A DNA stretch of 64,000 nt. It comes from Epilithonimonas bovis DSM 19482 (GTDB lineage: Bacteria > Bacteroidota > Bacteroidia > Flavobacteriales > Weeksellaceae). Of the stretch, positions 1-64,000 are shown piece by piece. Numbering within the stretch: position 1 is the stretch's first letter; every line of letters starts with the position of its first letter. The notes beneath the pieces were generated by a model. The model saw only the letters and a list, made by a program, of their open reading frames with translations, searched no databases and was not told where the DNA came from. Location: contig NZ_FTPU01000002.1 in NCBI RefSeq assembly GCF_900108115.1, positions 1-64,000 of the forward strand, given 5' to 3'. A program made the translations under genes and the position numbers.

Positions 1-295
1 TTTCCCGTGTTTGTATCCAATCTTCTCGGTTCCGTCCTTGGCATTTCGGGCAATGACGGTTTCGGCAGGAGTTGTAGCTGATGCTGATATTTCCGCATTC
101 GTCGCAAGCATCGATATGTCCGCCCAAAGCCGAAGTTCTGCACTTTTTTAATGCAAATAAAGTTCTTAATTGCCAGGAATTTAATCCTAAATCTTCCAAT
201 TTTGAACCTAAAATATTTAAAACATCGGCGACTTCATATTGAGATCGAGATTGAGGTTGAGTTGGCTGTTTTTTTATGGTTTTAAAACCTCTCAT
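1..295 (-). CDS. IS91-family transposase, N-terminal part (runs off window)
   Basis: I translated this stretch by hand from the minus strand. The protein starts MRGFKTIKK and about 95 residues are visible before the window edge. It carries the N-terminal zinc-binding module of IS91-type HUH transposases: a C-x2-C pair (CDEC), then C-RNRHCPKCQ, followed by RNREDW. The start codon overlaps the stop of the recombinase gene upstream as ATGA, so the two are probably translationally coupled. The catalytic HUH and tyrosine motifs lie outside the window, so activity cannot be judged. Confidence 0.85.
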   Translation of the reverse strand, partial: MRGFKTIKKQPTQPQSRSQYEVADVLNILGSKLEDLGLNSWQLRTLFALKKCRTSALGGHIDACDECGNISISYNSCRNRHCPKCQGRNREDWIQTRE

Positions 296-1152
296 TTCTT
301 CCCAAATTCTGAAAAAAGGGTATCGAGCGGAGAGAAGAGTTTTTGGGTTGAAAGCTGGGCAATTTGAAGATAAACCAGCGTCGTATCAATACTTTCGTGG
401 CCGAGGAGATTTTTGATGCTCAAAATATCCATCCCATCTTCCAGAAGATGCGTCGCAAAACTGTGACGAAGCGTATGGACACTCACTTCTTTCAAGATGT
501 TTGCAGCTCTTGATGCCTGTTTTACCGCCCACTGAACGCCGCGCTGGGAGTAACGGGAATCGAACTCTCCGCCAGCTCTTCCTTCTCGTGGCATTCCAAA
601 GAGATAATCTTCTGGTTTTTCCGCTTCGATATACTTTTTGAGCCCACGAATCAGATGTTCGGAAAGTGGTAAATAGCGGTCTTTTTTGCCTTTTCCCTGA
701 ACCACTTTGAGTTGTTTTCGATCAAAATCTAAGTCGCACAAACGGAGATTTCGAACTTCCATACATCGCAATCCGCAGCCGTAAAGAATGCTGATCAAAA
801 TTTTATGTTTCAGAAGTTTACAGCCGGACAACATCTGCCAAACCTCCTGTTTACTAAGAACTACAGGCAGTTTTTTCTCTTTTTTAATTTCCGGAAGACT
901 CAAAAAACCATAACTTAAACCTTCCGATTTTAGCAGAAACCGAAGCCCGTAAACGGTATGTTTAAAATACGATTGCGATGGAGATTTAGATTTTTTCTGT
1001 AGATAAAAAAGGTAATCGTGAATTTGCTCGGGATCCAATTCTGTAGGAATTTTTCCGAAATGTAGTGACACCGCAGCGACGTGTCTGGAGTAATTTTGAA
1101 AGGTACTTTGGCTTCTTCCCAATACAGAAACCGTACGTTCAAACCTTTGCAA
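292..1152 (-). CDS. tyrosine recombinase/integrase paired with IS91 transposase
   Basis: This 286-residue protein has the SAM-like core-binding domain in residues 1-95 and a phage-integrase catalytic domain after it. The catalytic set is visible: Arg in GCGLRCMEV, Lys in QGKGKKDRY, HTLRHS, LGHES, and Tyr in LVYLQ. The usable in-frame start at 1152 is TTG. The same frame stays open upstream to about 1238 (residues resembling KKKSVEELREN), and an ATG at 1241-1239 would join it only if a run of eight A (1233-1226) had nine. The family often starts with about 27 more residues, so I suspect either a one-base deletion or transcript slippage. It probably moves or resolves the element together with the overlapping transposase. 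Confidence 0.85.
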   Translation of the reverse strand: MQRFERTVSVLGRSQSTFQNYSRHVAAVSLHFGKIPTELDPEQIHDYLFYLQKKSKSPSQSYFKHTVYGLRFLLKSEGLSYGFLSLPEIKKEKKLPVVLSKQEVWQMLSGCKLLKHKILISILYGCGLRCMEVRNLRLCDLDFDRKQLKVVQGKGKKDRYLPLSEHLIRGLKKYIEAEKPEDYLFGMPREGRAGGEFDSRYSQRGVQWAVKQASRAANILKEVSVHTLRHSFATHLLEDGMDILSIKNLLGHESIDTTLVYLQIAQLSTQKLFSPLDTLFSEFGKK

Positions 1153-1271
1153 AAGCTCCGCAAATCCCGGAACTTCGCGCTTTGCCTGATTGATGATTTT
1201 GTTTTCTCTAAGCTCTTCTACACTCTTTTTTTTGTTGCCATTTTACTGATTTTTAATTAGTTTTACAAAGT

Positions 1272-1460
1272 AACTAAATATAGCGCTGAGAAAGCTACCG
1301 AAGGTTTAGTTCAACATCAGCTATATTCAATTGCGGGGTTTGTGCTAAATTTGACATTTGTTCTATTTATTAAAGTTATTACTAAATTGAAAGTTTGGTG
1401 CTTTTAAGTCCGCAACTAAATATAGTCGAGAACCGTTATATTCAATGCTGCGAGAACGGT
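1272..1460. repeat. two related palindromic sites next to the recombinase
   Basis: The 12-mer AACTAAATATAG occurs at 1272-1283 and again at 1414-1425. Each copy is followed by a partly inverted partner, CTATATTCAATTGC at 1321-1334 and TTATATTCAATGCTGC at 1436-1451. In the first copy AACTAAA (1272-1278) is also mirrored by TTTAGTT (1305-1311), and GCTGA by TCAGC. The second has AACCGT mirrored by ACGGTT. Paired dyads beside an integrase gene suggest recombinase or transposase target sites, but this is inference. Confidence 0.45.
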
Positions 1461-1735
1461 TTTCATAATTTACTATAATTTCATACCAATTATTTTCGTA
1501 GATAATATTTTTACATTCCCAACGCAAAATTTATTCTTTTTCCAGCACCTTTTTTTCCAGCCCACATTAGCACATTTGCAAAATCTTTCCATTTCAAATC
1601 CGTCCCCTATTTTGCAAAAGAGCTAATTTTCCCCACCATAAAACAACACTAAGGTAACTCATCAAAATTTCAGTATTTTTTCACTATTCTATAAAAGTAT
1701 TTTTTTATATTCGTAAGACACAAAAACACAAAATA
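1461..1735. other. AT-rich intergenic region upstream of the PAAR-like gene
   Basis: I see no gene here. The stretch 1680-1735 is very AT-rich and should contain the promoter of the following plus-strand gene, but no clean TAnnTTTG box was found. Confidence 0.4.
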
Positions 1736-2224
1736 ATGTCAAATTCCAAACATAATGATAAACATTTTGTTATCCAAAAAGGAAAAGCGATGTGTGATAA
1801 AGGAACAAAGTTTCCTAATTTTAAAATAACAAGCCATAAAAAACATTATTGGAACGATGCTGATGGACAAGATGATTATCTTGCTGCAACAGAAGATGAT
1901 GTAATTTTCAATCCTCCTGCTATGCCATTTGGAAATTGTTCTGTAAAAAATGGAAATCCTTGTGCTTTTGCTCCATCAGGAAAATGGGCTAAAACTTATG
2001 AAAAAGTTAAAGTAATGGACAAAAGCTGTCTTACAGAAATCTCAGAACTCATGTGTGCAACTGGAGGAAAAATTACTGTAATGAATCATGGACAGCAAAG
2101 TGAATTAACAAAAGCCAATGTGAGAAACGCTGACGTTGAATTTATGCAATTCATCAATCCTTTTTTTAATTTTAAGGAGTTTGTTAATGATATCGAAAAA
2201 CAAGATTTAGGCGATTTTAAATAA
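1736..2224 (+). CDS. DUF4280 PAAR-like protein
   Basis: This 162-residue protein matches the DUF4280/PAAR-like family, which in Bacteroidota sits at the tip of type VI or related contractile secretion systems and carries effectors. Typical features are FVIQKGKAMCDKG near the start, a central NPPAMPFGNCSVKNGNPC segment and late Cys residues (SCLTEIS, LMCATGG). The Cys and Gly pattern fits the zinc-stabilised PAAR beta-spike. It is followed after 7 bases by the start of a probable effector gene that is broken. No secretion-system core genes are in the window. Confidence 0.75.
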   Translation: MSNSKHNDKHFVIQKGKAMCDKGTKFPNFKITSHKKHYWNDADGQDDYLAATEDDVIFNPPAMPFGNCSVKNGNPCAFAPSGKWAKTYEKVKVMDKSCLTEISELMCATGGKITVMNHGQQSELTKANVRNADVEFMQFINPFFNFKEFVNDIEKQDLGDFK

Positions 2225-2231
2225 AAAGGTT

Positions 2232-2423
2232 ATGGCAAAGAAAGGTATCGCACAAATCACAGGTTCAAAAGCCCTAAAACTTGGAGAAGTTGGACACTAT
2301 AACATTTCAAAAACATATAGGCAAGAAGATAAAGCCAAAATTTCTAATGCAAAATGGAAATTATATGTAAAAGAAAATAACAATTGGAGATTTTCTGCCG
2401 GATATTCTTTACTGCCCGGGTGA
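2232..2423 (+). pseudogene. truncated PAAR-linked effector-type gene (5' end only)
   Basis: The 63-residue frame begins MAKKGIAQITGSKALKLGE, a start typical of long proteins encoded behind DUF4280 genes in Flavobacteriia, with an Ig-like beta domain expected after it. The similarity stops near residue 58, where the sequence runs into the truncated end of the opposite-strand PIG-L gene. It has therefore lost nearly all of its effector. The identification rests on recall of the family start, not a search. Confidence 0.6.
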
Positions 2424-2608
2424 GACATTGTCCCATCACTTAATAACAAAATATAAACATCCTGGTCATATTTTCGAAGGAGAGATATCATGCCACCGCA
2501 TCCCAAGCTCTCATCGTCAGCGTGTGGGGCAACAATTAACGTTGTACCAAATCCTTTTACACATTGTTCAGGCGCAACAGGAATCTTATCCAAATTTATT
2601 TGATTCAT
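2297..2608 (-). pseudogene. PIG-L/LmbE-family deacetylase, 3'-truncated
   Basis: Residues 1-72 read as the N-terminus of a PIG-L (LmbE-like) N-acetylglucosaminyl deacetylase. The zinc-site motif PHADDESLGCGG is at residues 28-39 and SDGTMSHP follows at 57-64. Past about residue 72 the frame runs antisense through the truncated effector gene and is no longer family-like, so the C-terminal two thirds are missing. It lies just downstream of the acyl-CoA dehydrogenase on the same strand, a pairing seen in surface-glycan or lipid gene clusters whose remaining genes appear to be deleted here. Confidence 0.75.
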
Positions 2609-2626
2609 ATTATTAATTATAAAGAT

Positions 2627-3775
2627 TTAAGATTTTATTTTAGAATTAAGTGCATGGTTACCAACATCTGCTAACACAGCATCAGGTGATGGTTGTCTTA
2701 AGTAGGTTGTGAGATCACGAATGATTCGTTCAAAATGATATGGTTTATTAAGGCCTCTAGCCCCAATACATTTTACACACAACTGCATTACTTCAGTACA
2801 GATCTGTTCAATTGCAGTCCGCGTCATATTAGCGTAAAAGATGAGCTGCTCTGCATTGTTTTTATTTGGGCGCTGCATATACTGATCCATCCGTAACGCT
2901 GCACCGGTAATCCAATGATTTCCTGTCTCCACTGCGATTGCCATTTGTCCTACCCGCATCTTTTGGAAGGGGTCGTGGGTGCGCTTCAAACCTGCCAGGT
3001 ATGTTACCGTCTCATCTAAAAGCAATTCAGCAGCTCCCAGCTGCACCGCAGCAAATCTTACTGCGCCACCACCGAAGTATGGCTGCTGATAATATTCGCC
3101 TGCTTTACCAAGCCAATTAATTTTTGAAATTACAGTTTTCGAGAAAGATATTTTAAAACTCCTGCTTGATTTCATTCCCATAGGATCCCACCAGCTTGAA
3201 TTAATTTTTACAGAAGCTTTATCAAGGGGTACAATACACATTTGCCAAGCACCTTTTTTGGTGGATGCAGTTACAATAGGCCTGGTAACGTAGCCGGCTC
3301 CGGTTGCAAACGTTTTCGATCCGCTTAATTGATAAGTAGATTCTCCAGTATTTGAGAGAAAAGTACCGTCGTCAGCTTGTGTATTCCAGACGCCAAAAAG
3401 CCTGCCATCAAATGCATCTTTTGCAAACAGTCTCTTTTGCTTCTCAGAACCATACTGATTGATTAATAGTTGTGCATTGATATGCCCTTCCAGAATCCTA
3501 CCCATCACAAGGTTCCCTTTTCCAATATTTTTTAGAATCGTCAACATTGCCTGATTCGTACCAGATATTAACCCTAAATTATGACCACCATATTCCTTAG
3601 GTATACTTGCCGTTAAAATATGATGTGACTTTAGATTAACTAAAGTTTTTTTAGGAAACGATTTGACAGAATCTGTTATCGCGGCTTCCTCCAGAGATAT
3701 TGCACATATGCGTTTTGAAGATTTTACCAATTCTGACAATTTGGCTCTGCTATATGTTCCGTACTTTTTTTTCAA
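2627..3775 (-). CDS. acyl-CoA dehydrogenase family protein
   Basis: The 382-residue protein has the acyl-CoA dehydrogenase layout: an N-terminal helical part with PKEYGGHNLGL, a middle beta domain with GVWNTQADDG and SGSKTFATGAG, and a C-terminal helical domain with RTAIEQICTEVMQL and ARGLNKPYHFERIIRDL. These support a flavoprotein that desaturates a CoA- or carrier-linked acyl group. The catalytic Glu is not obvious, so the substrate is unknown. The first usable start is TTG at 3775. It precedes a truncated PIG-L gene, so the two were probably part of a larger modification cluster. Confidence 0.75.
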   Translation of the reverse strand: MKKKYGTYSRAKLSELVKSSKRICAISLEEAAITDSVKSFPKKTLVNLKSHHILTASIPKEYGGHNLGLISGTNQAMLTILKNIGKGNLVMGRILEGHINAQLLINQYGSEKQKRLFAKDAFDGRLFGVWNTQADDGTFLSNTGESTYQLSGSKTFATGAGYVTRPIVTASTKKGAWQMCIVPLDKASVKINSSWWDPMGMKSSRSFKISFSKTVISKINWLGKAGEYYQQPYFGGGAVRFAAVQLGAAELLLDETVTYLAGLKRTHDPFQKMRVGQMAIAVETGNHWITGAALRMDQYMQRPNKNNAEQLIFYANMTRTAIEQICTEVMQLCVKCIGARGLNKPYHFERIIRDLTTYLRQPSPDAVLADVGNHALNSKIKS

Positions 3776-3870
3776 AATTTTATTTTCTAAGAATTACGAT
3801 AACAATTTGTTACGTTAATTTTATACCTTTTATAATAAGCAAATGATTGTCCATTAACGATGAATAAACA

Positions 3871-3898
3871 AAAAAAGACCGGATTCCCGATCTTTTTG
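3871..3898 (-). terminator. terminator of katE
   Basis: The stem AAAAAGA-CGG pairs with CCG-TCTTTTT around a short loop, flanked by A and T runs. It lies 28 bases beyond the catalase stop on the minus strand. Confidence 0.7.
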
Positions 3899-3925
3899 TC
3901 TTAAATTTAAAATTGCTGATAATAT

Positions 3926-6067
3926 TTAGGCTGGATTATTTCTCTCTTTTTCAAGTTCCCAAACACGGTGATTGGCTACCGCTTTGATGAATGCGTTGCC
4001 TGAGTCTTTTTTGTCCGCAGTAATAATCGCAGGATCCTCATGCTTTTTATTTTTAACATTGCTTAAATTATAAATTTCATCCGTTTGTTTCCCGAAATAG
4101 ATCGCCTTACAATGTTTATACGCCTCGTTTACAAAGAGCAGAGTGCCAGGTCTATTATCTTCATTTAATAAATTGTCTGCAGATTTTTTACCGCTCGCAA
4201 TATATAATGCATCAAAACAAACGCTTGCCGTGCTTGTCAGAGAATGTTTAGGTTCAAAAACAGTTCCGTCATCAGCTGTTACCGGTGCCAGACTTCCAGC
4301 AATAATCTGTACTACGGCGCCTTCCCTTTCCAACTTTGATCTCAAATTGCTTGTATCCTTACCGTCTACACCGTTTTCCAGTATGAAGCCAATAACACGG
4401 CTTTTTATAGTATCCTTAACTGTATTTTTCATACTTAAAGCATCAGAGCTTGTAGTGGAAGGCTCCTTTTCCGGGCTTTGTAGAGTTTTCGGGTCGGCAT
4501 CCGCAGGAATACTTCCGTTGGGTTGTTTCAGTTTAGTGACATCTACCCCAACCTTCTTAGCGACCAACGCTGCCAGTTCTTTATTGATAAAATTCAATTG
4601 TCCTACAACTCTCTCACGGATCGCCGGGATTGTCACTTTTGATAATTCAAAAATCAATGCATTTTGAAGATGTGTTTTTTCCGGTTCGGACTGGCTGTTA
4701 TAAAAAAGTTTTGCCTGAGAATAATGATCCACGAAACTTTGACTTCTCGCCCGGATCTTTCTGCCGTCTACTCTTTCTTCCTGAGAGGCAAATCCTCCGT
4801 CTTTTAGCATCGCCTGAAACGGACAACCACCACCAATACTATTAGGTTCGTAGCTAACTTTTCCTTTGACAATCTGCTGGCGCATATGTCCGTCGCGCTG
4901 ATTATTATGAACGGTATTGATGGAACGGTTTATTGGTATCTCATGGAAATTGGGTGATCCCAATCTTGATAGTTGCGTATCGGTGTACGAAAATAATCTG
5001 CCTTGTAGCAGTGGATCATTGGTAAAGTCAATTCCTGGTACCAAGTGACCGGGGTGGAAGGCAATTTGTTCTGTTTCTGCGAAAAAGTTATCAGGATTTC
5101 TGTTCAGTGTTAAAGTTCCTACTAATTCCACTGGTACTTCCTCCTCAGGAACCAGCTTAGTTGGATCTAACAGGTCAAAGTCGAATTTATGCTCATCTTC
5201 TTCGGGAATAATCTGCACGCCAAAATCCCATTCCGGAAATGCGCCATTTTCAATAGCTTCCCAAAGATCTCTCCTGTGAAAATCCGAATCTTTTCCCGAA
5301 ATTTTAGTCGCTTCATCCCAGGCGACAGAATGTACTCCTAATTTTGGTTTGAAATGGAATTTTACAAAATGCATCTTCCCTTTTTCGTTAATAAATTTAA
5401 AGGTATGGACACCAAACCCTTCCATCATTCTGTAACTTCTCGGAATGGCCCTGTCGCTCATGGCCCACATAATCATGTGCATGCTCTCAGGCATTAAAGA
5501 AACAAAATCCCAAAATGTATCATGGGCTGAGGCTGCCTGCGGAATCTGATTATCCGGTTCTGGCTTAACGGCATGTATAAAATCCGGAAACTTTATAGCA
5601 TCCTGAATAACAAACACAGGAATATTGTTTCCAACAAGATCATAGTTACCCTCTTCTGTATAAAATTTAATTGCAAAACCTCTTACATCTCTTGCGAGGT
5701 CTGTACTGCCCGCACTTCCTGCCACGGTAGAAAAACGAACAAACACTGGTGTTTCTTTTCCTACTTCATTTAAGAATTTAGCTTTGGTATATTTGGCTAA
5801 ACTCTTATTAAGTTTAAAAGTGCCGTGAGCACCTGAACCGCGTGCATGGACAATTCTTTCAGGTATTCTTTCGTGATCGAAATGGGTGATTTTTTCGCGT
5901 AAGATAAAGTCTTCAAGTAAACTTGGTCCTCTTTCACCCGCTTTCAGAGAGTCCTGATTATTATTAATTTTTAACCCCTGATTTGTTGTAAGCGCCTGAG
6001 AAGCATTATCTGTCGTATGATCTGTCAGCTGTTCCAGCTTTTGATCCGGAAATTCATTTTTTTTCAT
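3926..6067 (-). CDS. katE: large-subunit heme catalase (HPII type)
   Basis: This 713-residue clade 2 catalase dismutates hydrogen peroxide in the cytoplasm. The catalytic His is residue 74 (RIVHARG), the distal Asn is residue 147 (GNNIP) and the heme-ligand Tyr is residue 361 (LFSYTDTQ). The spacing His-Asn-Tyr equals that of E. coli HPII (128-201-415). His338 in AFHPGH corresponds to HPII His392, which cross-links to the heme Tyr. After a linker rich in Ser, Thr and Pro near 535-555, a C-terminal flavodoxin-like/GATase1-like domain fills residues 560-700. The gene stands alone with its own terminator. Confidence 0.95.
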   Translation of the reverse strand: MKKNEFPDQKLEQLTDHTTDNASQALTTNQGLKINNNQDSLKAGERGPSLLEDFILREKITHFDHERIPERIVHARGSGAHGTFKLNKSLAKYTKAKFLNEVGKETPVFVRFSTVAGSAGSTDLARDVRGFAIKFYTEEGNYDLVGNNIPVFVIQDAIKFPDFIHAVKPEPDNQIPQAASAHDTFWDFVSLMPESMHMIMWAMSDRAIPRSYRMMEGFGVHTFKFINEKGKMHFVKFHFKPKLGVHSVAWDEATKISGKDSDFHRRDLWEAIENGAFPEWDFGVQIIPEEDEHKFDFDLLDPTKLVPEEEVPVELVGTLTLNRNPDNFFAETEQIAFHPGHLVPGIDFTNDPLLQGRLFSYTDTQLSRLGSPNFHEIPINRSINTVHNNQRDGHMRQQIVKGKVSYEPNSIGGGCPFQAMLKDGGFASQEERVDGRKIRARSQSFVDHYSQAKLFYNSQSEPEKTHLQNALIFELSKVTIPAIRERVVGQLNFINKELAALVAKKVGVDVTKLKQPNGSIPADADPKTLQSPEKEPSTTSSDALSMKNTVKDTIKSRVIGFILENGVDGKDTSNLRSKLEREGAVVQIIAGSLAPVTADDGTVFEPKHSLTSTASVCFDALYIASGKKSADNLLNEDNRPGTLLFVNEAYKHCKAIYFGKQTDEIYNLSNVKNKKHEDPAIITADKKDSGNAFIKAVANHRVWELEKERNNPA

Positions 6068-6256
6068 AGTTCTTAATAGGATTTGATTTATGATATAATC
6101 TCACAAACAAAAAGCGTTCCCAGAACTTAGCCGTCATCACACAAATCTTACATGATACGACTTTGGAGACGTATACTTGTTACTATTATATATGATGAAT
6201 CCGGATTTTGACGGGCTTGATAAAATTAATTTTTAAATCTATGCTTCAGGCGGATT

Positions 6257-6508
6257 TTATTTGAATTTGAAGTAGAAAATCAAAAGTATCGTATTAAGTG
6301 TAACCGCAAGCGCATTGGTCAAAATAATTGGCCATTCCGTCTTTAAAACTCCGTAAACAACCCATAATGCCAACCCGGTGATTAGAATGAGCAACATGCC
6401 CAAAGAAATATTAGACACGTCTTTTTCTCTAATAACTTTGATGAGTTGTGGCATCATTGATATGGAGGTGAAAACGCCTGCAATAATTCCCAAAATATTT
6501 TCGTTCAT
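6257..6508 (-). CDS. SemiSWEET/PQ-loop sugar transporter
   Basis: This 83-residue protein has three membrane segments and the SemiSWEET signature: ISMMPQLIKVIREKDVSNIS contains the PQ-loop Pro-Gln, followed by a second segment and a third near its end. Such half-transporters form dimers that carry sugars across the inner membrane. Length matches the family. No sugar-utilisation genes are adjacent, so the substrate is unknown. Confidence 0.85.
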   Translation of the reverse strand: MNENILGIIAGVFTSISMMPQLIKVIREKDVSNISLGMLLILITGLALWVVYGVLKTEWPIILTNALAVTLNTILLIFYFKFK

Positions 6509-6646
6509 AAATAGTTTTATTGGTTAAAACCCATTTTCTAAAGATAAATAATATCCTGATGACATCATAATTACATTATTAATATAACTGGAAATATTTT
6601 ATTTAAAAATAAAAATTAGATAATAAAGATTTCTAAATTACATGTT

Positions 6647-6685
6647 AAAAAAATCCTCTGAAACAACCGTTATCAGAGGATTTTT
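6647..6685 (-). terminator. terminator after DUF3108 gene
   Basis: AAAATCCTCTGA is mirrored by TCAGAGGATTTTT around the loop AACAACCGTTA. It lies downstream of the minus-strand DUF3108 gene. Confidence 0.75.
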
Positions 6686-6790
6686 ATTTTGATGGTATGA
6701 TTATCTCAAATGCATTACGAACGAATGCTTAGGTCGCAGCTAGAAAATTATAAAAAAATCTAACCCATGTTAAAATTAAAATCCACCGGT

Positions 6791-7561
6791 TTATTTAGCA
6801 AAACTTAAAGGAGTTTTCACATTGCTGTAACTGTCTATGCTCGCTTTGAGAGAACCAACGGCAAGTTCAGCCTTAATAAGAATAGGAACCCTATTGCTGT
6901 CATTGGAAACCCACATGGTAACGCCTTCTTTTTCTTTGAAAACCCTGCCGCTTATTACAGACGGGATAATTTTCAGACATTGTATTTTACCGAATTTTGT
7001 AGCGATCTTTTCCACGCCAGCCACTTTTAACTGAAACGGGAAAAGCTCATCATCTACCCAGACATTCATTCTTATAACACTGCCAACCCGCAGATGATCT
7101 GCCGGCAAGCTCCTTAGGTAATAAAAACATGACAGCATATCCTGCACATCACCCGGTACTCTAACGGTCTTCGCAGGACGATCTGTATGTTTTTTATCTA
7201 CTAAAACCAGCGTATTTCTGTTATTATTGAAAGTGCTTTGCAGATGCTGAGTATAACTGCCTTCGGAGACATTCCTGACGTAAAATAACGGTTCCTTGTT
7301 TTCGTTCACATAACTTTCATAGAGGTCATCCACTTTAAAAAAAGCCTTAGCTGCACCACTTGTTCTGCCAGTGCCTCTAATGTAAAAAGCCGGTTGGCCT
7401 TTATATGAGGTCTTGGTGGTGGCCAAGGTTGCACTACCTGCGGTTATAAAACCATAATGTATTCTGTAATTCAAAACTTCGCCTGCGTTGATATTGTCGT
7501 ATTGCCCAAATGCTGTTGCGGAAAAAAAAATAGCGACAATGAAAAGAAAATGCTTCATCAA
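6791..7561 (-). CDS. DUF3108 exported protein
   Basis: A 256-residue protein with an N-terminal signal peptide (MMKHFLFIVAIFFSATAFGQ, cleavage likely after AFG). The mature part matches DUF3108: LNYRIHYGFITAGSA near the start, a YYLRSLP segment in the middle and GVTMWVSNDSNRVPILIKAE near the end. The fold is expected to be a beta-barrel-like periplasmic or surface domain. Function is unknown; these proteins are common single genes in Bacteroidota. It has its own downstream terminator. Confidence 0.8.
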   Translation of the reverse strand: MMKHFLFIVAIFFSATAFGQYDNINAGEVLNYRIHYGFITAGSATLATTKTSYKGQPAFYIRGTGRTSGAAKAFFKVDDLYESYVNENKEPLFYVRNVSEGSYTQHLQSTFNNNRNTLVLVDKKHTDRPAKTVRVPGDVQDMLSCFYYLRSLPADHLRVGSVIRMNVWVDDELFPFQLKVAGVEKIATKFGKIQCLKIIPSVISGRVFKEKEGVTMWVSNDSNRVPILIKAELAVGSLKASIDSYSNVKTPLSFAK

Positions 7562-7655
7562 TAACTGTTTATAAAAATACTAAGACAATTTTTTTGCCAA
7601 AAGTATAAAATTAAAAGTTGGGATTTTTATTATAGCCGATTTTAAGAAATTAATC

Positions 7656-8687
7656 TTACAAAGATTTAATCTGGTGTATCAATTCATTCACTCTGTCAGA
7701 ATTGGTAGACCACGAGGTAATCAGGCGAATGGCAGAGTGAGTTTCATCGATTTTTTGCCATATATAAAAATCAAAATCACGTTGGAGTTTCTCTATCTGG
7801 GAATTTGTAAGTATTGGAAAAATCTGATTGGTATACGTCTCAGATAAAAATGTAATTCCATTTTCCCTGAATGCTGCTTTTATACGCATCGCCTGAGTAT
7901 TGGCATGACGAGCCAGGTCAAAATAGAGGTCATCCTTCATTAATTCCAGAAACTGGATTCCCAGTATCCTGCCCTTTGCCAGCAGAGCACCTTTTTGTTT
8001 GATGTTATAATCAAAATCATACTGAAGTTTTGGATTATTAATAGCAATAGCTTCGCCTAAAAGCGCGCCGTTTTTTGTACCGCCCAAATAAAAAATATCG
8101 GTGAGTGCAGACACATCTTCCAGGCTCATGTCATTGGCTTCACTCGTCAATGCATGGCCCAATCTGGCACCATCCATAAAGAGGTATAGCTGATGATCTT
8201 TACAGTAATCTGATAATTCCTGCAGTTCCTTCCTGCTGTAGATAGTCCCTATTTCCGTAGAATTGGAGATGTATACCAGCTTTTGCTTTAGCTGATGAGG
8301 TTTGTTGGCATGGTTATCTAAAACTGACTGAATATGAGCTGGTGTCAGTTTGCCATCTGCAGTGGGTACACTGTGGATCTTATGCCCAGTTGCTTCTATA
8401 GCGCCTGTTTCGTTGGTAAAAATATGGCCTGTTTCGGCAGCGATTACACTCTCGTACGGCCGCAAGACCGAAGAAATCACCAACAGATTAGCCTGTGTCC
8501 CGCCACTTACAAAATAAACACTGGCATCAACATTATTGATCTTTTTCTGAATCAAGCGCTTAGCCTCAGCAGAATATTCATCCTCGCCGTACCCGTTTTG
8601 TTGCACCAGGTTGGTTTGAGATAATGCTGCTAAAATATTAGGATGGCAACCCTCGGCATAATCATTTTTGAAGGAATACTTCTTCAT
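7656..8687 (-). CDS. low-specificity threonine aldolase (PLP-dependent)
   Basis: The 343-residue protein belongs to the beta-eliminating lyase/threonine aldolase family, which cleaves L-threonine or allo-threonine to glycine and acetaldehyde. The PLP Lys is residue 205 in YLGGTKNG, the PLP-stacking His is residue 88 (AETGHIF), and MDGARLGHA (171-179) supplies the Asp that binds the pyridine nitrogen. Length and motif order are complete. It is a single gene with no operon partner. Confidence 0.88.
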   Translation of the reverse strand: MKKYSFKNDYAEGCHPNILAALSQTNLVQQNGYGEDEYSAEAKRLIQKKINNVDASVYFVSGGTQANLLVISSVLRPYESVIAAETGHIFTNETGAIEATGHKIHSVPTADGKLTPAHIQSVLDNHANKPHQLKQKLVYISNSTEIGTIYSRKELQELSDYCKDHQLYLFMDGARLGHALTSEANDMSLEDVSALTDIFYLGGTKNGALLGEAIAINNPKLQYDFDYNIKQKGALLAKGRILGIQFLELMKDDLYFDLARHANTQAMRIKAAFRENGITFLSETYTNQIFPILTNSQIEKLQRDFDFYIWQKIDETHSAIRLITSWSTNSDRVNELIHQIKSL

Positions 8688-8907
8688 CAGTCTCTATTTT
8701 TTTTCAAGCCTCAAAGTTACGCATTTTGCGTGAGGGCGAAGGGCATTGTTGGAGATCGTTTTTGTTTTATTTGAAAGCAAAAAATGAAAAACAACCGCCA
8801 TAAAAACAAAAACAGCGACTGCCCGTAGACCGACCCGCTTAGCCCGCTAGGAGCTTGGTTTTACAATAAAAGCGTGATTCGGGATAAAGGGGCACGCCCA
8901 AAAAATT
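8688..8907. other. intergenic region with a GC-rich, repeat-like segment
   Basis: Between the two divergent genes lies a segment (about 8728-8900) much richer in GC than its surroundings. It contains GCGTGAGGGCGAAGGGCATT, GCGACTGCCCGTAGACCGAC and GGGGCACGCC. Similar compact intergenic sequences recur in Chryseobacterium-type genomes, so it may be a dispersed non-coding repeat. No open frame is convincing. Confidence 0.4.
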
Positions 8908-8935
8908 GTTAGATCAAAATATTATAAAATCTAAC
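8908..8935 (+). promoter_or_regulatory. inverted repeat upstream of the DtxR-type regulator
   Basis: GTTAGAT (8908-8914) is mirrored by ATCTAAC (8929-8935) with a 14-base spacer. It sits just upstream of the -7 box of the metal regulator gene, where an autoregulatory site would be expected. Confidence 0.5.
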
Positions 8936-8942
8936 TTTTACT

Positions 8943-8950
8943 TATCTTTG
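8943..8950 (+). promoter_or_regulatory. Bacteroidota -7 box (TATCTTTG) of the DtxR-type gene
   Basis: TATCTTTG fits TAnnTTTG. The start codon begins only 5 bases after its last G, so the mRNA would have essentially no leader. Confidence 0.6.
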
Positions 8951-8954
8951 GGCT

Positions 8955-9608
8955 ATGAATTCTTTAACCGAAGAAAATTACCTTAAAGCACTTTATCACC
9001 TGGCTGGCGAGCATGACGAGGTTACCGTTAACGATCTCAGCCGCCACCTGAATATCAAAATGCCTTCTGTAAACAGTATGATCAAAAAGTTTGCAGAAAA
9101 AAAATGGGTCATCTATGAATCTTATAAGCCGGTAAGACTTACCGAAACCGGTAAAAAAGAGGCCTCATTAATCGTGAGAAAGCATCGGCTGACTGAGATG
9201 TTCCTGGTACAGAAAATGGGTTTTGGATGGGAAAACGTGCATGAGATCGCCGAGCAGCTTGAGCATATCCATTCTGAGATATTTTTTGATAAAATGGATG
9301 AGATTCTTAATTACCCCAAGGTGGATCCGCATGGTGAGCCGATACCGGATAAAGACGGCCATGTGGTGCAACCAGACCTTAAGAAACTAAGCCAGTGCAA
9401 AGCCAATGATCTGGTAAAACTAAGTTCTGTAACCACTTCTTCTGAAGATTTTCTCAACTTTTTGAACAAAAGGCAACTGATTCTTGGTACCAGCATTACT
9501 GTTTTGGGAAAAGAGGATTTTGACCAGTCTATGCAGGTACGGTATAATAACCAGGTAGAGACACTCAGCAAAACCGTCTGCGACAGATTGCTTGTCAAAC
9601 TGGATTAA
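8955..9608 (+). CDS. DtxR/MntR-family metal-dependent regulator
   Basis: This 217-residue protein has an N-terminal winged helix (residues 1-65, with NDLSRHLNIKMPSVNSMIKKF as recognition region), a dimerisation domain containing the metal-site residues (SLIVRKHRLTEMFLV, HEIAEQLEHIHSEIFFDKMDE) and a C-terminal FeoA/SH3-like domain (about 145-215). The family represses manganese or iron uptake when metal is bound. The inverted repeat and -7 box directly upstream suggest autoregulation. No transporter is adjacent, so Mn versus Fe is undecided. Confidence 0.88.
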   Translation: MNSLTEENYLKALYHLAGEHDEVTVNDLSRHLNIKMPSVNSMIKKFAEKKWVIYESYKPVRLTETGKKEASLIVRKHRLTEMFLVQKMGFGWENVHEIAEQLEHIHSEIFFDKMDEILNYPKVDPHGEPIPDKDGHVVQPDLKKLSQCKANDLVKLSSVTTSSEDFLNFLNKRQLILGTSITVLGKEDFDQSMQVRYNNQVETLSKTVCDRLLVKLD

Positions 9609-9644
9609 GCTGCAGCCGCTCATCATATTTTGCGTTGTAATTCC

Positions 9645-9652
9645 TATATTTG
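9645..9652 (+). promoter_or_regulatory. -7 box (TATATTTG) of tyrS
   Basis: A perfect TAnnTTTG box, 18 bases before the tyrS ATG. It argues against an earlier TTG start inside the box. Confidence 0.6.
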
Positions 9653-9670
9653 CACACAAATTTTAAGACA

Positions 9671-10966
9671 ATGAATGCATTTATAGAAGAGCTAAAATGG
9701 CGCGGACTTTTTTCTGACATGACGCCGGGTACGGAAGATCAACTGGATAAAGAGATGACCAAAGCTTACATTGGGTTTGATCCCACTGCAGATTCTTTGC
9801 ATATCGGGAGTCTCATCCAGATTAAGATCCTGGCTCACTTCCAGCAGCACGGCCATCAGCCGATTGCACTGGTGGGCGGCGCAACAGGCATGATAGGAGA
9901 TCCTTCCGGCAAATCTGCCGAGCGTAATCTTTTGGACGAGAAAACGCTGCTCTATTATGTGGATTGTCTTAAAAACCAATTGTCTCGATTCCTTCAATTT
10001 GATGGTGATGGTGATAACAAAGCGGTTCTTGTCAACAATTATGACTGGATGAAGGATTTTACCTTCCTTGATTTTGCAAAAAATATCGGCAAGCACATTA
10101 CTGTCAATTATATGATGGCCAAAGATTCTGTAAAAAAACGTTTCTCCGGGGATTCCGGCGTAGACGGGATGAGTTTTACAGAATTTACTTACCAGTTGCT
10201 TCAGGGCTATGATTACCTTCATCTTTACCAGAATGAAGGGGTCAAACTACAGATGGGTGGTTCTGACCAATGGGGCAATATTACAACCGGGACCGAATTA
10301 ATTAGAAGAAAAGCACAGGGCGAAGCTTATGCTTTGACGGTTCCTCTTATCACAAAAGCGGATGGTTCTAAATTTGGGAAGTCTGAAAGCGGTGAAAACT
10401 ATTGGCTGGATGCCAAGAAAACATCACCTTACAAATTTTATCAGTTTTGGCTCAACGCCACCGACGATGATGCAGAAAGGTTCATTAAGTTTTATACTTT
10501 TTTATCACAAGATGAAATTAATGCATTAATAGAAGAGCATAAACTGGCCGCACACGAGAGAAAGCTTCAGAAAAAACTGGCTGAGGAAGTGACCGTTTGG
10601 GTACATGGGCATGCAGAATATGAGAAAGCGTTAAAAGCATCGCAAATCCTTTTTGGACAGTCTACGGCAGAAGATCTTGTAAGCCTTGATGAGGAATTAT
10701 TCCTTCAGATTTTTGATGGTGTGCCTCAAAAAGAATTACCAAAAGCAGAGGTTTTGGGAAGCCCTATTATTGATCTTATTTCCGAAAAAACAGGTTTTCT
10801 AAAATCTAAGGGCGAAGCTAAAAGAGAACTGACAGGTAATGCGATCTCGGTGAATAAAACAAAAGTTAGCGAAGATTTTACAGTTTCCGAAAATGATTTG
10901 ATCGACGGGAAATTTTTGCTTCTGCAAAAGGGTAAGAAAAACTACTTTATTGTTTCAATAATCTAA
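9671..10966 (+). CDS. tyrS: tyrosyl-tRNA synthetase
   Basis: The 431-residue class I synthetase charges tRNA-Tyr. HIGS (residues 44-47) is the HIGH motif and KFGKS (234-238) is the KMSKS motif. [25 protein letters not shown] and GGSDQWGNI are typical TyrRS-I active-site segments. A C-terminal S4 domain is seen from about 360 ([17 protein letters not shown]). I chose ATG 9671 over an upstream TTG because the latter overlaps the -7 promoter box. The gene is complete. Confidence 0.96.
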
Positions 10967-11032
10967 ATGACGGATTATCAATCACGAATTACGCAGTAAT
11001 TTGTAATTATTCAATCGTAATTATATAAAAAA

Positions 11033-11671
11033 ATGGATTTACAATATCTTGTAAGAGAACCGGAACACATCACAGCGGAAACGCCTGTCCTTTTTATGCT
11101 GCACGGCTATGGCAGTAATGAGGAAGATCTTTTTAGCTTTGTGCAGACGCTGCCGGAAGAATGGCTGGTCATAAGTTTCCGGGCTCCTAAAAATTCCAAC
11201 TATGGCGGGTATGCCTGGTTTGACATCGATTTTAATAATCCAAATAATTTTATTGATGAGGCCGAAGCCAATGAAGCTGTAAAAACCGTTATCGAAAATA
11301 TAATGGCAGTCAGCAACCGCTATGGTCTTACCAACAACCCTACTCACCTGGTTGGGTTCAGCCAGGGTGGGATGATTAGCTATGCTTTGGCACTGCAATA
11401 TCCCGAGCTTTTCTCAAAAGTTGCCATCCTCAGTTCTTATCCGGAAGAGAAGATGTTGAGAAACATTGTAAAAGATAAGAAGAAACTGGAACATCTGCGG
11501 TTCTTTATTTCGCACGGTACAGACGATGCCGTGGTACCGCTGGACTGGGGCCGCAAAGCTGCTGAGATCCTTTATGACCTGAGTGCTTATTTCTCATTTC
11601 GGGAATATATGAACGGGCATGGCGTTAATCAAAAAAACTATATGGATCTGATGGAGTTCTTCAGAAAATAA
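11033..11671 (+). CDS. alpha/beta-hydrolase (phospholipase/carboxylesterase family)
   Basis: A 212-residue cytoplasmic esterase-like protein. The nucleophile Ser110 is in GFSQGG, the acid is Asp164 or 165 in HGTDDAVVP, and the base is His196 in MNGHGVN. The oxyanion segment is MLHGYGSNEEDL near residue 23. Size and motif order match YpfH/carboxylesterase 2 proteins, which hydrolyse short acyl esters. It follows tyrS by 66 bases on the same strand and is closed by a terminator. Confidence 0.85.
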   Translation: MDLQYLVREPEHITAETPVLFMLHGYGSNEEDLFSFVQTLPEEWLVISFRAPKNSNYGGYAWFDIDFNNPNNFIDEAEANEAVKTVIENIMAVSNRYGLTNNPTHLVGFSQGGMISYALALQYPELFSKVAILSSYPEEKMLRNIVKDKKKLEHLRFFISHGTDDAVVPLDWGRKAAEILYDLSAYFSFREYMNGHGVNQKNYMDLMEFFRK

Positions 11672-11694
11672 AACTGAAAATTTTCATTTGACAT

Positions 11695-11730
11695 AAAAAA
11701 TCCCAATCAGTAAAATGATTGGGATTTTTT
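11695..11730 (+). terminator. terminator after the esterase
   Basis: AAAAAATCCCAATCA pairs perfectly with TGATTGGGATTTTTT around GTAAAA. Confidence 0.88.
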
Positions 11731-11888
11731 ATAAACTATCTAAGGTCAGAACCTTTGTTTTACATACTATACTTTCAGATTTATTTGGATTGCAGATCCT
11801 TAATTAGGAAACTGATTAACCTATAAAAGCAATGAGGCAAACTGATTTTATAAATATGTAATTAAGTAATGTCCTCTGAAAGCTAAAA

Positions 11889-13187
11889 TTAAGAATTCAT
11901 TAGATCCTCAATTTCATCAGCTTCTATTGGGATATTCCCCATGAGGTTAAACGGTTTACCCGCTTTCTGAATAACATAATCATCTTCAATCCTCACACCA
12001 AAACCTTCTTCCGGGATATAAAAACCCGGTTCATCTGTAAAGATCATATTCTCTACAAAATCATCTGTTAAGATTCCGTAATCATGCGTGTCCAGTCCCA
12101 TGTGGTGGGAAGTCCCGTGCATCATATACTTTTTGTAAGCCGGCCATTTTGGATCCTGGTTCTGTACATCCGCTTTATCAATTAGACCCAACTGCAATAA
12201 TTCTGCGGTGTAAACATCACCCATATCTTTATGGAATTGATACCAGTTATTTCCTGCAACCAAGCGGTCTTCCGCCTCTCTTTTGCATCTGAGTACCGAA
12301 TTGTAAACTTCCTTCTGTCTTTCAGTATATGTTCCGCTTACGGGAATGGTCCTGGAAAGATCACTGGAATAATTTGCATATTCTGCTCCTACATCCAGCA
12401 ATATGACTTCACCTTCTTTACATTGCTGATTATTAGCAATATAATGCAGCACATTGGCATTTTTTCCGCTGGCAATAATTGGCGTGTAAGCAAAGCCCTG
12501 GCTTCGGTTCATCAGAAACTCATGAATCAGTTCTGCCTCTATCTCATATTCCCAGACATTGGGTTTTACGAACTTTAACAGTCTTCTGATCCCTTTTTCC
12601 GTAATATTGCAGGCGGTCTGAATGAGTGCTAATTCTTCGGGCTCCTTGATGCTTCTCAAACGTTGCAAAATAGGATTGCTTCTTTTATAAGTATGCATCG
12701 GGAAATCGGCCTGAACTTTTTTGATAAAACGGTCTTCGCGGGTTTCGGTTTCCACAGAGTTTCTGTAATGCTCATTTTTGTTGAGGTAAACGTTCTCCGC
12801 CTCATACATCAACGCATTAAAAACTTTGTCAAAATCGCTTAGCCAATAAACTGTTTTGATTCCGGAAACCTGGCAAGCCTGATCTTTGGAAAGCTTCTCC
12901 CCTTCCCAAACTGCGATATGCTCGTTGGTTTCTCTCAGGAACAAAATCTCCCGGTTCTCCTCCAGATAAGCATCAGGGAAGATAACAAGCACACTTTCCT
13001 CCTGATCTACACCACTTAGATAAAAAATATCACGGTGCTGTTGAAATGGGATCGTGGAATCTGCACTGATAGGATAAATATCGTTGGAGTTAAAAACCGC
13101 TAAGGATTTTGGTAAAAGCTGTTCTGCAAATTTTTTCCTGTTTTTCACGAAAAGTGAATTGGGGATTTGCTCGTATTTTGTTGTCAT
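11889..13187 (-). CDS. aminopeptidase P family (Xaa-Pro) protein
   Basis: The 432-residue M24B protein removes N-terminal residues before proline. The N-terminal creatinase-like domain covers about residues 1-165 and the pita-bread catalytic domain the rest. Dinuclear metal ligands are visible: LLDVGAEYANYSSDLSR (two Asp), HGTSHHMGLDTHD (His), TDEPGFY (Glu) and GVRIEDDYV (Glu). All are present, so it should be active. A TATATTTG box on the minus strand ends 2 bases before the ATG, so the transcript is probably leaderless. Confidence 0.92.
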   Translation of the reverse strand: MTTKYEQIPNSLFVKNRKKFAEQLLPKSLAVFNSNDIYPISADSTIPFQQHRDIFYLSGVDQEESVLVIFPDAYLEENREILFLRETNEHIAVWEGEKLSKDQACQVSGIKTVYWLSDFDKVFNALMYEAENVYLNKNEHYRNSVETETREDRFIKKVQADFPMHTYKRSNPILQRLRSIKEPEELALIQTACNITEKGIRRLLKFVKPNVWEYEIEAELIHEFLMNRSQGFAYTPIIASGKNANVLHYIANNQQCKEGEVILLDVGAEYANYSSDLSRTIPVSGTYTERQKEVYNSVLRCKREAEDRLVAGNNWYQFHKDMGDVYTAELLQLGLIDKADVQNQDPKWPAYKKYMMHGTSHHMGLDTHDYGILTDDFVENMIFTDEPGFYIPEEGFGVRIEDDYVIQKAGKPFNLMGNIPIEADEIEDLMNS

Positions 13188-13189
13188 TA

Positions 13190-13197
13190 CAAATATA
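13190..13197 (-). promoter_or_regulatory. -7 box (TATATTTG) of the aminopeptidase gene
   Basis: The box reads TATATTTG on the minus strand and abuts the start codon at 13187. It predicts transcription starting at or within a base or two of the ATG. Confidence 0.5.
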
Positions 13198-13388
13198 ATT
13201 TTTAAATTAGATTTCTTCTGAAGGAAATCAATTAATGCGTCCCAAATTTACGAAACATATCTATTTCAATCGGTCTTTGTAAAGGTAAAATTTTCTTAAA
13301 AACAGGATTAATTAGTCAAATAGTCTTTAACAATACCGCAAAGGCCTTATAAATGTAAAGCCTACGATAAAAATCAAAACAAAAACAC

Positions 13389-13396
13389 TAAATTTG
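13389..13396 (+). promoter_or_regulatory. -7 box (TAAATTTG) of rbfA
   Basis: A perfect TAnnTTTG box, 8 bases before the rbfA start codon, predicting a leader of only a few bases. Confidence 0.6.
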
Positions 13397-13404
13397 CAAA
13401 ACTT

Positions 13405-13767
13405 ATGGAAAGTAACAGACAAAGAAAAGTAGCACAGATTATTCAGGAAGATATGGCGGAGATCTTCCGCAAGCAGGCATCAGAGAGCCAAAAAAACAGT
13501 TTTCTGGTATCAGTCTCAGATGTTAAAGTAACACCCGATTTGGGAATCGCCAAGATATACCTGAGTATTTTTCCTGCAGAATTGCGCCAACCGATAATGA
13601 AGGAGATTAATGAAAATAATTCGTTTTACCGCAATTATCTGGGACAAAAAATGTCTAAACAGGTGCGCATTATCCCACAACTTGTTTTCTATTTAGACAC
13701 AAGTCTGGATGATGTAGAACGCATAGAGCGCGAGCTGAAAGGCGAAGGTGATAATCCAATCCTGTAA
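13405..13767 (+). CDS. rbfA: ribosome-binding factor A
   Basis: This 120-residue KH-domain protein helps mature the 16S rRNA 5' end and is important in the cold. It begins MESNRQRKVAQIIQEDMAEI and contains the conserved SVSDVKVTPDLGIAKIYLS and VRIIPQLVFYLDTSLDD segments. Length is normal. A permease gene follows after 12 bases, an arrangement common in Flavobacteriia. Confidence 0.93.
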   Translation: MESNRQRKVAQIIQEDMAEIFRKQASESQKNSFLVSVSDVKVTPDLGIAKIYLSIFPAELRQPIMKEINENNSFYRNYLGQKMSKQVRIIPQLVFYLDTSLDDVERIERELKGEGDNPIL

Positions 13768-13779
13768 TTAATCCAGCCC

Positions 13780-14985
13780 TTGAAAAATGCTTTTTACATA
13801 GCATCCCGTTACCTGATTGCCAAAAAAGGCAGTACGGCCGTCACTTTTATTACCTGGCTGGCCGCTTTTGCTATGATAGCTGCGGTAGCCGCCATGTTCA
13901 TCATTATTTCAGTTTTCTCGGGGCTGGAGGAACTTAATAAGGAAATGATTGCCAATCTGCACGCAGATCTTACCATCCGCAGCAGTTCTGGAAAAGTGCT
14001 GGCAGACATTGGTAAAATTGATAAAACGCTAAAGAACAATCCTGATATCCTTCATTTTTCTAAACTGATAGAAGAGAAAGTCTATCTGGGTTACAAAGAC
14101 AATGGCGAGATTGCCTATCTGCGCGCTGTAGATTCCGCCTACACGAGCGTGAATCCGATCAACGAGAATATCTTTTACGGTAAATACCCTGATTTCAAAT
14201 ACAGTAATGAGGTGATTATGGAGAACGGCCTGGACAACAGGCTCGCATTGCCAGTGAACTCAAGCCAGGATTTTGCAACCATTCTCATGCCCAAACCAGG
14301 CAAAGGCATTATCCAGCAGGAAACTGATATTTTTAATAAAAAAAACATCTATGTAAGTGGTATTTTTCCCGGCAACGAGCAGCTTGACAACTACATCATT
14401 GCGCCACTGGAACTTGCACAGCAGCTTCTGGGATTGCCAAAAACCGCTTGTTATGAGATTGTTATCAAATTAAAAAATCCTGCAAAAGCAGATCTGGTAA
14501 AAAACAACCTCTATCAGAGCCTGGGCAAAACTATCATTATTAATACAAAATCTGAAGAAAATGCCGCTTTCTGGAAAATGATCAATACAGAGAAACTCAT
14601 GATTTATCTGATCTTCGGTTTGGTTATTTTTATCACCACTTTTAATCTGGCCGGCGCTATCACCATATTGCAACTGGACAAAAAAGATCAGGCTAAATCT
14701 CTTATTGCCTTAGGTTTTAACCTGACCAATCTGCGTTTTATCTACTTTTTCACGGGTATACTGATTGTTTTACTGGGTATATTCTGCGGTCTTATTATTG
14801 GATCTGCAGTATGCTTCCTCCAGATACGTACTGGACTTTTCAAAGCCAGCGAAAGTTTGCCTTTCCCGGTGAGGATAGAATTACTTAATTATTTTATTGT
14901 ATCGGCTATCGCCCTGTTTTTCGGTGTTACAATCGCATGGCTCTTTTCTAAGGTTAATAAAAAATACTTAACAGAAAGCAATTAG
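13780..14985 (+). CDS. FtsX-like ABC permease (LolC/LolE type)
   Basis: A 401-residue inner-membrane protein with one membrane helix at residues 18-42, a large periplasmic MacB-PCD-like domain (about 43-265), and three helices at the C-terminus (about 270-395) forming the FtsX domain. This topology fits LolC/LolE lipoprotein-release permeases. The start is TTG at 13780; KNAFYIASRYLIAKKGSTAVTFIT right after it is the family's N-terminus, and no upstream ATG exists. It is probably cotranscribed with rbfA. The ATPase partner is not nearby. Confidence 0.85.
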   Translation: MKNAFYIASRYLIAKKGSTAVTFITWLAAFAMIAAVAAMFIIISVFSGLEELNKEMIANLHADLTIRSSSGKVLADIGKIDKTLKNNPDILHFSKLIEEKVYLGYKDNGEIAYLRAVDSAYTSVNPINENIFYGKYPDFKYSNEVIMENGLDNRLALPVNSSQDFATILMPKPGKGIIQQETDIFNKKNIYVSGIFPGNEQLDNYIIAPLELAQQLLGLPKTACYEIVIKLKNPAKADLVKNNLYQSLGKTIIINTKSEENAAFWKMINTEKLMIYLIFGLVIFITTFNLAGAITILQLDKKDQAKSLIALGFNLTNLRFIYFFTGILIVLLGIFCGLIIGSAVCFLQIRTGLFKASESLPFPVRIELLNYFIVSAIALFFGVTIAWLFSKVNKKYLTESN

Positions 14986-15076
14986 ACTATTCTGTGAGAA
15001 AGAAGTACTTATTATTAACACATCTTAAATTTTACTTAAAATTTATTAATATCTCATAATCAACGCTTTTATGAAG

Positions 15077-15084
15077 TAATTTTG
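15077..15084 (+). promoter_or_regulatory. -7 box (TAATTTTG) of the endonuclease gene
   Basis: A TAnnTTTG match 20 bases before the start codon. Confidence 0.5.
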
Positions 15085-15104
15085 CACTCTAATTTTATTC
15101 AGTA

Positions 15105-16247
15105 ATGAAAAACAAAATTATTTTATTATTTGTAACACTTGCAAGTATTGTAAATGCGCAAATACCAAACGGTTACTACGACGGAACCTCTAATCTTACT
15201 GGTTATGATTTGAAGTCAAAACTGTCCCAAATTATTACAAACGGGCATAAAGACATGGGTTATGGAAGTGGTACAGGTGGTTTATGGCTTGCATATAAAA
15301 CCACGGATATTGACAAATATTATGAAAACGACGGAACCATCCTGGATATGTATTCTGAAAATCCGGCTGCCAATGCATCGGGTGTAAGCAATGATGCCTA
15401 TGAATACAAATGGGGTCAAACTTCGGTTGGCGGTAATCAATGTGGAAGTGCTAACCAAAACAATGAAGGATTCTGTTATAACAGAGAGCACTCTTTGCCT
15501 AAAGTTTACTTTGGCGGAATCAATGCGGTCCCAATGTCTCATGACGTACATTTTGTAATCCCTACAGACTATTATGTCAACAAAAGTCGGGAAAATATGC
15601 CGTATGGAGAAGTTTCTACGTCTACAATGTTATTTAGTAATGGTACTAAGATTGGCCCAAGCAAAGTTCCCGGTTATAATGGTACCGTCTTTGAACCTAT
15701 TAATGAATTCAAAGGGGATCTGGCGAGGATGACTCTTTATTTTATCACAAGATATGAATCACAATTACCTTCATTTTCCACTATTACAAATGGCAGTTTT
15801 TCACCATTTAATGGGACAACCGGACAAGGTTTGCAGACCTGGTATCTTAATATTCTTTTGAAATGGAGCGAACAGGATCCTGTTTCTCAAAAAGAAATAG
15901 ACAGAAATAATGCAGCCTATACGTTTCAAGGAAACAGAAACCCATACATCGACCATCCGGAATGGATAGAATCAATTTGGGGCAAATCACCTTTAGCCGT
16001 GGATGATGCTTCATTTTCAAAAAACCTTAGCATTGCACCTAATCCAGTGAAAGGAAATACAATTACCGTCAGCGGGAATAATCTTAAACAATTCAATAAG
16101 GCTATGATCTACAACATGACCGGCCAAAACGTACAAACGGTAGAAAACCCTTTTCAAAACGGGAATACTATTATTCTTAAAAACTTGCCAAAAGGCGTGT
16201 ATATCCTAAAAACAGGAGAACTGAATACCAAGTTTATTGTTGAGTAA
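15105..16247 (+). CDS. secreted endonuclease I family nuclease with T9SS sorting domain
   Basis: The 380-residue protein has a signal peptide (residues 1-19, ending VNAQ), an endonuclease I/NucM domain (about 25-295) and a C-terminal type A sorting domain (about 308-380: IAPNPVKGN, MIYNMTGQN, LPKGVYILKT). The nuclease core is seen as NREHSLPKVYF and DVHFVIPTDYYVNKSREN. Cys residues in NQCGSAN and GFCYNRE may form a disulfide. It is expected to cross the outer membrane by type IX secretion and degrade extracellular DNA or RNA. A terminator follows. Confidence 0.92.
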   Translation: MKNKIILLFVTLASIVNAQIPNGYYDGTSNLTGYDLKSKLSQIITNGHKDMGYGSGTGGLWLAYKTTDIDKYYENDGTILDMYSENPAANASGVSNDAYEYKWGQTSVGGNQCGSANQNNEGFCYNREHSLPKVYFGGINAVPMSHDVHFVIPTDYYVNKSRENMPYGEVSTSTMLFSNGTKIGPSKVPGYNGTVFEPINEFKGDLARMTLYFITRYESQLPSFSTITNGSFSPFNGTTGQGLQTWYLNILLKWSEQDPVSQKEIDRNNAAYTFQGNRNPYIDHPEWIESIWGKSPLAVDDASFSKNLSIAPNPVKGNTITVSGNNLKQFNKAMIYNMTGQNVQTVENPFQNGNTIILKNLPKGVYILKTGELNTKFIVE

Positions 16248-16264
16248 TTACAATATGATATTAC

Positions 16265-16301
16265 AAAAAGAGGCTGTTTCCAAAGTGAGACAGCCTTTTT
16301 T
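16265..16301 (+). terminator. terminator after the endonuclease gene
   Basis: AAAAAGAGGCTGT pairs with ACAGCCTTTTTT around a 12-base loop, followed by T residues. Confidence 0.8.
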
Positions 16302-16322
16302 CGTAATTTTAACCTCAATAAA

Positions 16323-16355
16323 AAAGGCAAATCATAAATATTGATTTGCCTTAAA
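16323..16355. terminator. second hairpin downstream of the endonuclease gene
   Basis: AAGGCAAATCA pairs perfectly with TGATTTGCCTT around TAAATAT and is followed by AAAAAA. It may serve as a terminator from either side or mark an old element edge. Confidence 0.5.
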
Positions 16356-16561
16356 AAAGTGACCCCGGAGGTTCATTTTTCGAACACATTTATAGAAGAT
16401 TTGAATAAACTTGCTCAAGTATCATCACTTAATAAATATTAAAAAACAAATACTAGCAGATACTTTTTTTTAAAACCTTTTGTAAAATCAAATTATCGAA
16501 CAATAATTACTAATAATGCTAATGTATCAATTTTGAAGTTTAGTTACCTTTAAATACAAAT

Positions 16562-16922
16562 AATCAAAAATTTTATTGATTGTGGCGGAGTAATCCGTAA
16601 GGAAAAAGTAGTCAACTTTCAATTGTGGAATGCCAATGATTATGAGCACAGGTTGAAACCAGGAAAACTATTAAGTATAATTAAACTTTCAGAAAATAAA
16701 TTAGGAATTGAAGATGCGGAGATAGAAGTGGAATATCAAAGCGATACTATTGGTAAATACGATTTGGATTTCAATGGAAATACATTTGTACTGAAAAATA
16801 AAGCGACTGCTTGCTTGGCTCAGGATACTTGCGGAATTCCTTCTGAAAAACAAAACAAAAACCTTTACAAATTAACAGCAAATCAATCCAATTCATGCAC
16901 TCCAAATTCAGGATGCTGCTAA
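16562..16922 (+). pseudogene. DUF6428 family protein, 5'-truncated
   Basis: The frame reads KNFIDCGGVIRKEKVV and continues to a Cys-rich end CTPNSGCC. This resembles DUF6428 proteins found beside arsenic and metal resistance genes in Bacteroidota. About 45 residues are missing from the front: the similarity begins at 16562 with no start codon and the sequence before it is unrelated. An internal ATG at 16626 could start a 98-residue piece, but I regard the gene as a remnant. Confidence 0.65.
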
Positions 16923-17260
16923 CGACTTCGAACGCATGCGAATATTTGTTAGTATAACTCATTTTGTTATTTAAGAAATCCCCTCTTAATACCATTACTG
17001 TACCAATTCCCAAATAAGTTTGAGACATCTATAGGCTAACCATCTGTTGGCTCGGAGCTTCATTCGCAATAATGTGTGGAATAGTTTTTACAGCTATTTT
17101 TTTGTTGAAGATATACTGCAAATAATAATGGATTTGTTCTATTTTCTTCACCATTTTTCATCAAATTACTTGTCCGCCCAGTACTGTATACTCACCGTCT
17201 AGTTTGGGGTAAAAAAAGTTTAACCGATTGAACTGTGAACAGATGTATTATCTAGTTAAT
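16923..17260. other. intergenic stretch without a convincing gene
   Basis: Both strands were read and only short, unrecognisable frames were seen. It ends with an AGTTTAACC half site at 17218-17226 that recurs in the palindrome downstream. Confidence 0.4.
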
Positions 17261-17302
17261 TATATTTGTATAGTTTAACCATTTTATAAAATGGTTAAAC
17301 TA
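17261..17302 (+). promoter_or_regulatory. -7 box followed by a perfect 32-base palindrome
   Basis: TATATTTG (17261-17268) is a -7 box. Three bases on, a perfect palindrome spans 17271-17302, with arms TAGTTTAACC and GGTTAAACTA around ATTTTATAAAAT. It covers the expected start of transcription, which is where a repressor would bind. The downstream genes are the two small ones at 17403 and 17573. Confidence 0.6.
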
Positions 17303-17402
17303 ATTAAGAAATCCCGAATTTGTTACTAAATACTTTATGACCACACTGTTTGTTAAAACTAATTATAGCCAATTTTGTATTGTAAATTAAAGCAGGCAGA
17401 AT

Positions 17403-17561
17403 ATGGCAACTGATAATAAAATTGGGATCATCTATCTACCCTTGGAAGATGTGGAAAGCGAACACTGTGCACTTATCGTTGATAAGGGGTTGGCACAGGT
17501 AAAAGAATTGCTGCCGTTAAAAACGGTCAAAAGAATAGCTGAAAAAACGCAAATAATTTAA
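17403..17561 (+). CDS. small protein of unknown function (52 aa)
   Basis: This short frame starts MATDNKIGIIYLPLEDVESE and ends KTVKRIAEKTQII. Codon use looks coding, and it sits 11 bases before the next gene, behind a promoter with a palindromic operator, so the two are probably an operon. It contains one Cys (EHCAL). I do not recognise the family with confidence. Confidence 0.5.
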   Translation: MATDNKIGIIYLPLEDVESEHCALIVDKGLAQVKELLPLKTVKRIAEKTQII

Positions 17562-17572
17562 AACGAACAGAT

Positions 17573-17923
17573 ATGATCACAACAGAGAAAACTTTATCGG
17601 AAGTTATGGAGATCCTCAGACAGCGGGGCTATACCGAAGACTTCAACCTATTGGAGGTTTCCGCATCCTATACGCCGGACAAACATTGCATCAACATCAA
17701 TGATCTGGTCATTGATAAGATCTACCGTTTTACCGGGCAGAACGATCCGGATGATGAAGCCATCCTTTACGCTATGCACAATAAGAGTGATGGGGCTAAA
17801 GGTGTATTTGTGAATGGTTACGGGACCTACACGGACACCGAAGCAGACGAGATCATCAGTAAAATTGCAGTACATGAAAATGATGCGGATGATTGGACAA
17901 TAGATTGCTCAGGTAACTGCTAA
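17573..17923 (+). CDS. conserved small protein of unknown function (116 aa)
   Basis: The protein reads LSEVMEILRQRGYTEDFNL, then INDLVIDKIYRFTGQNDPDDEAILYAM and GAKGVFVNGYGTYTD. This matches a widespread Bacteroidota family of about 100 residues, often mislabelled phosphoribosylpyrophosphate synthetase and often found near metal-efflux genes. No catalytic motif is evident. The C-terminus CSGNC carries two Cys. Function is unknown. Confidence 0.65.
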   Translation: MITTEKTLSEVMEILRQRGYTEDFNLLEVSASYTPDKHCININDLVIDKIYRFTGQNDPDDEAILYAMHNKSDGAKGVFVNGYGTYTDTEADEIISKIAVHENDADDWTIDCSGNC

Positions 17924-18058
17924 AAATGTATAATTAACTGTAATTTTTATTAAATTATGCATAATAATTCACTTATTATGGCTATTCTCATTTTTTGATG
18001 ACCAAAAACAATAGGGATATCGTTGAATATTCCTATTGCCTGTTTAAGTTATTGAAAT

Positions 18059-18352
18059 CTATAAGGTTGTACCACCGTCAACAGCAAGTGCCTGTCCTGT
18101 TAAATGTTTGGCACCTGCAAGATATAGTACACCATCGGCAATGTCTTCAGGTGTTTGCTCTACGCCTTGAGGTATGTAAAACTTTTTGTTTCTTTCCCAA
18201 GATTGCTCTTCAGTTTCGCCTTCCAGTTTGGTTCTGTTTGCCCTTCCGTCTTCACCTCTCCACATACCTGTCCCTACGATTCCAGGACAGATCGCATTAA
18301 CCGTAACACCAGAGCTGGCAACTTCACGGGCTACCGTATTGGTATAGCCATA
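18059..18352 (-). pseudogene. short-chain dehydrogenase, C-terminal fragment
   Basis: The minus strand reads NTVAREVASSGVTVNAICPGIV, then GTGMWRGEDG, and ends GAKHLTGQALAVDGGTTL. These are the last third of an SDR oxidoreductase (the ICPG and DGG motifs are diagnostic). The Rossmann start and the catalytic YxxxK are missing because the similarity stops at the IS3 remnant near 18355. No start codon fits. Confidence 0.8.
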
Positions 18353-18360
18353 GTTATGGG

Positions 18361-18909
18361 ATAGCTGAAAATCTCCTCCAAAGAGATTTTTCAGCGGATT
18401 CCCTCTCGCAAAAATGGGTTGGAGACATCACTTACATCCATACTGGCAAAGGTTGGCTCTATCTAACAACAGTCATCGATCTTGAGGACAGAAAAGTCAT
18501 CGGATGGTCTTTGAGTACCGATATGACTGCTAAAAACACTTCTGTAGAAGCCATCAAAATGGGTATTGTAAACCGGGGTGTCAAAGGTGGGCTTATTTTC
18601 CATTCGGATAGAGGGATCCAATATGCCTGCGATGAATTCAGCGAGGTAATTGTAGAAAACAAGATACTTCAAAGCATTAGCAGGAAGGCGAATTGTTGGG
18701 ACAATGCAGTGGCTGAGAGCTTTTTCAAGACGTTAAAGGCGGAAATGGTTTATCAGAGGAAATTCATGGATCAGCAGGCGGCTAAATTAGAGGTTTTTGG
18801 ATATATTGAGGGATTTTATAATACCAAAAGAACACATTCTGCACTGGGGTGTAAAACCCCCAAGCAGATCGAAGAGATGCTGCTGGATAAAGAAAGATTG
18901 GCAGCATAA
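18361..18909 (+). pseudogene. IS3-family transposase OrfB, C-terminal part
   Basis: The frame begins without a start at about 18361 (AENLLQRDF) and continues KWVGDITYI, then the integrase core with Asp in WVGDIT, Asp in FHSDRGIQY and Glu in AVAESFFKTLK. It ends HSALGCKTPKQIEEML. The DDE core is complete, but OrfA and the N-terminus of OrfB are gone, so the element cannot move by itself. The right end is probably near 18943 (AAGTTGCAATTCC). Confidence 0.85.
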
Positions 18910-18944
18910 AAAAGTCTCCTATTTTAAGTTGCAATTCCAATTTG

Positions 18945-19162
18945 AAAGATCCTACAAAAGTTATAGGAAGATTTAAAGAACCACTTTATTACCCGACGAA
19001 AATGAACGTTCCGGTTATGTCCCAAATGTAGTTTACACATGCGGGGCAATCGTCCACAACAATGAACTCATCATCCCCTATGCCATGAGTGACTATGCAT
19101 CGTCTTTTGCATCGGTAAACCTTGATTTATTATTGGAAGAATTACTGCGGGAAAACACTTAA
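18945..19162 (+). pseudogene. GH130-type glycosidase/phosphorylase, C-terminal remnant
   Basis: After the IS3 end the sequence reads DPTKVIGRFKEPL, then shifts by one base into LLPDENERSGYVPNVVYTCG and ends NLDLLLEELLRENT. Motifs such as VVYTCGA and IPYAMSDYAS are those of GH130 mannoside phosphorylases. Only the last 70 residues remain, and they contain a frameshift near 18985. Its 5' part was removed together with whatever lay left of the IS. Confidence 0.65.
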
Positions 19163-19273
19163 ATTATTGCCAATAATAATACGTAAATTGCATCTATCAA
19201 TTTTAATGCTTTCTTGAAATTTCGCCTCTGTAATAGTCTGTTCAATGAAAGTGTTGTAAACAAGGAAACAAAA

Positions 19274-19957
19274 ATGAGTGAAAAAAGAAACATATCGAAC
19301 AAACTTTTTGCAGAGCTTCGCAACCGTTTCAGCAATGAAATAAATAGCTCCTTTGAGATAAGGACTTTTAAAAAAGGAGAATTTATATACAGAAAAGGTA
19401 ATAAGCCTAAAGGTATGTATTTTATGAAATATGGGTGGGTTAAAATATTTAGGGGTGGCAATGAAGGTGATGAGGTTATATTGCGGATGCTTGGGCATAA
19501 CGAATTTATTGGTTATGTATCTTTAGTAAAAGATACACCATACCCTGACAATGCCCAGGCATTAGAATATTGCGAGCTATACTTTTTTCCCCGAAATGTA
19601 TTCCTCACACTTATACATGAGAACTATGATTTTACCAGGTCAATTATTCAAATGTTGTGTAATGAGATAAGGAGCAGTGAAAAAAAAATTGTGAACCTGC
19701 ATTCAAAGAAAATTGATTCACGGTTGGCTACTTTATTATTAGATCTCGAACAGGCATCTGAAAATAGCCCTGTGCATGATGACAGCCTGATTCGTTTACC
19801 TAAAAAAGATTTGGCTAAAATAATAAACATTAGCCCTGAAACGCTTAGCAGGTATTTAACCAGGTTTCAGGAATTCGGACTTATTAAATCTATAAACGGA
19901 ATGATTGAACTTTTAAGAAAAGACAAATTATTTAAAATATCAAATATGAACGATTGA
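19274..19957 (+). CDS. Crp/Fnr-family transcriptional regulator
   Basis: From ATG 19274 the protein has 227 residues. It has a cyclic-nucleotide-binding-like beta-roll (about 25-140: FKKGEFIYRKGNKPKGMYFMKYGWVK) and a C-terminal winged helix with LPKKDLAKIINISPETLSRYLTRF as recognition region. There is no N-terminal Cys cluster of classical FNR, so the signal is unknown. It stands at the head of the stress island, and a TTGAT-N4-ATCAA site lies 19 bases past its stop, in front of the first Hsp20 gene. It is therefore the likely activator of the island. Confidence 0.88.
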   Translation: MSEKRNISNKLFAELRNRFSNEINSSFEIRTFKKGEFIYRKGNKPKGMYFMKYGWVKIFRGGNEGDEVILRMLGHNEFIGYVSLVKDTPYPDNAQALEYCELYFFPRNVFLTLIHENYDFTRSIIQMLCNEIRSSEKKIVNLHSKKIDSRLATLLLDLEQASENSPVHDDSLIRLPKKDLAKIINISPETLSRYLTRFQEFGLIKSINGMIELLRKDKLFKISNMND

Positions 19958-19975
19958 ACAAATTTTTTCAGTGTC

Positions 19976-19989
19976 TTGATTTGAATCAA
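19976..19989 (+). promoter_or_regulatory. Crp/Fnr-type site upstream of hsp20
   Basis: TTGAT-TTGA-ATCAA is an exact match to the FNR consensus TTGAT-N4-ATCAA, extended by C and G to 6-base arms. Its centre lies about 40.5-41.5 bases before the start predicted from the -7 box at 20012, the class II activation position. No -33 TTTG is seen, as expected for an activator-dependent promoter. Confidence 0.7.
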
Positions 19990-20011
19990 GGAAAAGCATT
20001 TCTAAAATACA

Positions 20012-20019
20012 TAACTTTG
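20012..20019 (+). promoter_or_regulatory. -7 box (TAACTTTG) of the stress island
   Basis: A TAnnTTTG box 49 bases before the first Hsp20 start codon. Confidence 0.6.
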
Positions 20020-20068
20020 ACTAGAATCATTTTAAATTATTCTTTTTTAACCTTTAAACTTAAAAATT

Positions 20069-20509
20069 ATGGCACTAGTAAAAACAAATTTTCCATTATT
20101 CGGAAATCTTTTTGATGATTTCTTTGGCACCGAATTGGCCGATTGGAGAAACCAAAACTATTCGGCTACCAACACCACACTTCCTAAAGTAAACATTAAG
20201 GAAGACGAAAATGGGTTTGTAGTTGAAATGGCTGCGCCGGGTATGAAAAAAGGCGATTTTAAAATTAACGTTGATAACAACCTGCTTACAATTTCTTCGC
20301 AAAAGCAGGAAGAACAAAAAGAGGGCGAAGGTGAAAAATACACCAGGAGAGAATTTGCCTACCAGGCTTTCACCCGTTCCTTTACCCTGCCCAATAGCGC
20401 CGATGCTGATAAAGTCAGCGCTTCTTACAACGATGGTATTTTAACCGTTACTATTCCAAAAAAGGAAGAAGCTAAGCCTAAACCGCCAAAAAGCATTGAA
20501 ATTTCGTAA
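20069..20509 (+). CDS. Hsp20 small heat-shock protein (first copy)
   Basis: This 146-residue holdase has the alpha-crystallin domain in about residues 38-140, with AAPGMKKGDFKI, the late strand ILTVTIPKK (the G-x-L motif is GIL) and a short C-terminal tail ending KSIEIS. It binds unfolding proteins and keeps them soluble. It is the first gene behind the Crp/Fnr-type site. A strong hairpin follows, so downstream genes may be transcribed at a lower level. Confidence 0.93.
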   Translation: MALVKTNFPLFGNLFDDFFGTELADWRNQNYSATNTTLPKVNIKEDENGFVVEMAAPGMKKGDFKINVDNNLLTISSQKQEEQKEGEGEKYTRREFAYQAFTRSFTLPNSADADKVSASYNDGILTVTIPKKEEAKPKPPKSIEIS

Positions 20510-20517
20510 TTTATTAT

Positions 20518-20550
20518 AACAGGTCATCGCAAAAATTGCGATGCCCTGTT
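20518..20550 (+). terminator. hairpin between the two hsp20 genes
   Basis: AACAGG pairs with CCTGTT and ATCGCAA with TTGCGAT, with one mismatch pair between. The T run after it is weak, so it may attenuate or stabilise the mRNA rather than end it. Confidence 0.55.
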
Positions 20551-20591
20551 ATTGAATTTAATTGTAAAACTTAAAAAAAAAATAGGCTGAT

Positions 20592-21029
20592 ATGGACTTA
20601 ATTAAATGGACAAAAAACATTAAACCAAAATTTCCAAATGTTGTTGAGAAATTTTTTGGTAAAAAAATTGACGACCAGGCCTCGGGTTCGGAAGAAATCG
20701 CCAGCGTACCCGCAGTGAACATCAACGATAAAGGCAACACCTTTGAAGTTTCTTTGGCCGTGCCGGGAATGGATAAAAAAGACATTAAACTTGAAGTTAA
20801 GGACAATTGCTTAGTTGTTTCTTCTGAAAAACAATACGAAAAAGAAGAAAACGAAGGCAACTGGATGCGCCGTGAATATGGTTATGCCTCGTTCCAACGA
20901 ATGTTTCAATTACCCGAGAATGCCGACCCTGAATATATAGATGCTTCTATGAAAAACGGGGTATTGAAAATAAAAGTTGGTAAAATAAAGGGTAAAGAAG
21001 AAAACAAAAAGGCAATAGAAATTAAATAG
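20592..21029 (+). CDS. Hsp20 small heat-shock protein (second copy)
   Basis: This 145-residue paralogue of the preceding gene has the alpha-crystallin domain from about residue 38 (SVPAVNINDKGNTFEVSLAV) with AVPGMDKKDIKLEV and GVLKIKVGK. It diverges strongly from the first copy, so this is not a recent tandem duplication. Two different Hsp20 genes followed by yfdX are typical of tLST-type loci. Confidence 0.92.
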   Translation: MDLIKWTKNIKPKFPNVVEKFFGKKIDDQASGSEEIASVPAVNINDKGNTFEVSLAVPGMDKKDIKLEVKDNCLVVSSEKQYEKEENEGNWMRREYGYASFQRMFQLPENADPEYIDASMKNGVLKIKVGKIKGKEENKKAIEIK

Positions 21030-21044
21030 TAACCACAGAATTAA

Positions 21045-21995
21045 ATGATTATGAAAATATTAAATAAAATTCTTTATAGTTTTCTGGCAATAGTTTTACT
21101 AACAAGTTGCGGAGATAAAAGCCAAAACAAAAGCGAAGAAAATAGTGTCGCGCAAACGGAAGAAATCCGAATGAAAAAACCGGATGAGTTGGGTATGAAT
21201 GCCGATTCACTTGCAGGTAAGGTTCAGGAGCAGGCAATTGATGCTGTTGAATCATTGAATGACCAAATAGTGGCAGAAGCCTCAGAAGCTCTCGGACAAG
21301 TTTACGTGGCGCTTGACGCCCTCGAAGCAAAGGATACCAAAGGAGCTCTGGTAGCGCTTGAAAAATCAACCGGCAAGTTAAATATTTTACTGGCCCGTAA
21401 ACCCGATTTGGCACTGGTACCTATTGAGGTATCGGTTAAAACCGTTGATCTGGTGACCGACCTTGAAACAATCAGGAATATAAAAAGAGCAGCAAGACAG
21501 GCCTTAAAAGAGGACTATTTCCAGGTGTTGCGCGATGAATTAGCAAAACTGGCCAGTGAATTGCAGGTTACTAAAGTTGAATTACCTTTAGCAACTTTTC
21601 CCGAAGCCATGAAATCAGCAGCGGTTTTAATTGACAAAGGGAAAACTGATGAAGCCAAAGTAGTGCTATACACAGCTATTAACACATTAGTTATAAGCGA
21701 AGAACGCATTCCTTTGCCTATACTAAGGGCACAGGCGCTTATCGCACAGGCCATAACCGATGATGCTTCCAATGAAGACAAAAAGAAAGAGGTGCTCGCA
21801 CTTCTTGACAATGCAGAATACCAGTTAATTATGGCCGAAGAGCTTGGTTATGGCGACCGCGACCGTGAATATAAAGAACTAAACAAAACCATTAAAGAAT
21901 TGAAAAAATCAGTGAAAGATGATGGTGATTCTCAGGCATTGTTTGAGAAATTTAAAACAAAACTTGCTGATTTTAAGAAAAGAATAGCTTCATAA
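21045..21995 (+). CDS. YfdX-family lipoprotein
   Basis: The 316-residue protein has a lipoprotein signal (LLTSCGDKS, lipid on Cys about residue 22) and then a largely alpha-helical YfdX-type domain: SLAGKVQEQAIDAVESLNDQ, GALVALEKSTGKLNILLARK, and ITDDASNEDKKKEVLALLDNAEYQLIMAEELGYGDRD. YfdX proteins are periplasmic acid- and heat-stress factors encoded in tLST islands. The helical repeats differ slightly in spacing, and the Cys lipobox puts it on a membrane surface. Start at 21045 (MIMK) or 21051. Confidence 0.8.
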   Translation: MIMKILNKILYSFLAIVLLTSCGDKSQNKSEENSVAQTEEIRMKKPDELGMNADSLAGKVQEQAIDAVESLNDQIVAEASEALGQVYVALDALEAKDTKGALVALEKSTGKLNILLARKPDLALVPIEVSVKTVDLVTDLETIRNIKRAARQALKEDYFQVLRDELAKLASELQVTKVELPLATFPEAMKSAAVLIDKGKTDEAKVVLYTAINTLVISEERIPLPILRAQALIAQAITDDASNEDKKKEVLALLDNAEYQLIMAEELGYGDRDREYKELNKTIKELKKSVKDDGDSQALFEKFKTKLADFKKRIAS

Positions 21996-22030
21996 CAATA
22001 TTTATTCTTAACTTTTAGATTAAATTAACC

Positions 22031-22063
22031 GGGGCTGTAAAATATTAAATAACATGCAGCCCC
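22031..22063 (+). terminator. hairpin after the YfdX gene
   Basis: GGGGCTG pairs with CAGCCCC around a 19-base AT-rich loop, followed by TTTA. Confidence 0.5.
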
Positions 22064-22137
22064 TTTAGGCAATAAAAGCCGGAATAATATTTCGAAAGTT
22101 TAAAAATGTTGATTAATAATTCCAAAACAGTGCAAAC

Positions 22138-22621
22138 ATGAAAGCGAATTACATAGCCTTGTTCAATGCTTTTTCAATAACCTTTTCGTCATGCAATGTA
22201 CAGGAAATAAAAAAAGGAAAAGAATAATAATGAGTCTGATACTACTTTAATATTGGGTAACCAACCTAAAGAAGATATTAAGGTAAATAAAGAGTACGAT
22301 GAGAATGGAAATTTAATCCGTTATGATTCTACTTATACCTATTACTATTCAAATATTGAAGGAGATGAAATTGCTGCCGACAGTATTTTTAATAATTTCC
22401 GGAATATGTTTGAAGACAATTATTCTTTCTCAACAACGCCATATTTCAATGATTTGTTTTCCGAAGACAGCTTGTTGAAGTATGATTTTTACAAAAACGA
22501 CTTTTTTCACAAACGTTTTAAGAATAATATGCAACAAATGGAAAGACTATTTTGGGAAATGGACTCTATCAAAAACAAGTTTTCCATGGAACAATTTTCT
22601 GAGAAAGGAAAGAATGAATAA
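22138..22621 (+). pseudogene. small lipoprotein gene with a poly-A frameshift
   Basis: The first frame is MKANYIALFNAFSITFSSC, a lipoprotein signal, and stops soon after. A second frame continues NNNESDTTLILGNQPKED and runs to 22621 (QFSEKGKNE). The two join if a run of seven A (22208-22214) had six, giving a protein of about 160 residues rich in Asp, Asn and Tyr. The family is not recognised. A real frameshift, sequencing error or slippage are all possible. Confidence 0.6.
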
Positions 22622-22702
22622 CATTATTTCACTATAAATCGGTATTCCTGAGTAAATAGGGTTACAGATTATAAACATCAAATAACTGTAATTCTTGAGA
22701 AA

Positions 22703-22903
22703 ATGGATGATATTGACAAATATAGTATTTTGGGTTTAATATTCGGCTGCCCCTTAAAAGACGAAATTGCCTAGAAATGTCCGTTTCATGACATCAGGTA
22801 AAAAGAACCATCTGAAAGGTACAAAATTGTATTAAAATATAGTGAAAAGAAGCGTATAGAAATGTTACATTTTCATAATTGCAGATTGTGTAGAAAAAAG
22901 TAG
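22703..22903 (+). pseudogene. decayed small Cys-containing protein
   Basis: The frame reads MDDIDKYSILGLIFGCPLKDE, a stop, CPFHDIR, another stop, and then a charged helix ending HNCRLCRKK. The sequence of GCP, CPF.(D/E)IR and H..C..C is like a small conserved Bacteroidota family. Two in-frame stops (TAG and TAA) lie between recognisable parts, so it is probably dead. Confidence 0.5.
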
Positions 22904-22930
22904 TTGTTTAATCTTAAAATCTTTAACATT

Positions 22931-23629
22931 ATGATGCTTTGGTTGATATTCGGGATATTTTTTATTTTAATTTTGATTGCGGGAAGCAGACTAAAATCCA
23001 AATTCAGGGAATATACAGCAATTCCTACTGCCAACGGCATGATCGGAGCCGAAGTTGCCCGAAAAATGCTCTACGACCATGGTTGTTATGATGTTAATAT
23101 TACGCCGGTTCAAGGAACTTTAACCGACCAGTACAATCCGCAAACCAAAACTGTAAATCTTAGCCAAGATGTTTATTATGGTACAAATGTAGCGGCAGCT
23201 GCCGTTGGCGCTCACGAAGCAGGCCATGCCGCGCAACATGCTAATGCCTATGCTTGGTTAGGCCTGCGTTCAGCGCTTGTGCCTTTACAAAATATCAGCG
23301 CAACTATTTTAAATATGATTTTTATTGGAATGTTTTTCTGCTTGTTTTTACTCGGAAGTTTATTCTCCATGCAAACGGCACCTTTAATAATTGTTGCATG
23401 TTATGGATTTTTTACCCTTTTTGCATTTATTAAACTACCAGTTGAATTTGATGCAAGCAGCAGGGCATTAGCATGGATTCAATGTACCGGAATAACCGAT
23501 TATTATTCACACTCAAAGGCTGAAAAAGCATTGCGTTCGGCAGCTTAAACTAATATAATTGCTGCTTTGTCTTTGCTTGCTACTTTACTCTATTATTTCT
23601 TTGCTTTGCTTGGACATAGTGATGAATAA
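22931..23629 (+). pseudogene. YugP-type zinc metallopeptidase with an in-frame stop
   Basis: From ATG 22931 the protein has an N-terminal membrane helix, HEAGH (zinc HExxH), and two further helices. This matches YugP/zinc metallopeptidase family 2, which like HtpX acts in membrane protein quality control. After residue 205 (ALRSAA) comes a TAA, but the same frame continues TNIIAALSLLATLLYYFFALLGHSDE, which is the expected last helix. The stop at 23546 thus cuts off about 27 residues. The zinc site is intact, so partial function cannot be excluded. Confidence 0.75.
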
Positions 23630-23644
23630 TAGCTATTTAAGAAT

Positions 23645-24613
23645 ATGGAATACAAAGATTACTATAAAATACTGGGTGTTGATAAGAAAGCCTCTCAGGA
23701 TGAAATAAAGAAGGCATATCGCAAACTGGCGGTAAAATACCATCCGGACAAAAATCCCGGGAACAAGGAAGCAGAAGAAAAATTTAAGGAAATTGGTGAG
23801 GCGAATGAAGTATTGAGTGACCCGGAAAAAAGAAAACTATACGACCAACTGGGCTCCAATTGGAAGCAATACCGGGATGCTGGCTATGACCCATCAACCG
23901 CTGGTGGAAGAGCAAGATATTCACAGGGTGCACCCGGGGGGCAATATTATCATGAGTTTGAAGGCGACCCTTCTGAGTTTTTTGGAGATGGTAGCAGTGG
24001 TTTTTCCGACTTTTTTGAGTCTCTCTTTGGAAGAGGAACCAGACAGGGGAAAGGATTCTCTGGAACCGGCGGGTTTTCCGGGTTCGGTGCAGATATACCC
24101 GGTAACGACTTGGCAGGAGAAATAACTATTTCTTTACAAGAAGCCTACACAGGTACCGAACGCATTATTGACCTGGGGGGTGAAAAGATTAAGCTGAAAA
24201 TAAAACCTGGAGCTTACTCTGGATTAAAACTCCTCGCAAAAGGAAAAGGAGAGAAAGCCCAGGGAGGAAAGGCAGGCAACCTCTACATCACCATCAACGT
24301 GTCCCCTCACCCGGATTATGAGCGCAAAGGAAACGACTTGTATATGAACATGCCTGTGGATTTGTTTACAGCACTACTTGGTGGCAAAATGGAAATCCAA
24401 ACCCTGTCAGGCAGAATAAACATGAAAATTCCTGAAGGTACTCAAAACGGCAAACAGTTCAGGCTTAAAGGAAAGGGTATGCCTGTATATGGTACATCTT
24501 CGCATGGTGACTTATATGTTAAAATTCAGGTGAAGCTACCGGATAAATTGACCCCGGAACAAAAAGAACTGGTTATGAAATTGAGAGACAGTGTTCAGAA
24601 AACAAATCGTTGA
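23645..24613 (+). CDS. DnaJ/CbpA-type co-chaperone
   Basis: The 322-residue protein has a J domain (1-70: [23 protein letters not shown] in YHPDKNPG), a long Gly/Phe-rich region (about 85-150) and two C-terminal beta domains (about 155-310). There are no zinc-finger CxxCxGxG repeats, so it is a class II (CbpA-like) J protein. It would deliver substrates to DnaK. A dnaK stub lies 5 kb downstream, so the native partner may be the chromosomal copy. Confidence 0.93.
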
Positions 24614-24683
24614 TTGAAAATGACCAAATTAAATATGAAAAAAGTTTAATCAAATAAGAATCAAAAATTAATAGCCAATTAAA

Positions 24684-24782
24684 ATGAAAACAATAATTGT
24701 ACCTACCGATTTTTCTGATTGCACAGATAAAGCACTACGTTATGCCGCTTATATTTCAAAAAAAACCGGTGCCTTAAAATGA
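24684..24782 (+). pseudogene. universal stress protein, N-terminal fragment
   Basis: A 32-residue frame MKTIIVPTDFSDCTDKALRY ending KTGALK* matches the first strand and helix of UspA-like proteins. The TGA at 24780 comes right before the next gene, so about 240 residues or one full Usp domain appear to have been lost by deletion. Confidence 0.65.
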
Positions 24783-24788
24783 AATAAG

Positions 24789-25787
24789 ATGAAAACAACA
24801 ATTCATAACAAACATTTATTGAAAGATAGCAACTTGGCAAGTCAGTTTAGAGAGGTCATAAAAAATCATAATAAATGGTTTGACCGCATGAATGTTCTTC
24901 TTAATTCCAATAAACTTGATGTTTATTTAACAGAAACCAATAAGGGGATAAAAGCAACTTTTTATTTAAAACAAGGAGCTAACCAGGTTTTTGCAGAAGC
25001 TGAAGGCACTGAACCGGCGATCTTAGCTGAACAGATAATGACCCGGCTTAAATCCAGGTTTTTAAGGCAATTTATAGCTTCACAAAAAAAAACAAGACTT
25101 AACATAGCAAGCAAGCATTTATCCCAACTTAATAAGCTAAGAAACGAAGAGGATAAAGAACACTTTAACTTCCTTATAAAACAACTTTTGCCTGCTATCC
25201 GCGGGTTTGTAGCCAGGTATCTTTCGTATAGCAAAACAAAAGTTCCCAGCGGGTTTACAATTGATGATTTGGTGGATGAGATATACCTTGCTCTTTATGA
25301 AAGATTTGAAGAACGACCTAAAAATGACAAAGAGTTCTCCCCATGGAGTTTTCAAATTGCCCGCGAAACTTTGGAAAGTTTTATGACAAAGCATTACACA
25401 AAAAACGCACATATTTCGTTCGATAAGCTGGCTGAAGAAGAACTTTTAAGCATGGAAGAAAAATTTACCGCTGATGCAGACGGAGAACTTATCATGCAGG
25501 AAGATTTGGATGATATTTCTTACGAGAACACAAAATTAGGCAATGAGATTCTCAACAACGATGCGCTAAATGAACTCCCTGCCGATATTGAAATAGAACC
25601 CGTTGTAAACGAGGTTTTGGCTAATGTTGATGAAAATGCTAAACGGGCTTTTGAACTGTTCTGGCTACATGAAATGACTGCTAATGAGATTGCAAAATCG
25701 ATGCGTATGCAAATTGAAGCTGTCGAAAATATCATTGATGATATCACATTCAGTATTGTATCAAAACTAAAAAATAAAAATGTATGA
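24789..25787 (+). CDS. HPF/RaiA-like domain fused to a sigma-70-like protein
   Basis: This 332-residue protein has two parts. Residues 10-105 resemble a ribosome hibernation factor (HPF/RaiA): a helix (FREVIKNHNKWFDRMN), a strand (KLDVYLTET), a strand (IKATFYLKQG) and a helix (ILAEQIMTRLKSRFLRQF). Residues 125-330 look like an ECF-like sigma factor: a region 2-type segment (FTIDDLVDEIYLALYERF and SPWSFQIARETLESFM) and a region 4-type helix-turn-helix (MTANEIAKSMRMQIEAVENI). Its presence in a stress island suggests it links ribosome silencing with transcription, but that is inference. Confidence 0.65.
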   Translation: MKTTIHNKHLLKDSNLASQFREVIKNHNKWFDRMNVLLNSNKLDVYLTETNKGIKATFYLKQGANQVFAEAEGTEPAILAEQIMTRLKSRFLRQFIASQKKTRLNIASKHLSQLNKLRNEEDKEHFNFLIKQLLPAIRGFVARYLSYSKTKVPSGFTIDDLVDEIYLALYERFEERPKNDKEFSPWSFQIARETLESFMTKHYTKNAHISFDKLAEEELLSMEEKFTADADGELIMQEDLDDISYENTKLGNEILNNDALNELPADIEIEPVVNEVLANVDENAKRAFELFWLHEMTANEIAKSMRMQIEAVENIIDDITFSIVSKLKNKNV

Positions 25788-26143
25788 AAAAGATAGAAAC
25801 AATAGTTCCGTACAACCAAAATGTGCCGTTGCATATTGGGGCTTTTATTGAAGCCATAGAACAATTGGAAATGCACTTCAATGCTGCATCCATGGAGCAT
25901 TTTTTCGAATCAGATAAGGAGTTGGGGATGGCTATTAAACGGGCAATGGCTATTTGCAGGAATTTAGGGTTTCCGCTTGAGCAGCACTTCAGCAAAAGGT
26001 ACGTTTCTAACAGCGATTCGCATAACTTAAAGATTGACTGGCAAATGTCTAAAACGGCGTATTTCCTAACCATGATTAATGGCGACCCAGACAATCCTTT
26101 AGTTGGCCGTTTTCAATGGGAGTTGTTAAAAAAAATGGTCTGA
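25784..26143 (+). CDS. small cytoplasmic protein of unknown function (119 aa)
   Basis: It overlaps the previous gene by 4 bases (ATGA), so the two are translated together. Visible features are IEAIEQLEMHFNAASMEHFF, AIKRAMAICRNLGFPLEQHF, and a C-terminal MINGDPDNPLVGRFQWELL. No signal or membrane segment is present. Similar small proteins appear beside the same fusion gene type, but I do not recognise a named family. Confidence 0.6.
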   Translation: MKKIETIVPYNQNVPLHIGAFIEAIEQLEMHFNAASMEHFFESDKELGMAIKRAMAICRNLGFPLEQHFSKRYVSNSDSHNLKIDWQMSKTAYFLTMINGDPDNPLVGRFQWELLKKMV

Positions 26144-26360
26144 TTTATTTCTTAATGAAACCCTTATGCACTGCCGTCCACAACAAGGACATGAACCGAG
26201 CTTGCGAGCTCGCCAAAGGCAATAAACAAGAGGGTTCCACGGAAATAGAAGTGCTAAAGTCAATTTTGACGATTATTAGTGTTTAAAAAGCAGATGTCTA
26301 ATTAAAAATATATTCGAGGGAATAAATAGTTTCAAACTTTTAAACTAAAAAACAATAAAA

Positions 26361-26984
26361 ATGACAACAATTAGTAATGAATTTCAAGACGAACAAAAGG
26401 GAATAAAAAGTATTTCCTCAAACTGGTGGGCTTTCATCATTAAAGGCTTCCTTGCGCTAATATTCTCTGTGTTGGCTTTTATTATGCCCGCTACAGCCAT
26501 ACTTGCCCTGGCAATTGTTTTTGGTGCATTTGCCTTAGCTGATGGTATTTTTGGCATTATTGCATCGGTTCGGAAAATCAGGAAGGGAAAGCGGTGGGGA
26601 TGGCTTATTTTTAGCGCTATTATAAGTATACTGGCAGGTATTGCTGTTATTGTTTCTCCACTTATTGCCACTGTTGCAATTGCCAGCTTTTTATGGGCCA
26701 GCATTAGTTTTTGGTCAATATTCGTTGGCATATCAGAAATAATAACAGCCTTTCGGCTTCGCAAAGAAATCAAAGGAGAATTGTGGATGATATTAAGCGG
26801 ATTATTCTCAGTTATATTGGGAGCTATCATCCTCTGGATGTTTATAACCCAACCTGAAAATGTATTGTTGGCTTCGGGTTGGTTGCTTGGAATTAATGCG
26901 TTTCTATCGGCAATGACTTATTTCTTTTTGGGTTTTAAATTAAAAAAAACATCAGAAAATGGTGCAAAAATAAAACTTTGGTAA
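26361..26984 (+). CDS. HdeD-family (DUF308) membrane protein
   Basis: The 207-residue protein has six membrane helices and the repeated DUF308 pattern: FIMPATAILALAIVFGAFALADGIFGI in the first half and a similar SFWSIFVGISEIITAFRLRKEIKGE in the second, followed by LWMILSGLFSVILGAIIL. HdeD is an acid-resistance membrane protein and a standard tLST member. The fit in length and helix pattern is good. Confidence 0.85.
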   Translation: MTTISNEFQDEQKGIKSISSNWWAFIIKGFLALIFSVLAFIMPATAILALAIVFGAFALADGIFGIIASVRKIRKGKRWGWLIFSAIISILAGIAVIVSPLIATVAIASFLWASISFWSIFVGISEIITAFRLRKEIKGELWMILSGLFSVILGAIILWMFITQPENVLLASGWLLGINAFLSAMTYFFLGFKLKKTSENGAKIKLW

Positions 26985-27002
26985 CTTTAACTTTTATTTG
27001 AA

Positions 27003-28172
27003 ATGAATCATGGATTGTTAAACGGACTGTTTATAGTATCGCTTACGATATTATTTTTAGCACTTTTATTAAAAAAGGCGAAACAACCTTATTTTATTGC
27101 CTATATCATAGCGGGAATCATTCTGGGGCCTGAGGTGTTCGGGGTTATTTCAAATTCACCAACGATTAACGAAATTGGAGAACTTGGTGTAATATTACTC
27201 ATGTTTTTTATCGGAGCAGAAATTAACCTGCCCGACTTTTCTAAAAGTTTTAAAAAACCGTTACTGGGTACATTATCGCAATTGCTGCTCAGTTTTGCTT
27301 TCATGGTTATAACAGGTCAAATTTTAAATTGGTCCTGGCAGGTAATTATACTTTTGAGTTTTGTCATCAGTTTAAGTAGTTCTGCCATTATTTTTCAATA
27401 TTTATCAAACACTGGGCAAATTAAAAGTAAAATAGGGCTGTTAACATCCGGAGTATTAATCATGCAAGATATACTCATCGTACCAATGATGCTTACCTTA
27501 AACTTTATGGCCAAAGGTAAATTGGAGACCATTGAGTTAGCAAGAACAGTAGTTGGCGGTCTGGCCATATTGATTTTTATGCATTTCGCCATTCGCAAAA
27601 AACTAATAAAAATTCCATTCAGGCAAGATTTGATACGAGACCACGACTTGCAAGTATTTTTGGGTTTTGTTTTGTGTTTTGGCATGGCACAGGTAAGTCA
27701 TTGGTTTGGGTTATCGGCTGCTTTGGGGGCGCTTTTGGCAGGTATATTGGTCGGACAGGATAAGTCCACCCAATGGTTAGATCATGCCCTGGTCCCTTTT
27801 CGAGTTTTCTTTTTAGCCTTTTTCTTTTTAGCAGTTGGTTTGCAACTTAACCTGCACTTCGCATACCAAAACATTGGTGTTATATCGTTAATCACCCTTG
27901 CAGTTATGGTTATTAATAGTTTAATAAATGCCATGATATTTAAAGGCATGGGCAGTACATGGCATGATAGTATATATGCCGGAGCTTTGTTATCTCAGAT
28001 TGGCGAATTTAGTTTTGTTCTTGTTAGTGCGGCTGCTTCCCTGGGGGTAATAGGCGATTATAGTTATCAAATGACCTTAGCTGTAATAACTGCTACCATG
28101 ATGATAACTTCTGTTTGGATAGGGATAATACAAAATTTCATTTATAAGCTCCCTAAATTATCTCATAACTAA
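27003..28172 (+). CDS. KefB-type cation:proton antiporter, membrane domain
   Basis: The 389-residue protein has about twelve helices of the Na/H exchanger (CPA2) family. LLMFFIGAEINL, the QDILIVPMML segment and GLSAALGALLAGILVG are typical. It lacks the cytoplasmic TrkA-N (RCK) domain of full KefB, so it is a membrane-only form, about 200 residues shorter than E. coli KefB. kefB is also a regular tLST member, where it contributes to oxidative and acid stress resistance. It follows hdeD by 18 bases. Confidence 0.82.
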   Translation: MNHGLLNGLFIVSLTILFLALLLKKAKQPYFIAYIIAGIILGPEVFGVISNSPTINEIGELGVILLMFFIGAEINLPDFSKSFKKPLLGTLSQLLLSFAFMVITGQILNWSWQVIILLSFVISLSSSAIIFQYLSNTGQIKSKIGLLTSGVLIMQDILIVPMMLTLNFMAKGKLETIELARTVVGGLAILIFMHFAIRKKLIKIPFRQDLIRDHDLQVFLGFVLCFGMAQVSHWFGLSAALGALLAGILVGQDKSTQWLDHALVPFRVFFLAFFFLAVGLQLNLHFAYQNIGVISLITLAVMVINSLINAMIFKGMGSTWHDSIYAGALLSQIGEFSFVLVSAAASLGVIGDYSYQMTLAVITATMMITSVWIGIIQNFIYKLPKLSHN

Positions 28173-28221
28173 ATTATCTGATGTTAATGGATTCCATTTA
28201 AACCCAGACTTATTCAATTCC

Positions 28222-28725
28222 ATGAACTCAAATTTCATAAAGATGGGATTAACCATTATTTTGGTGATAGTTGTATTCCTTCTGAAAGCGTTAAGTAAAA
28301 AACGACTTATTAAGCTTTCTGCAATTTATTCATATGAACCACATCGTCTATCTCTGGTAAGAAAAACGATTGCTATAGCTTTTTGGATTGCTTTGATTTT
28401 TTTAACGCTTATCATTTGGGGGTTAAACCCAAATAATGTTTGGGTATATCTTGGTGGTTTTCTCTCTGTTGTAGCAATTGGGTTGTTTGCTGTATGGAGT
28501 ATTTTAAGCAATATTATTTCAGGAATATTTATTTTTATAATCAATCCTTTCAAAATAGGTTCGAAAATAAAGCCGTATGACCCTGAAGTACAAGCGACAG
28601 TAGTAAATATAAATCTGATGTTTACTGAATTAGAAGATGATGATGGAATCTTTAACGTACCAAATAATACTTTCTTTCAAAAAACCGTCAAGGGTATTAA
28701 TGCGGAAAAAAAACAACCAAATTAA
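28222..28725 (+). CDS. MscS-like mechanosensitive channel protein (short)
   Basis: A 167-residue protein with three membrane helices and an MscS-type pore-lining segment and beta domain: SILSNIISGIFIFIINPFKIGSKIKP and ELEDDDGIFNVPNNTFFQKTV. The usual C-terminal cytoplasmic domain is missing. Such small MscS proteins release solutes under osmotic shock. The gene starts 49 bases after the antiporter and touches the next gene, so it is in the same operon. Confidence 0.75.
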   Translation: MNSNFIKMGLTIILVIVVFLLKALSKKRLIKLSAIYSYEPHRLSLVRKTIAIAFWIALIFLTLIIWGLNPNNVWVYLGGFLSVVAIGLFAVWSILSNIISGIFIFIINPFKIGSKIKPYDPEVQATVVNINLMFTELEDDDGIFNVPNNTFFQKTVKGINAEKKQPN

Positions 28726-29301
28726 ATGAACACATTTAAAAAACTGATAATAATAGCTCTTATACTCTTTTTTGGGTATTTGATTTTGCGTATGGTTTTA
28801 AATAGTGAAAAGACAGAACCTTTTACATACGAGATATTTGCAGCCATTATAGGTTTCACAATAACTGCCCTAACAACCTGGTCGTTGCTGGGGAAACAAA
28901 CCGAAAATGAGCTTAACAAAGAGGTACGTATTCGTTTTTTAACTTTAAAAACGACCATTTACCAGGAACTTATAAGGCAATTGGAAGATATTGTGCGTAA
29001 AGAAAAGATTACCCACGAGGATATAATAGAATTAAGGCTTTTAAGCCAACGAATGATTTTTATTGCTGGTGAAAATGTTTTGGTTGCGTTCAATAAGTTT
29101 GTTATCCGGTTTGTTAGGCTGGCGAAAAATGAAAAGATTTCTGAAAAAGACCTGGATGATTTGTTAGATGAAATGTCAATGGTTTCGGTTGAAATAAGAA
29201 ACGATATTTTAGATAATAAGGTAAATCAAGATATGGATGTTCAATCCTTTGAAAAACTTATTCTTAAAACAAATGAACTTATGGATTTTTCGGATAATTG
29301 A
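28726..29301 (+). CDS. membrane-anchored protein of unknown function
   Basis: The 191-residue protein has two N-terminal helices (about 5-24 and 36-55) and a cytoplasmic helical domain rich in Glu, Lys and Arg (QELIRQLEDIVRKEKITHEDI, NEKISEKDLDDLLDEM). It directly abuts the MscS gene, so it may modulate or scaffold that channel. No named family is recognised. Confidence 0.6.
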   Translation: MNTFKKLIIIALILFFGYLILRMVLNSEKTEPFTYEIFAAIIGFTITALTTWSLLGKQTENELNKEVRIRFLTLKTTIYQELIRQLEDIVRKEKITHEDIIELRLLSQRMIFIAGENVLVAFNKFVIRFVRLAKNEKISEKDLDDLLDEMSMVSVEIRNDILDNKVNQDMDVQSFEKLILKTNELMDFSDN

Positions 29302-29327
29302 TATTGTCAGCCCCTAAACCGGCAATA

Positions 29328-29356
29328 TGGCATTTTTCTACCAAATAAAAATGTCA
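29328..29356 (+). terminator. terminator at the end of the antiporter operon
   Basis: TGGCATTTTT pairs with AAAAATGTCA (one G-T pair) around CTACCAAAT. Confidence 0.6.
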
Positions 29357-29442
29357 TAATGATATCATTGTTGCTGTAGCACTTAAGTTCATTATAAATT
29401 AAGTGATAAAACTGGGTATTAACAAATAAAATATTACAAGAT

Positions 29443-29502
29443 ATGGGAAAAATTATAGGTATTGACTTAGTTAAAGAACCTCAAAAAGACACTATCCCGT
29501 AA
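29443..29502 (+). pseudogene. dnaK start fragment
   Basis: Nine codons, MGKIIGIDL, are the exact start of DnaK (MGKIIGIDLGTTNS). The next codons are unrelated (VKEPQKDTIP, then stop) and lead into the IS256 end. It shows that the island originally continued into dnaK and was cut here. Confidence 0.7.
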
Positions 29503-29533
29503 AGTGTGTAAGTAGAAAAGTTAGGCTTGGATT

Positions 29534-30764
29534 TTATAATCTGAGCCTTTTTTCAAAAATAAGCATAAATTGGTTTAAAACCAATCCCCAATTATGGATA
29601 GGCATTGTCCATTTTTTGGTAGCTTCTTTTAGAGCAAGATACACCGACTTTAAAACAGCATCATCCGTAGGGAAAGACATTTTATTTTTAGTGTATTTTC
29701 GGATTTTTCCATTGAGGTTTTCAATTAAATTGGTGGTGTAAATGATTTTTCGGATTTCGATTGGGAAATCAAAAAATACGGTGAGTTCGTCCCAATTGTT
29801 TCTCCAGGATTGAATGGCGTACAAATATTTACTTTCCCATTTGGTTGCAAAATCTTCCAGGGCTGCTTTGGCGGCTTCTTTTGTAGGCGCAGTATAAATG
29901 TGTTTCATATCGGCAGAAAACGCTTTTCTGTCCTTCCAAACCACGTATTTACAAGCATTTCTTATCTGGTGGACTACGCAGATTTGGGTTTGGGATTCAG
30001 GGAAAACGGAGCGGATGGTCTGGGTAAATCCATTTAAATTATCGGTAGCGGTAATCAAAATATCTTCAACACCACGAGCTTTTAAATCGGTTAAAACACT
30101 CATCCAAAAGCTGGAACTTTCGTTCTTTCCAAGCCACATTCCAAGAACTTCTTTTTTGCCTTCACGGTTCAAGCCTACGGCTAAATAAATGGTTTTGTTA
30201 ATGACTTTGGAGTTCTCACGAACCTTAAAAACAATTCCGTCCATCCAAACAATCAGATACAATTCGTCTAAAGGTCGGTTTTGCCACGCAACGACTTCAC
30301 TGGCAACAGCATTAGTTATTCGAGAAATTGTTGACGTAGAAACCTCAAAATCATACATATCCCTAATCTGTTCCTCAATATCTGAAACGCTCATTCCTTT
30401 AGCATAAAACGAGATAATGATATTCTCCAAACCATCGATGATATTGTGTCTTTTGGGAACTAAAGCAGGTTCAAAACTCCCTTCTCTATCACGAGGAACT
30501 TTAATTTGGCTTCGCCGAACCACTTCGTTAGGTTTCGGATTCGCCAAATGATGATTTTATCTTCTTAGTTCCGTGTCCGTTTCGGTAGTTTCCATTGGTG
30601 GTTTTTTCGTGTTTTTCATTGTCAAGATGGCTGTCTAATTCAGCATCCAGCATATGTTCTACTGCTTTTTTGTGCAGTTCTTTGAAGAACGAGGTTAAAT
30701 CTTCTCCGTTTTTGAAGGATTTGTAGAAATCCTTGTTGTTTAATAAATCTTCTTTACTGGTCAT
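29534..30764 (-). pseudogene. IS256-family transposase interrupted by a small insert
   Basis: The N-terminal 74 residues (MTSKEDLLNNKDFYKSFK to SSFGES) and the rest ([20 protein letters not shown] onward) lie in different frames. Between GES and QIKV about 28 extra bases are inserted (a copy of the 32-base repeat below), which shifts the frame. The C-terminal part has the DDE-type core: [18 protein letters not shown] and [11 protein letters not shown]. The original protein was about 400 residues. It is probably inactive. Confidence 0.85.
30505..30536 (-). repeat. 32-base repeat, copy inside the transposase
   Basis: The plus strand reads TTTGGCTTCGCC, GAACCACTTCG and TTAGGTTTC in succession. 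It matches 30798-30829 for all 32 bases and breaks the transposase reading frame. Confidence 0.7.
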
Positions 30765-30797
30765 AACTGTATAATGTTTAAAAATAGTAAAAAGTTA

Positions 30798-30829
30798 TTT
30801 GGCTTCGCCGAACCACTTCGTTAGGTTTC
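30798..30829 (-). repeat. 32-base repeat, copy upstream of the transposase
   Basis: Identical to 30505-30536. It lies between the transposase start and the right end of the element, followed by a long AT-rich hairpin (about 30828-30868). Confidence 0.7.
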
Positions 30830-30948
30830 CGAAAAATTTTTTGAGCTTTGAGGGCTCAAAATTTTTCAGAATAACTTTTCTACTTACACAGTTAGTAGGA
30901 CACTACCTAGTATTTAAATGTTTTTCTATTTAAATGATAGTTGATGTT

Positions 30949-31530
30949 TTATTTATTCCATTTTAGATTTTGGGCATACTTGGTGTGAGGAGCAATTTCA
31001 TACTTGAATCCTTTTGCACCTGCATCATGTCCCAAACCTTGAATAATTTCATCTGTAACCCAAATATAATTCTCGGAAGAATTTTCTTTCAGTTTTTTTA
31101 AAATAGGTAATTGTTCATTATTAATTACCAGATCAAACATCATAAACAAACATTCCTTTCCCCTTCATATTCAAATCTATTATTGGGGTTTTAATTGTTT
31201 TTTTAAATTTATAATCTATATATCTGAATTCCCATCCTGGTAAAATTTTCGTTGTAAGAAGCTCTTCACAAAATTCTCTCCAAGGAGAAGTTTCTCGATC
31301 TTCTTTTGAATCATACCATTTAAAAAATTCTATTACATTCTTACCTTTTACATACACTCTCAAATCATTTTTAGCAATTCCTTTTTCTGTTTCAAATTTT
31401 CTATCCAGTCTAACCTCTAATTTTTCGTAAATCTTTTCTGAACCGGGTAATGTTTTATAACATTCTCCAACAGGTGAAAATAATTTCTGGTTCTACTTTT
31501 TTACAAAAAGATATTCGTTCTCAACTTGAA
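30949..31530 (-). pseudogene. decayed gene fused to the broken end of norB
   Basis: After the norB remnant the same frame continues across its TAG stop as NQKLFSPVGECYKTLPGSEK and VYVKGKNVIEFFKWYD, ending MKGKGMFVYDV*. A one-base frame change near 31140-31160 leads into MMFDLVINNEQLPILKKLKE and ends HTKYAQNLKWNK. It thus has a nonsense codon and a frameshift and lacks a start. The family is unrecognised. Confidence 0.55.
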
Positions 31531-32392
31531 TTCTGAACAAAACAGAGAAACGCTTTTTCCTCGCTTTTGACATATCTTTTTTCCAAAGGTAAATAATTCG
31601 TAAAAGAATAATCCATTCGGTCATACTGATCGAATAGGCCACATAGCGTATCCATTCTGCATTCGGAACCGGATAAACGTGATGAGCCCAATTGAACATG
31701 ACATTCACAAGTCCAAGAAAGAAGAAAAAGAAAGCTGTTTTAGAACGGCTGTAATGAGGAGTTCCACTGCTTTTTTCCATCACATACATCGAAGTACCAT
31801 AAACAAGCATGTTCCACGCTCCGACATATGCACCCCCGGCTTTCCATTGCATCGTAAGGTTTTGAGTATAATATTCCTTGAAATACGGCAGTATCCATAA
31901 ATGAGCTTCTGTAAAATGGAATACCATCAAGAGAATACCTGTACCCCACATCCAATAATAAACTGGCCAATTGAAAAAACTTTTCCACATAACCTGAAAA
32001 TAATAGATGCCGAAAAAGATCCATCCTAAAACAATAGGTATGTAAAAAATGTGCGGAAACTCAAGATATTCTTTTCCTTCAAATTTTTTTAACAAATAAC
32101 AAATGGTAATCAATACACCAGTAACAGTGAAGATCCAAAATTGCCATTTCATAACATTTTTAGAACCTTTTTCATTATTGATGTACCAGAAAATGCCGCC
32201 GATTGATGCCATAAAGATCCATGAAAGCGCAAACAATGTATGGAGAGGTCGAAGAACAGTAAACGGAACTATCGTTTTTATAAAGTCAGGAACAATATAC
32301 TGTACACCGGATAAAAAGCCAACCAATAGACACATTGCCAAGCTAATAAGTCCGATTAAAATGTAATAGAAAGGATAATGATTATTTTTCAT
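31493..32392 (-). pseudogene. norB: cNOR large subunit NorB, 3'-truncated
   Basis: The first 285 of 299 residues match the catalytic subunit of cytochrome c-dependent NO reductase. LRPLHTLFALSW has the first heme b ligand His; HFTEAHLW and NWAHHVYPVP have the three FeB His ligands. NorB is normally about 450 residues. Here the match stops at MSKARKKRFSVLFR and the frame ends in unrelated sequence, so helices 9-12 and the His ligands of heme b3 and of the second axial position are gone. It cannot be active. The start overlaps norC by 11 bases. Confidence 0.85.
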
Positions 32393-32810
32393 TTATTACT
32401 TTTTTCTGGTATTGTACCCATCCGCTGTAATTAACCACGGCTTTTTTGTTGGGATAATACCCTGTTTTATCTACCTCTTTTAGAAATTGAAGAATCTGAT
32501 CTTGTTGCAGAGGTGAAAATTCAAACTTCGGCATTGACCTGACACCGCTGATCATCATCACTTTTAGATATTCACTGCTTTTACCGGCATTCGAAGTTAC
32601 ATTGGTAAGGTCAGGGCCTAAGTATCCTCCTAATCCGTAAAGCTGATGACAGGCATTACAATTATTCTCAAGCCACAGCCTCTCTCCTTTCAAGGCTTTT
32701 TCTGAAAGTCTGAAATTATCATAATCAGACTTTTCGGTATAGATCTCTTTATTATAAAAAACATAGATCAACATCATAATCAAAAAAATACCCGTATAAT
32801 ATTTATTCAT
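32382..32810 (-). CDS. norC: cNOR small subunit NorC, monoheme cytochrome c
   Basis: From ATG 32810 the protein has 142 residues. It has an N-terminal membrane anchor (MNKYYTGIFLIMMLIYVF), a CNACH heme-binding motif and Met in RSMPKFEF as likely sixth ligand. GLGGYLGPDLTNV is a typical NorC segment. NorC donates electrons to NorB, but NorB next to it is truncated, so NorC is probably non-functional unless another partner exists. I chose this start because the longer reading frame runs antisense into the VOC gene. Confidence 0.85.
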   Translation of the reverse strand: MNKYYTGIFLIMMLIYVFYNKEIYTEKSDYDNFRLSEKALKGERLWLENNCNACHQLYGLGGYLGPDLTNVTSNAGKSSEYLKVMMISGVRSMPKFEFSPLQQDQILQFLKEVDKTGYYPNKKAVVNYSGWVQYQKKVINEK

Positions 32811-33183
32811 GCCTGCTGGTCTCATTTGTTGTTTGTGCAAATGCGATAATAAGTCCGTCAGGATCTGCAAAATAGCAGACATCATCTCCCCAGTTCTGAC
32901 TTTTAACAACACTGATGAGCTTTGCTCCAATCTGTAAAGCGTTATCATACTCGGCAGTTACACCAGTTGTTCGCAGGTATAGCTCACAGCGTGGAATACC
33001 ATTTCCCCTATCAGGATGAGGCATAAAATCCTTCAGGATTTTTACAATACCATCATTGGGCATCAATCCTAATTTGCAGTGATCAGATAGGATAAATTCT
33101 GTCATCCCCGGAACATTAATATGAGGCTTCCTTCGAAATAAGGCAGTATAGAATTCTGTGCTTCTTTTTTGATCATTGTACAT
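32803..33183 (-). CDS. VOC-family (glyoxalase-like) protein, N-terminus shifted
   Basis: The 126-residue protein has the betaalphabetabetabeta pattern of the vicinal oxygen chelate fold: EFYTALFRRKPHI, RCELYLRTTGV and CYFADPDGLIIAFAQT. The natural start seems to be ATG 33217: MKQIVGIEIILYV in another frame, which would join this frame at NDQKRS if one base near 33178 were deleted. So either the short ATG 33183 is used, or this is a recent frameshift. Substrate unknown. It overlaps norC by 8 bases. Confidence 0.65.
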   Translation of the reverse strand: MYNDQKRSTEFYTALFRRKPHINVPGMTEFILSDHCKLGLMPNDGIVKILKDFMPHPDRGNGIPRCELYLRTTGVTAEYDNALQIGAKLISVVKSQNWGDDVCYFADPDGLIIAFAQTTNETSRHE

Positions 33184-33303
33184 ATAGTATGATTTCGATT
33201 CCGACGATTTGCTTCATATTTAAAGTTTTAATGGAGACATTACACAATAAACAAAATCCTGTATCAGCTTCCTGTAGGATAACGAGCAGTATGATTTATG
33301 ACA

Positions 33304-33311
33304 CAAAAATA
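33304..33311 (-). promoter_or_regulatory. -7 box (TATTTTTG) for the VOC-norCB operon
   Basis: A minus-strand TAnnTTTG match located just outside the divergent palindrome at 33325-33348, which would therefore cover its upstream promoter region. Confidence 0.45.
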
Positions 33312-33324
33312 GAAAGAAAAATCA

Positions 33325-33348
33325 AAATAAGACAAAAATGTCTTATTT
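33325..33348. promoter_or_regulatory. NsrR-type palindrome in the narK/norC intergenic region
   Basis: AAATAAGAC-N6-GTCTTATTT is a perfect inverted repeat with an AT-only spacer. It lies just upstream of the narK -7 box (TATCTTTG at 33353) and between the divergent norCB/VOC promoter and narK. The same arms recur at 42400, 52436 and 53548. Confidence 0.75.
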
Positions 33349-33352
33349 ATAA

Positions 33353-33360
33353 TATCTTTG
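33353..33360 (+). promoter_or_regulatory. -7 box (TATCTTTG) of the narK operon
   Basis: A TAnnTTTG box 4 bases after the palindrome, 36 bases before the narK start codon. Confidence 0.6.
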
Positions 33361-33396
33361 CTGAAGAAATAATAAACATCTAAAAAAAGACAATCA

Positions 33397-34884
33397 ATGG
33401 ATGCAAATTTATCTTCCGCTCACAAAATTCTAGTATTAAATACACTGGCTTTTACCATTTGTTTTGCTTGCTGGACATTGAACGGAGTTCTCGTAACTTA
33501 TCTCGTAGATAATAATATTTTCAACTGGTCAGTCGTCGAAACTGGCTGGCTGCTCGGAATTCCCATTCTTACGGGTTCCATTATGAGATTACCCTTGGGA
33601 ATTTTAACTGATAAATACGGTGGAAAACCTGTGTTTTCAACCCTACTACTTCTTTGCAGTGTTCCATTGTTCCTACTCTATTTTGCAGATTCCTATTGGA
33701 TCTACTTTCTGCTAAGTGCCTTATTCGGAATGATTGGGACAGGTTTTGCCGTAGGAATTGCCTTTACATCAGCTTGGTATCCAAAAGAATGGCAGGGACG
33801 TGCCTTGGGAATATTTGGGATGGGAAATGCAGGCGCTGCCTTAACCACATTTTTTGCCCCCACTCTACTCAATTATCTATCTGCCGAAGACCCCGAGAAT
33901 GGATGGAGAATGCTTCCCATACTCTATGGAATTACATTGGTCATCATAGGATGCATCTTTCTACTCTTTGTGAAAAATAAGAAAGTTACCGCACAAAACA
34001 AGTCCACAAAACAACTTCTCGAACCTCTCTCGAACATGAGAGTCTGGCGATTTGGTCTTTATTATTTTTTAGTATTCGGCTTATTTGTCGCTTTCTCTCA
34101 GTGGCTGATGCCTTACTATGTGAGTGTTTACAAAACCTCATTGGTTTTAGGAGGACTTTTGGCATCAGCCTTCAGCTTACCCAGCGGCGTTATCCGCGCT
34201 TTTGGCGGTTATCTTTCAGATAAATTCGGTGCTAGAAAAGTGATGTACTGGGTCTTATACTCTTCACTGATTTTAAGCGGACTTCTGATGCTTCCGAAAA
34301 TGGAGATTCTAACTCCCGGAAAAGGCATCACAGCAAAAAAAACAGGAATCGTAAAAAGTTTTGGAAATGAAAAGATCATTCTTGATAATGCCGAATTTGC
34401 TATCAGTGCAAAACCTGAGATTCCCCAACAAACTTCAGTATTACCCGAATCCTTTTCATGGCAGGAAATTTTAGTAAAACAAAACGAGCACGTACAGAAA
34501 AAGCAGCTTTTGGCACAAGGTGTCACATTGATCAAATTTGAAGCACACATCTGGGTTTTCTCAATCCTGGTGATTCTCATCGGCATTATGTGGGGAATCG
34601 GTAAAGCAGCAGTTTATAAACATATCCCTGAATATTTTCCGAATGAAGTCGGTGTTGTCGGCGGAATGGTTGGATTAATTGGTGGTCTAGGCGGATTTAT
34701 TGGTCCTATCCTTTTTGGATATTTATTAGATTTTTCAGGGTTATGGACCAGTTCATGGATTTTCGTATTTCTCATTTCCGCTATCTCATTGTTCTGGATG
34801 AATCAGGTTATTAAAAAAATGACAAACAATGCTGCACCGCATCTTAAAGACAGAATTGAGCACGTCAACAACAACAAAGATTAA
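33397..34884 (+). CDS. narK: NarK-type nitrate/nitrite MFS transporter with an inserted domain
   Basis: The 495-residue transporter has 12 membrane helices and nitrate-porter signatures: GFAVGIAFTSAWYPKEWQG and GMGNAGAALTTFF in the first half and NEVGVVGGMVGLIGGLGGF in the second. NarK proteins move nitrate in and nitrite out. Unusually, residues 301-383 between two helices form an extra soluble domain: PGKGITAKKTGIV, then VKQNEHVQKKQLLAQG, which look like the two halves of a barrel-sandwich (biotinyl/lipoyl-like) fold. A regulator or partner-binding role is possible. Confidence 0.88.
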   Translation: MDANLSSAHKILVLNTLAFTICFACWTLNGVLVTYLVDNNIFNWSVVETGWLLGIPILTGSIMRLPLGILTDKYGGKPVFSTLLLLCSVPLFLLYFADSYWIYFLLSALFGMIGTGFAVGIAFTSAWYPKEWQGRALGIFGMGNAGAALTTFFAPTLLNYLSAEDPENGWRMLPILYGITLVIIGCIFLLFVKNKKVTAQNKSTKQLLEPLSNMRVWRFGLYYFLVFGLFVAFSQWLMPYYVSVYKTSLVLGGLLASAFSLPSGVIRAFGGYLSDKFGARKVMYWVLYSSLILSGLLMLPKMEILTPGKGITAKKTGIVKSFGNEKIILDNAEFAISAKPEIPQQTSVLPESFSWQEILVKQNEHVQKKQLLAQGVTLIKFEAHIWVFSILVILIGIMWGIGKAAVYKHIPEYFPNEVGVVGGMVGLIGGLGGFIGPILFGYLLDFSGLWTSSWIFVFLISAISLFWMNQVIKKMTNNAAPHLKDRIEHVNNNKD

Positions 34885-34913
34885 AATAAACTAAAAGAAT
34901 AAATTACTACAAT

Positions 34914-36245
34914 ATGAACAAGTCAAATTGGTTAACGGACTACGATCCGTCAAATGAAGAATTTTGGAAACGCAGTGGGAAAAAGATAGCTTGGAAAACT
35001 TTGGCCATCACCACAGCTGCACTTATTTTCTCTTTCGCAACCTGGTTTCTTTACAGTGTTATCGTTATCAAACTTCCGCAAATCGGTTTTCAATTCACAG
35101 ATGACCAGCTCTTCTGGATGGCCGCTATGCCCGGACTGGCGGGTGGTATTCTAAGAATCGTCAATACATTTCTAATTCCCATATACGGAACAAGAAAAGT
35201 TATTTCCATCAGTTCACTGATCAAAATAATTCCTCTTTTAATGTTAGGATTTGCTGTGATGAATCCCCAAACATCATTCACTTATTTTATGCTGATAGGA
35301 TTCTTATTAGGGATTGGAGGTGGAGATTTTTCATCCTTCATGCCGTCTACTTCATTATTTTTCCCTAAAAAGGAGGTAGGAACAGCACTCGGAATCCAGG
35401 CAGGTGTCGGTAATTTTGGGGTAAGTCTGGTACAGCTACTCTCTCCTTTGATTATGAGTCTTACACTGTTCTCATTTTTAGGCGGCGGTGAAATCATCGT
35501 GGAAACCGGAAAAACGATCTACCTGGAAAATACTGCATTTATCTATGTGATTCCTTTATTGATCGTTGGAATTTGGGCTTGGTTTTCATTAAAAAGTATT
35601 CCCGTAAAAGCTTCTTTCAAAGAGCAGCTGGATATTTTCAAAGACCGTCACACCTTGTATTGTACGATGACCTACATAATGACCTTCGGAATTTTTGCAG
35701 GATTTTCTGCGGCCTTCCCCCTGATGATAAAAAATCTCTATACACCCTTAGATAAGAACATTGACCCTTTACATTTTGCATTTTACGGTCCCCTAATCGG
35801 TTCTGCATCCAGAGTGATTTTCGGGAAAGTGGCAGACAAGATAGGTGGTGCATATTTGACTCACTTCACGGGAATATCATTGATAATTTTAATTTCCACA
35901 TTGATTCTTGGCGGTTATCTGACCCCAACTTCACCGGATCAATTTCAGGGATTTCTTCTCATAGTATTAGCCATATTTTTCTTCACAGGAATAGGTAATG
36001 CAGCGACTTTCAAACAGTTTCCAGTTATTTTTTCAGAATCACCGAGAAAAGCAGCAGGTGTTATCGGCTGGACAGCAGCAGTGGCTGCATTTGGTCCTTT
36101 CGTATTTAATATTTTGATCACACAATCCAGAGCATTGACTGGAGATTCAAGATTATTCTTTTGGTTTTTGGTGGTAGGATGTGTTTGTGCAACCGCCGTC
36201 AACTGGCATTTCTATACAAAAAAAGGATGTGAAAGACCTTGCTAG
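34914..36245 (+). CDS. narK: NarK-type nitrate/nitrite transporter (second copy)
   Basis: The 443-residue MFS protein has 12 helices and the NarK motif GIQAGVGNFGVSLVQLL plus GNAATFKQFPVIF in the second half. It follows the first narK by 29 bases. It differs strongly from it and has no inserted domain. In many denitrifiers two NarK types (NarK1/NarK2) occur as a pair or a fusion. Here they remain separate. One copy may be a nitrate/proton symporter and the other a nitrate/nitrite exchanger; which is which is not visible. Confidence 0.88.
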   Translation: MNKSNWLTDYDPSNEEFWKRSGKKIAWKTLAITTAALIFSFATWFLYSVIVIKLPQIGFQFTDDQLFWMAAMPGLAGGILRIVNTFLIPIYGTRKVISISSLIKIIPLLMLGFAVMNPQTSFTYFMLIGFLLGIGGGDFSSFMPSTSLFFPKKEVGTALGIQAGVGNFGVSLVQLLSPLIMSLTLFSFLGGGEIIVETGKTIYLENTAFIYVIPLLIVGIWAWFSLKSIPVKASFKEQLDIFKDRHTLYCTMTYIMTFGIFAGFSAAFPLMIKNLYTPLDKNIDPLHFAFYGPLIGSASRVIFGKVADKIGGAYLTHFTGISLIILISTLILGGYLTPTSPDQFQGFLLIVLAIFFFTGIGNAATFKQFPVIFSESPRKAAGVIGWTAAVAAFGPFVFNILITQSRALTGDSRLFFWFLVVGCVCATAVNWHFYTKKGCERPC

Positions 36246-36284
36246 TATTTCCTTTAAGCTCGGTTATTAATTTAAAAAATTGTA

Positions 36285-36749
36285 ATGCAAAAGAAAATAA
36301 CTTCAGTTTTACTGTTGATATCTATCGCTCTGAATGTGGGATTGATTTATCAATTTTTTTACAAGGGTGAAAAGGTAGTTCCTGCAAAAGATGGAAGATC
36401 TGAAATCAAAATGACCAAAGAAAACCGGGAGTTTGTTATGGCAGAAATGAGAGGTTTTCTGGAAAGCGTCCAAAAGATCAACGAAGGAATTGCTAAAAAT
36501 GATCCTGAAATCATTGCAAAAGTCGGACAACAATCCGGAACCTGCAAAGTGGATGCCGTGCCACAAGGTCTTGTAAAATCTTTACCGTTTGAATTTAAAC
36601 AAATGGGCTTTCAAACTCACGAACTTTTTGATGTGATGGCAAAAATGGCAAAAAAGAAATACGACCGCCAACTAACTCAGGAAAAGCTCAATCAATTGCT
36701 CAACAACTGTGTTGCGTGTCATAAAACCTATAAAATAACCACCAAATAA
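36285..36749 (+). CDS. monoheme c-type cytochrome (cytochrome c'-like)
   Basis: The 154-residue protein has a signal anchor (about 1-20) and a helical bundle with a single heme motif CVACHKTYK at the very C-terminus, the position typical of cytochrome c' and class II cytochromes. A lone Cys and a helix bundle with KMAKKKYDRQL support this. It lies in the narK operon, 40 bases after narK2. It could shuttle electrons or bind NO. Confidence 0.8.
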   Translation: MQKKITSVLLLISIALNVGLIYQFFYKGEKVVPAKDGRSEIKMTKENREFVMAEMRGFLESVQKINEGIAKNDPEIIAKVGQQSGTCKVDAVPQGLVKSLPFEFKQMGFQTHELFDVMAKMAKKKYDRQLTQEKLNQLLNNCVACHKTYKITTK

Positions 36750-36756
36750 TAAGAAG

Positions 36757-38043
36757 ATGTATAAAACTAAAATCGCCATCAGCTTTCTGGTCTTTGCTTT
36801 TGGAATCACAAATGCACAAGTCGACAGCCTGAAAATGAATATTGACCTCAGAACAAGAGCCGAACTGGATAACGGAGCAAGAACGCTAATCCCAAAAGGA
36901 AAATCAGCAGAAACGACGGTTGTATCAAGAGCTCGTTTCGGAATTGATTATTACTATAAAAATCTGGAAGTTTACATTTCTGCACAAGACGTAAGAACTT
37001 GGGGTGAAACCTCTTCTACTGCAAGTAAAAATCAGAATTTCATTCTGAATGAGGCTTGGGCCAATTATCAATTTTCAGAACGATTTGCCTTAAAATTGGG
37101 ACGGCAAATTCTTTCTTACGACAACGAACGATTAATTGGGGCATTGGATTGGGCAATGCAGGGACGAAGTTTTGATGCTTTAAAAGGTATTTTCAAATTA
37201 ACTCCGAGTTCAAAATTAGAAACCGTTATTACTTACAATAATGACGACAATGACGCGAATGACCTTCCCGACAAAGAAGTTTATAATATTACAGAAGCCG
37301 GAGAAATCACAAAATCTCTACAAATCATCCATTACCAATACACAGGAAAAAACAAGTTACAGTTCTCCGCAATCGCTTTGAACCAGGTTTTACAAAACCC
37401 GTCTGGTACACATTACGATATGTTGACCGTAGGAATTAACTCAAAAAAATATTTTGAAAATTTCGGTTTTTTTGGTTCTGCTTATTATCAAACCGGAAAA
37501 AATACAGCCGCTCAAAGTAAATCTGCTTATCAATTTTCTGTAAATTCAGACTTCATCATCATACCGAAATTTAATGTGGTTTTGGGAACAGAATGGCTTT
37601 CCGGAAGAAGTTTTGATACGGAAGCCGGCAAGAATAAATCTTTCAGTCCTCTGTACGGAACTAATCATCTTTATAATGGTTTTATGGATTATTTTTATTT
37701 CGGGACAAATTATTTCAACAGTTTTGGCTTGAACGATTATTATCTGAAATCTACTTATAAATTTAACTCAAATTCTAATCTTCAAGCCAATTTTCACGCA
37801 TTTACATCCAATGGAAAATTGGGCTTAAATAATTTGGGAGAAAAATATTCCAATTATGTAGGAACCGAATTAGATTTGGTTTTCACGCAAAAAGTTGGGA
37901 AAGTCATCACAGCTAATCTAGGACATTCGTTTATGTTTTCAGGAGAAAGTATGAAGTTTCTTAAAAATGTTCCGGAACCAAAAAACTTACAAACCTGGAC
38001 TTGGATCGGTTTGAAGATTGCACCGAATTTCAGGCTGAAATAA
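36757..38043 (+). CDS. outer-membrane porin, alginate-export family
   Basis: The 428-residue protein has a signal peptide (ending TNAQ) and a beta-barrel with repeated alternating strands: LRTRAELDNG, YYYKNLEVYISAQDVRTWGE and FALKLGRQILSYDNERLIG. The last residues (APNFRLK, aromatic-rich) fit an outer-membrane insertion signal. The alginate_exp domain is often found in nitrate/nitrite gene clusters as an anion pore. It ends the narK operon before a terminator. Confidence 0.82.
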   Translation: MYKTKIAISFLVFAFGITNAQVDSLKMNIDLRTRAELDNGARTLIPKGKSAETTVVSRARFGIDYYYKNLEVYISAQDVRTWGETSSTASKNQNFILNEAWANYQFSERFALKLGRQILSYDNERLIGALDWAMQGRSFDALKGIFKLTPSSKLETVITYNNDDNDANDLPDKEVYNITEAGEITKSLQIIHYQYTGKNKLQFSAIALNQVLQNPSGTHYDMLTVGINSKKYFENFGFFGSAYYQTGKNTAAQSKSAYQFSVNSDFIIIPKFNVVLGTEWLSGRSFDTEAGKNKSFSPLYGTNHLYNGFMDYFYFGTNYFNSFGLNDYYLKSTYKFNSNSNLQANFHAFTSNGKLGLNNLGEKYSNYVGTELDLVFTQKVGKVITANLGHSFMFSGESMKFLKNVPEPKNLQTWTWIGLKIAPNFRLK

Positions 38044-38068
38044 CCTTTATTACATTCCTTTTTTTCAA

Positions 38069-38105
38069 CAAAAAAATCGACCAAAAGTTTTGGTTGATTT
38101 TTTTG
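38069..38105 (+). terminator. terminator of the narK operon
   Basis: AAAAAATC-ACCAAAA pairs with TTTTGGT-GATTTTTT with one mismatch pair, followed by T residues. Confidence 0.75.
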
Positions 38106-38341
38106 TTATCTAGTATATCGATTTAAGATCCATATATAAATTTATCATCACATTCTTAACATCGAAATTATATGCGGAATTAAAATAATGTTAAACATGC
38201 TGAAGATTCGTTCAATTGGTTTAAAACTTTACTCATATCTAACAAAAAGGAAAATCATAGATAACGATTTTGTATTTTTACATTCTATTCTGTTCAGAGT
38301 AATAAATCTGAGGGTCTAGATTAAATTATTAATTAAAATCA

Positions 38342-38779
38342 ATGTTGATATTTTCCAATACTTGTCAATACGCAATTAAAGCCTGTATAGTCCTTGCAAC
38401 CGAGAGGAAAAAGATAGGAATTATTGATATTTCAGAACAAATAGGAACGCCCACTTATTTTACTTCAAAAATTTTGCAGCAGCTGACCAAAAAACAATTG
38501 ATTTCTTCAGGAAAAGGAAAAGGGGGCGGTTTTTTTCTGACTGATGAACAATTTGAAAACCTGACAATCAAAGATATTTATGAAAATTTCGAGGGAAAAG
38601 AAGTTTTTACTTCCTGCCTCTTAGGACTTAAACAGTGTAATGGAGTTAACCCTTGCCCTATCCACCATCTTGCGGTTGCAGTAAAAGAAAAGGTACTGAT
38701 TATGTTCGAGTACAAAATCAAAGATTTAAAAGATCTTGGAAGCGTGATGCAGATGATGGGTGTGCCAAGTGATTTATGA
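38342..38779 (+). CDS. Rrf2-family regulator, NsrR-like (first copy)
   Basis: The 145-residue protein has an N-terminal winged helix (YAIKACIVLATERK, TPTYFTSKILQQLTKKQLIS) and a dimerisation helix. Three Cys lie in TSCLLGLKQCNGVNPCPIHH, the spacing of the Fe-S ligands in NsrR/IscR-type Rrf2 proteins. This suggests an NO- or redox-sensing [Fe-S] regulator. It lies between the nitrate transporter operon and a convergently read gene. A second Rrf2 with the same Cys pattern is at 51966. Confidence 0.85.
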   Translation: MLIFSNTCQYAIKACIVLATERKKIGIIDISEQIGTPTYFTSKILQQLTKKQLISSGKGKGGGFFLTDEQFENLTIKDIYENFEGKEVFTSCLLGLKQCNGVNPCPIHHLAVAVKEKVLIMFEYKIKDLKDLGSVMQMMGVPSDL

Positions 38780-38788
38780 ATTCAGTTA

Positions 38789-40591
38789 TTATAATTGAGG
38801 AATTTTGATTTGATTCAATTTCAGTTTGAAAGATTTTAAGTCAGAAAAAATAGAATCTAATTTTGGTTTGAAATAATTGGTTTCGGCAAAAAGTTCTTCG
38901 TAATAAGCAATTCCTTTCAGCAAATTTCCTTTGAAAATCTCCCACTTTTTCACCTGAGATTTGGTGATTTCTTCAGAGAATTCCAGAATTTCATTCTTAA
39001 AATAATCGACATACAGTTTCAATTCATTGATGAATAAATGAGGACGGCGATCATCTGATAAAACATTCTCATAACCATAAATATGACGAACCATTTTCGA
39101 AAGTGAAACCTCTTTATCAAAAAAACTAAGATTCGGTCCCGGACAAATAACAACACCTTGCTTCTCCCCTTTTACCGGGATATCTAACTCCAAATATGCA
39201 GAATTTGCAAGTCCAACACAAAGACAAGATTTTTCTGTAATGTTTTGCTTCTGTTTCTCGTATTGTTTATCAGTCAATTTTAACCTGTTAGTTTTCAATT
39301 CACTCAGTTTTATATCCTGATATTTTTTGGAAGCCGTACAAGTTCCTTTAGGTGTAAATTCTTTGCTGAGCGCCAAAAATTTCTTTGGACAAGAACTCCC
39401 AAATTTTTGATTTGAAATATTCATATCCTTGATTTCATCATTGCTCGTGCCTCTGATTGTGTTAAACGGAACTCCCAATGGCGACATATTGCTCAGGTAA
39501 TAATCTTCTTCTTTTGCATTTATCAAAAGGTTCCTGGTCTCCTGATCCACAGAAGTTGCCTCTGGAACCAGCAAAAATGGCGAACCCCAACCCACACTGT
39601 CCGCATTATATGTGGTCAAAAGAAACTCGTGTTCTTCAGAAGTTCCAACACCACCTTGCACAGAAATTCTGGTTTCCAAAGGTTCGGAAGTTGTCATTTT
39701 CCCTTTCTGCTCCAAGGCTGATTTCCAGAGAGCAAAAGCCGAAGCTTGAAGCTCGTTTTTCTTTTGTTTGAATTCTTCCATAATTGGCCCCATAAGAAGT
39801 CCGTCGGTTGCGAAGGCGTGTCCACCGCAGTTTAGTCCAGATTCAATTCTGTATTCTGAAACCCAAAGTCCTTTTTTCGCAAGAAAATTCCCCTGAATCA
39901 TCGCAGAGCGAAAATCGCTGACTTTAAGAATGATTTTCTTTTTCAATTCGCCATTTTCATTAGGAAAAAAATCTTCAAACTCTTCCAGATAACTATACAA
40001 TCTTGGATTCATTCCGGCAGAAAAAATGACGGATGACGACAATTTGCTATTGGCAAAACCTCGCAAAGAAGCGTGTGCATCATTATAAATAGTCGGAAGC
40101 TGAACATTTTTCACAAAATTATCCTTGTCTACTTTCGTCATAATATTCACATCTATTTCACCTGGATTAAAATGATTATCAACGAAATTTTTGATGCTTT
40201 CCGCCAGATTATCTTTTTTATTGAGGATATTTTGCAAACCATCTCTCAAGCCGGAAGTGCTTGGCAACATTCCTATAAACTGTTTGAGAGTTTCTGTATT
40301 TTTCGAAATTTCTTCTTTGAAATCCTTAAACTTTTTGGTCACAATATCGTCCATCATATCCAGATAAGCCGTGATTCTCTCCGCTCTGTGGTCTTCGGAT
40401 TTAATTGAAATTTCTTTAAAATCGAAATTGAATTTTTTACTGTAAAAATCTCGCATTCTCTCAACAATTTCGTCATCTATAATTGAAACAACAGATGAAA
40501 TCCCAAATTGAGCAACACGGATTGGACTATCGATTGTGTAAGCGAGTCCCATCACAGGAATATGAAAGTTGTGTACAGGTTTTTTGTTCAT
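38789..40591 (-). CDS. nitronate-monooxygenase-like TIM-barrel protein with Cys cluster
   Basis: A 600-residue protein. The middle (about 180-370) has the FMN-barrel signature of 2-nitropropane dioxygenase/nitronate monooxygenase: GLNCGGHAFATDG, ISVQGGVGTSEEHEFLL and WGSPFLLVPEATSV. The N-terminal part is helical. The C-terminal third has five Cys (GSSCPKK, KGTCTASKK, KSCLCVGL, VVICPGP) that could bind an Fe-S cluster or metal. The gene sits among denitrification genes, so action on nitro- or nitronate-type compounds is a guess. It is much longer than typical 350-residue family members. Confidence 0.65.
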   Translation of the reverse strand: MNKKPVHNFHIPVMGLAYTIDSPIRVAQFGISSVVSIIDDEIVERMRDFYSKKFNFDFKEISIKSEDHRAERITAYLDMMDDIVTKKFKDFKEEISKNTETLKQFIGMLPSTSGLRDGLQNILNKKDNLAESIKNFVDNHFNPGEIDVNIMTKVDKDNFVKNVQLPTIYNDAHASLRGFANSKLSSSVIFSAGMNPRLYSYLEEFEDFFPNENGELKKKIILKVSDFRSAMIQGNFLAKKGLWVSEYRIESGLNCGGHAFATDGLLMGPIMEEFKQKKNELQASAFALWKSALEQKGKMTTSEPLETRISVQGGVGTSEEHEFLLTTYNADSVGWGSPFLLVPEATSVDQETRNLLINAKEEDYYLSNMSPLGVPFNTIRGTSNDEIKDMNISNQKFGSSCPKKFLALSKEFTPKGTCTASKKYQDIKLSELKTNRLKLTDKQYEKQKQNITEKSCLCVGLANSAYLELDIPVKGEKQGVVICPGPNLSFFDKEVSLSKMVRHIYGYENVLSDDRRPHLFINELKLYVDYFKNEILEFSEEITKSQVKKWEIFKGNLLKGIAYYEELFAETNYFKPKLDSIFSDLKSFKLKLNQIKIPQL

Positions 40592-40673
40592 TATTTATAA
40601 ATTGAATTGATTGTTACAGTTCCGAGATTTCATAGTAGTTACAAGAGAAAATAACCGTGCTGAAAGTCCTAAC

Positions 40674-40681
40674 AAATTTAA
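40674..40681 (-). promoter_or_regulatory. -7 box (TAAATTTG) for the 600-aa gene
   Basis: A minus-strand TAnnTTTG match 83 bases before the start codon, with a dyad upstream. Confidence 0.45.
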
Positions 40682-40693
40682 GATTTTCAGAGG

Positions 40694-40716
40694 TTGTTAT
40701 GTCAAGAATAACAACA
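40694..40716 (-). promoter_or_regulatory. dyad upstream of the 600-aa gene
   Basis: GTTGTTAT (40694-40701) is mirrored by ATAACAAC (40709-40716) with a 7-base spacer. It lies 12 bases upstream of the minus-strand -7 box, a typical operator position. The sequence differs from the NsrR-type palindrome, so another regulator is implied. Confidence 0.5.
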
Positions 40717-40850
40717 TTTTTTAAGCACGAAAAAAAGATTTATATCATACTAATTTCACCATCAAAACCATCGACAATTCAATAAAAATAATATGAGAAA
40801 ATTGACGATAACATCAATGAGAATCAAAAGATTATGAAATTACCAAAAAG

Positions 40851-42056
40851 TTAGTCTACTTTTAAAGATTTGATAAAAGAACCGATTGAAATCATAATGA
40901 TAACTGAGGCAAATAGCAACCAATATTTTGCACTCAAAAACGGAATATAAAAGATGGAAAAAATAGCTGCCAATGACAAGATGATTTCATTTAAAACAAT
41001 ACCGAAAACCATTGATAAAATACTGAATTTCAATATTTTATTTAATTCAAAATAATTCAAATCAACTATTTTCCAAATCAAAAAAAGGCTAATTCCCAAT
41101 AGTAAAACCAAATGCAAATACGCAATGACAATATTGATGCTGTTGAATGCATAAATGCCTAAAGACGGGATAGCAGAAGCAATTTGCAAGATAAACTTCA
41201 TTAAAAAAGAACATCCGACAACTGCCAATAATAATTTTTGAATGAAATGATTTTCTGAGAATTTCGATCGATTTTTCCAAACAAAACTCCAAAGTTTCCA
41301 CGCTCCTAAAAGTTGAATGAGTGAAACTATGGTAAAAAATCCATACAACAAATCAGGAATTTCTGTCCATAAAATTGAAAGTCCGTAACCGAAAAAACAA
41401 CCGATGAATAAAAGGAAAAATATAGTTTTATTCAATTTTTCTGAGATTTGAATGCCGTACTTTTTTAATGAAATCAAAAGCAAACCGACACACGAAAACA
41501 GAAAAAATCCGTTGTACTGATAATGCAGATAAAAATAAGTTGAGGCTCTAAAAAGCACTTCAAATTCATCTTTTCGGGAAGAAAAATAAGCCAACCCAAA
41601 AATTCCAATCGCAGAAATTGTGGTAAAAAAAGCACCTGATTTTAACCAGATTATTTCAGGATTTCTATTTGATTTTGTATCAATTAATAAAAAAATAAAA
41701 TACGCAAACCCTGTGAACAAAGCAATTGACGAAAATACAATCGACAACCAAAAGTAACCGCCGTACAAAAATGTAAACAACATTCCGTACGAACCGATTT
41801 GGTTAGCAATCATTAAATATTGGTATTTTTTGAAGTTTATTTTTTCGGAAATTTCACTCAAATATTTCGTAACAAAAAGATAAATACTTGCTGAAACCCA
41901 GCCATAAAAAGCAAAATGCGAGTGCGCTTCCTGCGTAAATTTGTGCGTTAATCCTGGTAAAGAAAAAGCCATATTGTACCTCATCATCACGCCGACAACC
42001 GACACAACAAAGAAATTGAAAACGCAAAGTTTTAACCAAATACTAAAATTCTTCAT
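40851..42056 (-). CDS. polytopic membrane protein, heme-copper-oxidase/NnrS-like
   Basis: The 401-residue protein has about 11-12 membrane helices. Conserved-looking His residues lie in HKFTQEAHSHFAFYGWV, in FYLHYQYNGFFLF and in IVIAYLHLVLLLG. Such His in helices are typical of heme b ligands in the oxidase subunit I superfamily. It starts just 3 bases after the small HmuY-like gene. This suggests a role in heme/NO handling, but I cannot name the family with confidence. Confidence 0.55.
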   Translation of the reverse strand: MKNFSIWLKLCVFNFFVVSVVGVMMRYNMAFSLPGLTHKFTQEAHSHFAFYGWVSASIYLFVTKYLSEISEKINFKKYQYLMIANQIGSYGMLFTFLYGGYFWLSIVFSSIALFTGFAYFIFLLIDTKSNRNPEIIWLKSGAFFTTISAIGIFGLAYFSSRKDEFEVLFRASTYFYLHYQYNGFFLFSCVGLLLISLKKYGIQISEKLNKTIFFLLFIGCFFGYGLSILWTEIPDLLYGFFTIVSLIQLLGAWKLWSFVWKNRSKFSENHFIQKLLLAVVGCSFLMKFILQIASAIPSLGIYAFNSINIVIAYLHLVLLLGISLFLIWKIVDLNYFELNKILKFSILSMVFGIVLNEIILSLAAIFSIFYIPFLSAKYWLLFASVIIMISIGSFIKSLKVD

Positions 42057-42059
42057 TAA

Positions 42060-42326
42060 TTACTCAGGGATATAAATAATTTCTCCATTTTCCAATTCGT
42101 AAGCGATAATGTCCCAATTTTTGTCAGCTTGAACATCGGTAACGGTTACAATTTCATTTTTTGAAAATGAAAAATAAACCCAATTGGTATAAGATCTGGC
42201 ATCTAAAACCTGATGCGTTTTGATTTCTCCTGCTGTTACAATGTCTTCTTCACTATCATCACTACTGTTACAAGAACTAAAAATGAATAAGCCCAATACA
42301 AGAGCTACAAGTGATTTTACTTTCAT
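42060..42326 (-). CDS. short HmuY-like lipoprotein
   Basis: The 88-residue protein has a lipobox (IFSSCNSSDDSEED, Cys about 19). Its mature part HQVLDARSYTNWVYFSFSK and KNWDIIAYELENGE resemble the start and end of HmuY, the heme-binding lipoprotein (normally about 200 residues). The middle third of HmuY seems to be missing, either a natural short version or an internal deletion. It is the first gene of a pair with the membrane protein. A CRP-type dyad and an NsrR-type box lie upstream. Confidence 0.5.
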   Translation of the reverse strand: MKVKSLVALVLGLFIFSSCNSSDDSEEDIVTAGEIKTHQVLDARSYTNWVYFSFSKNEIVTVTDVQADKNWDIIAYELENGEIIYIPE

Positions 42327-42384
42327 AAGTAAAAATTTTTTTTACAAAGAAATAGTTTTTATTTATACTGAATAAAAATAATGA

Positions 42385-42400
42385 CGTGATAGAAATCACA
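42385..42400 (-). promoter_or_regulatory. CRP/FNR-type dyad upstream of the HmuY-like gene
   Basis: CGTGA-N6-TCACA (plus strand) matches the general CRP/FNR-family half-site TGTGA-N6-TCACA with one change. It lies directly beside the NsrR-type box and upstream of the gene pair on the minus strand. Confidence 0.55.
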
Positions 42401-42423
42401 AATAAGACATTTTTGTATTATTT
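42400..42423 (-). promoter_or_regulatory. NsrR-type inverted repeat upstream of the HmuY-like gene
   Basis: AAATAAGAC-N6-GTATTATTT. The arms match the narK palindrome with one mismatch and share the same spacer length. Confidence 0.65.
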
Positions 42424-42497
42424 TAATTTTTAACAATTAATTTTGTTAAAATCCTTGGATTTTTAATGGAATCTAAAGCTGAAAATTATGATTTTAA

Positions 42498-43121
42498 TTA
42501 AATGATATTCAAATTGTATGTTGAAAAACTTTCAAATTCCTCTTCACTATGACTGATGACAAAAAATGTGGAATTATTGTTTTTATTAAACTCCAATAAT
42601 TCATTTAACATCACTTTTCGCATTGCAATATCTACTGCAGAAAATGGTTCATCGAGCAAAACAATTTCAGCATTTTGGGCTAAAGTTCTTGCCAATGCAA
42701 CCCTTTGCTGTTGTCCGCCAGAAAGTTTAGAAGGCGATGTATTCTCGAAGGTTTTGAGGGCAAACTTTTCTAGTAATTCATCAACGATATTTTCGTCTTT
42801 TTCCGTTTGTGCGAAAGCGATATTTTGTTTCACAGTCATATTTGGGAACAAGGCGTAATTCTGAAACATCAATGAAATATTTCGTTTTTGAGGTGGTAGA
42901 AATATTTTATTGGCAGTATCCAGCAAGATTTTATCATTTAATTTAATGAAACCAAAATCCGGAACAACCAATCCCGAAAGTACTTTGAAAAAAGTGGTTT
43001 TTCCAATCCCGGAATCGCCGGAAACGTGCACAAAACTTCCTTCTGAAATCCGCTCATCAACCTCAAGAAATTTATTTCCTGACGAAGTAAAAATTTGATG
43101 TCTTATCTGAATTTCAATCAT
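42498..43121 (-). CDS. modC: molybdate ABC transporter ATPase
   Basis: The 207-residue ATPase has Walker A (GDSGIGKTT), Q-loop (MFQNYALFPNMT), signature LSGGQQQRVALAR and Walker B (EIVLLDEP). It lacks the C-terminal Mop/TOBE domain of typical 350-residue ModC. It overlaps modB by 4 bases, so the system is modABC. It powers molybdate uptake for the cofactor used by the nitrate reductase downstream. Confidence 0.9.
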   Translation of the reverse strand: MIEIQIRHQIFTSSGNKFLEVDERISEGSFVHVSGDSGIGKTTFFKVLSGLVVPDFGFIKLNDKILLDTANKIFLPPQKRNISLMFQNYALFPNMTVKQNIAFAQTEKDENIVDELLEKFALKTFENTSPSKLSGGQQQRVALARTLAQNAEIVLLDEPFSAVDIAMRKVMLNELLEFNKNNNSTFFVISHSEEEFESFSTYNLNII

Positions 43122-43801
43122 CGGAATGTGGTAAAATTAGTTTTTCGGTTAATGCTGTAAATCAACAATAAAATAAGAAACGAAAGGATGAAAAGCACGA
43201 ATGCATAACGGTTAGCAGCCTCAAAATTGAGCGCCTGAACCTGGTCGTAAATCGCAACTGAAGCGATCCTGGTTTCTTTGGGAATATTTCCGCCAACCAT
43301 AATCACGATGCCAAATTCGCCGATACAGTGGGCAAAAGTGAGCGCAATTCCAGTGATAACAGATTTTTTAATATTTGGAATAAGGACTTTGAATAAAGTA
43401 ACTATTTTCGATTTTCCCATTGTGTAGGAAGCTTGTCGCAAATCATCATTCAAAGCCGAAAACCCGTTCTGCAATGGCTGAATCATAAACGGAAGATTGG
43501 CAATGATACTTGCAATCACAATTCCCTGGAACGAAAAAGCGAGCCGAACATCACAATATTTTTGAAGAAAATCCCCGAAAGCATTTTCCGGACTGAAGGC
43601 TACCAAAAGATAATATCCCATCACTGTTGGTGGCAAAACCATCGGCATTGAAATTAAAGTTTCTGCAATGAATTTCAGTTTAAACCGAGAATAGGAAAGC
43701 CAATACGCAACCGGAATTCCAATGAGAATGAGAATTACCGTGGTAATTAGCGCTAATTTTCCAGTGAGGAGCAAGGTGTAAATGAAGTCTTGGTCGAGCA
43801 T
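43118..43801 (-). CDS. modB: molybdate ABC transporter permease
   Basis: The 227-residue protein has five or six membrane helices and the EAA-type motif ALNDDLRQASYTMGKSK followed by ALTFAHCIGEFGIVIMVGGNIP, typical of ModB. It starts 1 base after modA ends and overlaps modC. Confidence 0.92.
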   Translation of the reverse strand: MLDQDFIYTLLLTGKLALITTVILILIGIPVAYWLSYSRFKLKFIAETLISMPMVLPPTVMGYYLLVAFSPENAFGDFLQKYCDVRLAFSFQGIVIASIIANLPFMIQPLQNGFSALNDDLRQASYTMGKSKIVTLFKVLIPNIKKSVITGIALTFAHCIGEFGIVIMVGGNIPKETRIASVAIYDQVQALNFEAANRYAFVLFILSFLILLLIYSINRKTNFTTFR

Positions 43802-44605
43802 TTATTTTGAAATTTTGGTTTGATAACCGTAACGTTTCCAAATTTCATTTGCTTTTTCCGAATTGATGAAATCAAAAAAATCTTGAGCTTCAGTTTGGCT
43901 TTTGCCTTTCAAAACGATTCCGCTTTGGGCAATCGGCGCGCATTCTTTTTCAGATAATTCATAGAAATTTCCTCGCCTCATCATTTCTTTATTTTTAGCA
44001 TTGGAAAGTGCGATGAAACCTACATCTGCGTTTCCTGTCGACGCAAATTGTGCGACTTGACTGATGTTTTCTGCCCAAACGATTTTGTTCTCAATTTTGG
44101 AATATAATCCTGATTTTTTTAAAGCTTCGACTGTATTTTTTCCATATGGTGCGAGCTCAGGATTTGCGATGGCAATTTTATTTATTTCTAGATTTTGCAA
44201 CAAATCCAAACCTTTAGAAACGTTCTTTTTCAAGCTCCACAAAACGACCTTTCCATAAGCGTAAATTTTCGGATTTCCATAATTTTTTCCAGCACTTTTT
44301 AATTTTTCCGGAAATTGAGTATCGGCAGATAAAAACAAATCGAAAGGTGCACCATTTAAGATCTGCTGAACCAGCAAACCAGAAGAACCAAAAGTAATTT
44401 CTACTTTTTTATCAGGATTTTCTTTGATGTAAATTTGTTTTAAATCTTCTAAAACGTCCCTAAGATTAGCTGCCGCCGCAACGGAAATGAAAGAATTTTG
44501 AGTGGATTTTTCAGATGAATTTGGTTCTTTTTTTTTACAATTCAACATCATAACTGACATTAAAATTGTACAGACTAACAGTTTTAAATGAATCCAATTG
44601 CTCAT
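43802..44605 (-). CDS. modA: molybdate-binding lipoprotein
   Basis: The 267-residue protein has a lipobox (MMLNCKKK) and a ModA-type binding fold: ISVAAAANLRDVLEDLK at the start, EITFGSSGLLVQQILNGAPFDLFLSAD and NPELAPYGKNTVEALKK. It captures molybdate outside the inner membrane. It is the first gene of modABC, with a -7 box 48 bases upstream. Confidence 0.92.
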   Translation of the reverse strand: MSNWIHLKLLVCTILMSVMMLNCKKKEPNSSEKSTQNSFISVAAAANLRDVLEDLKQIYIKENPDKKVEITFGSSGLLVQQILNGAPFDLFLSADTQFPEKLKSAGKNYGNPKIYAYGKVVLWSLKKNVSKGLDLLQNLEINKIAIANPELAPYGKNTVEALKKSGLYSKIENKIVWAENISQVAQFASTGNADVGFIALSNAKNKEMMRRGNFYELSEKECAPIAQSGIVLKGKSQTEAQDFFDFINSEKANEIWKRYGYQTKISK

Positions 44606-44631
44606 AAATTACGAGAAAAGAAAGATTCAAA

Positions 44632-44646
44632 ATAAGACTTTCTTAT
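44632..44646 (-). promoter_or_regulatory. dyad at the modA transcription start
   Basis: ATAAGA-CTT-TCTTAT is a perfect dyad with a 3-base spacer. It overlaps the start expected from the -7 box at 44653. It resembles the NsrR half-site AAATAAGAC but has a shorter spacer, so it may be a different operator, for example for the ModE-like protein. Confidence 0.45.
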
Positions 44647-44652
44647 CCTTTT

Positions 44653-44660
44653 CAAAGGTA
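44653..44660 (-). promoter_or_regulatory. -7 box (TACCTTTG) of modABC
   Basis: A TAnnTTTG match on the minus strand. Confidence 0.6.
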
Positions 44661-44707
44661 TGATTATCGATTGAAAATCCAAAAACAAATGATCGAAAAA
44701 TGAAGAT

Positions 44708-44920
44708 TTAAACTTGTCTTTCTAAAGTCTTGCATTTTTCTTTATCACCAGTTTTCACCACTGAAACGTCCAAATATTTTACAGTTCCGGAGCTGGCTTT
44801 TTCAAACTGTTTTGCTTTTTTGTCGGCATAATCGTAGGTGTAGCCGACTGCCATAACTACTTTGTGACCGTTGCAATTACCCATCGCCAAATAAAGATAT
44901 TCTCCTAAAGTATGATTCAT
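44708..44920 (-). CDS. small protein of unknown function (70 aa)
   Basis: MNHTLGEYLYLAMGNCNGHK continues VVMAVGYTYDYADKKAKQFE and ends KEKCKTLERQV. It could be a small beta-alpha protein without signal or membrane segment. It is read on the same strand as its DUF488 and hemerythrin neighbours. No family is recognised. Confidence 0.5.
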   Translation of the reverse strand: MNHTLGEYLYLAMGNCNGHKVVMAVGYTYDYADKKAKQFEKASSGTVKYLDVSVVKTGDKEKCKTLERQV

Positions 44921-44951
44921 TTCAGTTAAAGTTTTTAATTTAATATCAAAG

Positions 44952-45320
44952 TTATTTTTTTGATTTGTTGTTGAGCAATTGTTCCAGATAGTCTTTCAAA
45001 ACCAAAGGATGACAATGTTTTTCGTCCCTTGCTGCATAAACCAGCGTGATTTTTTCCTGTTGTCCATTTTTTTCCAGGAAAGGTTTTCCGGGATTTTGCT
45101 CCAAAAGCTCTTCTTTATATTTCCGGGAAAACTCGTCCCAAAGCAAAGGATCGTGATGAAACCACTCCCGGAGCGCTGTTGATGGTGCAAGATCTTTGTC
45201 CCATTCATCCAAAGCAGCTTTTTCTTTTGAGATTCCTCTTGGCCAAATCCGATCTACCAAAACACGGTAACCATCTTCGGGAGAAGCATCTTCGTACACT
45301 CTTTTTAATACGATTTCCAT
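44952..45320 (-). CDS. DUF488 domain protein
   Basis: The 122-residue protein starts MEIVLKRVYEDASPEDGYRV and has LVDRIWPRGISKEKAALDEWDKDLAPS and LVYAARDEKHCHPLVLKDYL, all diagnostic for DUF488. Its function is unproven; the family has been tied to nitrite and heme contexts in several bacteria. It follows the hemerythrin gene by 24 bases on the same strand. Confidence 0.85.
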   Translation of the reverse strand: MEIVLKRVYEDASPEDGYRVLVDRIWPRGISKEKAALDEWDKDLAPSTALREWFHHDPLLWDEFSRKYKEELLEQNPGKPFLEKNGQQEKITLVYAARDEKHCHPLVLKDYLEQLLNNKSKK

Positions 45321-45344
45321 TGATTTATTTTTTAAAATTGATGA

Positions 45345-45797
45345 TCATTTCCAAAACTCATCCGCATAGTCATCTTCTTCTTTGTGATGATGTTGGCTTA
45401 ATTCTAAACCTATTGTATCCATCTGTTCATCGGAAAGATGTTCTTCAAGATAAGGAAAAACACTTCTTTCCTCAAAACGGATATGTTTGTATAAAGCATC
45501 AGCAAAATCTGATAGCAGCTGTTGGTTATTTGATTGATTGATACTTCCAATTAAACGGCTAATTTCGCGATGTTCTTTCTCCATTTGGTTCTGTAAACCC
45601 TCGTTCGACAATTCCGGAAGCACATCATCTTCAGTCTTGAAATGGTTATGAAGATTCTTTTCCCAATAATAATTAATGTAATTCTTGATGCGTTCGTAAG
45701 AAACCTCTTTTTTGATGCCCTGACGGATTTTCCAGCAACAAAGCAAACCAAAATGATGGTCTCTGGAAAGCAGGATTAAATTTTCGTTTCTTTTCAT
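45345..45797 (-). CDS. hemerythrin-domain protein
   Basis: The 150-residue protein has a four-helix hemerythrin fold with di-iron His and Glu: LLSRDHHFGLL, HNHFKTEDDVLPEL, MEKEHREISRL, HIRFEERSVFPYLEEHL and ELSQHHHKEEDD. Such proteins bind O2 or NO, or sense iron. It lies downstream of the qNOR operon terminator. Confidence 0.82.
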   Translation of the reverse strand: MKRNENLILLSRDHHFGLLCCWKIRQGIKKEVSYERIKNYINYYWEKNLHNHFKTEDDVLPELSNEGLQNQMEKEHREISRLIGSINQSNNQQLLSDFADALYKHIRFEERSVFPYLEEHLSDEQMDTIGLELSQHHHKEEDDYADEFWK

Positions 45798-45813
45798 AAC
45801 TTAAAATTTAAAA

Positions 45814-45845
45814 AGAACTGCCATTACAAAAGCAATGACAGTTCT
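45814..45845 (-). terminator. terminator of the ric-qNOR operon
   Basis: AGAACTG-CATT pairs with AATG-CAGTTCT around a short AT-rich loop, just beyond the qNOR stop. Confidence 0.65.
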
Positions 45846-45862
45846 CATGATTAAATAATTGA

Positions 45863-48106
45863 TTATCTTTTCTCTTTAAGCGACCAGCCGGTTTTCAGTC
45901 CGATAATGAAAATTACCAACAGCATCTCTCCTAGCGCCAGTAAAATGTCACCGGGAACACGCAGCCAACGTAAAGTATGCATCATATCGGTCTGCATAAA
46001 TTCTGCGGAACGAGCGTACCAATATCCTTCTTTAATAGAGGCTACGGATTGCATAATTCCTATCGGCAACAAACTGATGGTTACCATTACTAACAATCCG
46101 ATATTTGTTAGCCAAAATGCCCAGCCGATGAGTTTATCATTCCATTCTCTGTCAGGATATAATCCTCTCAACATAAACATCATTAAACCAATTCCCAAGA
46201 TTCCATACACTCCGAACAGTGCGGCGTGGCCGTGAACTGCGGTTGTATTGAGTCCTTGAATATAGTACAATGCAATCGGTGGATTGATGGCAAACCCGAA
46301 AATACCTGCACCAAGGAAATTCCAAAAACACATGGCGATGAAACAGTAGATCGGCCATTTGTATGCTTTGATCCATTTGGTAGATTTACTGATCTGATAA
46401 TTTTGATAAGCTTCAAACCCAATTAAAACCAAAGGAACAATTTCAAGTGCGCTGAATGTAGCTCCCAAAGCCAAAACTGCTGTTGGCGTCGCACTGAAAT
46501 ACAAGTGGTGGAACGTTCCCAAAATACCTCCCGCTAGGAAAATAATGGTTGAAAATAATACAGCATGAGTTGCTGCCTTTAATCTTAATAATCCCAATCT
46601 TGTAAATAAAAAGGCTGCTACAACGGTTGCAAAAACTTCGAAGAATCCTTCTACCCAAAGGTGAACCACCCACCATCTCCAGTATTCTGCAATGGCCATA
46701 TGGGTTTGTCTTCCGTACATCAATCCGGCTCCATAGAATAGGGCAATTGCTACTGCGGAAAGTGTGAACAATAATAGTAAATGTCTGTCACCATCTTTCT
46801 TTTTCAATGCGGGTAAAAGTGCTCTTACCATAAGAATTAACCAAAGAATTAATCCTACTAACAATAAGATCTGCCAAATTCTACCCAGTTCTACATATTC
46901 GTAACCCGAATGTCCCCAAAGAAAATTATCTACATATCCTAATTTCTGCATTACTCCTAACCATTGTCCCGCTAAAGAACCGAAAACAACAATCAGTAAT
47001 GCTCCAAATAAAATATTGACACCTAAAACCTGATACTTCGGCTCATAGCCTGAAACTGCGGGAGCAATGTACAATCCAGTGGCTAACCAAGATGTTGCAA
47101 TCCAGAAAATGGCTAATTGTACGTGCCAACTTCGGGATATTGATTGTGGTAAAAATTCATCCAAAGGAAAACCATAGAATCCACTTCCCTCGACTCCGTA
47201 GTGCGCTGTGATGACACCCGCAAACATTTGTACTAAAATTAACAATGCGACAACCCAAATGTATTTCAGCGTTGCTCTCATAGAAGGTGTTGGTTTCATA
47301 TTTCTGAGCGGATCTTCCAAAGGCAGCATCTCGCTTATCTCTTCTTCTTTATTTTTAGCATGATAGAAAACCAATAATCCAACACAGCCCAATAACATTA
47401 ATACACTGAAACCCGACCAAAGGTGCAATGATGGCGGCGGAATATTTCCAATCAGTTCATCGTGTGGCCAGTTGTTGGTGTACGTTACATCGTCACCAGG
47501 ACGATCCGTGATGCAAACCCAGGCTGCCCAAGAGAAAAAGGCATTCATTTTTGCCATTCTTTCCGGAGTTTTTACCGTATTTTTCGGGATGGCGTACTGA
47601 TCTCTCAGTTTTGCCATTTCCGGAGCATTCATAAATATTTTAGCGTAGTAATCTGCCAGTTCTGCCTGTACTTTTGCTCTTTCAGGAGAAATCACAATTG
47701 TATTGGTGGCTTCGTCTAAGGTATTTTTACGAAGTTCTTTTTTCAGTAATACCTGATATTTTGCCTGCTCGTCATCCGGTAAATCTTTATAGACTTTCCC
47801 CTCTTTTTTAGCCAGTTCTTCCAGAAGAAGCAAAGATTCACGATGGAGATAATCGGCACTCCAATCGGGTGCAATATAGGCTCCGTGTCCCCAAATACTA
47901 CCGACAGTCTGTCCGCCGATAGATTGCCAAACATTCTGACCGTCTTTGATGTCCTGCCCGGTAGCTATTACTGCTCCGTCAGTAGTAACAACCTTATCCG
48001 GGACAGGCGGGATTTTCCTATAAATATCTACGCCATAGTAGATCAGTACGGCAAAAGAACCTATGATGACGGCTGCAAGCCAGGTCCATAATTTTTTGGT
48101 GGTCAT
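45863..48106 (-). CDS. norZ: quinol-dependent nitric oxide reductase (qNOR)
   Basis: The 747-residue single-subunit NO reductase takes electrons from quinol and converts 2 NO to N2O. It has an N-terminal extension (about 1-220, with the periplasmic cyt c-like part but no CxxCH) and the 12-14-helix NorB-like core. Heme and FeB ligand candidates are PPPSLHLWSGFSV, WRWWVVHLWVEGFFEV, GTFHHLYFSATP and AVHGHAALFGVYG. All expected His are present, so it should be active. It starts 12 bases after the ric stop, so ric and qNOR are co-transcribed. Confidence 0.95.
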   Translation of the reverse strand: MTTKKLWTWLAAVIIGSFAVLIYYGVDIYRKIPPVPDKVVTTDGAVIATGQDIKDGQNVWQSIGGQTVGSIWGHGAYIAPDWSADYLHRESLLLLEELAKKEGKVYKDLPDDEQAKYQVLLKKELRKNTLDEATNTIVISPERAKVQAELADYYAKIFMNAPEMAKLRDQYAIPKNTVKTPERMAKMNAFFSWAAWVCITDRPGDDVTYTNNWPHDELIGNIPPPSLHLWSGFSVLMLLGCVGLLVFYHAKNKEEEISEMLPLEDPLRNMKPTPSMRATLKYIWVVALLILVQMFAGVITAHYGVEGSGFYGFPLDEFLPQSISRSWHVQLAIFWIATSWLATGLYIAPAVSGYEPKYQVLGVNILFGALLIVVFGSLAGQWLGVMQKLGYVDNFLWGHSGYEYVELGRIWQILLLVGLILWLILMVRALLPALKKKDGDRHLLLLFTLSAVAIALFYGAGLMYGRQTHMAIAEYWRWWVVHLWVEGFFEVFATVVAAFLFTRLGLLRLKAATHAVLFSTIIFLAGGILGTFHHLYFSATPTAVLALGATFSALEIVPLVLIGFEAYQNYQISKSTKWIKAYKWPIYCFIAMCFWNFLGAGIFGFAINPPIALYYIQGLNTTAVHGHAALFGVYGILGIGLMMFMLRGLYPDREWNDKLIGWAFWLTNIGLLVMVTISLLPIGIMQSVASIKEGYWYARSAEFMQTDMMHTLRWLRVPGDILLALGEMLLVIFIIGLKTGWSLKEKR

Positions 48107-48118
48107 ACTTTTCTCAAT

Positions 48119-48844
48119 TTAGTGTTCTACTGAAAATTCTTTTTCTAATTGAATCGCTTTTGGAAAGAGAATATTATTTTCTAAATGAATATGTTTATGC
48201 AGATCATTTTCAAAATCCTGAAGCATTGCGAATGTCACTTTATACGTATTACAGGCATCTGCAGGAGGCGTATATTCGTTTGTAATATCTGCGATTTTTC
48301 TCAATCGTTCTCCTTCAATGGTATGCTCGTGCTTCATCATATTGACGGGATTTTCTACAGATCCAAAAGGTGGTTGCGGAATAGCTTCGTTTGAAATTTT
48401 AGCTTTGACCATATTTTTAATAAATGGGAAAAGCATCAATTCTTCTTTTTTCATGTGTGAAGCCAAATCTTGGGCACATCCATCAAAAAGCTGTTTGATC
48501 TCAAACAATTCAGGATGACTTCCCCCGTGAACTTTGCATAACTTATCTAAAAATTGTTGAAGAACTGGCGTTTTTTCATACACGTAGCGGTGATGGGTTT
48601 TCTCTACATAATCTGCCAGCAAATCCAACGGCCAGCTTTTAAAATCGATGGAGCCGCCATTATCCTGAGGAAGATTTTCAATTTCTGCATAAATTGAGTT
48701 GGCGTCCAGCATTTTGTTTTCGCAGGCATCTTCTATGGTTCTTCCGCCTTTGCAGCAAAAATCGATACCATTTTTTTTGAAAATAGCTGCCGTTCTGAAA
48801 TCTTCAGCTACAATCTCTCCTATAAAATCTGTCTTGATATTCAT
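48119..48844 (-). CDS. ric: iron-sulfur cluster repair di-iron protein (Ric/ScdA)
   Basis: The 241-residue protein has a short N-terminal ScdA domain (GIDFCCKGGRTIEDAC with conserved Cys) and a hemerythrin-like di-iron domain (KTHHRYVYEKTP, HGGSHPELFEIK, HMKKEELMLFPFIK, HEHTIEGERL, HKHIHLENNILFPKA). It repairs Fe-S clusters damaged by NO. Its position directly before qNOR fits NO defence. An NsrR-type box abuts the start codon. Confidence 0.95.
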   Translation of the reverse strand: MNIKTDFIGEIVAEDFRTAAIFKKNGIDFCCKGGRTIEDACENKMLDANSIYAEIENLPQDNGGSIDFKSWPLDLLADYVEKTHHRYVYEKTPVLQQFLDKLCKVHGGSHPELFEIKQLFDGCAQDLASHMKKEELMLFPFIKNMVKAKISNEAIPQPPFGSVENPVNMMKHEHTIEGERLRKIADITNEYTPPADACNTYKVTFAMLQDFENDLHKHIHLENNILFPKAIQLEKEFSVEH

Positions 48845-48870
48845 AATTAAATACTTTTTTATCTTTTATT
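48845..48870 (-). promoter_or_regulatory. NsrR-type box just upstream of ric
   Basis: On the minus strand: AATAAAAGAT-N6-GTATTTAATT, close to the arms at 52436 and 53548, with the same spacer. It directly touches the ric start codon. Confidence 0.5.
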
Positions 48871-48918
48871 ATTTTAATTTTTTTTTGAGTATCTATTTGT
48901 TAAGAATACTCAGGTTTC

Positions 48919-49344
48919 TTATTTTTTAAGTGACAGAATATATTTAACCATTTTCTGTGCATTCTCTTTACTGAGTCCGGCGTGCGGCGTCATCGGTACA
49001 TCGCCCCAAACACCTTTTCCGCCATCAATCACTTTTTGTGCAAGATGGTCGATATCGGCATCGGTATATTTTGCTGCTACGTCCTGATAAGACGGTCCCA
49101 CCAATTTAGAATCTACCTTGTGACAAGACAGGCAGTCTGCGCCTTCTACAAGAGCTTTGCCTTCGTCTTCGGGCTTTGCTGCGGCTGTTGTTGAAGCAGT
49201 ATCAGCAGATGCTGCAGGTTTTGGTTCCTCCATCATTGTATTGGATTCTGTTGTGGGCTGCTGTTCTGCTACTTGGTCTTTTTTTTCTGAGCAAGAAGTG
49301 ATGGTAAGAGAGAGCAAAATTGCTGTAAAAAATAAGTTTTTCAT
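48919..49344 (-). CDS. class I cytochrome c lipoprotein
   Basis: The 141-residue protein has a lipobox (TITSCSEKK) and a linker of Ala, Thr, Glu and Pro (about 25-70). The C-terminal cytochrome c domain has CLSCH and a Met in GDVPMTPHAG. It is a likely electron donor to NirK. It lies in the nirK-nirV-sco gene row with 19 bases to the next gene. Confidence 0.88.
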   Translation of the reverse strand: MKNLFFTAILLSLTITSCSEKKDQVAEQQPTTESNTMMEEPKPAASADTASTTAAAKPEDEGKALVEGADCLSCHKVDSKLVGPSYQDVAAKYTDADIDHLAQKVIDGGKGVWGDVPMTPHAGLSKENAQKMVKYILSLKK

Positions 49345-49363
49345 TACTAAAGATTTTTATGGA

Positions 49364-49927
49364 TTATAATTCTATTTGTTTTTTAATTTCTTTTACAAGG
49401 TCATCATCGCCGGAGTCCAGACCTTCTTTTTGATAAGCTAAAGTTCCTTTTTTGGAATAGACACTGATGATATTGGAGTGCGAAAACTCTATCGGCGAAA
49501 TTTCTTTGTATTTAACAGCCATTACGTTGGCGAGTTCCCGCGTATCATCCTCGTTGCTGCGGATAAATGTCCATTGTTTTTCATCGAATTTATTGGTATC
49601 CAGATAAGCTTTCATTACCTGCGGTGTATCGTTTTTCGGATCAATGGAAATCAAAACATACTGGATGTCTTCCGGATTGGTTTTTCCTACTTTTTGGGAG
49701 ATGGTTCTCATCTCGGCAGTGAGTCTCGGGCAAGCGGTTTTACACGATGTAAAAATCATTGCAGTAACCAGAACTTTCCCTTTCATATCAGAAAACGTAA
49801 TGGTTTTACCGTCCTGTTTCTCCCATTTGGAACTGACATTATAAATGGAATCCGGACTTATTTCTTCGTTTTTTTTGCTGCAGGACAAACTTGCCATTGC
49901 CAACAAAATATAAAGTAAGTTTTTCAT
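49364..49927 (-). CDS. SCO1/SenC-family copper chaperone
   Basis: The 187-residue protein has a lipobox (ASLSCSKKN), a thioredoxin-like fold, a CxxxC copper site in FTSCKTACPRL and a conserved His in FSHSNIISVY. SCO proteins deliver copper to cytochrome oxidase CuA or, as its position suggests here, to NirK. It lies 5 bases after nirV. Confidence 0.9.
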   Translation of the reverse strand: MKNLLYILLAMASLSCSKKNEEISPDSIYNVSSKWEKQDGKTITFSDMKGKVLVTAMIFTSCKTACPRLTAEMRTISQKVGKTNPEDIQYVLISIDPKNDTPQVMKAYLDTNKFDEKQWTFIRSNEDDTRELANVMAVKYKEISPIEFSHSNIISVYSKKGTLAYQKEGLDSGDDDLVKEIKKQIEL

Positions 49928-49932
49928 TTTTT

Positions 49933-50793
49933 TTAATTTTTAAAATCTCTTGCACATCGGAAACCGAGATTGTTGAGACAGTTGTTAGCTTTGATACTTC
50001 CGCGAAGTGCATAACGCACAAAGGCAGCATAATTTCTAAGATCCGAAGCGGTAATGGCACCACCGGCACAAAACAAAGACTCGTTGGTGGTATTGTCTTT
50101 TCTGGATTCTCCGCTCATCATCACCGAATTGAAATCGTACGTCCATTCCCAAACCATTCCGTACATATCGTAAACGCCGTAAAAATTGGGTTCACCTTGT
50201 CTTACAACTTTATTCATATTGCTTTTCCGCTGTTGGTATTCTCTAAGTATAAAATCTGTAAAATGAGGTTTATCAGAAGCATTTTTAGAACTGCGGTCTG
50301 CAAGTCCTACATATTCCCATTCTTCTATTGTTGGAAGCCTTTTGCCCACACTTTTGGCATACGCTTCTGCTGCAAACCAGGAAACATTGGTTACGGGAGC
50401 GTCGGGATTTATTTTTTCCGGAAGCTGATAATCGCCTTTCCAATGTTTGAGGTAAGTGCTGTCTGCGTATAACCGAAGCACTTTGCTTCTGGTCCATTGA
50501 GGATTAGCTTTCAGAAATGTGAGATATTCTGCATTGGTCACCGGGCTGTTATCAATATAAAAAGATTTTACTTTAATAATATTGTTAGAATCTTTTCCGA
50601 TAAAAGCTCTGTACGATCCGCTGTCTATTTTCATCATTTTTTTTGAACTGGAAATGAATTCTAACTGATGATCTGCTACAGACGTACTCTGATGACTTTT
50701 GGGAGATTCTGAACAGGAAGCTAAACCCAAATTCAGGATGACTGCACAAATGATGACAAAAACTCTCATTGCTTTGTATTTGCTAAACCTCAA
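49933..50793 (-). CDS. nirV: NirV-like formylglycine-enzyme-family lipoprotein
   Basis: The 286-residue protein has a lipobox (GLASCSESPK) and a SUMF1/formylglycine-generating enzyme domain: FYIDNSPVTNAEYLTFLK, WFAAEAYAKSVGKRLPTIEEWEYVG, and GVYDMYGMVWEWT with RCARDF at the end. SUMF1-like NirV proteins are repeatedly linked to nirK, though their function remains open. It directly follows nirK (17-base gap). Confidence 0.85.
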   Translation of the reverse strand: MRFSKYKAMRVFVIICAVILNLGLASCSESPKSHQSTSVADHQLEFISSSKKMMKIDSGSYRAFIGKDSNNIIKVKSFYIDNSPVTNAEYLTFLKANPQWTRSKVLRLYADSTYLKHWKGDYQLPEKINPDAPVTNVSWFAAEAYAKSVGKRLPTIEEWEYVGLADRSSKNASDKPHFTDFILREYQQRKSNMNKVVRQGEPNFYGVYDMYGMVWEWTYDFNSVMMSGESRKDNTTNESLFCAGGAITASDLRNYAAFVRYALRGSIKANNCLNNLGFRCARDFKN

Positions 50794-50810
50794 TGAAACA
50801 AGAAAAAAAA

Positions 50811-51848
50811 TTATGGATTCTTTTTATAAACTGCAGGATTATCCGGTCCTGTAACTTTAATTTTGCCTAAAGCTCCTTTGTTGAAAGCTCTGAACATTGC
50901 GTGGTCAACAATCACATATTCACCGGGAACGGTTGCTTTGAACTCTACAATAGACGCTCCACCAGGAGGAATAACCGTGGTCTGTACATTTTCATTGATT
51001 TTGCTGCCGCCTTCCATATACACTCTGTCGAAGATTTCCCCGATCACGTGGAAAGAAGACGTAAGGTTCGGGCCACCGTTTCCTACGAAAAAACGTACAG
51101 TTTCACCTACTTTTGCCTGCAATTCGCCATCGCCCAAAAGAGCTCCGGTTTTTCCGTTAAATACTACATACTCCGGATGTTCTGAAATGGCTTTATCCAT
51201 ATCGAATTCCTGAAGACCTTTGTCACCAAATTTCCCTTTGGTGTAGAAATCGCCCTGCATAATGTAGTATTCTTTGTCCACTTTTGGCAGTCCGCCTTCC
51301 GGTTCTATGAGGATAAGACCGTACATTCCGTTGGCAATGTGCATTCCTACAGGAGCTGTGGCACAGTGGTAAACGTAAAGTCCGGGATTCAGTGCTTTAA
51401 AATTGAAAACTTTTTCCGTTCCCGGCGCTACGAAAGTGGCTTCTGCACCGCCACCGGGACCATTAACAGCGTGGAGGTCGATGTTGTGAGGGAATGTATT
51501 GTTTTCATTATTTTTTAAGTGAAGTTCGATTTCATCGCCTACCCTTGCACGGATAAAACTTCCCGGAACCGTTCCGTTGAAAGTCCAGAAATTATATTGC
51601 GTACCGTCTGCCAATTCGCCAGTCTTCTCGATAGTTTCGAGACGAACGACAACTTTCTTTGCTGCTCGATCTCCAACAGGAGCCGGCACATTGGGCGGTG
51701 CTACAGATTTTTGCTCTTCTACGGAGCCATCCGTTTTAATTTTCTCTGTATCTGAATTATTTTCAGAGCTTGTAGAATTGTTTTGTTTGCAGGAATTCAA
51801 CCCGATGAACGCAGACAAAACAGCTGCAAGGAAGAGTGATTTTTTCAT
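50811..51848 (-). CDS. nirK: copper-containing nitrite reductase (NO-forming)
   Basis: From ATG 51848 the protein has 345 residues and reduces nitrite to NO. It has a lipobox (IGLNSCKQN), a short Ser/Asn/Glu-rich linker and two cupredoxin domains. Type 1 and type 2 copper ligands are visible: [12 protein letters not shown] (two His), [15 protein letters not shown] (His, Cys, His, Met) and [10 protein letters not shown] in the second domain. The enzyme is therefore complete. The longer start at 51890 adds a charged stretch before the signal and is unlikely. It is the first gene of nirK-nirV-sco-cyt-ric-norZ. Confidence 0.95.
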
Positions 51849-51887
51849 TTTTTCAGAATTTTTACGATTTTTAGTTGGTTTTAATTT

Positions 51888-51895
51888 CAAAAATA
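51888..51895 (-). promoter_or_regulatory. -7 box (TATTTTTG) of nirK
   Basis: A TAnnTTTG match on the minus strand 40 bases before the nirK start. An AT-only dyad TAATAAA-N5-TTTATTA (51899-51917) lies just upstream of it and may be a regulator site, but the sequence is so AT-rich that chance is possible. Confidence 0.45.
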
Positions 51896-51965
51896 TTTTA
51901 ATAAAGATATTTTATTATAATGAAATTTTATTGTTTTCAAATATTTTAATTCAATAATATTGATT

Positions 51966-52397
51966 TTATTTTTTTAGAAATGTGAGTTTTAAATCTAAAT
52001 TCTTGACAAACATTTCGATTTTAGAATTGTCGAGCATATCTTTTATTTCCTGTCGAATATGCTTAAAATCGTTATGAATAGGACAAGGATGGTCTTCTGA
52101 ACATTCTTTGAGACCAAGACCACAACCTGTAAAAAGCTTGTCTCCATCTATTTCTCTCACGATATCTGCAACAGATTGCTGAAGATTTTTCCCTTCCATA
52201 TAAAAACCGCCGTTCGGACCTTTTGCTGACTGTACAAATCCCTTTCTACTTAGATCTTGTAATATTTTGGCGATAAAGTATTCCGGAGAATCTATCCCCG
52301 ATGAAATATCTTTGATTCCTATTCTACTTCCGTCCTTGGTCTTCTGTGCGATGAAAATCAAAGCTCGGATGGCGTACTCGCAGGTTTTAGAAAACAT
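51966..52397 (-). CDS. nsrR: Rrf2-family regulator, NsrR-like (second copy)
   Basis: The 143-residue protein has the same layout as the one at 38342: a winged helix (YAIRALIFIAQKT, SPEYFIAKILQDLSRKGFVQS) and Cys in FTGCGLGLKECSEDHPCPIHND, matching NsrR/IscR [Fe-S] ligands. It is divergent or convergent to no gene here and stands directly upstream of nirK on the same strand. A -7 box and an NsrR-type box lie upstream, so it probably represses itself and senses NO. Which copy is NsrR proper cannot be told. Confidence 0.75.
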   Translation of the reverse strand: MFSKTCEYAIRALIFIAQKTKDGSRIGIKDISSGIDSPEYFIAKILQDLSRKGFVQSAKGPNGGFYMEGKNLQQSVADIVREIDGDKLFTGCGLGLKECSEDHPCPIHNDFKHIRQEIKDMLDNSKIEMFVKNLDLKLTFLKK

Positions 52398-52414
52398 TTG
52401 TTATTTTTATATAG

Positions 52415-52422
52415 CAAAGATA
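52415..52422 (-). promoter_or_regulatory. -7 box (TATCTTTG) of the second Rrf2 gene
   Basis: Same 8 bases as the narK -7 box, 18 bases before the start codon. Confidence 0.55.
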
Positions 52423-52435
52423 TAAATCTAATTTG

Positions 52436-52463
52436 AAATAAAAGACAAATTAGTATTTTATTT
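52436..52463 (-). promoter_or_regulatory. NsrR-type box of the second Rrf2 gene
   Basis: AAATAAAAGAC-N6-GTATTTTATTT: 11-base arms with one mismatch. It lies 13 bases upstream of the -7 box, centred 27.5 bases from it. Confidence 0.65.
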
Positions 52464-52476
52464 TAAATGACAATTA

Positions 52477-53433
52477 TCATTCCCACTCCAAAAGTCTTCT
52501 TTCGCCTTCAATTTTTTTGGTTTCGGAAATATCTTGAGACATCTCAATCACCCCTCGGTAATTTTTTTCGGAATCCCGAACTGCAAAATATCTCACATAA
52601 ATCAGTTTATCCCGATAATTGAACCAAAACGAAGCTTCATTCTGTGTGCCTTTTCGAAATTCTTCCAAAATTTTCAAAACGGTATCTACACTTTTCGGTG
52701 GATGGCAAAAACGCACTTCTCTACCGATGATTCCTGCACTTCTCGGGAAAACGCGCTCTTCGCCTCGGTTATAGAAAATAACCCGGTCATTTTCATCAAC
52801 ATAGGTCAAATCGAGTGGCAAAGTTCTAAACAAAAGATTGACTTGCTCAATCGTCATATAACCTTCGTCAAAATGTGATGCATTTTCATCATAAACCACG
52901 TCAGTTCTCACAGTGGTGTCTTCCGAAGGATGTACATATTGGCTTTCTTCGGGATATTTTGCAGGCGATTCGCTCAGCATCCAGCCGATTTCATCTTCGC
53001 CCTCACGCATTTTTATCCATTCTTCGTCTGTAAGAATATCCATTGCATTTGGGAACAAAACCCGTTTTTCAACATCCATCAGGTTTTTCAAATTCTGACC
53101 AGCGTATTCTACATTTTGTTTGGCGGAATCTAAATCTTTTTCATCAATATTCTTTCTAATAATTCTAAAAATATCCCGAATCGTATCGTGGAAAGACCAC
53201 ATATTTCGGGAAGGTCCTGTCCAGCCTTTTTGTTCTAAAAACGGAAACAGCTGATTTTCTTTTCTTTCAAATCGTCTTTCTACCGTCGCTAAATGATTAA
53301 ACAGATTATAAAATTTCTGAAATTCTTCGTTAGGATTTGTATTGGTAAGTTCTTCTAACAAAGAAATAATCAGCTCCTCTTCCACCAAATACGTATGAAC
53401 TGGATGCCCCGCCTTCAATTGATTTTTATCCAT
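52477..53433 (-). CDS. hemerythrin-like and PAS domain protein (DUF438-type)
   Basis: The 318-residue protein has a hemerythrin/DUF438-type N-terminal half (about 1-145: HPVHTYLVEEELI, HLATVERRFERKENQLFPFLEQ, FHDTIRDIFRI, DVEKRVLFPNAMDIL) and a C-terminal PAS domain (about 200-310: PLDLTYVDENDRVIFYNRG, VRFCHPPKSVDTVLKIL). Such proteins sense NO, oxygen or redox through di-iron and PAS parts. It has a promoter of its own with an NsrR-type box. Confidence 0.8.
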   Translation of the reverse strand: MDKNQLKAGHPVHTYLVEEELIISLLEELTNTNPNEEFQKFYNLFNHLATVERRFERKENQLFPFLEQKGWTGPSRNMWSFHDTIRDIFRIIRKNIDEKDLDSAKQNVEYAGQNLKNLMDVEKRVLFPNAMDILTDEEWIKMREGEDEIGWMLSESPAKYPEESQYVHPSEDTTVRTDVVYDENASHFDEGYMTIEQVNLLFRTLPLDLTYVDENDRVIFYNRGEERVFPRSAGIIGREVRFCHPPKSVDTVLKILEEFRKGTQNEASFWFNYRDKLIYVRYFAVRDSEKNYRGVIEMSQDISETKKIEGERRLLEWE

Positions 53434-53526
53434 TCTAATTTTAATAAAATATTAATATCTTTTTGTCTTTTATTTTAATAAAGAAAACCAAAGTGTTTTG
53501 GTTTTCTCTTTTCCTTTTTAGATTGA

Positions 53527-53534
53527 CAAATTTA
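53527..53534 (-). promoter_or_regulatory. -7 box (TAAATTTG) of the hemerythrin/PAS gene
   Basis: A minus-strand TAnnTTTG box; an NsrR-type box lies 13 bases further upstream. Confidence 0.5.
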
Positions 53535-53547
53535 AGGTTTGAAATTC

Positions 53548-53575
53548 AAATAAAAGATGTTTTAGTATTTTATTA
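53548..53575 (-). promoter_or_regulatory. NsrR-type box upstream of the hemerythrin/PAS gene
   Basis: AAATAAAAGAT-N6-GTATTTTATT, centred 27.5 bases upstream of the -7 box, the same distance as for the Rrf2 gene. A second half-site GTCTTTTATTT lies at 53466-53476. Confidence 0.65.
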
Positions 53576-53597
53576 ATCTGATATTAATCAGTTCAAA

Positions 53598-54503
53598 TTA
53601 ATGCTTCCCACCATTCAAAATTTTATAAATATGTAAAATCCCGGGAAACACTGCATCCATCGATTCTTCCGCGCCTTTTGTAGAACCGGGAAGTGCGATG
53701 ACCAAAGTGTCGCCAATCATTCCTGCAACGCTTCTGGAAAGCATAGAATATGGTGTACGCAATTGCCCGTAACTTCTGATGGCTTCGGCAACGCCAGGAA
53801 TTTCTCTGTCCAACAGCGGTCGTACAGCTTCCGGAGTGACATCACGTTTTGAAAGTCCGGTTCCGCCGGTAATCATAATTAATGAAATTCCGTTTTCGAT
53901 GTCAAATTTTATTTTGTTTTGAATTTCAGAAATTTCATCAGGAATGATGACATAATCGTTTATTGTTACACTATTCTTTTCTAAAGATGAAATAATGGCT
54001 TTCCCTGCCTTATCTTCTTTTTTTCCGGCAAAAATACTGTCTGAGCAAACAATCACAGAAGCATTAATTCTTTCTCCAGAATCTTTGAGGTCAGATTTCC
54101 CACCTTTTTTCTCGATGAGTCTGATGTTTCTTATTTCGATATTTTTATCAATCGGTTTCAGCATATCGTACATCGTCAAAGCCACTACAGAAGCCGAATG
54201 CATCGCTTCTACTTCTACTCCGGTTTTGTAAATGGTATGAATTTCAGATGTGATATAAACTTCCAGATTCCTGATTTCAAACTGAATTGAAGCATATTCG
54301 ACAGGAAGCGGATGACAATCGGGAATCATATCGCTGGTTTTTTTAGCGGCAAATAATCCTGCCGTTTTTGACATCTCGAAAACATTGCCCTTCGGAACAG
54401 AATTGTTGACAATCGCATCAATCGTTTCTTGTGAACTAACGCTCAGTACAGCCTCAGCCATAGCTTTTCTGAGGGTATTATTTTTATGAGTAATATTAAC
54501 CAT
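53598..54503 (-). CDS. moaCB: MoaC-MoaB/MogA fusion, molybdopterin synthesis
   Basis: From ATG 54503 (MVNITHKNNTLRKAMAEA) the protein has 301 residues. The N-terminal half is MoaC (about 1-150: AGLFAAKKTSDMIPDCHPLP, EAMHSASVVALTMYDMLKP, KKGGKSD), which forms cyclic pyranopterin phosphate with MoaA. The rest is a MoaB/MogA domain (about 155-300: SVIVCSDS, MITGGTGLSKRDVTPEA), which adenylates molybdopterin. The fusion is known in Bacteroidota. It is the last gene of the Moco gene row, 4 bases after moaE. Confidence 0.92.
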   Translation of the reverse strand: MVNITHKNNTLRKAMAEAVLSVSSQETIDAIVNNSVPKGNVFEMSKTAGLFAAKKTSDMIPDCHPLPVEYASIQFEIRNLEVYITSEIHTIYKTGVEVEAMHSASVVALTMYDMLKPIDKNIEIRNIRLIEKKGGKSDLKDSGERINASVIVCSDSIFAGKKEDKAGKAIISSLEKNSVTINDYVIIPDEISEIQNKIKFDIENGISLIMITGGTGLSKRDVTPEAVRPLLDREIPGVAEAIRSYGQLRTPYSMLSRSVAGMIGDTLVIALPGSTKGAEESMDAVFPGILHIYKILNGGKH

Positions 54504-54507
54504 ATAC

Positions 54508-54948
54508 TTATTGTTTATTTTCTTTCCAAGTGTGAGAGTTATCTTCCAGTATTTCTTTGCCCCATAAAGGAACTTCTTTCTTAATTCTATCAACCATTTC
54601 ATTACAGGCGTTGATGGCTTCCTTACGATGCGCAGCTGAAGTGAAAACGAAGAGGCAGATTTCACCCACCTTGATTTCCCCCAACGAATGGTAAATATGT
54701 GCACAGGTTAACCCATATTTTGCAATAATCTCTTCACGGATCTCATGTGCCTTTTCAAGAGCCATTTCTTTGTAAGCTGTAAAATGTATTGCTTGAACTT
54801 TTTTCTTGTCAATCATATCTTCGCGGATCTGACCAAGAAAAATACTGTGTCCGCCAATCGTGGTTTTGACCGTATGCTTGGTAATGCTTTCAGCAACGAA
54901 TATTGGATTGATAGGACCTTCGATAAAAATATCTTTGATTTTTTTCAT
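54508..54948 (-). CDS. moaE: molybdopterin synthase large subunit
   Basis: The 146-residue protein transfers sulfur to cyclic pyranopterin phosphate together with MoaD. Typical parts are GGHSIFLGQIREDM, ALEKAHEIREEIIAKYGL, AHIYHSLGEIKVGE and FTSAAHRKEAINACNEMVDRIKKEVPLWGKE. The catalytic Lys region KKEVPLWGKE is complete. It overlaps the MoeB gene by 4 bases. Confidence 0.95.
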   Translation of the reverse strand: MKKIKDIFIEGPINPIFVAESITKHTVKTTIGGHSIFLGQIREDMIDKKKVQAIHFTAYKEMALEKAHEIREEIIAKYGLTCAHIYHSLGEIKVGEICLFVFTSAAHRKEAINACNEMVDRIKKEVPLWGKEILEDNSHTWKENKQ

Positions 54949-56033
54949 TGTAAAATTGATTTTATGCCTGATTTAAAATGTTTTATTTCTTTATCCGGAA
55001 AATGACTTTTTAAAAGTTTTACCGCTTTCTGACTCCTGCTTCCTGAAACACATACAAAACAGATCGATGTATAGCCATTCAATCTTTCTAAATTTTCTTC
55101 AAGTGTGCCAAATGGAAGTTCTAAAATCTTCATTGCAGAAATTTTAGGCTGTTCGTCCTCTTCTCTTACATCGATCAAAATGCTTTTGTCATGATTTAAA
55201 AACGATTGAAGTTCTGAAAATGAATTTATTTCATCATTTTTATTAAGACTACAGAATTCTTCATAATCAAAATTTTGAAATTCTTCGATGGTTTTTGGTC
55301 CCGCTTTTTCTTGATTTTCATTAAATTTAATTTTCATTGATTGATAATTTTTGGTATTAAAAATCAGTAACTGATGAATCAAAGTCTCGGCTGAACCGCT
55401 TAATAACTTGATGACTTCATTCGCCTGAAAAGTTCCGATAACAGCCGAATGCGTAGGCAAAACTCCCGCTTCATTACAATTTGGAACTTCACTCTGATTG
55501 GGCGGAACCGGAAATAAATCTCTATAATTGGTCATTTGATCTTCCTTCTCCACATTGAAGACCGAAACCTGACCTTCATCTCGAAAAAGAGATGCATAGA
55601 CCAATGGTTTTTTCATCAAAGAGCAAGCGTCATTCAGCAAATATCGGGTTGCAAAATTATCGGTACAATCTGCGATAACGTCATAATTTTCAATTAAATG
55701 AATGACATTTTTGGTCGTTATTTTTTCATTAAAAATTTCAATTTCGGTTTCGGAATTTCTGTTTTTCAGATGTTTTTCGGCAACGATAACTTTGGGGAAA
55801 CCAATATCTTTTTCATCAAACAAAAACTGGCGATGTAGATTTTGAATTTCAACCACATCAAAATCTACAATCCCGATTTTCCCGATTCCCGAAGAAACCA
55901 AAATCTGAAGCGCAGGACAACCTAAACCTCCCGAACCAACCACCAACACAGAAGAATTCAACAATTTTTCTTGCGAAGAAATTCCAAAATCCGGAAGGAT
56001 GATTTGTCTGTTGTATCTTTCTAAATTCATCAT
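54945..56033 (-). CDS. moeB: MoeB/ThiF-type adenylyltransferase with rhodanese domain
   Basis: The 362-residue protein has a ThiF/MoeB domain (about 1-235: SSVLVVGSGGLGCPALQIL for ATP binding and NLHRQFLF with the Arg that activates the MoaD C-terminus) and a C-terminal rhodanese domain (about 260-360: DVREEDEQPK, with the loop CVSGSRSQKA carrying the likely active Cys). It adenylates and reloads MoaD with sulfur. The two zinc CxxC pairs of E. coli MoeB are not clearly seen. It starts 11 bases after moaD. Confidence 0.92.
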   Translation of the reverse strand: MMNLERYNRQIILPDFGISSQEKLLNSSVLVVGSGGLGCPALQILVSSGIGKIGIVDFDVVEIQNLHRQFLFDEKDIGFPKVIVAEKHLKNRNSETEIEIFNEKITTKNVIHLIENYDVIADCTDNFATRYLLNDACSLMKKPLVYASLFRDEGQVSVFNVEKEDQMTNYRDLFPVPPNQSEVPNCNEAGVLPTHSAVIGTFQANEVIKLLSGSAETLIHQLLIFNTKNYQSMKIKFNENQEKAGPKTIEEFQNFDYEEFCSLNKNDEINSFSELQSFLNHDKSILIDVREEDEQPKISAMKILELPFGTLEENLERLNGYTSICFVCVSGSRSQKAVKLLKSHFPDKEIKHFKSGIKSILQ

Positions 56034-56044
56034 AATTTTAAATT

Positions 56045-56278
56045 TTATCCTCCCGAATATGGCGGTAACAAGGCAATTTCTGATGATATGGAAATGATTT
56101 TGCTATCGTTTGCTTTCACGCCGTTTACGATAATTAAAAAAGTTGATTCTTTCAATTCCGGGAATTTTTCGAAGAGTTTTACTTTTAATTCTGAAACAGA
56201 CTTTACGTTTTCAGAATCCAAATCGTATTCGTTTCCGTGGAAAATATCGGCCAGTTTTCCAAATATTTTTAGTTTCAT
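56045..56278 (-). CDS. moaD: molybdopterin synthase small subunit
   Basis: The 77-residue beta-grasp protein ends ALLPPYSGG; the C-terminal Gly-Gly is thiocarboxylated and delivers sulfur. It overlaps mobA by 4 bases. Confidence 0.95.
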   Translation of the reverse strand: MKLKIFGKLADIFHGNEYDLDSENVKSVSELKVKLFEKFPELKESTFLIIVNGVKANDSKIISISSEIALLPPYSGG

Positions 56279-56841
56279 TTTAATTTAGATTTAATAATTT
56301 TTTCCGCAGTTTTAAAATTTTCCGGCGTATTTATATTTAAAAGTTGATGCTCAAAACTGTCTTCAAAATCTATGTAATGAGCGTTTTGTTGTTCCAGAAA
56401 GCTCGTCATTCTGAGGTTTCCGTTTTCGATGGTTTTCTTTAAATCATTCAGAATAGAAAAAGGATAAATGCCCACAACCGGATATATTTTTTCGCCAAAA
56501 CGCACGACATTAATTCTGTATTCTACTTTTTTTTGAAGAATATTTTCAATCAAATCCGAAGAAACGAAGGGCATATCGCAACTGCAAACAAAAATATCTT
56601 CCTGGCAAAATTCTAAGGCGGAGCGAATTCCACCCATCGGACCTTTTTGTGTTGTAACATCTTTAATAATGCCCTTCGAAATTGGATAATTTGAATGATT
56701 TCCTGAAATAAAAATCTCATCAAAAACAAAAGACAAATTATCGATAATGTGCTGTATCAAGGTTTTTCCGCCCAAAATCATCGAGGCTTTATCTTGTCCC
56801 ATTCTGGAGCTTTTGCCTCCTGCTAAAATGATGGCTTTCAT
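56275..56841 (-). CDS. mobA: molybdenum cofactor guanylyltransferase
   Basis: The 188-residue protein starts MKAIILAGGKSSRMGQDKAS, the nucleotide-binding loop of MobA, and has VCSCDMPFVSSDLI for the Mg/GTP site. It attaches GMP to molybdopterin, giving the bis-MGD form needed by DMSO reductase-family enzymes such as the nitrate reductase here. It starts 30 bases after the ModE-like gene. Confidence 0.93.
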   Translation of the reverse strand: MKAIILAGGKSSRMGQDKASMILGGKTLIQHIIDNLSFVFDEIFISGNHSNYPISKGIIKDVTTQKGPMGGIRSALEFCQEDIFVCSCDMPFVSSDLIENILQKKVEYRINVVRFGEKIYPVVGIYPFSILNDLKKTIENGNLRMTSFLEQQNAHYIDFEDSFEHQLLNINTPENFKTAEKIIKSKLK

Positions 56842-56871
56842 TTTTTTGATTTTATTTAAAATTTTTAAACA

Positions 56872-57198
56872 TCAAAAAATCTCATCTTCAGAAAATTTCA
56901 TAAAACATTCCTCGGCTGTTTTGAATTTTTCCACAATTTTTTTTCCGTAATCTGTGAGTGAACTTTTTCCACCGGATTTCCCACCTGCTTCTTTGATGAC
57001 GATTTCTTTGGACGAATTGGCGTTGATGTCCCGCACAATTCCCCACGCCTTTCGATACGGAATTTCCAAAATTTTTGAGGCTTCTGTGATGGAACCCAAC
57101 TCGTCAATTTGTTCTAAAAGTCGGGCTCTTCCGATGCCGATTTTCAGTCCGGATTCGGTTTCAATCCAGATTCTGCCTTTGATTTTCAGACTTTCCAT
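56872..57198 (-). CDS. ModE-type winged-helix regulator without Mop domain
   Basis: The 108-residue protein has the ModE N-terminal winged helix: GIGRARLLEQIDELGSITEA, then SKILEIPYRKAWGIVRDIN and AGGKSGGKSSLTDYGKKIVEKF. It lacks the C-terminal molybdate-binding Mop domains, so it may need another protein to sense molybdate. It overlaps moeA by 13 bases. It probably controls the Moco or mod genes. Confidence 0.85.
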   Translation of the reverse strand: MESLKIKGRIWIETESGLKIGIGRARLLEQIDELGSITEASKILEIPYRKAWGIVRDINANSSKEIVIKEAGGKSGGKSSLTDYGKKIVEKFKTAEECFMKFSEDEIF

Positions 57199-58382
57199 AT
57201 TTTGACTTTTTCTCCGATGTTGATTTCAGTTGCGCCTTCGGGAAACTCCACCAAACAGTTGGCTTGTGCTACAGAATCCATTTTATAAGATTCCTGTGCG
57301 TTGAGAATGAGCACTTTTCCTTTTGTGTAAAATGCTTTCAGAAACTGGGTTTGATCCTTGTTTTTCTTCTTTGCAAAAGATTCCGAAATGGCAAAATCTT
57401 GTTCTTCATCAAACTCTTTTCGTCCAAAACAACCGAGCAAAAACGGCTTCACATATTGATGATAGCAGGAAAAAACAGAAGCGGGATTTCCGGGCAACGC
57501 AAAAACAAATTTCTCTTCAAGTTTTCCGAAGTACAAAGGTTTTCCGGGTTTCTGTCTTATTTTATAAAATAATTCTGAAACACCTATTTTTTCCAAAGCC
57601 GGTTTCACATAATCATAATCTCCGACAGAAATCCCACCAGTAATTAATAAAATATCCACCGTTTCTAAGCCATTTTTTATAGCAGAAAAAGTTGCTTCTT
57701 CAGTATCTTCTACGTGATAGACGAACGAAAACTGATGATTGATTTCAGATAAAGCTGATTGAAGCGTGTACGTATTAGAATTGTAAATTTCGCCATCCAG
57801 AAGTGGTTTTCCTATTTCTACTAACTCATTTCCGGTATACAAAAGTCCTATATTTAATTTTTTGTAAACTCCTATTTTCTCAATTCCAAATCCTGCCAAA
57901 AACCCGATGACTGCGTGATTGACCAACGTATTTTCTTCAATTATTTTTGTTCCGACTTTGGTTTGAGAACCTTTCAAACGAATATTTTCACCTTTTGAAA
58001 TTTCATCATCATTAAATTGAATTCGGTCGACAATTCTGGTCGTTTTTTCCTGCATAATCACGGTATCGACACCATCAGGAATTTTTGCTCCCGTAAAAAT
58101 GCGCACGGCTTCTCCTCTATTCAAAACAAAATCGATTTTTGAAATCCCAGCTGGAATAATTTCAGTGACATTTAATTCTGAAAAATCTGCCAAATCATCA
58201 AATCGAAATCCATAACCATCCATCGCAGAATTGTCAAAAGACGGAACATCTAATGTTGCAAAAATCGGTTCTGAGGTGTAAGAACCTTGTGCTTCTAAAA
58301 TTGAGAGCGTCACTTTTTCTGTACGAAAAATTTGTGTTTCGATTATTTTTTTAGCTTCGGAAACGGAGATAAAATGGTTCAT
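57186..58382 (-). CDS. moeA: molybdopterin molybdotransferase
   Basis: From ATG 58382 the protein has 398 residues and inserts molybdate into molybdopterin. Motifs: PSFDNSAMDGYGF near the start, LLITGGISVGDYDYVKPALEK in the MoCF-type domain and FALPGNPASVFSCYHQYVKPFL. All expected parts are present. A longer start at 58490 would run across the end of the upstream gene, so I prefer the inner ATG (MNHFISVSEAKK). Confidence 0.94.
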   Translation of the reverse strand: MNHFISVSEAKKIIETQIFRTEKVTLSILEAQGSYTSEPIFATLDVPSFDNSAMDGYGFRFDDLADFSELNVTEIIPAGISKIDFVLNRGEAVRIFTGAKIPDGVDTVIMQEKTTRIVDRIQFNDDEISKGENIRLKGSQTKVGTKIIEENTLVNHAVIGFLAGFGIEKIGVYKKLNIGLLYTGNELVEIGKPLLDGEIYNSNTYTLQSALSEINHQFSFVYHVEDTEEATFSAIKNGLETVDILLITGGISVGDYDYVKPALEKIGVSELFYKIRQKPGKPLYFGKLEEKFVFALPGNPASVFSCYHQYVKPFLLGCFGRKEFDEEQDFAISESFAKKKNKDQTQFLKAFYTKGKVLILNAQESYKMDSVAQANCLVEFPEGATEINIGEKVKIWKV

Positions 58383-58453
58383 TTTTGATGAATGTTGAAT
58401 GTTTGATGATGGAAGATGGAAGTCTTTAAGGTAGTTTCTTACACAATTTCGAC

Positions 58454-59062
58454 TTATTTCACGCGGGTTACTTCGATGCTTTTCAGCCATTTTACGTGGC
58501 GCGGACCGGTTTTCGTATCGTTCAGACTTACAACAATCATTTCTCCTTTTTCTTTCAGCGGTTTTCCGTTTTGCTCAAATAATACATACGCTTTTTCACT
58601 AGTCGGATTGTTGAATAATTCTGCCCAGGAAAAGGTGGCTTTGTAATCATCTGAAGCTCTTGCAACGATGTAGAAATTGCGGTCTTTATGCTCTTGTTAT
58701 GCGATTTTTGCTTTTTCCAAAATGTCGGTTAGCAAAACTCCTTTTGTAGATTCTACGCTATCTTTGGTCAATCCTGTCTGGCAAACAATTTTGAAATCGT
58801 TGAGTTCTACGACTTTCATTTTTTTTAAAGAATCCACCGTTAAAGTCAATGGTGTTACGACATCCCCTGTTACTTTTATTTCTTTACTCACATATTTTAA
58901 GTCATCTTTCTCGTCGTGTTTGTGGTTTTCTTTTTCTTCAGAATGTTTTTGAGAAGTTTTTGCAGAATTATCCGTCGCTGGATTGGTTGCTTCAGATTTT
59001 TTGCATTGTAACATTGTGACTGCAATCATCACAATCGTAATCAAATTGGATAATTTTTTCAT
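58454..59062 (-). pseudogene. exported molybdopterin-dependent oxidoreductase-like protein with an in-frame stop
   Basis: The lipoprotein (VTMLQCKKSE) has a His/Lys/Glu-rich linker and then LTLTVDSLKKMKVVELNDFKIVCQ, the beta motif of sulfite oxidase-type small molybdopterin-binding proteins. At 58697 a TAA follows KIA, but the frame continues QEHKDRNFYIVARASDDYKA and GPRHVKWLKSIEVTRVK to a stop at 58454. Both halves are needed for the fold, so the gene is probably broken by a single base change, or the stop is read through. It lies between moaA and moeA. Confidence 0.75.
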
Positions 59063-59132
59063 TGGTAATTATTTATGAATTGTTTGAAATCTTATCGTTA
59101 TGTTTTTTTTATCCTATCGGTTGGTAAAATTT

Positions 59133-60131
59133 TTATCCGCCAATTTTTATCATACTTCTGTTGATGATTTTTTGGTTGTTTACATTTTCCATTTCGGAGA
59201 ATTGTCCGCCTTTTTCTTTATGTTTTTTGATGATTCCCAATTTGATCAGTTCAGTTAAACTTTCATTATTTCTGAAAGATTTTAACAAATCAAATTCATC
59301 TGCGCCGAAAAGACAATTTTTCATTTTTCCGTCGGATGTGATGCGGATTCGGTTACAACCAGCACAAAATGAGTTGCTCATTGTGGAAATCAAACCAAAA
59401 ACGCCCTTACTTTCTGCATCAATTCTGTATTTTCTTGACGTATCATTTTTATGGTCTTCCACCTTTTCGAAAGTGAAATGTTCTGAAACCAAAGTGAGCA
59501 TTTCGGAAATCGGAATGACTTTATTTTTCTCCCAAGAATTCCCTGTGAAAGGCATAAATTCTATAAACCTCAACTCAATCGGATAATGATGAGAAAGTGC
59601 GATGAATTCTGGGATCTCGTCTTCATTAAAACCTCGCATTACAACGACATTTAGTTTTACATTGAACCCACGTTTTATGCTTTCTTTGATATTGTCCCAA
59701 ACCGTTTGAAAAAGATCTCTTTTTGTAATATATTTAAACTTTTCACGGTCGAGAGAATCGATGCTGATGTTGAGATTTCTGACGCCACATTTCTTAAATA
59801 AATCAAAATATTTATGAAGCAAAACGCCGTTGGTTGTAATCCCAATACTCGCTCCCAACGTAGAAATTTGTTGAATAATGGTTTCAAAATCATTTCTTAC
59901 CAAAGGTTCGCCACCCGTAATTCTGATTTTATTGATATTAAATTGTTGCACAAAAATTTTAGAAATTTCGAAAATTTCCTGACTGTTCATCAACTCGATG
60001 GATGGTGTGCTTTTGAACGGTTCATCGGGCATACAATACAGACATCGGAAATTGCAACTATCGGTAATCGAGAGTCGGAGATAATCATGTTTTCGCCCGA
60101 AGGAATCGAGTAAATCAGTAGGCTTTGTCAT
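59133..60131 (-). CDS. moaA: GTP 3',8-cyclase
   Basis: From ATG 60131 the 332-residue radical SAM enzyme has the cluster CNFRCLYC at residues 26-33, the SAM-binding GGEP motif (RITGGEPLVRNDF), the C-terminal cluster with CAGCNRIRIT and CLFG, and ends SMIKIGG with the functional C-terminal Gly-Gly. It opens the Moco pathway from GTP. It overlaps the small upstream membrane gene by 17 bases. Confidence 0.96.
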   Translation of the reverse strand: MTKPTDLLDSFGRKHDYLRLSITDSCNFRCLYCMPDEPFKSTPSIELMNSQEIFEISKIFVQQFNINKIRITGGEPLVRNDFETIIQQISTLGASIGITTNGVLLHKYFDLFKKCGVRNLNISIDSLDREKFKYITKRDLFQTVWDNIKESIKRGFNVKLNVVVMRGFNEDEIPEFIALSHHYPIELRFIEFMPFTGNSWEKNKVIPISEMLTLVSEHFTFEKVEDHKNDTSRKYRIDAESKGVFGLISTMSNSFCAGCNRIRITSDGKMKNCLFGADEFDLLKSFRNNESLTELIKLGIIKKHKEKGGQFSEMENVNNQKIINRSMIKIGG

Positions 60132-60399
60132 CTTTTTCGGCTTCTGAATTTTTGATTTGTCCAGTCGGAATATCGGGTACATATCTCAAAAAGAAAATAG
60201 TACACAGAAATATAACAACAGAACCGATTGCGGAATACCACGCAAAATCGATATGTTCTTTGTCTAAAGCTTTGTTAATTGTTCCGAACAAAAGCCACAT
60301 CTGCATACTGACCAACAATATGTAAATGCTGATGATGGCAACCAACATTTCGTTGACGCGGAATGTTACTTTTTTGATGGGTTTCTTTCGTATTGACAT
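60115..60399 (-). CDS. small membrane protein with two helices (DUF6755-like)
   Basis: The 94-residue protein has helices at about 17-37 (LVAIISIYILLVSMQMWLLF) and 49-69 (SAIGSVVIFLCTIFFLRYV). It sits directly after the Rieske gene and before moaA, so it could be the anchor of the nitrate reductase complex. I recall DUF6755 in such clusters but without certainty. Confidence 0.55.
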   Translation of the reverse strand: MSIRKKPIKKVTFRVNEMLVAIISIYILLVSMQMWLLFGTINKALDKEHIDFAWYSAIGSVVIFLCTIFFLRYVPDIPTGQIKNSEAEKDDKAY

Positions 60400-60493
60400 T
60401 TTGTTATTTTTTAATTTATTTTGAACCGTCGAATTGTTGCAACCCGGCTTAACGGTAATCCTTTTTTCGTTGAGAAAAGCCTGTGCAAAAAAG

Positions 60494-60523
60494 ATTGACT
60501 TCCTCGAACCACTTTCGTAGGTC
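60494..60523. repeat. diverged copy of the IS-associated repeat
   Basis: ATTGACTTCCTCGAACC, ACTTTCG and TAGGTCT resemble TTGGCTTCGCCGAACC, ACTTCG and TTAGGTTT of the other copies, with several substitutions and a one-base shift. It lies in the intergenic gap 60400-60564. Confidence 0.5.
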
Positions 60524-60564
60524 TGGGAGTGAAATTGGAAATTGTTGCCTAAATAATCATCGTT

Positions 60565-61092
60565 CTATCCGTGGCCGTACGTTTCCTTGGCTTCTTTGAT
60601 GAAATCTGTCACGAAAATTTTATCATCTTTAATGACAACCGTTAATTGTGGAAGAGGTCTTGGTGGCGGACCTTGAATGACAGAACCATCGTCGGGGTTG
60701 AAAAAACCGTGATGACAAGGACATTCTATTACTTTTTCATCGTGATTGTATAGAACGGAACACGAAAGATGCGTGCATTTTTGCTCGAAAACCTTCCATT
60801 TGTCTTCGGCTAATCTGATAAGCATGTAAGGATTTCTGTGATCTTCGTTGATGTAGAAAGTCCGCATTCCTCCAATATTAAGGTCGGTGGTCAATCCCAC
60901 GAAATATTCGCCGAGTTTTTCTTCTTTTTTGAAATAATTAAACACCGGAATCGCCACATTTGCTAATGCTAAAGTCCCAGAAAAAAAGGCAATGAGTTTG
61001 ATGAATTCTTTGCGGGAAACGTAAGCTGCCTCTCGTTTTTTGATGGGGAAATCGGCTTTCCAGGCGGGGATTTTTTTATTATCTTCTGACAT
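60565..61092 (-). CDS. membrane-bound Rieske Fe-S protein
   Basis: The 175-residue protein has one N-terminal helix (EFIKLIAFFSGTLALANVAIP) and a Rieske [2Fe-2S] domain with CTHLSC and CPCHHG. It resembles QcrA-type proteins but is shorter. Its place between the Fe-S subunit and a small membrane protein suggests that it carries electrons from quinol to the nitrate reductase. A Tat-type start is not obvious. Confidence 0.9.
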   Translation of the reverse strand: MSEDNKKIPAWKADFPIKKREAAYVSRKEFIKLIAFFSGTLALANVAIPVFNYFKKEEKLGEYFVGLTTDLNIGGMRTFYINEDHRNPYMLIRLAEDKWKVFEQKCTHLSCSVLYNHDEKVIECPCHHGFFNPDDGSVIQGPPPRPLPQLTVVIKDDKIFVTDFIKEAKETYGHG

Positions 61093-61102
61093 AGTACTAT
61101 GA

Positions 61103-61678
61103 TTAAAAAACTTTTAATTCTTCGCTGCCTTTCGGCATCATTATATTCACTTTGGTATTCACGACTTCTTTCCCGAAGATAAAGCGGTTGACTGGCGAAC
61201 TGTTTGGTCTTTTCTTCGCCACATTTTCTCTGGTATCAAAGGTTAATGCGCCACTCGGACAAACTGTTGCACACATTGGCTTGAGTCCAGTACTTGTTCT
61301 GTCGTAGCACATGTTGCATTTCATCATCAGCATTGCGCTTTGGTCCGGAATCTGTGGAACTCCGAACGGACAACCGATGACACAATTGGCACAACCGATG
61401 CATTTGGAAGTATCTGCCGTGTGTACGATTCCATATTCGTCTTTTGTGATTGCGTCTGCCGGACAAACGTTTGCGCAAATCGGGTCTTCGCAGTGCATAC
61501 AAACCTGAACTGTGGTCTGAATCGTCTCTGCTCTGTCAACATAATGAATATGAATCATCGAGGTTTCTCCGTTGGTTTCACACTCCGCACAAGCCATCTC
61601 GCACGAGTGACAGCCGATGCATCGCTGCATATCCACGAAAAACTCCATATCATTAAATTTTTCAAATTGCTCCGCCAT
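61103..61678 (-). CDS. 4-cluster ferredoxin-like electron transfer subunit (NrfC/NapG type)
   Basis: The 191-residue protein has four Cys groups for [4Fe-4S] clusters: CIGCHSCEMAC, CMHCEDPICANVCP, CIGCANCVIGCP and CNMCYDR with CATVCP. No signal peptide is visible, so it acts in the cytoplasm or on its inner-membrane face. It passes electrons to the molybdoenzyme upstream, which ends 13 bases before its start. Confidence 0.92.
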   Translation of the reverse strand: MAEQFEKFNDMEFFVDMQRCIGCHSCEMACAECETNGETSMIHIHYVDRAETIQTTVQVCMHCEDPICANVCPADAITKDEYGIVHTADTSKCIGCANCVIGCPFGVPQIPDQSAMLMMKCNMCYDRTSTGLKPMCATVCPSGALTFDTRENVAKKRPNSSPVNRFIFGKEVVNTKVNIMMPKGSEELKVF

Positions 61679-61691
61679 AATTTTTTAAAAT

Positions 61692-63923
61692 TTAATATTG
61701 AATATCTCTACTTTGGTTGGCAAATTCTTTTGAATTTTCACCTTTTTTTCGTCCTGTTTTTTCCACTTTGCAGGCACAAACTTTAAACTCGGGAATCTTT
61801 GAAACCGGGTCCAAAGCATCGATCGTTAATTGGTTTGCAGAATTGACTCCGCCCCAATGATAAGGAATGAAAACAGTGTCTTGTCTGATGGTCTCCACCA
61901 CATTTGCAGGAAATAATGCGCTTCCTCGTCTTGTAGAAACTTTAATTAAATCATTTTCTTCGATGCCGTATTTTGCTGCCAGTTTTGGATGAATTTCCAA
62001 TAACGGTTCTGGATACAAATCAACTAATTTCCCAATTCTTCTTGTCTGAGAACCGCTTAAATATTGGCTTACAACTCTACCCGTTGTCAACACAATCGGA
62101 TAATCTTCGTCTGGTTCTTCGGTTGGTTTTTTATAAGGCGTTGGGTTGAAATGCGCCTTTTTATCATTGGTATTGAAAACTTTGTCTTCCCAAAGTCTCG
62201 GTGTTCCGGGATGATCTTCGGTAGGACAAGGCCAGAAAATTCCGAGATTTTTTTCTACTCTTTCGTAAGTAATTCCGTAATAATCTGCAGCGCTTCCCCT
62301 GGATGCAACTCTTAATTCATTAAAAGTTTCTTCGCTGTTTTTATAATTAAATTTATCTCCTTCGCCTAATCTTCTGGCGAGTTCCATTAAAATTTCGCTG
62401 TCCCGTTTTGCTTTTCCGGGTGGGTCAACTACTGCACGGATTCTGATAACGCGACCTTCTGCAGAAGTTGTTGTTCCTTCTTCCTCTTCCTGCAATGAAC
62501 CAGCGAGAATAATGTTGGCGTGGCGCAAAGTTTCTGATAAAAAGAAATCAATTCCGGCGTAAAACTCTAATTTTTCTAATGCTGCACGAACGTTACTGTT
62601 ATTTGGCAAAGACACCAAAGGATTAAAACAAATTGAAAGTAAACCTTTAATCTCGCCTCTGTTGATAGCTTCAATAATTTCATAAGCACTTAAACCTTTT
62701 CCGGGCATATCTTCTTCTTTGATTCCCCAGACATTGGCAACAAATTTTCGATGTTCGGGATTTTCGATGTCTCTGTTTCCTGGAAGTTGGTCGCATTTGT
62801 GACCGTGTTCACGACCGCCTTGTCCGTTCCCTTGCCCGGTAATGGTTCCGTAACCGCAATAAGGTTTCCCGATTCTACCGGTTGCTAAAACTAAATTGAT
62901 ACAGCTTGAAACATTTTGAACGCCTTTAGAATGATGTTCGATTCCACGAGCGTGCATCAGAAAACTGGTTTTGGCTTTACCCCACATTTCTGCGGCTTTA
63001 TAAATTAATTCTTTCGGAATTCCGGTTACTTCTTCTCCCCATTCCAAAGTGCAATCTTTTACAGCTTCGGCAGTTTCTTCAAATCCTGAAGTGTAATTAT
63101 GAATAAAATCGTTATCCAGCCAATTGTTATCAATTAAAACTTTCAACATTGTATTCGTCAATGCAGAATCGGTTCCGGGTCTCAATGGCAGATGAATATC
63201 GGCAGTTCTGGCAATCGGAATCTGACGTGGGTCGATGACAATCAATTTGGCTCCGTTATCACGAGCTTCCCAGATTTTATGGGTTAAAACTGGGAAACAT
63301 TCGCTCACATTTGCGCCGGTAATGATGATGACTTCTGCGTGCGCCAAATCTGCCCAACTGTTGGAAGACCTGTCCATTCCAAAGGCTTTTTTGTTTCCTG
63401 CACCGGCACTCACCATACAAAGACGACCGTTGTAATCGAGGTTTGCGGTTTTCAAAGCAACTCGGGCAAATTTCCCGATCATATAACTTTTCTCATTGGT
63501 AAGAGAAACGCCTGACAACATTGCGAAAGAATTTTTTCCGTATTTTTCCTGTATTCTTTTAATTTCATTAATCACAACATCGTACGCTTCATCCCATTCT
63601 ATCGGCACAAAACCTTTACCTTCTACTCTTTTGTATGGCGAAAGCAAACGGTCCGGATGATTATCCTGCATATAGCGCTGAACACCTTTTGGACAAAGTC
63701 TACCCTCATTAAAAGGGAAATCGTTCCAAGGTTCAAAACCTACGACTTTTTTGTCTTTTACTTTTAATTGAATGCCACATTGCAAACCACAAAAACAGCA
63801 ATGCGTTTTTACCAAAGCATCAGGATTTTGAGGATTAGACCTCACTGTACCTTTGTTTGGATAATGTTTGTGCGGTCCGAAAACATTGATGATTTCGTCG
63901 GCTGTTACAGGTAATTTTGCCAT
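61692..63923 (-). CDS. molybdopterin nitrate reductase catalytic subunit (Nas/NapA-like)
   Basis: The 743-residue DMSO reductase-family enzyme has an N-terminal [4Fe-4S] site (CCFCGLQC, then GRLCPKG), a Mo ligand Cys in YNGRLCMVSAG, and bis-MGD binding motifs such as VIDPRQIPIARTADIHLPLRPGTD and GTTTSAEGRVIRIR. No Tat signal is seen, so it works in the cytoplasm as in assimilatory NasA/NarB. However, its partners (four-cluster ferredoxin, Rieske, membrane anchor) suggest a quinol-linked complex. The Moco genes follow, and NarK and NirK are nearby, so nitrate is the likely substrate. Confidence 0.82.
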   Translation of the reverse strand: MAKLPVTADEIINVFGPHKHYPNKGTVRSNPQNPDALVKTHCCFCGLQCGIQLKVKDKKVVGFEPWNDFPFNEGRLCPKGVQRYMQDNHPDRLLSPYKRVEGKGFVPIEWDEAYDVVINEIKRIQEKYGKNSFAMLSGVSLTNEKSYMIGKFARVALKTANLDYNGRLCMVSAGAGNKKAFGMDRSSNSWADLAHAEVIIITGANVSECFPVLTHKIWEARDNGAKLIVIDPRQIPIARTADIHLPLRPGTDSALTNTMLKVLIDNNWLDNDFIHNYTSGFEETAEAVKDCTLEWGEEVTGIPKELIYKAAEMWGKAKTSFLMHARGIEHHSKGVQNVSSCINLVLATGRIGKPYCGYGTITGQGNGQGGREHGHKCDQLPGNRDIENPEHRKFVANVWGIKEEDMPGKGLSAYEIIEAINRGEIKGLLSICFNPLVSLPNNSNVRAALEKLEFYAGIDFFLSETLRHANIILAGSLQEEEEGTTTSAEGRVIRIRAVVDPPGKAKRDSEILMELARRLGEGDKFNYKNSEETFNELRVASRGSAADYYGITYERVEKNLGIFWPCPTEDHPGTPRLWEDKVFNTNDKKAHFNPTPYKKPTEEPDEDYPIVLTTGRVVSQYLSGSQTRRIGKLVDLYPEPLLEIHPKLAAKYGIEENDLIKVSTRRGSALFPANVVETIRQDTVFIPYHWGGVNSANQLTIDALDPVSKIPEFKVCACKVEKTGRKKGENSKEFANQSRDIQY

Positions 63924-63936
63924 TTTATTTTAAATT

Positions 63937-64000
63937 TTAACCAAAATAAGTTCCAGATTCTTGTCGTGCTTTTAGATGTGCTTTTGCAAGCATTGCCCGT
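63937..64000 (-). CDS. C-terminal end of an upstream gene (runs off window)
   Basis: Only the last 20 residues are visible (RAMLAKAHLKARQESGTYFG, then TAA at 63939-63937). It is on the same strand as the nitrate reductase and ends 14 bases before it, so it belongs to the same operon. The protein cannot be identified from this piece. Confidence 0.45.
   Translation of the reverse strand, partial: RAMLAKAHLKARQESGTYFG

Follow-up and report, generated by a model that had tools for sequence, protein, structure and literature searches.

The 64,000-nt stretch of Epilithonimonas bovis DSM 19482 analyzed here (referred to as the window) encodes a protein in which, as we regard as near certain, a ribosome hibernation (HPF/RaiA-like) domain and sigma-70 regions 2 and 4 are joined. 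Our preferred reading, to which we assign a probability of roughly 0.4, is that of a stress factor that would park ribosomes and, while not itself reading promoters, dock on RNA polymerase or a different sigma-binding protein. The open reading frame lies where the preliminary description had placed it, and the domains assigned there to residues 10–105 (HPF/RaiA) and 125–330 (sigma regions 2 and 4) were recovered at about residues 1–98, by profile-profile comparison, predicted fold and relatives, and at residues 129–199 and 277–329, respectively:

24789..25787, + strand: HPF-sigma fusion gene, 332 aa, ATG start
24789..25082, + strand: HPF/RaiA-like domain, about residues 1–98 (profile-profile E 4e-10; predicted fold, VIA-align Z 9.8 to 8fmw_W; three relatives exceed the PF02482 cut-off singly)
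25083..25172, + strand: connecting segment, about residues 99–128 (from the alignment; predicted helical in a low-confidence model)
25173..25385, + strand: sigma-70 region 2, residues 129–199 (PF04542, 28.7 bits; 2.2 and 2.3 sigma-like, 2.4 not clearly basic)
25446..25526, + strand: conserved acidic linker motif, about residues 220–246, common to fused and stand-alone relatives
25617..25775, + strand: sigma-70 region 4 (helix-turn-helix), residues 277–329 (PF04545 E 0.06; ECF region-4 HMM E 7e-12; recognition helix not basic)

The order HPF, region 2, region 4 is the same in 25 loci of 21 Bacteroidota genomes, and in one of these proteins (L170) all three parts exceed their Pfam cut-offs in that order (PF02482 34.6, Sigma70_r2 25.5 and Sigma70_r4_2 34.0 bits). 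A chance reading frame or an assembly artifact was rejected in view of this recurrence in 21 genomes and a long-term dN/dS of about 0.1. Profile searches of the window protein by itself bore out part of the assignment. Only Sigma70_r2 passes its Pfam cut-off (28.7 bits, cut-off 24), region 4 is weak, and no HPF family was found by HMMER, PF02482 included; the single PF02482 match in this genome is a free HPF encoded elsewhere. The NCBIfam sigma70-ECF model (TIGR02937) covers residues 126–316 with 57.2 bits (cut-off 42.9), and a region-4 HMM built from ECF sigma factors matches with the E-value given above.

The HPF half was recognized from the family as a whole. When the N-termini of 18 fused proteins (alignment A3, consisting of the window protein, P0001, and 17 fused relatives) were compared with 31 free Bacteroidota HPFs using hhalign, a probability of 96.7 was obtained over 98 columns, and the control comparison of the C-terminal halves with the free HPFs gave 0.1. 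Searched against PDB sequences, the A3 profile matched HPF chains within positions 1–128 (best E 5e-5) and sigma chains within positions 123–353 (best E 1.3e-7). In scans of single proteins, PF02482 was passed by 3 of 13 fused proteins (L170, 34.6 bits; L173, 26.0; L175, 24.6; cut-off 23.7), scored below the cut-off in four and was absent in six. The reading frames of G653 and G037 reached 25.0 and 23.4/23.8 bits, the corresponding proteins alone 23.2 and 19.6. L175 also has sigma region 4 over the cut-off, and L173 shows no sigma match at E 0.1.

Structure prediction likewise agreed with the proposed layout in one half of the protein. An AlphaFold model of the window protein, computed from four sequences only (mean pLDDT 46, block means of 50–78 over residues 1–90), shows with modest confidence the beta-alpha-beta-beta-beta-alpha order of the HPF topology and is uninformative on the sigma half. 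With VIA-align, rows 1–21 were HPF/RaiA-type chains (Z 9.8 to 7.6), headed by 8fmw_W from a hibernating Borrelia ribosome (Z 9.8, rmsd 2.3, 90 residues); since the first unrelated row also has a Z of 7.6, it is the upper rows that count. This listing is the main basis of the fold match, and it barely tests the sigma half. The first ten Foldseek rows were of HPF/RaiA type as well, at E 0.07–0.29, and no row had an E below 0.001.

The N-terminal part carries a net charge of +6 to +16 in the 18 A3 rows and of +3 to +13 in four distant fusions, counts that take in the start of the connecting helix, compared to a mean of +3.6 (range −3 to +9, n = 31) for free HPFs. The connecting segment is rich in Arg and Lys in most relatives. 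The fusion shares with short HPF/RaiA (YfiA) its N-terminal fold and topology, a basic domain and both profile and structural matches, but free HPFs here measure 95–108 aa, whereas the fusion adds a sigma-derived part of about 230 aa and its HPF end is more basic on average. Long HPFs, such as that of S. aureus (chain 5nd8 is among the PDB matches, E 6e-5), similarly combine an HPF domain with a C-terminal module, which in the fusion is sigma-like instead of a dimerization domain. The archaeal HibA is described as an HPF/RaiA-like domain joined to a second functional module, although there the HPF-like part is C-terminal and the partner module is CBS (PMC13324472). The decoding site is reported to tolerate divergence of HPF sequences (PMC10618245).

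The sigma half was scored region by region with HMMs built on 33 ECF-type proteins taken from other genomes, comparing nine ECFs of the window's genome with up to 28 family members. No anchor was obtained for five of the 28 family rows in region 2.2 and for one row each in 2.3, 2.4 and 4.2, the anchors of L084 in 2.2 and L010 in 2.4 are doubtful, and the Fulvivirga copy (P0007), in which about 20 residues of region 2 around region 2.3 are missing, was omitted. The clearest change lies in region 2.4, the part of a sigma factor that recognizes the −10 element, where the family scores −0.24 versus 0.88 for the ECFs (p 1e-5) and has a mean charge of −2.63 (n = 27) versus +2.44 (n = 9); the window protein is milder (score 0.09, charge +1). 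No difference in score was seen in region 2.3 (ECFs 1.07, family 0.83; p 0.24) or in region 4.1 (ECFs 0.82, family 0.68; p 0.16), the latter being more acidic in the family (−0.33 against −2.0, p 0.02). The core-binding helix of region 2.2 scores lower in the family (0.64 versus 1.20, p 4e-4) at equal charge, and its D..(D/N)(E/D/Q) pattern is kept in most family rows (23 of 28 anchored). Region 4.2 is lower too (0.61 versus 0.94, p 0.006), with a recognition helix of charge −0.26 versus +1.33 in the ECFs (p 0.05) and −2 in the window protein.

Counts based on simpler anchors, some of them wrong (for instance in P0007, L071 and L065), point in the same direction. By these counts, an asparagine that 18 of 30 ECF rows have at a given position occurs in 2 of 23 family rows; some family members have a mildly basic region 4. 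The C-terminal half has a net charge of −17 to −31 in the 18 A3 rows, −13 to −24 in the four distant fusions and −3 to −28 in 11 sigma-only proteins, and 43 ECF-type ORFs used for comparison average +1.4 (minimum −6, maximum +18). The family thus seems to have kept the fold of a sigma module without its basic −10-recognition surface. The promoter choice proposed in the preliminary description sits poorly with a region 2.4 that is acidic across the family and with so strongly acidic a C-terminal half. The idea that decay of a single gene made the sigma half acidic was rejected, the trait being common to the family.

Between regions 2 and 4 the motif [ST]xDxDGxLxMxEELDDISY is found at 25446–25526 of the window and at the same place in relatives. 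It resembles an EF-hand calcium loop, save at the first position; a Pfam scan of eight linkers gave no EF-hand match. Overall, the family agrees with ECF sigma-70 factors in having regions 2 and 4 in order and in 2.3 and 4.1 scores like those of the genome's own ECFs. It differs from them in the acidic 2.4 of most members, the little-charged recognition helix, the long conserved acidic linker, the HPF domain at the N-terminus and its placement in a separate clade (100/99).

The 25 fused loci comprise the window, L020 of Sphingobacterium, L021 of a Flavobacterium MAG, the frameshifted L022 of Niabella and L023 of Fulvivirga, 16 further loci in 12 genomes, where the G841 copy ends at a contig end, and four in a distant class. 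In a draw taken evenly across the phylum, fusions were present in 5 of 395 genomes (G000, G007, G037, G073 and G018; those of G073 and G018 appeared first as partial matches and proved full-length on closer inspection) and sigma-only relatives in seven, the other 12 listed genomes matching through part of a sigma region only. Denser sampling gave fusions in 10 of 298 genomes of the order of G037, 4 of 244 of the class of G073, and 5 of 294 of the family of G007, three of the last already counted. Other phyla were covered by one scan of genome contigs for close relatives. No relatives of the fusion were found on plasmids (protein and DNA searches) or viral contigs. Similarity to the window protein is 97% for the copies of Sphingobacterium and Flavobacterium and 96% for that of Niabella, and these near-identical copies in hosts of different genera point to recent transfer of the fusion between genera.

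The two halves also occur apart. In G623 separate genes follow each other in the order YfdX, sigma (224 aa), HdeD, HPF (114 aa), YfdX and HdeD being assigned by Pfam; in G471 YfdX, HdeD and HPF share a contig, and the sigma gene lies on a different one. PF02482 stays below its cut-off in both separate HPFs (E 0.0019 and 0.0047). The linker motif is kept in the sigma-only relatives, and in a tree of 39 rows the fused and sigma-only forms group in a single clade, separate from 10 ECFs (100/99). The labels need few changes, and a single old fusion with two losses would account for them, though several of the inner branches are uncertain. We take the split and sigma-only forms, together with the one-clade tree, as a sign that the HPF and sigma parts belong together functionally. 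As a separate observation, in L089 (G037) and L073 (G653) two diverged HPF-sigma genes follow each other, separated by YfdX, and FtsH lies downstream.

Compared with the Fulvivirga gene, dN/dS is about 0.1 for the HPF, sigma region 2 and linker parts, a rough value as dS is 2–3 and silent sites are near saturation. Among the near-identical copies, replacing and silent changes number 12:4 (window and L020), 12:1 (window and L021) and 12:3 (L020 and L021), and pN/pS over all compared island genes is 0.48–0.56. The low dN/dS points to long-term purifying selection on the gene, and the excess of replacing changes in the near-copies suggests that constraint may be relaxed in recent recipients.

The fusion gene stands in a run of stress genes, in line with the stress-island setting proposed for it at first; chaperone and protease genes surround most of the fusions. 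The neighboring genes in the window are:

20069..21029, + strand: two Hsp20 genes (PF00011)
21045..21995, + strand: YfdX-domain gene (PF10938, 107.6 bits)
22904..23548, + strand: neutral zinc metallopeptidase gene, 214 aa (242 aa in L020; PF04298)
23645..24613, + strand: DnaJ/CbpA-like chaperone (PF00226, PF01556)
24684..24782, + strand: remnant of a universal-stress-protein gene, 32 codons, ending 6 bases before the fusion start (PF00582, 23.4 bits, cut-off 24)
25784..26143, + strand: 119-aa partner gene, distantly DinD-like, with a four-base overlap (ATGA) with the fusion stop
26361..26984, + strand: HdeD-like membrane protein (PF03729)
27003..28172, + strand: KefB-like cation/proton antiporter (PF00999)
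28222..28725, + strand: small mechanosensitive-channel-like gene (PF00924)
28726..29301, + strand: 191-aa gene without Pfam match, recurring in islands (relatives in L020, L075 and L076)

The names HdeD and KefB are given by resemblance. In L020 the order is Hsp20, Hsp20, YfdX, a 122-aa gene, zinc peptidase, DnaJ, an FtsH piece, thioredoxin, a ClpB-type gene, HPF-sigma, the 119-aa gene, HdeD, KefB-like, MscS-like, the 191-aa gene and DnaK in two pieces; families were assigned by Pfam on the window, L020 or L023 copies, and the FtsH and DnaK pieces by match to L023. All seven genes of the tLST-type set (sHsp20, Clp, FtsH, YfdX, HdeD, Trx and KefB) are present in L020, FtsH as a 161-aa piece, and all except HdeD in L023, while the window and L021 are without FtsH, Trx and Clp. 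The remnant at 24684–24782 marks the site where these three are missing; its junction is near-identical in L021 and absent in L020 and L022. Transposase genes (integrase core; Mutator family) flank the island at 18511–18909 and 29534–30547, and the island of L022 (Niabella defluvii) is decaying, its DnaJ, Clp, HPF-sigma, KefB-like and DnaK genes being broken. Matches to TTTG-N17-22-TAnnTTTG, which we take to be the Bacteroidota housekeeping promoter consensus, number 9 in the window versus 5.5 expected, and 10 of 100 shuffles had as many, so that they hold no promoter information. Small ORFs that look alike by eye recur in or near the islands (window 17573–17923, L023 4452–4733, L075, L076, L092 and L003); the L023 copy matches those of L075, L076 and L092 by blastp, and the window copy has no Pfam match.

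Around 14 of 17 fused loci at least one of 14 island proteins was found nearby (tblastn, E 1e-10; the three without a match are L079, L081 and L088), compared to 5 of 11 sigma-only or split loci and 1 of 20 control ECFs. The 17 neighborhoods do not count as independent (L020 is nearly a copy of L021, a single genus supplies five loci and two genomes give two each), four control regions are shorter than 10 kb, and the count excludes the window, L022 and the four distant loci. A thioredoxin gene adjoins the fusion in two far-apart lineages, upstream in L072, L074, L087 and L090 and downstream in L170 and L175 (one genus); the short flanks available for L173 and L174 showed no such gene. No anti-sigma gene was recognized by eye in the neighborhoods. 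Two sigma-only relatives (L093 and L094) adjoin a baeRF release-factor-like gene, identified by Pfam for the L006/L094 copy and 59% identical in L093; baeRF genes have been reported near HPF genes (PMC6514570). The islands resemble the published tLST-type islands, described as mobile and as carrying sHsp20, a Clp disaggregase, YfdX, HdeD, Trx, KefB and, in some variants, FtsH (PMC8290217; PMC8407380). The Bacteroidota islands differ in adding DnaJ, DnaK, the zinc peptidase and the HPF-sigma gene; no such gene is named in the passages that describe the published islands, and the word "hibernation" occurs in neither paper (PMC8290217; PMC8407380).

The 119-residue partner described as overlapping the fusion stop is indeed present, starting at 25784. 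It lies directly downstream of the fusion in seven loci (the window, L020–L023, L075 and L076), and likely relatives were found by DnaJ in L093, beyond HdeD in L077 and, at 16–18% identity, between DnaJ and FtsH in L072, L074, L087 and L090. Because likely relatives adjoin DnaJ, HdeD and FtsH elsewhere, the partner would belong to the island and not to the fusion gene alone. It scores 18.5 bits with NF008573 (DinD), against a cut-off of 242; the early part of DinD is weakly matched in 4 of 10 partner relatives (best E 1.7e-4), and phrog_8036, a phage family whose function is not known, in 6 of 10 (best E 2.3e-6). No convincing solved relative was found (best E 0.03), and the model of the partner is poor (pLDDT 48).

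According to the preferred reading, heat or oxidative shock would induce the island, and the basic HPF domain would, like free HPF, bind idle 30S subunits at the decoding site, an expectation that stems from its family. The sigma module, in which the sigma fold and some of the core-binding helix of 2.2 are predicted to be retained, would dock on the RNA polymerase core (or another sigma-binding protein), probably without normal promoter reading, and one protein could in this way park or tether idle ribosomes and polymerase while chaperones repair the proteome. The architecture, the split operon in G623, the link to the island, the loss of 2.4 versus the retention of 2.3 and 4.1, the opposite charges of the two halves, the long-term purifying selection and the two-factor parallel in E. 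coli argue for this mechanism. Against it stand the mild 2.4 of the window protein, the mildly basic region 4 of some members, the Fulvivirga copy that is short around 2.3, the near-copies with their excess of replacing changes and the frameshifted Niabella copy. Binding of polymerase is not assured, because true ECFs have a stronger 2.2 helix, and the existence of sigma-only relatives implies that the sigma module can work without HPF. An alternative that we consider rather doubtful drops transcription altogether and makes the acidic sigma-derived half a docking module for ribosomes, chaperones or thioredoxin, much like the extension that long HPF has at its C-terminus. The acidic charge throughout and the adjoining thioredoxin genes would suit such a ribosome factor, as would the fusion of HPF to another module reported for HibA (PMC13324472); it is harder to reconcile with regions 2.3 and 4.1 that score like true ECFs, with a 2.2 helix pattern that in most rows is difficult to explain without a sigma-type partner, and with sigma-only forms that have no HPF.

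That the protein is instead a divergent but working ECF-type sigma factor transcribing the island, its HPF domain an N-terminal extension that holds the sigma part on ribosomes, or senses idle ones, until stress, appears unlikely. TIGR02937 and Sigma70_r2 exceed their cut-offs, region 4 of the window protein matches the ECF HMM, its 2.4 is only mildly changed and the gene is part of a stress island; N-terminally extended ECFs are known, their regulation being described as unstudied (PMC8103513). On the other side, the ECF asparagine is rare in the family by the simple anchors, 2.4 is acidic in most members and the C-terminal half very acidic, and since the sigma-only relatives share both traits, decay in one lineage does not account for them. 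A promoter-reading sigma factor is no longer the leading candidate. Less likely still, the sigma-like part might sequester an anti-sigma factor and so free a true stress sigma, with HPF tying this switch to the state of the ribosome. The family-wide degenerate DNA contacts in 2.4 fit such a mimic, and so do weak PDB rows at E 0.03–0.08 (3t0y, 9by5 and 3n0r, presumably PhyR-type response regulators) and PF22233 (PhyR_sigma-like) at E 0.037 in L175, but those rows span no more than region 4, and true sigma factors rank above them. PhyR itself is described as a stress-response protein of ECF fold whose contacts to promoter and core are degenerate (PMC8103513), and the fusion would share with it the sigma fold, the degenerate DNA contacts and the stress setting; PhyR, however, has a receiver domain and the partner NepR, whereas the fusion has HPF at its N-terminus, no receiver-domain match, no known partner and no anti-sigma gene recognized nearby by eye.

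More tentatively, within the preferred reading of a ribosome-parking stress factor, one polypeptide may act on both ends of gene expression, its HPF end plugging idle ribosomes and its DNA-blind sigma end occupying or tethering RNA polymerase. If true, dormancy of translation and of transcription would be tied together physically, by a protein that mobile stress islands carry and that has been conserved throughout the phylum. In E. coli, coordinated hibernation of both machines is reported to rely on separate proteins, HPF/RMF and Rsd (PMC6904343). Our literature search, whose reach took in neither most subscription papers nor bioRxiv preprints, yielded no published description of an HPF-sigma fusion, although public domain databases may list the architecture, and none of such an island in Bacteroidota. 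Hibernation of ribosomes and silencing of polymerase have been described as parallel processes run by separate proteins, and a conserved fusion in one chain, which also has a split form and whose sigma half seems to read promoters no longer, makes a direct physical link testable. With the fusion, the islands that confer tolerance of heat and chlorine, most of whose known genes encode chaperones, proteases or transporters, would gain a regulator, and it suggests that the sigma fold has been reused for a purpose other than promoter reading.
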